Virus record (IMG/VR): IMGVR_UViG_3300034198_021293
Location: 1-21,264 of that record
Reading direction: 5' to 3' (one strand)
Length of the DNA stretch: 21,264 nt
Origin: a virus
In this document: positions 1 to 21,264 of the stretch, piece by piece
Layout of the letters: every line of letters begins with the position of its first letter
How positions within the stretch are numbered: the first letter of the stretch is position 1
The notes under the pieces: model-generated
Told to the model about the DNA's origin: nothing
The model's input: the letters and a program-made list of their open reading frames with translations, nothing else
Databases searched by the model: none
Program-made: the position numbers and the translations under genes

Positions 1-362
1 AGTCTGAAACCGAATGTATAAGGAACAGGATTATATTGATATAATAATGAGTTTGGATTAGATGAAGTTTTTGATATTCTGTTGGTAGTAGGAAGCTTAC
101 GATCTTGATCATACTGCACGGCAGTCATTTCAAATGAAATAAACGGTAAGGTAACTGTAGCCGATGGACGATCTAAATCAGGATCTTGACCAACACGAGC
201 AAGCATCTTTTCTTTTGGAGCGTATGTTACTGGTACTTTAATTAACTGCTCTAAATGACCAGTTATAGGATTATATTTTGATATGAATATTTCATCAAAT
301 AGTGTACCAAAAAGAGATACGTATTTTCTTATTGTTTGAAAATAAAATTGTTGGTTAAACAT
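1..362 (-). CDS. 15: Tail sheath stabiliser / tail completion protein gp15 (T4-like), N-terminal part
   Basis: In T4, gp15 caps the tail tube and sheath and joins the tail to the neck. The frame starts at ATG 362-360, which overlaps the gene 14 stop codon (TAATG), and stays open to the window edge, giving about 120 residues. It begins MFNQQFYFQTIRKYVSLFGT and continues with LFDEIFISKYNP, LIKVPVTYAPKEKMLARV and SATVTLPFISFEMT. From memory this follows the pattern of T4 gp15: an N-terminal aromatic stretch, then a VPITYASKEH-like motif, then TxxLPxIxxxL. Position directly after gene 14 is the T4 order and supports the call. The C-terminal half lies outside the window. The 1-nt stop/start overlap suggests translational coupling to gene 14. 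Confidence 0.88.
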   Translation of the reverse strand, partial: MFNQQFYFQTIRKYVSLFGTLFDEIFISKYNPITGHLEQLIKVPVTYAPKEKMLARVGQDPDLDRPSATVTLPFISFEMTAVQYDQDRKLPTTNRISKTSSNPNSLLYQYNPVPYTFGFR

Positions 363-1084
363 TATATGGCACCCTCACTGAAAGGATCTGTTACTGTGAA
401 ATCAATAAATCCACTAGATTCTTTCATTGTAACATCATTTGCACCAGTACCAATAATCTTGCTAAGATTGTATTGTTCTTCAACAATAAAGTTACCATCT
501 TCATCAGCCAAGTAATAGCCATCTTCGTCTGTAATTGCATAGTCTAATATATTAGTGGTAAGTTTCGTTTGAATTATATCAATCTCAGGTATACCAGTAT
601 TAATTTGTTCGTTACCATATTCGAACAATTCGCAAACCAATTCCCAAGTTTGAAGAGCACCAAGCTGATAAAACATCTCAAACTTGTTAACAAACTTGAC
701 TTGGAAACATTTATTATTCAATGGAAAATAGATTAAATCGCCTTCGTTTGGTCTATGCTGTGCAGTATAAGAACCGACCTCATTATAAAATACACGTTGA
801 GCTATTGAAAATGTTACTTGATCTCTAATTTCAAGACCAAATTTAGACATAAAATTACCATCGCCACTAAATCCATCTACTGATTTAATGTATAATTCTA
901 CTAAAAAAGCTTTTGTATAAGAAGATTGATCATCTGCTGTATAAAGCGCATCAAAGTTACCTATGTTACGAGGCATGTAGTACATGTCTTCGCCATATAC
1001 GCGAATAGCCTCGATAATTAAATTTTCGAGGAGTAACTGTTCTTGCGAGCTTTTGAAATTGTTAAAGTAGAAATTGGTTGCGAT
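362..1084 (-). CDS. 14: Neck protein gp14 (T4-like), apparently with an ATC start codon
   Basis: gp14 is a head-completion neck protein that works with gp13 to connect the filled head to the tail. The first ATG in frame is at 985, but the frame stays open upstream for 33 more codons that read (I)ATNFYFNNFKSSQEQLLLE and then NLIIEAIRVYGED before MYYMPRNIG. As I recall the family, gp14 proteins begin MATNFYFN and continue with EQLLxxDLIIE and IYGxDxYYxPR. The extended reading therefore restores the conserved N-terminus (240 aa; T4 gp14 is about 256 aa). The codon in the Met position is ATC (1084-1082), placed 5 nt after a perfect AGGAGG. No ATG, GTG or TTG lies between the upstream in-frame TAG and that codon. 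Either initiation uses ATC, or the base is a sequencing error or a mutation. Starting at 985 would lose a conserved region and has no good ribosome binding site. Confidence 0.85.
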   Translation of the reverse strand: MATNFYFNNFKSSQEQLLLENLIIEAIRVYGEDMYYMPRNIGNFDALYTADDQSSYTKAFLVELYIKSVDGFSGDGNFMSKFGLEIRDQVTFSIAQRVFYNEVGSYTAQHRPNEGDLIYFPLNNKCFQVKFVNKFEMFYQLGALQTWELVCELFEYGNEQINTGIPEIDIIQTKLTTNILDYAITDEDGYYLADEDGNFIVEEQYNLSKIIGTGANDVTMKESSGFIDFTVTDPFSEGAI

Positions 1085-1089
1085 TTTAA

Positions 1090-1095
1090 CCTCCT
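1090..1095 (-). promoter_or_regulatory. Shine-Dalgarno AGGAGG of gene 14
   Basis: A full AGGAGG on the minus strand sits 5 nt before the ATC codon that aligns with the gp14 initiator Met. It lies in the 20-nt gap between the homing endonuclease stop and gene 14. Strength and spacing both point to the ATC, not the downstream ATG at 985, as the real initiation site. Confidence 0.75.
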
Positions 1096-1104
1096 ATTAA
1101 AAGG

Positions 1105-1785
1105 TTAATTACAAACAATTTTTTGTTTACATTTTTCATTGTGGTATCTTGCAACATTTCCTCTATTCCCGACAAAGTCGCAGTGTAAACATTTGATTTT
1201 CATATTATTTAGTTCTTTAAACTTTGTTGTTTCTCTTATTTGATTTTTGCGCTCTTCGGAATGTTTTTTACCTCTGTTAGCTGCTGCAGCCATAGCTAAC
1301 GCTTTAGAATTATCTTTGCCTGTATTTTTACCTTTATTAGAAACGCTCATTTTGGCTCTTACTTCTGGTCTAGAAGCGCCATTGTCTCTTTTTGCCAATC
1401 CAGCAAGATATTTTTCACGAACTTCTGGTCGATTCATAGCCTCTTTCGTTTTAATAGAAATTTTTTCAGATAATGTTTTGGCTTTTTTTACATCAGCTGA
1501 CCAATGACTGAAATGGTGATTATGTAAATTATAATATCTTTTACCTAATTCTTCAGATTTAATCATAGATAACCATTTATATTCTTCTTGAAGTAAAAGT
1601 TTTTTATCATCATAAATTCTTGATAATATTTTTCTTTTAAAATCTTTTGGTCTTCTATTATAAGCAGATTTCATATTAGTTGAAGAACAAATATAACCAT
1701 CTGATTCAAATCCCCAATGACAACCTACATAATATCTTTTATGTTTGCGATCGTACCAAAGATAAACAAATCCGTATTTTTCCAT
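1105..1785 (-). CDS. GIY-YIG homing endonuclease with NUMOD3-like repeats and a C-terminal zinc finger
   Basis: Free-standing homing endonucleases of this type cut DNA of related phages that lack the gene and so spread themselves. The 226-aa protein begins with a GIY-YIG variant: GFVYLWYD (5-12), then YYVG (18-21). It continues with KDFKRKILSRI (48-57), an acidic LQEEYKWL segment (65-72) holding the expected catalytic Glu, and YYNLHN (84-89). Residues about 105-190 carry basic NUMOD3-like DNA-binding segments: RPEVREKYLAGLAKR, RPEVRAKMSVSNKGK and NRGKKHSEERKNQIR. C199, C202, H215 and C219 form a CxxC-12-HxxxC zinc finger. The start has AGGAG 6 nt upstream and a late promoter at 1810-1817. The gene separates 13 from 14, which are adjacent in T4, so it is an insertion. 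It is related in kind to the T4 seg genes, but I cannot assign a specific one. Confidence 0.9.
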   Translation of the reverse strand: MEKYGFVYLWYDRKHKRYYVGCHWGFESDGYICSSTNMKSAYNRRPKDFKRKILSRIYDDKKLLLQEEYKWLSMIKSEELGKRYYNLHNHHFSHWSADVKKAKTLSEKISIKTKEAMNRPEVREKYLAGLAKRDNGASRPEVRAKMSVSNKGKNTGKDNSKALAMAAAANRGKKHSEERKNQIRETTKFKELNNMKIKCLHCDFVGNRGNVARYHNEKCKQKIVCN

Positions 1786-1809
1786 ATTATACTCCTGTTG
1801 TTACAGAAG

Positions 1810-1817
1810 TATTTATA
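1810..1817 (-). promoter_or_regulatory. T4-type late promoter (TATAAATA) before the homing endonuclease
   Basis: An exact match to the T4 late-promoter octamer, read on the minus strand, lies in the gap between the gene 13 stop and the homing endonuclease start, 24 nt before the ATG. T4-like late promoters need only this -10-like element, recognised by gp55 with the gp45 clamp. The transcript would cover the endonuclease and genes 14 and 15. Confidence 0.7.
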
Positions 1818-1829
1818 AAAGTAAATATT

Positions 1830-2570
1830 TCAGCCGATCATATCTGTCACAGGTAATGAATAACTAGAAATCATCTCCTGTTCCATAGCTGCTCTTTCTG
1901 CTCTTGCTTCATCATATATTTGTTGACCATTAAAGGTAATCCCTCCTGGAAGTTGCATACCATTAAATTTTTTCAAATTATTTCCCCACTGTTCTTTAAT
2001 TAAGACAGTAGCATAATTTTGTAGCCAACGCTCGTTGTAACCTCTCATATATTCTTCAGGATCGATAACTTGATATGCCTCAAGAATCAAATAGTTTCCT
2101 TCTTGAATAATTGTCCAGTCCATATCGATATAACATTTGTTTACAATTCTGTTATAACGAATAGGTTGTTTACCAACTAAAAACTGTTCAAGGAATTGGA
2201 TATGAGAAAGTGCCATATAATAAGGCACCATCGAAACAGAAGTCAAAGTATAAAGATCGTTAAGAGCAATCTGATAACGGATATTAAAAAGGTTGTTGGT
2301 GTTTAGTGCCTGTCCGACTTCGAATAAATTAACTACACCTATGATATTGTCTGGGAGAGTAATATATTTGTTGTTTATATCAGTTTGAGTAACAGCATGT
2401 TTGTAATATACTTTTTCAGCACCATCAAAATGATAGTCCCAATAATAACGAATAGCCTCTGTTATACGATCTTCTACCTGATCGTCATCAACATTGATTT
2501 CGATAACTGGCTTTCCCAGCTTACGGAGGCAGTATTCTTTAAATCCGTCTCTTGAAGTTATGACCGACAT
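1830..2570 (-). CDS. 13: Neck protein gp13 (T4-like head completion)
   Basis: gp13 is the T4 head-completion protein that seals the portal side of the filled head together with gp14. The 246-aa product shows stretches I recognise from T4-like marine phage gp13: SRDGFKEYCLRKLGKPVIEI, VDDDQVEDRITEAIRYYWDY, NTNNLFNIRYQIALNDLY, and the terminal MISSYSLPVTDMIG. T4 gp13 is longer (about 309 aa); the shorter form is usual in marine relatives as I remember them. The start has AGGA about 8 nt upstream and a late promoter at 2591-2598. Genes 14 and 15 follow, interrupted only by the endonuclease gene. Confidence 0.92.
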   Translation of the reverse strand: MSVITSRDGFKEYCLRKLGKPVIEINVDDDQVEDRITEAIRYYWDYHFDGAEKVYYKHAVTQTDINNKYITLPDNIIGVVNLFEVGQALNTNNLFNIRYQIALNDLYTLTSVSMVPYYMALSHIQFLEQFLVGKQPIRYNRIVNKCYIDMDWTIIQEGNYLILEAYQVIDPEEYMRGYNERWLQNYATVLIKEQWGNNLKKFNGMQLPGGITFNGQQIYDEARAERAAMEQEMISSYSLPVTDMIG

Positions 2571-2589
2571 ATGTCATCCTTTTTTTCTT

Positions 2590-4161
2590 TTATTTATAAT
2601 AAGAGGAATGCATACCTGCAATTAAAGCATAATTGTAGTTTTGGCGACCGTTATTTTCAAGTTTTATCTTCTCATAATGATGGATATCAAATCTAAGAAG
2701 ATCAGAAAGCTGCATATTAGAACGGTGTTTTTCGTAAAAATTACCGCCAACCGAATTTTGATTGACATCATTTGGCCAAATTACGGCTATCCATCTAGTG
2801 CAATAAACTAGCTCTTCCAAAGCATCTATAGCTTCGCTGAGTTTCATGTGTTCTAAAACGTCTATGCACAAAGCCAAGTCATAAATTGTATCATTATACT
2901 TGATTACTTCATCGAAAGTAGCATGAAAAACCTGATTGTAATTTTTTTCTAAATTAAATTCTTTGATATAATTTTGTGTCGGTTCTATTGCTGCAACAAA
3001 AACAGAAGGATATTTTTCTTTAATCATTCTACCGTAATTGCCAGAACCAGCTCCAATGTCTAAAATATGAGAAGGATTCATTTTTTCCAAATCTCTCATA
3101 AGAACATCATCAAATTTACCTACAGATCCAGGCATTTTTTTTATCTCCTCAACTACTTCTTCACTATTTCCGATTTTTGTACCCCATGGAGTTTCTTTAG
3201 GAATTTCTCTTTCTTCTATAGGTACAGTTATAATAGAATATGTTTTTGCTCTCTCATCAAGTGTTTGGTTAATATAATCTACGCCAGAATAATCATAAAA
3301 TTTTTGAAGTTGTTCATTACTTACTGACTTTAAATATTTGTTCCAATAAATGTAAGATTTGTTTACGCCCTCAGCATAATCTTGTTCTGATATTATAGGT
3401 TCAAACCACACCTTTGTTACATAATCATTTGAACCATTAAAATGATATGATGTTATTTCTCTAGGGTGATAGATGTGATACCCAGCTAGAAAAGAAGACA
3501 GTACCATTTTTTGTTCTTCGCCAGAAAAATACATTCTACCATCTGGACCAACATCATAAACCCAATCTGTGTGAGTAAAAAAGTTACCAGCACAAATATG
3601 AATAGCAGGCATAACATCATTCGTACCCTCAACTAAATCACCATGAGCACCAAGTAAATTTAAATTTTTATCATAATCAAAATATTTTACTACAGATGTT
3701 TTTGGTGTAGGATGAGTATGTAAAACTATATTGTCATTTATAATTTCAAAATTTTTACAGGCAGAACTGATAATTATTTTATTTGTGCCACCATGTTTTT
3801 CGCTTGCTATTTTAAAATCTTCAATTAATTTCTCGTCCCAGTTTTGATCAAACTGCATATGAGAATCTATTTGATAGAAATAATCTTCATCTTTTACTTG
3901 TAAAGCATTATTATACCTAGCCCAACCAACACCCATAGTAAATTTGGGATCGATTCTTTTATATCTAATGTCCATTCTTTTAAGTAAATCAGGAGCTTTT
4001 ACTTCAAGACTGTTTTCTAAAGCTGTTTGTTCAAACACCCCAACAAATATTTGTGTATTTGCAGATTTGGTATCATATAAATTACGGATTGTTTTTTCTA
4101 AAAGAGGATCTCTATAAGAAACAACACTAACAAATATCTTATCCATTTTCGTTTTTATCAT
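2590..4161 (-). CDS. GT60-like GlcNAc-transferase fused to a SAM-dependent methyltransferase
   Basis: The 523-aa protein has two enzyme domains. Residues about 8-300 resemble the GT60 / Skp1-hydroxyproline GlcNAc-transferase family (Pfam GlcNAc). Visible motifs are IFVSVVSYRDPLL (9-21), FVGVFEQ (39-45), MGVGWARYNNAL (76-87), YFYQIDSHMQFDQNWDEKLI (94-113, with a DxH metal-site-like motif), HICAGNFF (188-195) and MYFSGEEQKMV (210-220). Residues about 355-520 form a class I methyltransferase: motif I DIGAGSGNYG (368-377), acidic IEP (392-394) and IDVLEHM (433-439). Known GT60 enzymes add GlcNAc to hydroxyproline in Skp1; the phage substrate is unknown. The gene overlaps the preceding one by 23 nt from the first Met; a start at Met6 (4146) cuts this to 8 nt, and neither has a strong ribosome binding site. 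It belongs to the cassette with the hydroxylase at 5596-6177. The methyltransferase could modify the added sugar, but that is inference. Confidence 0.82.
   Translation of the reverse strand: MIKTKMDKIFVSVVSYRDPLLEKTIRNLYDTKSANTQIFVGVFEQTALENSLEVKAPDLLKRMDIRYKRIDPKFTMGVGWARYNNALQVKDEDYFYQIDSHMQFDQNWDEKLIEDFKIASEKHGGTNKIIISSACKNFEIINDNIVLHTHPTPKTSVVKYFDYDKNLNLLGAHGDLVEGTNDVMPAIHICAGNFFTHTDWVYDVGPDGRMYFSGEEQKMVLSSFLAGYHIYHPREITSYHFNGSNDYVTKVWFEPIISEQDYAEGVNKSYIYWNKYLKSVSNEQLQKFYDYSGVDYINQTLDERAKTYSIITVPIEEREIPKETPWGTKIGNSEEVVEEIKKMPGSVGKFDDVLMRDLEKMNPSHILDIGAGSGNYGRMIKEKYPSVFVAAIEPTQNYIKEFNLEKNYNQVFHATFDEVIKYNDTIYDLALCIDVLEHMKLSEAIDALEELVYCTRWIAVIWPNDVNQNSVGGNFYEKHRSNMQLSDLLRFDIHHYEKIKLENNGRQNYNYALIAGMHSSYYK
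2591..2598 (-). promoter_or_regulatory. T4-type late promoter (TATAAATA) before gene 13
   Basis: An exact minus-strand TATAAATA lies 20 nt before the gene 13 ATG. It overlaps the last codons and TAA stop of the upstream glycosyltransferase gene (the Tyr-Lys-stop codons supply the octamer). It would start a late transcript for the neck genes independently of the upstream modification cassette. Confidence 0.7.
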
Positions 4162-4876
4162 CTAAAGATATAGATGTCCTTTTATCAAACATGATGTATT
4201 TTCTATAAAATTGTTTAGTGGTCGAAAAAATTGATTTTGATTTATCAATTTGATAATCATTTGCTGGTCCATAACCTGCTTTTATTTTTTTAGCTTCAAA
4301 AGGTATTACTTGAAGCAATGGTGTTCCTGCAGGTATCGACATTTTACCTGCTCTTTTTGCAGAAAAAATAAAGTTAAGAGAAGTAAAGTTACCATAATCT
4401 ACTATTCCTGGATAAACATATATGTCATCAAGAAATGGTGAATGATAAGGAGCTGGTAATACTAAAGCTGAAATATCTTTATTTTGTATTTCTACACTCC
4501 ATGGACTTCCTACATGCCAAACATCTAATGGTATATCATTTGGCTGAAAAACACCATCAACTATAGTTTGATCCATTTTTCTTGGTGCAAAGAAGTCAGT
4601 TTGTCTATTTCCGCTCATACTTCCAATATAACAAATGGTGCCACTTTTATTTGCCATTATTTCAATATCATCCCAAGCAGGAATAATATAACCATAATTT
4701 CTTAAATCCATAGTTCCAGGGCAATAAGGAAATTTAAATTTTTCATATTTTTTTATCTGATATTCTTGAAAATGGCTAGGTGTATCTTTAGCTAATTGAA
4801 TTGGATGATATTGATATGCTTTTCTAGTAATATCATTGAACCTAATATCAAGTTCTTTTTTCTTAAACAAATTCAT
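4139..4876 (-). CDS. Uncharacterised protein, paralogue of the next gene upstream (GYIIP family)
   Basis: I do not recognise a function. The 245-aa product has no signal peptide or membrane segment. It is a clear paralogue of the protein at 4873-5589. Shared elements in order are YGYIIPAWDDIEI, a hydrophobic SALVLPAPYHSPF segment followed by YVYPGIVDYGNFTSLNF, and IPAGTPLLQVIPFEAK near residue 190. The other copy reads YGYIIPLQGDLHV, STLFVPP, FSGLVDTDKYYKEVNF and LPAGTPLVLAIPVKR. A beta-rich, cupin-like fold is a guess from the spacing of hydrophobic strands and turns. Its ATG overlaps the upstream stop by 4 nt (ATGA), so the two are translationally coupled. It lies between a 2OG oxygenase and a glycosyltransferase, which suggests a role in the same modification or in recognising the modified product. 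A distant relation to the DUF6065 family is possible but uncertain. Confidence 0.75.
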   Translation of the reverse strand: MNLFKKKELDIRFNDITRKAYQYHPIQLAKDTPSHFQEYQIKKYEKFKFPYCPGTMDLRNYGYIIPAWDDIEIMANKSGTICYIGSMSGNRQTDFFAPRKMDQTIVDGVFQPNDIPLDVWHVGSPWSVEIQNKDISALVLPAPYHSPFLDDIYVYPGIVDYGNFTSLNFIFSAKRAGKMSIPAGTPLLQVIPFEAKKIKAGYGPANDYQIDKSKSIFSTTKQFYRKYIMFDKRTSISLDDKNENG

Positions 4877-5589
4877 TTTCTTGGTTCTCTCAATTCTTTA
4901 GAATAATATGAAACTCTAGAATTTTGTGTTTTATCAATCTTTGCTAAAGTTTTTTCTTCCTTTTCAGTCATAGCTCTTATAATTGGATTTTTAACCATAA
5001 TATCGCGCTTAACAGGTATAGCCAAAACTAAAGGAGTGCCAGCAGGAAGCTTATCGTCAAAATTAACAGCATGCCAAATAGCAGGAAAATTGACTTCTTT
5101 GTAATATTTGTCTGTATCAACCAATCCAGAAAAACAAGTGAACGGTTCATTTACTCTGTTTAATGGAGGAACAAAAAGAGTAGACCATCCTGGAGCAGTT
5201 TTTATACACCAATGATTGATAAATTTAAATGGTTTGGTAGGATATCCTGGAGCACTTTTTCCACCAACCTGTTCAAGACTATGAAATTCACAAAGTTTTA
5301 AAGAAGGTGGATCTATAGTTCTTATTACAGATTTGTCAGAATTTGAAATAACATGAAGATCACCCTGAAGCGGAATAATATATCCATAAGACATAGCATC
5401 AAGTAATGGCAAACATTTTTTGGCAGTCATAGCTGGAGAGCCAAACTGATCTTTATCGTTATTTGTATTGGATAATTTTTTCCACCATTCGGGTATATTT
5501 TTATATGCTGGAATTGGTTCTGGAATTACGCCATAAAGTTCTTCACGACAGAAAAATTCTATCACTGGCTTTTCGAACAATGAAAACAT
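4873..5589 (-). CDS. Uncharacterised protein, GYIIP family
   Basis: This 238-aa protein has no function I can assign. It begins MFSLFEKPVIEFFCREELYG, followed by VIPEPIPAYKNIPEWWKKL, a Pro/Trp-rich N-terminal segment that its paralogue at 4139-4876 lacks. The core is shared with the paralogue: LPLLDAMSYGYIIPLQGDLH (about 61-80), WSTLFVPPLNRVNEPF, FSGLVDTDKYYKEVNFPAIW and LPAGTPLVLAIPVKR (about 186-200). I have the impression that similar proteins occur beside 2OG oxygenases in T4-like marine phages, but I cannot verify this. The start follows the oxygenase stop by 6 nt with only a weak GGGG ribosome binding site, and the end overlaps the next gene by 4 nt, so it is part of one translational unit. 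The C-terminal 35 residues are basic and polar. Confidence 0.75.
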   Translation of the reverse strand: MFSLFEKPVIEFFCREELYGVIPEPIPAYKNIPEWWKKLSNTNNDKDQFGSPAMTAKKCLPLLDAMSYGYIIPLQGDLHVISNSDKSVIRTIDPPSLKLCEFHSLEQVGGKSAPGYPTKPFKFINHWCIKTAPGWSTLFVPPLNRVNEPFTCFSGLVDTDKYYKEVNFPAIWHAVNFDDKLPAGTPLVLAIPVKRDIMVKNPIIRAMTEKEEKTLAKIDKTQNSRVSYYSKELREPRK

Positions 5590-5595
5590 AATTTA

Positions 5596-6177
5596 TTAAC
5601 CCCATGGACCTTCTGCCCAAAATACTATTGATTTACGAATACCTGAGGTAACAGGATGAACTTTGTGTGGCATATGAGATGCAAAAAACACAACTTCCCC
5701 TGCATTTGGTTTAAGTTTTACAGATTGTTCAGGATTTCCATTATGAATTACTTCAAGTTCTCCACCTTCGTATTCATCTGGACCAGTTAGTATAATAACA
5801 CCACTGACTTTTCTTTGATAGTCATTATAATGAGAATATTCATCAACATGCCAATCATAATGTTGTTCCATCAATGAATCATATTTTGTATACTGTACTG
5901 CTGGAATACGATTTATGTCATACATGAACAAATCGTAATTTACTTTAGAAGTGATAAATGATATTTTATCGAAAATCCATCTGGCATTTTCGTCAGGTTG
6001 TAACCAAGCAATATTGCTGTCTCTGTGTGTAGTAACTGTTCCGTTTCCTACTTCACCTTTTCTAAAATCAAGAAGTTTTTCTAAAAATAATATTTTTTCA
6101 ATTTCTTCTGGATTAAAAACATCTCTCATAACACCATATTTTACGAAATTTCCATGCACTTTGTTTACATTCATCAT
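5596..6177 (-). CDS. 2OG-Fe(II) oxygenase, PKHD-type (prolyl/lysyl hydroxylase-like)
   Basis: These enzymes hydroxylate proline, lysine or other side chains using 2-oxoglutarate, O2 and Fe(II). In the 193-aa form the iron ligands are H110 and D112 (WHVDEYS) and H171 (MPHKVHPVTSG), and R181 (GIRKSIVFW) would bind 2-oxoglutarate. The strand pattern VSGVIILTGPDEYEGGELEV and the phrase LKPNAGEVVFFASHMPHKVH are typical of the PKHD-type (PiuC-like) subgroup. The frame extends to an ATG at 6201, but ATG 6177 has GGAG 6 nt upstream while 6201 has nothing, so 6177 was chosen; ATG 6174 is equally possible. It follows the repeat protein at 6206-7672 after 28 nt and leads into the paralogue pair and the GT60 fusion. 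A fibre-modifying prolyl hydroxylase is the attractive reading, but the substrate is not shown by the sequence. Confidence 0.9.
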   Translation of the reverse strand: MMNVNKVHGNFVKYGVMRDVFNPEEIEKILFLEKLLDFRKGEVGNGTVTTHRDSNIAWLQPDENARWIFDKISFITSKVNYDLFMYDINRIPAVQYTKYDSLMEQHYDWHVDEYSHYNDYQRKVSGVIILTGPDEYEGGELEVIHNGNPEQSVKLKPNAGEVVFFASHMPHKVHPVTSGIRKSIVFWAEGPWG

Positions 6178-6205
6178 AATGATTCTCCATTCTATATTCA
6201 AAAAA

Positions 6206-7672
6206 TTATTTAGTAATAATTATCACCTGTCCTCCAGTTGCAACCGTAACTGGATAGCTAGCATTGTCTGGGTAAGAATAATAAGATATTTCAGTATTTG
6301 GTGTGGCGGGAACAGGTTGATTGCCTCCTGGACCTCCAGGTAGTGAAACCCCCAAAGCAGATGAAGCATTACCAGCAACCCATGCTGAATAAGTTGCTAC
6401 TGGATATGTTGGTGGATTATATGTGGCTACAGTTGTTGGATTGTAAGTAGCAGTAGGATATGTTGGTGGATTATAATTTGCTATTGGATATGTCGGTGAG
6501 TTATACGTAGCAGCAGTTCCAGCTACTGTGTTATATGTAGCAGGAGTTCCTGCATTATAGGTAGCAGCAGTTCCAGCTACTGTATTATATGTAGCTGCAT
6601 TTCCTGGATTATAATTTGCAGTTCCAGGACTATAATAAGTTACATGAGTTACTGTATATGTTCTATAATCTGTTTGAGTTTGATAATAAAATGGAACATA
6701 ACTGGTAGTAGTGCTATAATTAGTTGTTGGAGCAGTATAAGGACTAGCAGGTCCAGTTCCTGTATTATAGGTAGTATATGCAGTTGATTGACCTGGATAA
6801 GATGGATAGGTTAAAGTATCTATGAAAAAAGCTGAAGTTGCAAAATCTGCTGTATAAGCTTTTACTGAAATAGTTCTAGAACCAGTTGTCGCCTTTCTAT
6901 AATCTTGATATATATTGTCCGAAGCTAAAGATAATGTACCAAGAATAGCAGTAAAAAAATTATCTAATACAGTGTTAAAAGCTGTACCAGCCTGAATTTG
7001 ATCTAGCCAATATTTTAATCCACTTTCATCAGGTGCTCGATTCAAAACATAACAAACTGTACCGCTATATGTTCCAGATTGGATCTGATATGTTCCAGTA
7101 CCTGCCTCACCATAACTCCCATACGATTGGTTAAGAAAAGAACTAGAAACAGTTCCAGTTCCAAAAGTATAACCATATTTTGCATAAAAAACATTATACG
7201 TTGCCACAGTTTGACTATATGAAAACTGATCATAGGTAGCAGTTGTTGTGCTAGAATATGTATTGTAAGTATCTACTGGTGGATTATACGATGAAACAGT
7301 TCTAGGATTGTAAGTAGCTGTAGGATATGTTGGTGGGTTATATGTAGCAACTGTTCTGGGATTGTAAGTAGCTGTAGGATATGTTGGTGGGTTATATGTA
7401 GCACCAGTTCCAGCTACTGTGTTATAATTTGCAGTTCCAGGTGTTTTATTATAAGTTGCTGGAGTAGTAGAATTATACGTAGCAGCAGTTCCAGGTGTTG
7501 TATTATAAGTTGCTGGGTTACCACCAGAACCTGTACCACCTGTACCACTTACGTAAATATTTTGTTTACCATAATTCATAGTAAATGTTCCAGGAGCATT
7601 GAACGTCTGTGTTCCTACTCCTGTCGCACGCCAAGTTTTTTCTAATTCAAATTTACTTCCACCGATTGGCAT
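6206..7672 (-). CDS. Tyr-Asn/Pro repeat virion protein with a DUF4214-like segment (likely fibre or adhesin)
   Basis: The 488-aa protein starts with a non-repetitive head, including FNAPGTFTMNYGKQNIYVSG (24-43) and a Gly-rich stretch. It then has two arrays of short units ending in TYN or NYN, at residues 54-160 and 350-428, with the recurring longer unit YNPPTYPTATYNPRTV. Between the arrays lies a different region with VLNRAPDESGLKYWLDQIQA (209-228) and AFNTVLDNFF (231-240), which matches the DUF4214 pattern of large adhesins and S-layer-like proteins. The tail is Gly/Pro-rich (LPGGPGGNQPVPATPN) and ends GGQVIIITK. Composition is extreme, dominated by T, Y, N, P, A, G and S. The gene is last in the fibre run and directly precedes the hydroxylase, which makes it the natural candidate substrate. 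A role in host attachment is inferred from position and composition only. Confidence 0.75.
   Translation of the reverse strand: MPIGGSKFELEKTWRATGVGTQTFNAPGTFTMNYGKQNIYVSGTGGTGSGGNPATYNTTPGTAATYNSTTPATYNKTPGTANYNTVAGTGATYNPPTYPTATYNPRTVATYNPPTYPTATYNPRTVSSYNPPVDTYNTYSSTTTATYDQFSYSQTVATYNVFYAKYGYTFGTGTVSSSFLNQSYGSYGEAGTGTYQIQSGTYSGTVCYVLNRAPDESGLKYWLDQIQAGTAFNTVLDNFFTAILGTLSLASDNIYQDYRKATTGSRTISVKAYTADFATSAFFIDTLTYPSYPGQSTAYTTYNTGTGPASPYTAPTTNYSTTTSYVPFYYQTQTDYRTYTVTHVTYYSPGTANYNPGNAATYNTVAGTAATYNAGTPATYNTVAGTAATYNSPTYPIANYNPPTYPTATYNPTTVATYNPPTYPVATYSAWVAGNASSALGVSLPGGPGGNQPVPATPNTEISYYSYPDNASYPVTVATGGQVIIITK
6389..6625 (-). repeat. C-terminal Tyr-Asn repeat array of the 488-aa protein
   Basis: It encodes residues about 350-428: units such as GTANYNPGNAATYN, TVAGTAATYN (twice) and YNPPTYPTATYNPTTVATYN. 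The DNA shows the same words, for example repeated minus-strand TATCCAACATATCC-like blocks, and resembles the array at 7193-7513 so closely that recombination between them is plausible. Confidence 0.85.
7193..7513 (-). repeat. N-terminal Tyr-Asn repeat array of the 488-aa protein
   Basis: It encodes residues about 54-160, including two consecutive copies of YNPPTYPTATYNPRTV (93-108 and 111-126) with almost identical DNA (48-54 nt period). The units TVAGTGATYN and GTANYN recur in the C-terminal array, so one array probably arose by copying from the other. Confidence 0.85.
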
Positions 7673-7675
7673 TTA

Positions 7676-8770
7676 TTAGCTCGCGTTCTTTGCTGATAAT
7701 GATACTATGTAGGATGTTCCGCCATTATATGTTAAAACATTCCAAACATCTACCGCATTTGCCGTAGTAGTTTGTGGTGGAACAGTACCACCTGCATATT
7801 TAGATGTTGCTGGCCAAGTAATTGTTCTACCACCTGTAGCATCCTGTGTTGTTGTAATAGTAAAATAAAAAGCTTTACCAGCAGGAGCATTAGAAAATGT
7901 AAATGTTGTATTACTACTTAGTGTTAAATTAAAGAAGTTAGAAGTCGATAAATCAAGTGTTGTTGATGTAGTGGATACTGTTGTGTTTGAAATAAATTCT
8001 GAATATGCTTTAAACGCAGGAGCTATAAGATAATTATTAGCAAAAGCTACGTTAGAACTATAACCAGCAGTTGTTGCTGTTACACGTCCATAAGCATCTA
8101 CTGTAACAGATCCTATATTATACGATCCTGCTCCAACACCTCCCGTTGGAAGAGTCAAGGTAATAGCGCCAGTATAAGGACCAGAACCAGATCCAGATAC
8201 CAAAATATTACTTGCATTGGCTGTTGCTACCGAACTAACAGCAAACGAAGTTCCACTAAATGCATTAGTAACACGACCATAAGAGTCGATAGTAATAGTT
8301 GGATTGGTATAACTACCTGCAGGACTTGGACTTAAAGTATTAAGAGAAACTGTTGGATTTTGTGCAGTTCCAGTAAGTGATAATGCGCCACCAGTACTAA
8401 ACGAAAGAACAACATTTGACCAGTAAACATTGCTACTGCCACCCGATGTTAATACTTGTCCATTAGAACCGTAACTGCCATTGGCAGACATAGCATTACT
8501 GAATACAACATTACCATTAAATGTCATTGTATTAGAAAATGCATAAACTGCATAACCATTAACTCCAGGAGCAGGAGTTTCCCAATAAAGACCACCTGAA
8601 CTATTTGCTTTTAATAGCTGCGTTTCTCCACCAACTGCACCATTAGCTATCAAAACAGTAGTATTTGTGAAAGTAACATTCGTATTCAATACAATAGAAG
8701 TTGTATTGGCTATGAAACTATTACCTACAGTATGGATGCCGTTTTTTACGACAAAATCTTTACCAGCCAT
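7676..8770 (-). CDS. Fibre-like virion protein, paralogue of the next gene upstream
   Basis: The 364-aa protein is built as an N-terminal module (GKDFVVKNGIHTVGNSFIAN, then TSIVLNTNVTFTNTTVLIAN), a Ser/Gly/Asn-rich beta-repeat middle (SGGLYWETP, GSYGSNGQVLTSGG, TITIDSYGRVTNAFSG) and a C-terminal module. The last contains STTLDLSTSNFFNLTLSSNT and TITWPATSKYAGGTVPPQTT and ends in TYNGGTSYIVSLSAKNAS. It shares all three modules with the 370-aa protein encoded just before it. Similar C-terminal modules are common in tail fibres of T4-like marine phages as I recall. The start is ATG 8770, 1 nt after the upstream stop. No catalytic motif is seen. Structural or fibre function is well supported; the exact virion position is not. 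Confidence 0.75.
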   Translation of the reverse strand: MAGKDFVVKNGIHTVGNSFIANTTSIVLNTNVTFTNTTVLIANGAVGGETQLLKANSSGGLYWETPAPGVNGYAVYAFSNTMTFNGNVVFSNAMSANGSYGSNGQVLTSGGSSNVYWSNVVLSFSTGGALSLTGTAQNPTVSLNTLSPSPAGSYTNPTITIDSYGRVTNAFSGTSFAVSSVATANASNILVSGSGSGPYTGAITLTLPTGGVGAGSYNIGSVTVDAYGRVTATTAGYSSNVAFANNYLIAPAFKAYSEFISNTTVSTTSTTLDLSTSNFFNLTLSSNTTFTFSNAPAGKAFYFTITTTQDATGGRTITWPATSKYAGGTVPPQTTTANAVDVWNVLTYNGGTSYIVSLSAKNAS

Positions 8771-8771
8771 T

Positions 8772-9884
8772 TTATTTTACGTCCTTTAACGAAAGAGAAG
8801 ATATATAACTTGTTCCGCCATTATAAGTGGTAAATGTCCAAATATCTATAGCGTTAGCAGTAGTAGTTTTTGTGGGAGTTTGACCATTTGGATATTTTGA
8901 AGTTGCAGGCAAAGTTACAATTCTTCCACCTGTACTGTCTTGTGCCAATACAACGTTGAAAGAAAACACTTTACCACTTGGAGGATTTGTAAATGCTAAT
9001 GTAGTATTTGATGACAAAGTAACATTAAAAAAGTTAGAAGTTGATAAATCTAATGTTGTTGATGCACTTGATGCTGTCACGTTTGACATATATTCTGAAA
9101 AAGCTTTGAAAGATGTAGCTGTCAAATAGTTATTACTAAAAGATACGTTAGAGGAAAATGCGTTTGTTCCTGCTGTAATCTTTCCTGCACTGTTAACAGT
9201 TATTTCTCCACCGCTAAATGTACTACTAGTGCCTATTGTATACAAATTTGCTAGATTTACGGTAACAGCATTATAAAAACCTGTGCTACTATTACCACCT
9301 GTACCAGTAACAGTAACTAATTGTGTGTTAGCAGAATTTATTGTTAAAACACCACCAGCTCCTGCAACCGATGCTGCAGTCACACGACCATATGAGTCAA
9401 CGGTCATAGCTGGTAATCCAAACTGTCCAGAAGGATCTGGTGAAATTGGATCTAAAGATACAGTTGGATTAGCGTTACTTCCTGATTTGGTTAAAGCACC
9501 ATTTGCAGTAATTGTATTTACTGGGCTAGTCCAATATGCGTTCGATCCATTATAAACAAGAATTTGGCCAGCTGTACCATAACTGCCATTTACTGAAATA
9601 GTATTGGCAAAAACTACGTTACCACCAAATGTTACTGTGTTGGAAAAAGTATAGATAGAAAGAGTATTTACTGTGGGAGGAAGTGTCTGCCAATAAAGAC
9701 CACCAGAGCTGTTTGAGGTTAAAACTTGATTCGCTTGTGGTGCAGATCCATTGGCTATAAGTGTAGTAGTATTTGTAAAAGTAACATTTGTATTGAATAC
9801 GATGCTGGTATTGTTGGCTATGAACGTATTACCAGCCGTATGGATACCATTGTTTACTACAAAATCTTTACCAGTGTAGACCAT
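8772..9884 (-). CDS. Fibre-like virion protein, paralogue of the next gene downstream
   Basis: The 370-aa product shares its N-terminal module (GKDFVVNNGIHTAGNTFIAN, then TSIVFNTNVTFTNTTTLIAN) and its C-terminal module (STTLDLSTSNFFNVTLSSNT, TLPATSKYPNGQTPTKTTTA, TYNGGTSYISSLSLKDVK) with the 364-aa protein at 7676-8770. The central region is more diverged, with only the PTVSLDPISPDPSG and MTVDSYGRVTAAS patterns in common. Tandem duplication followed by central divergence fits receptor-binding or spacer proteins. The ribosome binding site is purine-rich GGGAG upstream of ATG 9884. A degenerate late promoter lies at 9915-9922. It is the first minus-strand gene after the plus-strand cupin gene. 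Confidence 0.75.
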   Translation of the reverse strand: MVYTGKDFVVNNGIHTAGNTFIANNTSIVFNTNVTFTNTTTLIANGSAPQANQVLTSNSSGGLYWQTLPPTVNTLSIYTFSNTVTFGGNVVFANTISVNGSYGTAGQILVYNGSNAYWTSPVNTITANGALTKSGSNANPTVSLDPISPDPSGQFGLPAMTVDSYGRVTAASVAGAGGVLTINSANTQLVTVTGTGGNSSTGFYNAVTVNLANLYTIGTSSTFSGGEITVNSAGKITAGTNAFSSNVSFSNNYLTATSFKAFSEYMSNVTASSASTTLDLSTSNFFNVTLSSNTTLAFTNPPSGKVFSFNVVLAQDSTGGRIVTLPATSKYPNGQTPTKTTTANAIDIWTFTTYNGGTSYISSLSLKDVK

Positions 9885-9914
9885 GGTTCACTCTCCCTCA
9901 TGGTTATTTTCTTC

Positions 9915-9922
9915 TATTTATC
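9915..9922 (-). promoter_or_regulatory. Possible T4-type late promoter (GATAAATA) for the fibre pair
   Basis: Seven of eight bases match TATAAATA on the minus strand, 30 nt before the ATG at 9884. The element sits in the divergent spacer, back to back with the plus-strand cupin promoter at 9934-9961. The imperfect first base keeps confidence moderate. Confidence 0.4.
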
Positions 9923-9933
9923 AAAATAAATAC

Positions 9934-9961
9934 TTGACTTTCTAATAATTTAGAGTATAAT
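9934..9961 (+). promoter_or_regulatory. Sigma70-type promoter of the plus-strand cupin gene
   Basis: TTGACT (9934-9939) and a perfect TATAAT (9956-9961) are separated by 16 nt, directly upstream of the only plus-strand gene. It would be read by unmodified host RNA polymerase, so early or constitutive expression is expected, in contrast to the late-expressed structural genes around it. Confidence 0.72.
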
Positions 9962-9990
9962 TATATTGTAAAAGAAAAATGGAGTATGTT

Positions 9991-10341
9991 ATGATTGTCG
10001 ACAAGGGATGGGGTAAAGAAACTGTATTTGCTACTAACGAGTTATATGCTGGTAAGTTTTTAGAGTTTGCAAAGTCTGGTAGTAGAACCAGCATGCAGTT
10101 CCACAAAGATAAAGATAAAACTTTGGTGGTTATTGAGGGTGCATTTAAACTAACTCTGATTAAAACAGAAAATGCATCGTATGAAGAAACTATATTACGC
10201 AAAGGAGATGTTTTCAGAATATCTCCACTATTGCCACATCAGCTAGAGTCTCTTGAAGAAAATTCAACTATCATTGAAGTTTCTACTGCAGATAATGTAT
10301 ATGATACTTATCGAGTTATTCCTGGAGATTCACAGTTATAA
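9991..10341 (+). CDS. Small cupin protein (sugar isomerase-like), plus strand
   Basis: The 116-aa single-domain protein has the conserved cupin course: KGWGKETVF near the N-terminus, motif 1 region SRTSMQFHKDKDKTLVVIEG and motif 2 region GDVFRISPLLPHQLES, ending TYRVIPGDSQL. It resembles mannose-6-phosphate isomerase-like and sugar-nucleotide cupins. Motif 1 keeps QxH, as in phosphomannose isomerases, but the usual Glu is Lys or Thr; motif 2 keeps its His. The metal site may therefore be weakened and catalysis is uncertain. ATG 9991 was chosen over 9979 because GGAG lies 6 nt before it; 9979 lacks one and is only about 18 nt past the -10 box. The gene is the only one on this strand, has its own promoter, and abuts the convergent stop at 10342 with no gap. 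A role in sugar metabolism for surface or virion glycans is inference. Confidence 0.82.
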   Translation: MIVDKGWGKETVFATNELYAGKFLEFAKSGSRTSMQFHKDKDKTLVVIEGAFKLTLIKTENASYEETILRKGDVFRISPLLPHQLESLEENSTIIEVSTADNVYDTYRVIPGDSQL

Positions 10342-11043
10342 TTATGCAGCAAACGTACCAGTCGATGTAGCTATCTTTTCAACAGTATAATATGAACCAG
10401 CTAATGTATTAGCTGTACCCACACTTTGTGTTAAACGTAATCTCCAGTTAGCTGCAGAATTTGTTAAAACAGTAAATTCAAAGGCAAAGAAATGATTGAC
10501 AGCAGTTGTAAGAGTGCCAGTTGCAGCTGAGGCAACTGTAGTTGCACCCTGATCATAATAATAAGTTAATAATGGTGTATATGTTGCACCTGTAGCGGCT
10601 GTCATACCACCAGTAGCTGTTTGTCTTGAAAATCCTTCAAAAATGGTCGGTGCATTACTAAACAAATTAGTCCATGTAGCAGTTCCCACACTATTTTTTA
10701 GAAAATAAACTTGACCTTTAATTTGATATAATGAAGAAGCTTCTAATGATACTGAGCTTGGTGATGTAAAAACGTCTGCAATTGCATTACCAATAGCTGC
10801 TTGGCTGGTAGTTACTCGATATGTTTGTTTTGATGGAATATATCCACCACCCGATGTACTATTATATACAAATCCACCTGTTGAACTTATGATAGTATTA
10901 ACAGTTGAGTTACCAGTTGCAAATGAAGTAGTGTTAATTAAAAGACCACCAGTAGCCGAGCCATAACTGGTCGTACCCATGTTAACCTGAGTATCGACAT
11001 TGGCTGTGCCATAAATTCTTGTTCCACTTTGTAAATTAGCCAT
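10342..11043 (-). CDS. Putative virion structural protein
   Basis: The 233-aa product starts MANLQSGTRIYGTANVDTQV and has an Asn/Thr/Ser/Gly-rich N-terminal third with the NTTSFATGNSTVNT pattern also seen in the 1506-aa fibre (GNSTINTVVN). The remainder, from about residue 70 (PSKQTYRVTTSQAAIGNAIA), has alternating hydrophobic strands (LYQIKGQVYFLK, HFFAFEFTVLT, NWRLRLTQSVG). It reads as a compact beta-rich head domain on a fibre-type stalk. I do not recognise a named family. It follows the LamG-domain gene after 33 nt and ends abutting the convergent cupin gene. A structural or receptor-binding role is likely from context. Confidence 0.65.
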   Translation of the reverse strand: MANLQSGTRIYGTANVDTQVNMGTTSYGSATGGLLINTTSFATGNSTVNTIISSTGGFVYNSTSGGGYIPSKQTYRVTTSQAAIGNAIADVFTSPSSVSLEASSLYQIKGQVYFLKNSVGTATWTNLFSNAPTIFEGFSRQTATGGMTAATGATYTPLLTYYYDQGATTVASAATGTLTTAVNHFFAFEFTVLTNSAANWRLRLTQSVGTANTLAGSYYTVEKIATSTGTFAA

Positions 11044-11076
11044 CTATTTTTCCCATTTGTAATATTTAAAACATCA

Positions 11077-13284
11077 TTAAACTGGATGATTATACTCATC
11101 AAAAATATTATATACTTGAAATGTGCCATCGATTAATTGTCGTTGACCAATATTAGCAGAACCTTTATTAAAAGGACCATTGGTATTAAATGTAGCCGAA
11201 CCATTGTTTGTTACTGTAAAACCATTTGTGCTGCTGTCTGTAATAAAATTTGTTGAATTAATAACATTTAACAACAAACTCGTATTAGTTACATTAGGTA
11301 ACACTGAAAGCTGTGGAGTAAAGTTATTATTATATAAACCTGTTCCATTTAATATTCGAACATTGCTTAAATAACCACTGAATGTGTAATAATTTCCTGA
11401 AAATAAACTATTAGGATTATTTCCATCAGTTCCTATAATTGGTCTACTAGAACCTACGCTATATGATTGACTGTCAGATGTACTAGAGCCATATTGTACG
11501 CCATTTACAAATAATCTTGTTATACCACTAACTCTTGACACTGCATAATGATACCAAGTATTAAATGAAGCTGTAGGACCAGTTAAAGTAAAAACACCAT
11601 TAGTAAATGTTATTGTTTTATTGGTGTCAAGATAACAAACTAAATATCCTAAAATTGATGCAGTGCCGAAAGGACGAAAATCAATTGTTTGATATTGAAT
11701 ATTAGATATATTTGAATTTATATTAAACCAATATTCTATTGTAAAATCATTAGTACCAAATGCAAAATTACTTTGACCACCAAGTGTTAAAGACTGAGTA
11801 TAACCATCAAAACTTATAGAACCTGTTTGCAAACTCACTTCATCAAAAATGTTAGGTATTTGTAGCGTTCCATCTGAATTTAATCGTTGTACTGGCACAT
11901 TAGTTCCACTATAATTATATGATGAAAATGGTAATGGTGCTGTGTTTGAGTTTATTGCTGTATTGCCGTTTTTTGTAAATGTAGATGCAGTTACACTTTT
12001 ATCTACAAATTGGTTTGATTGACAAGTTAATAGTTTAGTATTAGCTACTGCAGTAAGCGGCACATTTGAAGGATTAAACGTAGTAATATAAAGTGCGTTA
12101 CCTATTACTAATCTAAAATTAGATATATAACCATTCCAAGTTTGTGATGAGTTATCGCCATATTGTCTGCCGATATTAACTGGAAAATTTACCACAGTAG
12201 GCGTTTTAACATTGCTAGCCACTGATAAACCGTTAACATATAATGTATTCGTACCACTACTACCAACTAATGCTACATGATTCCACACACTAGGCAAAAA
12301 AACTTGATTGGCAGAATTGACCACATTTGCACCAGAGTTACCATTTACGAAAAAAGATATTGAGTTGCTTGTATTTACGAATACCGAAATACCACTTGCA
12401 CCTGCAGACGCAGCTGCTGTAAGAGTAAAAATTCCCTGTTGCGAAGCACCAGTGTTTATTCCATATGCCCAACATTCTATTGTATAATCGCCAGATGATA
12501 TAGTATATGTTGAAACAGTAGTTAACCAATCTGGATTAGCACTATTAAAGTAATTATTATAATATCCAATTGGATTAAGCGGTGTTTGATTGGAAGATGT
12601 TGGCGAACCAGTTTTCGTAAAAGTAACGGGACTAGAGCTACTATCTAAAAAAGCAGCGTTTGATGGTACAGTAAAAGTATTAAGTAATACCGTTGTCCCA
12701 GCAATCGCAGTTGGTGGTAAAGTGGATGGAGTAAAGTTAGATTTATAAAATGCTGTTGTTGCACTATAACGAACATTACAAATTAGTCCATTAAAAAATG
12801 TATTGGCTGTGCCAACCCAAGAACCAACACACATTGTAGTATCAGTAGTTGTTCGTGCGGTTGAAGAAGTAACAATTGATACACCATTTATATAAAGAGT
12901 AAAAACACCGCTTGATCTTACAAATGCAACATGATACCAAGAATATGGGAGTATAGTATATGCTGTCGCGGCTGGACTAAAAAAATTAGCTGTATTATTA
13001 CGAACGCCCCATCCTGTGCCATTATAATAAACTTCAAAACCACTTGATGAACCACCTGCAAGAATACTAAATGGTGTAGCAGTATTTTGAGTAAATGATC
13101 TAAAATATACCCAACCTTCAATTGTAAAATCATTTGTACCAGGTGCTGTTACCGTTCCTTGAATATAATCAGTGCTACCATTAAATGATAAACTGCCAAA
13201 TGTAGAAGGAACATTTGTTAATTCATCAAATGACCCACTAACTTGCAAATTTCCATTAATATTCAAACGTGATGCTATTGCCAT
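11077..13284 (-). CDS. Virion protein with three LamG/concanavalin A-like lectin domains
   Basis: The 735-aa protein contains three copies of a Laminin_G_3-like fold, at about residues 28-205, 235-425 and 485-680. Each has the same signature: NDFTIEGWVYF / GDYTIECWAY / NDFTIEYWFN, then WYHVAFVRSSGVFTLYINGV / WNHVALVGSSGTNTLYVNGL / WYHYAVSRVSGITRLFVNGV, then a strand such as YLSNVRI followed by LYxxNFTP. These domains bind carbohydrates or proteins, so a host-glycan receptor-binding role is probable. A second motif occurs at the N-terminus, before domain 3 and at the C-terminus: LNINGNLQVSGSFDE, LNSDGTLQIPNIFDE and LIDGTFQVYNIFDE. ATG 13284 overlaps the upstream fibre stop by 1 nt (TAATG), so it is translationally coupled to the giant fibre and may sit on it. 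Confidence 0.85.
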   Translation of the reverse strand: MAIASRLNINGNLQVSGSFDELTNVPSTFGSLSFNGSTDYIQGTVTAPGTNDFTIEGWVYFRSFTQNTATPFSILAGGSSSGFEVYYNGTGWGVRNNTANFFSPAATAYTILPYSWYHVAFVRSSGVFTLYINGVSIVTSSTARTTTDTTMCVGSWVGTANTFFNGLICNVRYSATTAFYKSNFTPSTLPPTAIAGTTVLLNTFTVPSNAAFLDSSSSPVTFTKTGSPTSSNQTPLNPIGYYNNYFNSANPDWLTTVSTYTISSGDYTIECWAYGINTGASQQGIFTLTAAASAGASGISVFVNTSNSISFFVNGNSGANVVNSANQVFLPSVWNHVALVGSSGTNTLYVNGLSVASNVKTPTVVNFPVNIGRQYGDNSSQTWNGYISNFRLVIGNALYITTFNPSNVPLTAVANTKLLTCQSNQFVDKSVTASTFTKNGNTAINSNTAPLPFSSYNYSGTNVPVQRLNSDGTLQIPNIFDEVSLQTGSISFDGYTQSLTLGGQSNFAFGTNDFTIEYWFNINSNISNIQYQTIDFRPFGTASILGYLVCYLDTNKTITFTNGVFTLTGPTASFNTWYHYAVSRVSGITRLFVNGVQYGSSTSDSQSYSVGSSRPIIGTDGNNPNSLFSGNYYTFSGYLSNVRILNGTGLYNNNFTPQLSVLPNVTNTSLLLNVINSTNFITDSSTNGFTVTNNGSATFNTNGPFNKGSANIGQRQLIDGTFQVYNIFDEYNHPV

Positions 13285-16200
13285 TATCCAAACACCGTAT
13301 CCAAAGAGTTTGTTAAAGAATTATAATATGTGTATACTACACTTATATTTGTAGCATTGGACCAACCAACACGACCACCAACATAAACATTGTTTGCAAT
13401 ACCAATACCACCAGAAAATTGCACAGCTCCTGAAGTAGCATTTCCTGATGCAGTAGTATTTGAAAATACATGAGTATTAGTCCAAGTAAACTGGGCTGCA
13501 GTATTAACAGTTGCTGATGGTACTGCCCAATAAGGCGAACCTGTCGAACCATTTGATGTTAAAACTTGACCTGCAGTACCATTACTTCCATTAGAACTTA
13601 ACGTTATACTAGAAAGCGTAAGCTGAGTTGTATTGGCAATAAAGTTAGTACCAACTGTATGTGAAGCAGCATTAACTGTACCTGTAGTATATAAACCAGT
13701 AGCATTAACTACTTCTGCTCCACCTACTGTTAACGAAGCAGCGTTAACAGTACCTGTAGTATAGATACCAGTAGAGTTAACTACTTCAGCACCACCTACT
13801 GTTAACGAAGCAGCGTTAACAGTACCTGTAGTATAGATACCAGTAGTATTAGCAATGAAATTAGTACCAACTGTATGTGATGCAGCATTAACAATACCAG
13901 TATAAACACCAGTAGTATTGGCTATGGTAGAATTATTAACATTAAGACCAATTGTGTTTAAATATGCATTAACAGTATTATTGCCTAAAAATACAATACT
14001 AGAATTGGTAATATTTCCACCAGTTCCAGTTGCAACTGCTCCAAAATTTATTGTTGTAAAATAAACATTAGTACCAGTGAAATTTAAATTACCCGATAAT
14101 GTTCTTGAATCTGTATTCTGAACATAACTGGCGGCAGCTACCGTTCCGAGATAACTTGAATTATTTGCATTTCCATTAATATTAGCACTTATAGTACTAC
14201 CAAATGTAACATTGGTTCCAGTAAAATTCAAATTACCAGAAAGTGTTCTTGAATCTGTATTTTGAACGTAACTAGCAGCTGCTACTGTTCCAAGATAACT
14301 TGAATTATTTGCATTACCGTTGATGTTTGCACTAATGGTGCTACCAAATGTTACGTTAGTACCAGTGAAATTCAAATTACCCGATAATGTTCTCGAGTCG
14401 GTGTTTTGAACATAACTAGCAGCTGCTACACCACCAAGATAAGAAGCATTATTAGAATTAATAGAAGCAGAAGTCCAGTATATGTTACCAGCACCATTTG
14501 AAGCCAGTACTTGACCCACTGTACCTTGTGAACCAGTAGAATCAATAATAGCTAACCCCGAATTAAGGAATATGTTAGTATTGAAATTGGCATTAGCATT
14601 AAAAGTAGTTTTGCCTGAAAAATATGTATTAGTTCCAGTAAAATTCAAATTACCCGATAATGTTCTTGAGTCAGTATTTTGAACGTAACTAGCCGCAGCT
14701 GCACTGCCCAAATACGAAGATGAATTTGCTGTTAGAGCATTGTTAACATTTAAATTGGCTTCTGTTTTATTATTGAGATAACTTGAATTGTTAGAACTAT
14801 TAGAAGTTATTGCGCTATTAACATTTAAATTAGCTTCTGTTTTATTGTTAAGATAATTTGCGTTATTGGCAGTTCCTGTAAATACAGTAGAATTTACAGT
14901 TGAATATACTGAGCCATTACCAACCCAAAATTGATTAGCTTGCATTGTACCGAGTGTATTACCACTAACCGATCCACCAATAACGTCTGTTGAAGTATCA
15001 TACCAAACTAAACGACCAGTGCTATTTTCTCTACCAAGAAATCCTTGTTTGTCCGAAGTATCATAATAGTGTAGTGCTAAACCTATATTTAATCCATCAT
15101 CTGTTGTCCATGGAGCAAGATTAGCCTGTGTATGGACGCTGATTACAGAATCTTGCACAATAAGATTATTTGAACCAACAATAACTGTATTACCACTTAT
15201 TGTGAGGTTTCCAGTTACTGTAAGATTATTTGCTATGGTCAATGCACTAAATGTAGCATTACTGGTGCTAATACCCGAAGAGTTAGCAACAAAATTTGTT
15301 CCGACATTTAATGATGATGCATTTACAGTTCCTGTACTATAAACACCTGTTGTATTGGCGACAAAAGATGAACCGATCGTAAATGCAGGAGAATTTAAAG
15401 TTAATCCAGTATTAACATTAATATAGGTATTTGTAATACGTAAACGCTCGTTACTGGCAAGCGTACCACCAGTAAAGAAATTTAAATAACCAGTTGGTAA
15501 ATTTGTACCAATAGAAAGATTAGTATTACCAGTATAAAAATAACCATCTGATGGACCATTAATTGTCCAAGTAGATTGGTTATAACCATTACCATTAATA
15601 CCAAAATCAATATAATTTGAACCATTTATTCCATAAGAATCATAAGCAATAAAATCAGCAGAACTATTATTTCCTGTATTTGAATTTACTATACTTGTTT
15701 CAACAGAATTATTAACATTACCCACGATTTGCAAATAACTAAAAGAACCAGCAGCATTTACATAACCAATAGTATTGTAAATACTGGAATTACCGACAGT
15801 AAGAACATTATTAGCATAATCAAAAGTAAAATTATTTGAATAAGTTAATACTGTTCCATTTGAGATACTAATCGCTGTATTTGGTATACCAGCAAGATAG
15901 TTTGGTACAATACTTAAATAAATTTTACCATTATTGGTACTGTTTAATGCTTGGCCAACTACAATATTATAAGAAGGATAAGTTGGTGCAACATTTGTCA
16001 ATCCTCCAGGAGTAGTTGGCGAAAGATAAAGAACCGAACCTGCAGAAAATGATGATGTATCATATCCTTGAACAAGACCACTAGTGATAACAAAACCTTC
16101 TGCATTATTTGCAATACCAGAAGAAGAAGAAACAAGACCAAGTACATCATATGTACTAGATGAATTTGCTATTGCAAGATTGACAGTAGGTCTATTACCT

Positions 16201-17804
16201 TGAGCACCATTGATATAAACTGCCTGACCAAAATTTAAAATAGATCCAGTTTTATTGACAACTCTAACAAATTGTTGTTGACCGATTTCTTGTGGAGTTG
16301 AAGGATCATCAGAATATACGTTAAATGCATGGTTTATGGAATCATAAAATATAGAACCTTCAGAAGTATTAGCAGCTACACCAGATTGTGGTCTTAAAAA
16401 TATATTATTTGCAACAAGCAATGATGAATTAGCTTGCGTATTAACAGTAGAATTACCAATTGATATTGTGTTTGTAAGTGTTAATAAACCAGCATTTAAG
16501 TATGTATTTCCAGTAGAGTTTGCAATATATACTGCTGTCGCGTTAACAACAGTATTAATTGTAGAATTACCCATTCTAACATAACCAAGACCATTGGCTG
16601 ATATGGTAACACCATTTGAATTAATCGATACATTAGCTGTAGAATTTCCAACATAATAAGATGTTGTATTCATAGTAATACTAGTAACTGAGTTACTAAC
16701 TGTGATAGAACTACTGTTTACTACTGTGTTTATAGTAGAATTACCAACTATTAAAGTTGATGTTCCATAAACATCAATTATGACATTAGCATTATGATTT
16801 ACTACACCAGTAAAAGTAGCTCCAGCTAAAGGAGCAAATGTACTGTTGACGTAAGTATTGGTAGCAAATGTACTATTAACATAGCTATTGGTAGCGAATG
16901 TAGCGTTTACGTAAGTGTTAGTTGCAAACGTGCTGTTAACATAGCTATTGGTAGCAAATGTCGAATATGCTGTAGAATTTGTTATATAATTTGATAAGTT
17001 AGCTTGCAGCTGAGCATTAGATACAACATTGGCTGCAGATATCGAACCAACAAAATTTGTATTATTTGCAGTTTGAGTTCCAACATAATTTGGATCAACA
17101 AATGTACCAGAACTATTGGCAACTATACCAGTATTTGCTAATACGCTTAATGTACCTGATGTTGTAATTGGACCACCACTGAGACCATTACCAGAATCTA
17201 TTTCTGTAACAGTACCAGTTGATGATATTGTTAATGTTTTAGGAGCGGAATTACTTGTGCTAAGTGTTATACCTGCACCATTAGCTATAACAAGAGTGTC
17301 TTCACCAACAGCCGTAATACTAGTTTGCCCTGCAACTTGGATAGTTTTAAATCCAGATCCTAAGCTTACAAATACGTTGCCTGAACCTTCATCAGTAACA
17401 TGAAATCCAGTATTATAATCAAATTGTATTCCTGTGACATTGCTAACAGTAGAATTTAATGAGCCACCTTCGCCATTAATACTGTAAACAGATAATCCGC
17501 TTGTTGTGCTTGTACCCCAATATACAGAAGATCCGTTAGATGTAAGAACTGTACCTGGAGCGCCATTTGAATTATTTGCAACAATATTGTTTACGGTAAG
17601 ATTTCCAGTAACATTAACATTAATATTGTTTGAGCCAATAGGAATTACTGCTGATCCATTAGACGTGTATAAAATACCGTCTGCCATGTTAAGAGCAAGT
17701 TCACCTGCAGAAATGTATTGTGAGTTTGTTGAATAGGAGCCAGTAGTATTCGGCTGACGACCAGATACATTGGTGCGTTTTACTTGAATAGCATTATTCG
17801 CCAA
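13284..17804 (-). CDS. Giant tail-fibre-like protein (1506 aa), TTG start
   Basis: It is the largest gene here. The N-terminus (residues 1-60: NNAIQVKR, GELALNMADGILYTSN, IPIG) matches the start of the 705-aa fibre (IQIKR, GELA, LYIG, IPIG) and resembles the Mtd-type N-terminal domain of phage tail fibres. Next come 10-aa repeats (TYVNSTFATN), a non-repetitive block at about 500-640 (QFVRVVNKTGSILNFGQAVY), and a block at about 872-945 (NNLIVQDSVISVHTQ, FLGRENSTGRLVWYDT) with a weaker counterpart in the 705-aa protein. Then come 48-aa repeats, 24-aa repeats (TGIYTTGTVNAASLTVGGAE) and a C-terminal module (SGAVQFSGGIGIANNVYVGG, ending NSLTNSLDTVFG). The start is TTG at 17804 with GGAGAG 6 nt upstream; no ATG fits. 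A long trimeric fibre is the likely role, by composition and position. Confidence 0.82.
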   Translation of the reverse strand: MANNAIQVKRTNVSGRQPNTTGSYSTNSQYISAGELALNMADGILYTSNGSAVIPIGSNNINVNVTGNLTVNNIVANNSNGAPGTVLTSNGSSVYWGTSTTSGLSVYSINGEGGSLNSTVSNVTGIQFDYNTGFHVTDEGSGNVFVSLGSGFKTIQVAGQTSITAVGEDTLVIANGAGITLSTSNSAPKTLTISSTGTVTEIDSGNGLSGGPITTSGTLSVLANTGIVANSSGTFVDPNYVGTQTANNTNFVGSISAANVVSNAQLQANLSNYITNSTAYSTFATNSYVNSTFATNTYVNATFATNSYVNSTFATNTYVNSTFAPLAGATFTGVVNHNANVIIDVYGTSTLIVGNSTINTVVNSSSITVSNSVTSITMNTTSYYVGNSTANVSINSNGVTISANGLGYVRMGNSTINTVVNATAVYIANSTGNTYLNAGLLTLTNTISIGNSTVNTQANSSLLVANNIFLRPQSGVAANTSEGSIFYDSINHAFNVYSDDPSTPQEIGQQQFVRVVNKTGSILNFGQAVYINGAQGNRPTVNLAIANSSSTYDVLGLVSSSSGIANNAEGFVITSGLVQGYDTSSFSAGSVLYLSPTTPGGLTNVAPTYPSYNIVVGQALNSTNNGKIYLSIVPNYLAGIPNTAISISNGTVLTYSNNFTFDYANNVLTVGNSSIYNTIGYVNAAGSFSYLQIVGNVNNSVETSIVNSNTGNNSSADFIAYDSYGINGSNYIDFGINGNGYNQSTWTINGPSDGYFYTGNTNLSIGTNLPTGYLNFFTGGTLASNERLRITNTYINVNTGLTLNSPAFTIGSSFVANTTGVYSTGTVNASSLNVGTNFVANSSGISTSNATFSALTIANNLTVTGNLTISGNTVIVGSNNLIVQDSVISVHTQANLAPWTTDDGLNIGLALHYYDTSDKQGFLGRENSTGRLVWYDTSTDVIGGSVSGNTLGTMQANQFWVGNGSVYSTVNSTVFTGTANNANYLNNKTEANLNVNSAITSNSSNNSSYLNNKTEANLNVNNALTANSSSYLGSAAAASYVQNTDSRTLSGNLNFTGTNTYFSGKTTFNANANFNTNIFLNSGLAIIDSTGSQGTVGQVLASNGAGNIYWTSASINSNNASYLGGVAAASYVQNTDSRTLSGNLNFTGTNVTFGSTISANINGNANNSSYLGTVAAASYVQNTDSRTLSGNLNFTGTNVTFGSTISANINGNANNSSYLGTVAAASYVQNTDSRTLSGNLNFTGTNVYFTTINFGAVATGTGGNITNSSIVFLGNNTVNAYLNTIGLNVNNSTIANTTGVYTGIVNAASHTVGTNFIANTTGIYTTGTVNAASLTVGGAEVVNSTGIYTTGTVNAASLTVGGAEVVNATGLYTTGTVNAASHTVGTNFIANTTQLTLSSITLSSNGSNGTAGQVLTSNGSTGSPYWAVPSATVNTAAQFTWTNTHVFSNTTASGNATSGAVQFSGGIGIANNVYVGGRVGWSNATNISVVYTYYNSLTNSLDTVFG
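13676..13890 (-). repeat. 72-bp tandem repeat (24 aa) in the giant fibre gene
   Basis: About three units begin near 13681, 13753 and 13825 with nearly identical DNA, encoding TGIYTTGTVNAASLTVGGAE. High nucleotide identity, unlike the 144-bp repeat in the same gene, suggests a recent expansion or ongoing homogenisation. Confidence 0.8.
14074..14440 (-). repeat. 144-bp tandem repeat (48 aa) in the giant fibre gene
   Basis: Units begin at 14074, 14218 and 14362 (exact 144-nt spacing), with a further, non-adjacent copy of the core near 14635. The encoded core YVQNTDSRTLSGNLNFTGTN is identical in all copies, but the DNA differs at many synonymous positions. Confidence 0.85.
16832..16969 (-). repeat. 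30-bp repeat (10 aa) in the giant fibre gene
   Basis: Four to five units encode FATNSYVNST, FATNTYVNAT and variants. The regular Tyr/Val/Phe spacing suits a beta-helical or triple-stranded shaft. DNA copies differ mainly at third codon positions. Confidence 0.8.
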
Positions 17805-17842
17805 TTTTGGCTCTCCTCATTCAATCAGCATGTGCTGAAATA

Positions 17843-18058
17843 CTAGAAATTTTCTTCTTTAGCTTTACCAACTTTCTTATTTAAGCTAGTTGATAACTTC
17901 TCATTTTCTTGTTTTAAGCTGGCGTTTTCGCTATTGAAAGCATCTATAGCTTTTTGCGCAATCGCCAGCTTTGTGTTGAGCATTATTTCAGTACGAGTAA
18001 GCTCTTCAATTTTCTTATTCATTATTTCAATAAAGGTATTAATAAATTCCTCGTTCAT
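17843..18058 (-). CDS. Small coiled-coil protein between two fibre genes
   Basis: The 71-aa product (MNEEFINTFIEIMNKKIEEL and on) has heptad-like spacing of hydrophobic residues through nearly its whole length and a charged, Lys/Glu-rich C-terminus (LNKKVGKAKEENF). It is predicted soluble and alpha-helical, unlike the Ser/Thr/Asn-rich beta proteins around it. GGAG precedes the ATG at 18058, and the gene follows the 705-aa fibre by 23 nt. I do not recognise a family. A fibre-assembly or trimerisation accessory, or a small structural coiled coil, is a reasonable guess from position only. Confidence 0.72.
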   Translation of the reverse strand: MNEEFINTFIEIMNKKIEELTRTEIMLNTKLAIAQKAIDAFNSENASLKQENEKLSTSLNKKVGKAKEENF

Positions 18059-18081
18059 AATATAAACTCCATTTTAATATT

Positions 18082-20199
18082 TTAGAAAGATCCACCGTCA
18101 AGAGTTCCATAAGCTGGAAGATTATTGACGATTTGAAGAACCTGACCATTAGCAGCTGATCCAGGAATAGCTAATTTACTTAGAGTGCTGCTATCCGATG
18201 CATAAAGCAAATCACCAGCAGTATAGCTATTTTGACCTGTACCACCTGAATTAGCTGCAAGAGCAGTAGTAAGTGTCAAAGAGTTAGCAATTAAAGTGGA
18301 AGATACTGTAGAGTTTGCTGTTATATTTACCGCAGTACTATTGGCTACAAAAGCACCTGTAGTAAGATAAGCGTTTAAAGTGCCAAGAGCGTACGCTGGA
18401 GCAGTATTGTCTACAGTTGTAGTTGGTTCTACATTTGAAGTGAATAGTTTAAATACTGGAGTTGTAAGCGAAGAAGCAGCATGATCTCTATAAAGACCAG
18501 CATAGTAAGTGGCAATAGAATTACCAGATAAGCCATAGAAACCAAAATCAATAGTGTCAGCTGTTGTATTTTGATCAGCAAGCTTAATAACTCCATCTTT
18601 TACCGACAAATTATTTGTGTCGATAGTTGTTAGAGTTCCATTAATTGTCAAGTTGCCAGAAACAGTAACATCTTTTACGCTCAGATTAGCTGAGCTCATG
18701 CTTACGTTAGTCGAAGTAATAATTACATTCGAATTAATAGAAGTTGATGTGCCTACAATGTTAGAGATTGTGGCATTAGATACTACGACAAGATCTGATA
18801 CCTGTAAGGCAGATCCATTTGAAGATAGTGTAGTGTTACCAAGAATAATTGTTGAACCAGCAAGATAAAGAGTACCGAATCTTTTTTCAGTTGTACCAAG
18901 ATTCATTGTGCCATTGGCACCTGGAATTAAAGCACCAGTATCTGGATTAAGATCAAGAGTAAACCAGCTAGTACCATCATTAGCAGAACGAATCTGTGTT
19001 CCGTAATTACCACCAGAAATTGTTAATTTATCGCCAGCACTGAAATCAATGGTATTTCTATCGTACGAACCACCCTGTAATTGTGTTCCACGAAGTTTAA
19101 TAGAAGAAAGATTAGCATTAGCAGTGCTTAAGAAACCAGTAATTTGTGTATTTGCACCAGATAATGTGGTGTTAGCACCAGAAAATTCATTATTACCTGT
19201 GTATATCGCATTACGCGATAATGTATCAGACATAGCGTTAGAATATGCATTTGCTGCTTTGTCTGATGCATATGTTCTAAGATCACTAGCAGTGTTACCG
19301 CCAAGATAAGAAGCGTTGTTAGCATTTAGAGCAGAAGAAGCACTATTAACATTTAAATCACCTTCAGATTTACCGAAAGCATATGTTGAATTGTTTGCAG
19401 TTGTGGCTGTAGAAGCACTATTTACGTTAAGGTCAGCTTCAGATTTGTTATTTAAATATGATGCATTGTTAGCATTTAGCGCAGAAGAAGCACTATTAAC
19501 ATTCAAGTCTCCTTCGGATTTTCCAAATGCATAAGTCGAGTTATTTGCTGTTGTAGACGTAACAGCACTATTAACATTCAAGTCGCTTTCAGATTTGTTA
19601 TTTAAATACGATGCATTATTAGCATTTAAAGCTGTGCTTGCACTATTAACATTTAAATCAGCTTCAGATTTACCGAAAGCATAATTCGAGTTATTCGATG
19701 TTAATGCTGTAGAAGCACTATTGACATTTAAGTCAGCTTCGGATTTACCATTTAAATGATTTGCATTATTTGCAGTACCATTGATAGTGCTATCAAAAGT
19801 AATAGTATTGCTAAATGTTTGAGTATTAGTCCAAGTATATTGAGAGTCTACATTAACACCAAGAGAACCCTGAGAAACCCAATAAAGATTACTTCCTGAT
19901 CCACCAGAAATCAAAACCTGCCCTGCCGAACCTGCAGAACCATTAGCCCAAATGCTATTAATTGCAGCATTTGCAACGATAATTTTATCAATTGCGCTAG
20001 TAGAGTTAGCTACGAGTACGGAATTTGCAGTCAACGTACCGTAATTTAATTTTGTTCCAATTGGGATCGATCCAGATGATCCGTCTGGTGCACCAATATA
20101 AAGCGTATTACTTGCTTGAGTAAACGCAAGTTCACCGTTCGATAACCCTGTGACAACAGAGTTAGCTACCGATCTTTTAATTTGAATTTTATTGGCCAT
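18082..20199 (-). CDS. Tail-fibre-like protein (705 aa) with alternating repeats
   Basis: The N-terminus MANKIQIKRS, GELAFTQASNTLYIGAPDGS, then IPIG is the same module as in the 1506-aa fibre and resembles the Mtd N-terminal domain. Residues about 145-300 hold six copies of KSExDLNVNSA in a 25-aa period with alternating flanks (YAFG, YLNN). A middle block (about 515-600) reads GNLTINGTLTTIDTNNLSVK, DGVIKLADQNTTADTIDFGF, then YYAGLYRDHAASSLTTPVFK, and parallels a block of the giant fibre. The C-terminus (SGGTGQNSYTAGDLLYASDS, LSKLAIPGSAANGQVL) ends in YGTLDGGSF, matching the end of the 82-aa protein (LDGGNF). A virion fibre or baseplate-linked role is likely; an exact T4 counterpart is not evident. 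Confidence 0.8.
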   Translation of the reverse strand: MANKIQIKRSVANSVVTGLSNGELAFTQASNTLYIGAPDGSSGSIPIGTKLNYGTLTANSVLVANSTSAIDKIIVANAAINSIWANGSAGSAGQVLISGGSGSNLYWVSQGSLGVNVDSQYTWTNTQTFSNTITFDSTINGTANNANHLNGKSEADLNVNSASTALTSNNSNYAFGKSEADLNVNSASTALNANNASYLNNKSESDLNVNSAVTSTTANNSTYAFGKSEGDLNVNSASSALNANNASYLNNKSEADLNVNSASTATTANNSTYAFGKSEGDLNVNSASSALNANNASYLGGNTASDLRTYASDKAANAYSNAMSDTLSRNAIYTGNNEFSGANTTLSGANTQITGFLSTANANLSSIKLRGTQLQGGSYDRNTIDFSAGDKLTISGGNYGTQIRSANDGTSWFTLDLNPDTGALIPGANGTMNLGTTEKRFGTLYLAGSTIILGNTTLSSNGSALQVSDLVVVSNATISNIVGTSTSINSNVIITSTNVSMSSANLSVKDVTVSGNLTINGTLTTIDTNNLSVKDGVIKLADQNTTADTIDFGFYGLSGNSIATYYAGLYRDHAASSLTTPVFKLFTSNVEPTTTVDNTAPAYALGTLNAYLTTGAFVANSTAVNITANSTVSSTLIANSLTLTTALAANSGGTGQNSYTAGDLLYASDSSTLSKLAIPGSAANGQVLQIVNNLPAYGTLDGGSF
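19295..19765 (-). repeat. 75-bp repeat in a 150-bp two-unit order within the 705-aa fibre gene
   Basis: Six copies of the unit KSExDLNVNSA recur every 25 residues. Units preceded by YAFG and units preceded by YLNN (LNG in the first) alternate, so the real period is 50 aa (150 bp; for example matching starts at 19441 and 19591). A related unit, YLNNKTEANLNVNSA, occurs in the 1506-aa fibre near 14740-14860. Confidence 0.85.
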
Positions 20200-20242
20200 T
20201 TTTTGAACCTTTATAGTTTCTTGTTGTTGTTATTATTATTAT

Positions 20243-20250
20243 TATTTATT
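20243..20250 (-). promoter_or_regulatory. Possible late promoter (AATAAATA) before the 705-aa fibre gene
   Basis: Seven of eight bases match the T4 late octamer on the minus strand, 43 nt before the ATG at 20199. It directly follows the stop of the 82-aa gene and is itself followed by a TAA/CAA trinucleotide run. The match could be chance in such AT-rich DNA. Confidence 0.35.
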
Positions 20251-20498
20251 CAAAAGTTGCCGCCATCAAGATTGGTGTTTTGTAAAGATATAGGCTTGAC
20301 ATCATATTTTTTTGTTACCACATTGTATACTAAAGTATCACCATCTTGTGGATTAAATTCTGATACATCCAATAAACTATGAATGTAATTTAAAGAACTT
20401 TTAAGAGTAACAGGATTATTGGTCGGTCCAGTAAGCGGATTTTTTACAATCCCAACTACACTGGTAGAAGGTGTTTTGACCGTTGCTGTAATACTCAT
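20250..20498 (-). CDS. Small putative virion protein with LDGGNF C-terminus
   Basis: The 82-aa protein (MSITATVKTPSTSVVGIVKN, then a segment SSLNYIHSLLDVSEFNPQDG and DTLVYNVVTKKYDVKPISL) ends QNTNLDGGNF. The pattern PQDGDTLVYNVVTKKYDVKP resembles a short module recurrent in phage fibre and baseplate-associated proteins. The terminal LDGGxF is also the end of the next protein downstream. A late promoter at 20530-20537 lies 31 nt before the ATG. No enzymatic motif is present. It is probably structural; confidence comes from composition, shared tail and position. Confidence 0.7.
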   Translation of the reverse strand: MSITATVKTPSTSVVGIVKNPLTGPTNNPVTLKSSLNYIHSLLDVSEFNPQDGDTLVYNVVTKKYDVKPISLQNTNLDGGNF

Positions 20499-20529
20499 TT
20501 CTATACTCTATAAGTTAAACATTATCGAC

Positions 20530-20537
20530 TATTTATA
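20530..20537 (-). promoter_or_regulatory. T4-type late promoter (TATAAATA) before the 82-aa and fibre genes
   Basis: An exact minus-strand octamer lies 31 nt before the ATG at 20498 and 3 nt past the end of the 204-aa gene, in the short intergenic spacer. It would drive the 82-aa gene and the fibre block that follows. Confidence 0.7.
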
Positions 20538-20539
20538 AT

Positions 20540-21154
20540 TTACAATCTTATATCATAATTTACATAAATTACGCTAGCATTAGAAGAGCTATTAGAAACA
20601 GAATTTGTACTGTAAATTCGGTAAGAGTTATCTTGAGTGGTAACAAAAGCTCCATTTGTATTTGAAACATAAAGTACCATCGTATTCAGAATATCTGTTT
20701 GAGGTATGTTAGTGTCGTATACTAGCCCAGAAACATTTGCTGTTCCATTAGATTGATAAACGATGTCTCCAGTATAAAATGATCCATGAACATTTCCAAC
20801 AAGTACAGTATAATAAGTTTTGAGTTCTACTGTTTTTGTAATAGATGGATTAACAGTAACTATACCTTCAACAACTCGAGTTACTGTATTGGCTGGATTT
20901 ATAATTACTACATCATAAAGATATCTGGAAGATGTTAGTGTTGAAGTTGTTTCTGCATTCATAGTTAAAACAACAGCACCATTAACTATACTAGAATCAA
21001 AAAGAACGGAATTGCTTGAAGTATACCATTTACGTATTTGAGATACGACGCTATAATTAGAAAGATCTAAAGGTGAACCGCTTTCATCAGTAAGAAGTAT
21101 CTCGTTGGAGAAATCTGCTCCCTGATCAATTATAAGATTTGCTTTTGTTGCCAT
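20540..21154 (-). CDS. Putative virion structural protein (204 aa)
   Basis: The N-terminal half (MATKANLIIDQGADFSNEIL, LTDESGSPLDLSNYSVVSQI, RKWYTSSNSVLFDSS, SRYLYDVVIINPANTVTRVV, EGIVTVNPSITK) is a pattern I recognise from structural proteins near the baseplate genes of T4-like marine phages. It resembles the BppU-like/immunoglobulin-like N-terminal domain of baseplate-upper proteins. The C-terminal half (TYYTVLVGNVHGSFYTGDIV, YQSNGTANVSGLVYD) is a separate beta-rich domain ending VIYVNYDIRL. The gene starts 2 nt after the upstream stop. Function beyond virion structure is not assignable. Confidence 0.7.
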   Translation of the reverse strand: MATKANLIIDQGADFSNEILLTDESGSPLDLSNYSVVSQIRKWYTSSNSVLFDSSIVNGAVVLTMNAETTSTLTSSRYLYDVVIINPANTVTRVVEGIVTVNPSITKTVELKTYYTVLVGNVHGSFYTGDIVYQSNGTANVSGLVYDTNIPQTDILNTMVLYVSNTNGAFVTTQDNSYRIYSTNSVSNSSSNASVIYVNYDIRL

Positions 21155-21156
21155 TT

Positions 21157-21264
21157 TTACACCGTTAGAAGGCTTCTAGTAAATTTCACGGTCGTAGTAG
21201 AATTAGCAGGAGTGACTAACAATCTTAAATTGCCAGAATTAATATCAGCAGTTATAGAAGCAAG
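21157..21264 (-). CDS. C-terminal end of a virion structural protein (partial)
   Basis: A minus-strand frame is open from the window edge to TAA at 21159-21157 and gives 35 residues: LASITADINSGNLRLLVTPA then NSTTTVKFTRSLLTV. The ending with LxxLVTPxxxxTTVKFxRxLL resembles C-termini of structural proteins beside the baseplate genes in T4-like marine phages, as I recall. The tight 2-nt spacing to the next gene shows one transcription unit. The rest of the gene lies beyond the window. Confidence 0.6.
   Translation of the reverse strand, partial: LASITADINSGNLRLLVTPANSTTTVKFTRSLLTV

Follow-up and report, generated by a model that had tools for sequence, protein, structure and literature searches.

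An ATC start codon behind a strong Shine–Dalgarno sequence in neck gene 14 of a T4-like phage, and its counterparts in related phages

How is a gene for an essential virion protein translated when the codon at its conserved first position reads ATC? The question was raised by gene 14 of a viral DNA stretch of 21,264 nt (IMG/VR record IMGVR_UViG_3300034198_021293, positions 1 to 21,264; hereafter the window), in which a T4-like neck protein (head closure Hc2) of 240 residues, counted from the ATC, is encoded on the minus strand at positions 362–1084. The protein matched the profile of the T4 neck protein (PF11649, E = 3.2e-35, residues 4–184) and the PHROG family ‘head closure Hc2’ (E = 8e-63), and solved T4-type gp14 chains matched its residues 6–167. 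The location of the gene is also that expected of T4 neck protein gp14, between gene 13 (neck protein, head–tail adaptor Ad2; 1830–2570, minus strand) and gene 15 (tail sheath stabiliser; 3–362, minus strand), which is cut by the window end and whose ATG overlaps the gene 14 stop. Genes 13 and 14 are separated by a free-standing homing endonuclease gene (GIY-YIG-like with NUMOD3; 1105–1785, minus strand), the stop codon of which lies 20 nt ahead of the ATC. The endonuclease matched phrog_314 (E = 4.9e-21), occupies an intergenic site between conserved genes and is missing from close relatives, in which genes 13 and 14 abut; in Pfam, NUMOD3 alone scored above threshold, and the GFVY..YYVG motif was recognised by eye. 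A megablast search of the window against phages returned nothing close. Two further open reading frames (ORFs) were noted by eye: a long one at 2590–4161 (minus strand), between gene 13 and tail-fibre-like genes, with the look of a glycosyltransferase-type and a methyltransferase-type domain, and a plus-strand one at 9979–10341, encoding a cupin-like protein of 120 residues amid minus-strand tail-fibre-like genes.

In the gp14 frame, the minus strand reads TAA TAG (1099–1094) GAG GTT AAA ATC (1084–1082) GCA ACC AAT TTC TAC. The two stops (1094–1099) shut the frame upstream, and GAG, GTT and AAA are the sole codons separating them from the ATC. A Shine–Dalgarno (SD) sequence AGGAGG (1090–1095), with a duplex energy of about −10.9 kcal/mol against the canonical anti-SD (assumed, and possibly not that of the host), is followed by the 5-nt spacer TTAAA (1085–1089) and the ATC (1082–1084), which the initiator tRNA would be expected to read as fMet. 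This codon aligns with the ATG, GTG or ATH (ATC, ATA or ATT in the place of the conserved Met codon) of relatives, and the gp14 proteins of relatives align residue by residue beginning at the ATH position; the 5-nt spacing behind AGGAGG or GGGAGG was also found in 18 ATH sequences. The earliest in-frame ATG, GTG or TTG of gene 14 is the ATG at 985, which is 33 codons past the ATC and well within the conserved region. An earlier note on the window had described an ATC 5 nt behind a perfect SD, with no standard start ahead of it, and had called such a start in an essential gene very unusual. All of this held up: the observation was exact, and it was confirmed that gene 14 reads ATC, not ATG, at its conserved start position.

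Relatives were collected by a protein similarity search of IMG/VR together with DNA-pattern searches, which yielded 199 distinct gp14 start regions. The Met position was occupied by ATG in 127, ATC in 31, ATA in 6, ATT in 5, GTG in 15 and TTG in 10; three were frameshifted, and the two remaining odd rows were poor alignments. ATH was thus present in 42 of the 199 sequences, which came from many metagenomes. Since ATH recurs in independent assemblies and metagenomes, the assembly error that the earlier note had allowed for was rejected. The cultured relatives (DLP6, phiM12, RHph_I1_18, OC, Melnitz, Mosig, P-TIM40 and others) have ATG where the position could be read. A phage tRNA reading AUC as a start was considered and set aside, as neither the window nor 15 loci from ATH contigs contained a tRNA gene. 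A scan of the fetched loci, most of which span the gp14 region only, revealed no other gene combining a strong SD with ATH.

The ratio of nonsynonymous to synonymous polymorphism (pN/pS) over codons 2–33 in ATH phages was 0.046 for the 15 sequences of clade B and 0.19 for the group of the window, compared with 0.20 in ATG relatives, although these ratios are rough because synonymous differences are near saturation. Purifying selection on codons 2–33 in ATH phages argues that the gp14 N-terminus is translated, and an untranslated stretch would not be expected to give such ratios. The internal start at 985, which had been named as the alternative, is therefore unlikely, as these codons are strongly conserved.

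Natural pairs of closely related phages were also compared. The gp14 genes of L110 and L046 differ at 8 of 720 bases (99% identical DNA), all of them third codon positions, namely the start codon and seven synonymous sites; L110 has ATC with GGGAGG and an endonuclease, whereas L046 has ATG with neither an SD nor an endonuclease. In L065 the start region reads GAGAAT-CAGGAGGCT-AAA-ATC, and in L085 and L086 those 9 nt with the SD are missing and the sequence continues AAA-ATG; all three carry the same endonuclease and a second ORF upstream. Recombination within the first ~25 gp14 codons was observed in L085 and L086 relative to L065; these two also lack the SD and have ATG where L065 has ATC. 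The suggestion that ATG in relatives would expose an error at this position thus met a mixed outcome: such relatives exist among those with a weak SD, whereas those with a strong SD have ATH, and the two states meet in the 99%-identical pair.

The relation between SD strength and start codon was then quantified, with a strong SD defined as a duplex energy of ≤ −6 kcal/mol against the canonical anti-SD, which is assumed and may not be that of the host. A strong SD preceded 41 of 42 ATH starts and 9 of 127 ATG starts. Because some searches had required an SD, the test was redone on loci for which protein similarity, blind to both start and SD, was the sole search criterion; here a strong SD was present in all 9 ATH loci and in 4 of 96 ATG loci (Fisher p = 2e-10). 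On a tree of 193 gp14 bodies, built with the first 12 residues excluded, the start class required 21 changes, at least 11 of them on well-supported branches. Among 11 phylogenetically independent pairs, the SD accompanied ATH in an average of 10.8 and opposed it in an average of 0.0 (p about 0.001), but start regions recombine (L065/L086, L002/L062), and these ‘independent’ events may therefore represent fewer origins plus transfers. The SD strings also vary by group (AGGAGG, AAGGGG, GAGGAG and AGGT), which argues against a single copied cassette. Some sequences (L271, L181, L274 and L278) do combine ATG with a strong SD. A TTG-start group (L240, L246, L250, L253, L266 and others), located directly after gene 13, is almost without an SD (gatcggataagatcTTG); it runs opposite to the rule linking SD and ATH and presumably depends on coupling.

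In the window and its nearest relatives, the first impression was that ATH accompanies the endonuclease. The earlier note had likewise suggested a G-to-C change next to the insertion, which the wider survey did not support. Clade B, found by an ATH search with no SD requirement, has gene 14 within about 15 nt of gene 13, no insert, and ATC or ATA (for example, gattggttAAGGGGtaacaaaATC). Endonuclease junctions with a strong SD comprised 17 ATH, 3 frameshift and 2 GTG alleles compared with 3 ATG, and those with a weak SD included no ATH among 26 and 20 ATG. Where genes 13 and 14 abut, a strong SD was found with 16 ATH and 4 ATG starts, and a weak SD with no ATH and 98 standard starts. The endonuclease is therefore not the cause of ATH, as 16 insert-free abutting junctions use it and 20 weak-SD endonuclease junctions keep ATG. 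On these sequences, SD strength is the predictor of ATH in every junction type. L163 and L026/L164 have only short spacers at the 13/14 junction, possibly traces left by an insert since lost. In other relatives (L028, L045, L073, L064 and others), non-endonuclease ORFs lie between genes 13 and 14, for example those of proteins starting MLTYKQFLYE or MKSFQQFI; this variety of ORFs indicates that the junction is a recurrent insertion site. RNA splicing that would restore an ATG was considered as well; directly behind gene 13 and ahead of the insert, the window has no ATG (the TGA stop runs on into AATATTTAC), and no matching junction was seen.

The three frameshifted sequences (7 contigs, two types: L002 [2020–2100], L310, L311 and L312–L315) all bear an endonuclease and combine GGGAGG with ATG and one extra base. 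They read ATG TCT ACA AAC TTT TTT C TTC AAT or ATG TCG ACT AAT TTC TAC TTT C AAT AAT, and read straight they reach a stop after 7–8 residues. If tRNA-Phe slipped by +1 from TTT to TTC, the product would be exactly MSTNFFFNN or MSTNFYFNN, the conserved gp14 start. These alleles are thus candidates for a programmed +1 frameshift at codons 6–7 of a structural gene.

We favour, at a probability of roughly 0.6, the reading that translation of gene 14 begins at the ATC (1084–1082) and that this is a compensated, modest site, in which a strong SD is multiplied by a weak AUH start. The 30S subunit would dock on the strong AGGAGG, and the initiator tRNA would read AUC with a third-position mismatch, so that gp14 would still begin fMet-Ala-Thr-Asn. 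Judged from the majority state and the cultured relatives, the ancestral gene 14 probably began with ATG right at the end of gene 13, preceded by hardly any SD, and received ribosomes that had just translated gene 13. Several lineages, some with an endonuclease and some lacking one, would then have exchanged this coupled start for an independent one composed of a strong SD and a weak start, the product of the two being held moderate and the output of gp14 modest. In T4, gp14 is needed as one small ring per virion. Among the start regions compared here, a strong SD together with AUG is rare (9/127). We infer that gp14 levels are alike under both arrangements and that dosage is the reason. By analogy with infC and sigR, initiation of gene 14 would be sensitive to IF3. 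In addition, a predicted RNA hairpin, UUAACCUUUU-AAU-AGGAGGUUAA (1086–1108, minus strand), pairs the gene 14 SD, with z-scores in the window of −2.5 (43 nt) and −3.6 (64 nt); SD-pairing stems, related or of different sequence, were found in L093, L098, L172 and L176. This predicted hairpin may further limit initiation of gene 14 and, in the window and some relatives, would form an extra layer outside the compensation model.

Compensation alone does not account for the repeated loss of AUG, which is the best start and one mutation from restoration. The leading rival, in our view an unlikely one, explains this loss by escape from the endonuclease: the enzyme would recognise the gene 14 start, and phages carrying or resisting it would swap ATG for ATH or GTG or shift the spacing by one base while the protein is kept, a strong SD (and +1 slippage) repairing translation. 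No synonymous codon exists for ATG, which would leave ATH, GTG or a 1-base insertion as the protein-keeping ways out; the protein can stay the same with either ATH or the 1-nt insertions. Junctions with type-1 endonucleases (those sharing at least 60% identity with the enzyme of the window) often carry ATH, GTG or frameshift alleles, and conserved codons are a frequent location of homing endonuclease sites (PMC2988022). However, 20 weak-SD endonuclease junctions keep ATG, among them L085/L086 and L100 (endonucleases 82% and 65% identical, respectively), and 16 abutting junctions have ATH with no endonuclease. L085/L086, L100 and clade B therefore do not fit, unless they are resistant relics or face enzymes of other specificity. 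In a wider version, to which we give somewhat less credence, the start codon would be a battleground in which endonucleases target a synonym-less codon and phages escape via AUH or via a 1-base insertion with slippage at TTT-C, each rescued by the SD, so that mobile-element pressure would repeatedly have rewired the initiation of an essential virion gene.

Improbable, too, is a neutral history in which an SD with ATH arose once, was merely tolerated and spread with flanking DNA by recombination and homing. The block AGGAGG-YTAA-M-ATH is common to many different inserts, and flanks do move between distant gp14 bodies (L002/L062, L170/L180), but the third base of the start in this block varies among A, C and T, with no G seen, clades B and C have other SD strings, and loss of the SD accompanies ATG in L065/L086. 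More doubtful again is the proposal that AUH is retained so that IF3, or its fall late in infection, controls the timing of gp14. The ATT/ATC of infC and the GTC of sigR are repressed by IF3, which sets protein ratios (PMC5472188), and the SD-pairing hairpin predicted in the window and some relatives would suit such control; against it, there is no known reason for a neck protein to sense IF3, and many related phages have a plain ATG. An assembly or sequencing error, or a pseudogene, with the true start an ATG or at 985, is very improbable given the same kind of start in independent assemblies, the purifying selection on codons 2–33 and the 99%-identical L110/L046 pair.

An internal AUU start has been reported in T4 gene 26, and to our knowledge AUH starts are generally regarded as almost restricted to infC and a handful of further genes. 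Our favoured reading, a strong SD compensating for a weak start, has a counterpart in bacteria, where weaker GUG and UUG starts go with stronger SDs (PMC5622118). In that survey, one of 61,358 ancestral AUG starts became AUU (PMC5622118), whereas for gene 14 alone the tree supports at least 11 switches into or out of AUH. The infC gene (encoding IF3), with AUU in E. coli and AUC in Streptomyces, is a well-characterised noncanonical start (PMC5472188). Gene 14 resembles it as an essential gene with AUH at a conserved N-terminus and no in-frame standard start; however, infC is autoregulated by its own product, whereas gp14 is a virion structural protein and its AUH start is on or off among close relatives. 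In sigR of Streptomyces, a GTC start holds the protein low relative to its partner (PMC5472188), which differs from gene 14 in codon, in concerning a cellular regulator and in having no link to SD gain or loss. Free-standing Seg-type endonucleases of T4 lie, like that of the window, in intergenic positions beside an essential gene, and such inserts can provide the gene behind them with expression signals; the cases in the cited sections of that account concern promoters, mRNA processing and translation of the endonuclease itself, and none involves a neighbour with a non-AUG start (PMC2988022).

A search of freely accessible literature found no precedent for AUC, AUU or AUA as the start of a phage gene or next to a homing endonuclease; this is weak evidence of novelty. 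AUH starts are off by default in gene finders, and annotations may misplace the start of gp14 and perhaps of other phage genes. In this one essential phage gene, AUH is found in dozens of sequences and is gained and lost in step with the SD, which provides a natural series for gauging how SD strength buys back a poor start codon. The near-isogenic pairs, in turn, let one ask whether mobile endonucleases reshape the translation of their neighbours.

Follow-up and report, generated by a model that had tools for sequence, protein, structure and literature searches.

Does this phage hydroxylate and then glycosylate one of its own fibre proteins, or do the enzymes encoded beside that protein serve another purpose? 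The window (the whole 21,264-nucleotide stretch of viral DNA that was analysed) carries five adjacent genes on its minus strand, namely REP, OXY, DUFa, DUFb, and a GT60-methyltransferase fusion. The genes are tightly packed on that one strand: two neighbouring pairs are separated by 28 and 6 bp, and the other two overlap by 4 and 23 bp. They contain the following features:

6206..7672, minus strand: REP, a fibre-like protein of 488 aa and the putative substrate, with orthologues in all cassettes
7058..7507 (approximate), minus strand: REP repeat block 1, ATYNPPTYPTATYNPRTV type (residues 56-205; sequence and repeat composition)
6953..7048, minus strand: DUF4214 match within REP, residues 209-240 (PF13946, E 2.9e-5)
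6398..6640 (approximate), minus strand: REP repeat block 2 (residues 345-425; sequence)
5596..6177, minus strand: OXY, a 2OG-Fe(II) oxygenase, PKHD/P4H-like (PF13640, E 6.7e-19)
4873..5589, minus strand: DUFa, a DUF6065/phrog_7084 protein (phrog_7084, E 8.5e-54, 183.6 bits; PF19541, E 1.1e-6)
4139..4876, minus strand: DUFb, a divergent DUFa paralogue (phrog_7084, E 7.2e-20, 72.5 bits)
3202..4161, minus strand: GT60 domain, residues ~1-320 (PF11397, E 2.7e-27), with a DSH motif and a conserved AGNFF (alignment A4)
2590..3201, minus strand: class I SAM-methyltransferase domain, C-terminal to GT60 (PF08242, E 3.5e-7; PF13489, E 7.6e-7)

The original prediction had placed a GT60-like glycosyltransferase at 2590-4161 and a PKHD-type 2OG-Fe(II) hydroxylase at 5596-6177 in one tight unit just behind a repeat protein, and these identifications held. 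The window GT60 reached 96.6 bits with PF11397, whose cut-off is 21 (the GT60 of locus L009 reached 92.7 bits), and the solved proteins nearest to OXY in a profile search were PKHD-type hydroxylases (E 1.6e-12), followed by prolyl 4-hydroxylases (P4Hs; E 2e-7 and weaker). What had been overlooked were DUFa and DUFb, two DUF6065/phrog_7084 paralogues between OXY and GT60, as well as the methyltransferase domain fused to GT60 and the weak DUF4214 match in REP. Immediately downstream of the cassette, profile matches identified gp13 and gp14, which are neck/adaptor proteins and indicate a T4-like context.

Many divergent tailed phages have this cassette, and it is widespread among contigs of environmental phages. 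Our unit of counting was the cluster of non-halovirus, main-copy DUFa proteins from environmental phages (<80% identity), of which there were 30. The order REP-OXY-DUFa-DUFb-GT60 recurs among them: OXY was present in 30/30 clusters, an adjacent DUFb in 28/30, and GT60 in 22/30, while REP was found in all 30, three of them by inspection. An independent search with REP found OXY adjacent in 18/18 loci. The proposed co-occurrence of oxygenase, GT60, and repeat protein was therefore borne out in these orthologues. Since a median of 47-60% of cassette-protein residues differ between clusters, the gene order appears to have been kept over long divergence, and distances among the cassette genes were correlated (r 0.64-0.77). 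Single-protein scans of IMG/VR with OXY and DUFa gave no matches, and alignment queries were needed. A T7-type portal had no match anywhere in records lacking a T4 portal, which was uninformative. A search of 12 large records for psbA gave no match, and a cyanobacterial host is therefore unsupported in their case.

The repeats of the window REP consist of Tyr, Asn, Thr, and Pro, and TYN occurs 16 times vs. 0.9 expected (maximum 4 among 1000 shuffles). AlphaFold modelling, which had been suggested as a check, gave an AF2 pLDDT of 85-97 over most of residues ~21-50 and ~425-488 and of 26-40 over most of the repeats; the repeats are thus predicted to be disordered between confident terminal strands. 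In this model, REP would be one beta domain whose N- and C-terminal halves flank the disordered repeats. The DUF4214 match was weak (PF13946, 24.5 bits, cut-off 23.2), its helices were modelled at pLDDT 45-62, and a PDB search with the REP model gave nothing useful. REPs were longer in cassettes with GT60 than in those without (median 609 vs. 288 aa, p 4e-5, not tree-corrected), and [YF]N was commoner in the REPs of GT60-bearing cassettes (p 1e-4, also not tree-corrected). The REPs of L044, L103, and L105 are nearly repeat-free, yet OXY-DUFa-DUFb are kept beside them, indicating that the repeats are not the sole possible OXY substrate. Collagen-like proteins lie near some cassettes (L004, L038, L082) and were considered as OXY substrates, but they were rejected as a general one because there are none in the window.

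We consider it probable that the five genes form a virion-fibre modification cassette, performing oxidation and then, optionally, glycosylation, methylation, or sulfation. Judging from gene context and modelling, REP would be a fibre-tip-like protein, presumably on the virion, with a folded beta domain and a long disordered Asn-rich insert. OXY would hydroxylate side chains in the repeats, and GT60, where present, would add a sugar to the new hydroxyls, probably HexNAc from a UDP donor as its family suggests. This sugar could then be methylated by the window's fused methyltransferase or sulfated elsewhere by sulfotransferase-like neighbours, and the surface in contact with the host would be masked or diversified by such decoration. 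DUFa and DUFb, both with a predicted dUTPase-like fold, probably act with OXY, for example by forming a hetero-oligomer in which the substrate is held or processed further, although this is the weakest step. Modification of DNA or of the host surface is possible, but less likely than that of the fibre.

The hydroxylation and glycosylation of a fibre that had been proposed gains from the longer, more repetitive REPs found with GT60. Its prolyl part is not supported, and the distant OXY relatives of cultured cyanophages, though close to fibre genes, have no annotated GT60 as a neighbour. Phage glycosyltransferases have been proposed to decorate virion proteins in mycobacteriophage Che8 and Xanthomonas phage XacN1 as well, but no oxygenase cassette has been reported for either. 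XacN1, in which proteomic analysis found at least two glycoproteins (PMC5852040), encodes a distant GT60 relative (ORF334), next to which neither OXY nor DUFa/b has a match. Hydroxylate-then-glycosylate chemistry in two steps has until now been described chiefly in eukaryotes; if our reading is true, phages apply a pathway like those of Skp1 and plant extensins to their own host-contact fibre.

Which residue would carry the sugar is a separate matter. In a narrower version of the fibre pathway, modelled on Skp1, OXY would make 4-hydroxyproline in REP and GT60 would add GlcNAc to it. The enzyme pair equals PhyA and Gnt1 of Dictyostelium and Toxoplasma (PMC6939170), a 2OG-Fe(II) hydroxylase and a GT60 polypeptide glycosyltransferase; prolyl 4-hydroxylases are among the OXY profile matches, and at 9-25% Pro is a common residue in most REP repeats. 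However, the repeats of L076 and L053 contain only 4-6% Pro, and Pro-free runs of 62-78 residues occur in those of L076, L079, and L086, with OXY and GT60 kept in each case. The L076 repeats, at 4% Pro and 29% Asn, include a Pro-free run of 62 residues. OXY itself resembles PKHD enzymes more closely than it does P4Hs. It has the iron triad and basic 2OG-binding residue (HxD with H110 and D112, H171, R181), of which H110, D112, and R181 are invariant and H171 nearly so in alignment A2, the latter being missing from the second OXY copies of L004 and L005. Ten positions past the distal His, the same alignment has Arg in OXY, where P4Hs have Lys. The closest solved structures are PKHD-type hydroxylases (YbiX/PiuC, PRK05467), but OXY matches NCBIfam PRK05467 below its equivalog cut-off. 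PF13640 enzymes as a family act on many different substrates.

Hydroxyproline as the product is therefore not favoured, although different phages may have different OXY substrates, and we regard the Skp1-like version as doubtful. The analogy stands insofar as a hydroxylase, a GT60, and a candidate substrate co-occur. It falls short in that the two DUF6065 proteins are unexplained and a GT60 need not act on hydroxyproline; the Skp1 pathway is also eukaryotic and acts at a single site on Skp1, whereas the phage cassette pairs a PKHD-type oxygenase with a repeat fibre protein and probably uses another or mixed acceptor residue. By contrast, most repeat arrays have Asn as their most evenly spaced residue, and its retention across orthologue REPs is more consistent than that of Pro, Tyr, Thr/Ser, or Gly. 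Because Asn persists where Pro is nearly absent, a hydroxy-Asn acceptor appears at least as likely as hydroxy-Pro on sequence grounds. Asn-free runs of 32 residues in L051 and 46 in the second REP of L005 are counter-examples, and the Asn richness of the repeats may instead be structural. Our more specific suggestion, that OXY and the DUF6065 pair hydroxylate Asn all along the disordered repeat and GT60 caps the hydroxy-Asn with a sugar, which in some cases is methylated or sulfated, is a tentative one. If true, O-glycosylated hydroxy-Asn would be a new protein modification.

GT60 could also act directly on Thr/Ser (or Tyr) of REP, with OXY and the DUF6065 pair working separately and sharing the locus as late fibre genes. 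Characterized GT60 members have polypeptide acceptors, and the family includes a polypeptide alpha-GlcNAc transferase of Trypanosoma cruzi with an implied role in O-glycosylation of the mucin type (PMC6939170), so the presence of GT60 does not imply hydroxyproline. Thr makes up 20% of the window REP. Still, cassette-clade GT60 never occurred without OXY, DUFa, and DUFb in loci with enough flank, and Thr/Ser-free runs of 27-69 residues interrupt the REP repeats of some GT60 cassettes, which makes direct glycosylation unlikely. We know of no oxygenase step for the T. cruzi enzyme, which resembles the cassette GT60 in CAZy family and polypeptide acceptor. A PDB search with the GT60 profile gave no match. 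The methyltransferase match lies at about residues 361-452 of the fusion protein (profile search), and this extension is limited to the window GT60, being absent from every other GT60 in alignment A4. In other phages, sulfotransferase-like genes adjoin the cassettes.

DUFa and DUFb bear on a nucleic-acid role, in which the oxygenase, glycosyltransferase, and dUTPase-fold proteins would produce a base or nucleotide that is hydroxylated and glycosylated, as with base J or hydroxymethyl pyrimidines. DUFa matches Pfam DUF6065 (PF19541, 28.7 bits, cut-off 26.6), while DUFb matches only PHROG 7084 and not the Pfam profile; profile comparison between them (probability 98%, E 1.5e-13) identifies the two as paralogues. 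Foldseek matched the DUFa model (AF2 pLDDT 79.8) to dUTPase/dCTP deaminase with prob 1.0, a best E of 5.6e-5, and TMt values of up to 0.71; locally, a GLVDTDxY motif is similar to dUTPase motif 3. However, no RGxGGFGSTG motif was seen in DUFa, its profile had no match in the PDB, and hhalign of the DUFa/DUFb profiles against 6 bacterial dUTPases was not significant (probability below 2%), so we limit the predicted relationship to the level of the fold. In haloviruses (Haloferacalesvirus, HF1/HF2 group), DUF6065 shares 36-42% identity with DUFa over most of its length and stands as a single copy near adhesin genes, with no match to OXY or GT60. Its solitary position beside ribonucleotide reductase in these viruses suggests a nucleotide role. 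A freshwater pelagimyophage 2OGFeDO protein has likewise been interpreted as nucleic-acid modifying (PMC7029224). Yet the profile search placed OXY in PF13640 and P4H-like families related to it and reported no TET/JBP match, characterized GT60 members modify polypeptides, every cassette includes REP, the presence of GT60 goes with REP length, and the dUTPase similarity is absent at sequence level. We therefore think a nucleic-acid module improbable. Bacterial context could not explain the DUFa/DUFb pair, as the one canonical DUF6065 member among 396 genomes of one phylum came from a genome without a PF13640 oxygenase. Across cassettes, DUF6065 is more constant than GT60. If the fibre reading is true, DUF6065 gains its first functional setting, and under the proposed Asn chemistry, dUTPase-fold proteins of the DUF6065 family would for the first time serve to modify a protein.

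Least probable of all is that the enzymes modify host-surface polysaccharide or protein to block superinfection, which is how glycosyltransferases in the host-recognition clusters of pelagimyophages are usually read (PMC7029224), since profile searches found no recognizable membrane or lipid-carrier enzyme among the five cassette proteins, the cassette is fixed to REP, and its glycosyltransferase is of polypeptide type. Fibre modification, if true, would also offer an alternative reading for some marine-phage oxygenase and glycosyltransferase genes now explained as DNA or LPS modification.

The window, an entire IMG/VR virus record of 21,264 bases, is from a T4-like phage, with neck/adaptor proteins at left, fibre-like proteins at right, and genes on the minus strand nearly throughout. 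A cassette transcribed in the order REP, OXY, DUFa, DUFb, GT60-MT, and then gp13 was resolved among these features:

362-985, gp14 neck/adaptor protein
1830-2570, gp13 neck/adaptor protein
7672-6206, minus strand, REP, a fibre-like repeat protein and putative substrate
6177-5596, minus strand, OXY, a PKHD-type 2OG-Fe(II) oxygenase
5589-4873, minus strand, DUFa, a DUF6065/phrog_7084 protein
4876-4139, minus strand, DUFb, its paralogue
4161-2590, minus strand, GT60-MT, a GT60 glycosyltransferase fused to a methyltransferase

Gaps of 28 bp (REP-OXY) and 6 bp (OXY-DUFa) are followed by overlaps of 4 and 23 bp and a 19-bp gap before gp13. The original prediction correctly recognized REP, OXY, and GT60, which we confirm are neighbours, but overlooked DUFa, DUFb, the fused methyltransferase, and a weak DUF4214 match in REP. 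A homing endonuclease-like gene (1105-1785; phrog_314, NUMOD3) separates gp13 from gp14, and such genes similarly adjoin gp13/gp14 in L044, L045, and L054. A single plus-strand cupin (9979-10341; phrog_7851, labelled cysteine dioxygenase) lies amid minus-strand fibre genes.

Linkage of the cassette genes was strongly supported. All five types of IMG/VR query (GT60, REP, DUFb, and the DUFa and GT60 alignments) converged on the order REP-OXY-DUFa-DUFb-GT60, and DUFa proteins formed 34 groups at 80% identity, 33 of which were flanked by two or more genes on either side. With the two haloviruses and a second copy set aside, OXY lay one or two genes upstream of DUFa in 30/30 clusters, DUFb was directly next to DUFa in 28, and GT60 was present in 22; REP was scored by profile in 27 and assigned by inspection and composition in L110, L111, and L135. 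A REP tip-domain search recovered 18 loci, all with OXY adjacent; because these contigs were already in our set, the search, at its sensitivity, gave no REP separate from the cassette. Since every search was seeded from the window's relatives, these loci represent a family rather than a random phage sample. A T4-type portal occurred in 12 of 18 records tested and was absent from six, fragments among them. Between groups, a median 47-60% of cassette protein residues differ. Distance matrices correlated at r 0.64-0.77 within the cassette vs. 0.27-0.68 against gp13/gp14 (6-11 loci); thus, co-inheritance is clear, while movement as one unit is unproven.

We consider fibre modification, with somewhat better than even confidence, the best explanation of the cassette. 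REP orthologues share N-terminal (KTWRASGTGTxTFNxxGNxxIPYGR) and C-terminal (SYYSYPDNATYPVTVPxGG) segments flanking a highly variable repeat region. AlphaFold2 predicted beta strands over most of residues 21-50 and 425-488 (pLDDT 85-97), low confidence for most repeats (26-40), and helices of moderate confidence where DUF4214 matches, so the simplest reading of the model would be a single beta domain interrupted by a long, flexible insertion. OXY retains HxD (110, 112), H171, and R181; PKHD-type hydroxylases lie nearest to it (E 1.6e-12) and prolyl 4-hydroxylases further away. The proposed prolyl hydroxylation was unsupported, as L076 repeats are nearly proline-free (Pro 4%, Pro-free run of 62 residues) and Pro-free runs reach 76-78 in L086 and L079. 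A dozen arrays hold about 0-3% Gly, and Tyr is down to 0-2% in L015, L079, L086, and L069, with Phe in its place. Closely spaced Asn makes up 13-30% of nearly all arrays, the exceptions being L051 (Asn-free run 32), the polyproline second REP of L005 (46), and the short repeats of L111 (6% Asn). Were a single type of residue modified throughout, composition would favour Asn, a correlation that could be structural. The REP-like paralogue at L005:5760-7688 ends in long polyproline and polyglycine runs, and L004, L038, and L082 encode long collagen-like GPQGPSG repeat proteins near the cassette.

GT60 presence was tied to longer, [YF]N-richer REP. Across 29 clusters with usable REP (21 with GT60, 8 without), median length was 609 vs. 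288 aa (p 4e-5) and [YF]N was commoner with GT60 (p 1e-4), both uncorrected for kinship. This association is only suggestive because of that relatedness and because totals at some GT60 loci sum two REP proteins; still, REP remained longer with GT60 when each locus contributed a single REP (p 0.001, 21 vs. 6). GT60 hits PF11397 and carries the conserved motifs DSH and AGNFF. Characterized GT60 enzymes have polypeptide acceptors: Gnt1 modifies hydroxyproline of Skp1, and a Trypanosoma cruzi enzyme has been linked to O-glycosylation of the mucin type (PMC6939170). The window's GT60 is the only one of 17 aligned to carry the methyltransferase fusion (2590-3201); related methyltransferases stand alone in L026-L031 and L042. 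Sulfotransferase-like genes, called by motif, lie near the cassette in 6/30 clusters, and all three proteins tested (L112, L044, L076) matched PF03567. In L034, L035, L037, and L112, where GT60 was not found, OXY and DUFa are separated by a gene of this kind (L035 and L037 by motif alone; the L034 motif call without Pfam support). This pattern is consistent with decorating enzymes that can replace one another, but genes in a variable fibre region may also cluster by chance.

In layout, the cassette resembles the hydroxylation-glycosylation pathway of Skp1, but assignment to it by analogy is not proven because proline is doubtful and acceptor and reaction order are putative. Phage virion glycosylation has precedents in Che8, as cited in PMC11256854, and in XacN1 glycoproteins (PMC5852040).

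Nucleotide modification is kept alive as a rival role by the predicted dUTPase-like fold of DUFa (pLDDT 80), whose Foldseek matches were dUTPases and dCTP deaminases (prob 1.0, E 5.6e-5; TM up to 0.71 by target). Sequence profile comparison did not reveal this relationship, its sole local alignment placing GLVDTDxYxxEV opposite dUTPase motif 3 (GTIDSDYRGEV). Profile comparison shows DUFa and DUFb to be homologues (probability 98%, E 1.5e-13), and DUF6065 was mentioned in no paper of the literature searched. In Haloferacalesvirus (L002, L003; haloarchaeal tailed viruses), a DUFa orthologue (~40% identity) adjoins ribonucleotide reductase and has adhesin genes nearby, with the rest of the cassette absent. 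OXY-DUFa is the most constant pair, persisting in L082 and L111, which lack DUFb, and L086, L094, L097, L188, and relatives carry a second such pair on the opposite strand, ~8 genes from the main cassette. We infer that DUFa and DUFb work with OXY, as a putative scaffold or enzyme.

According to a study of freshwater SAR11 myophages (PMC7029224), their unique genes include one for a desaturase and one for a 2OGFeDO protein, the latter interpreted as acting on nucleic acids. By eye, L009 and L020 also have a desaturase-like ORF close to the cassette, so some of our contigs may be such phages. L196 (DOMR01000007.1), binned in a Chitinophagaceae MAG, carries this phage cassette, reflecting a prophage, an infecting phage, or a binning error.
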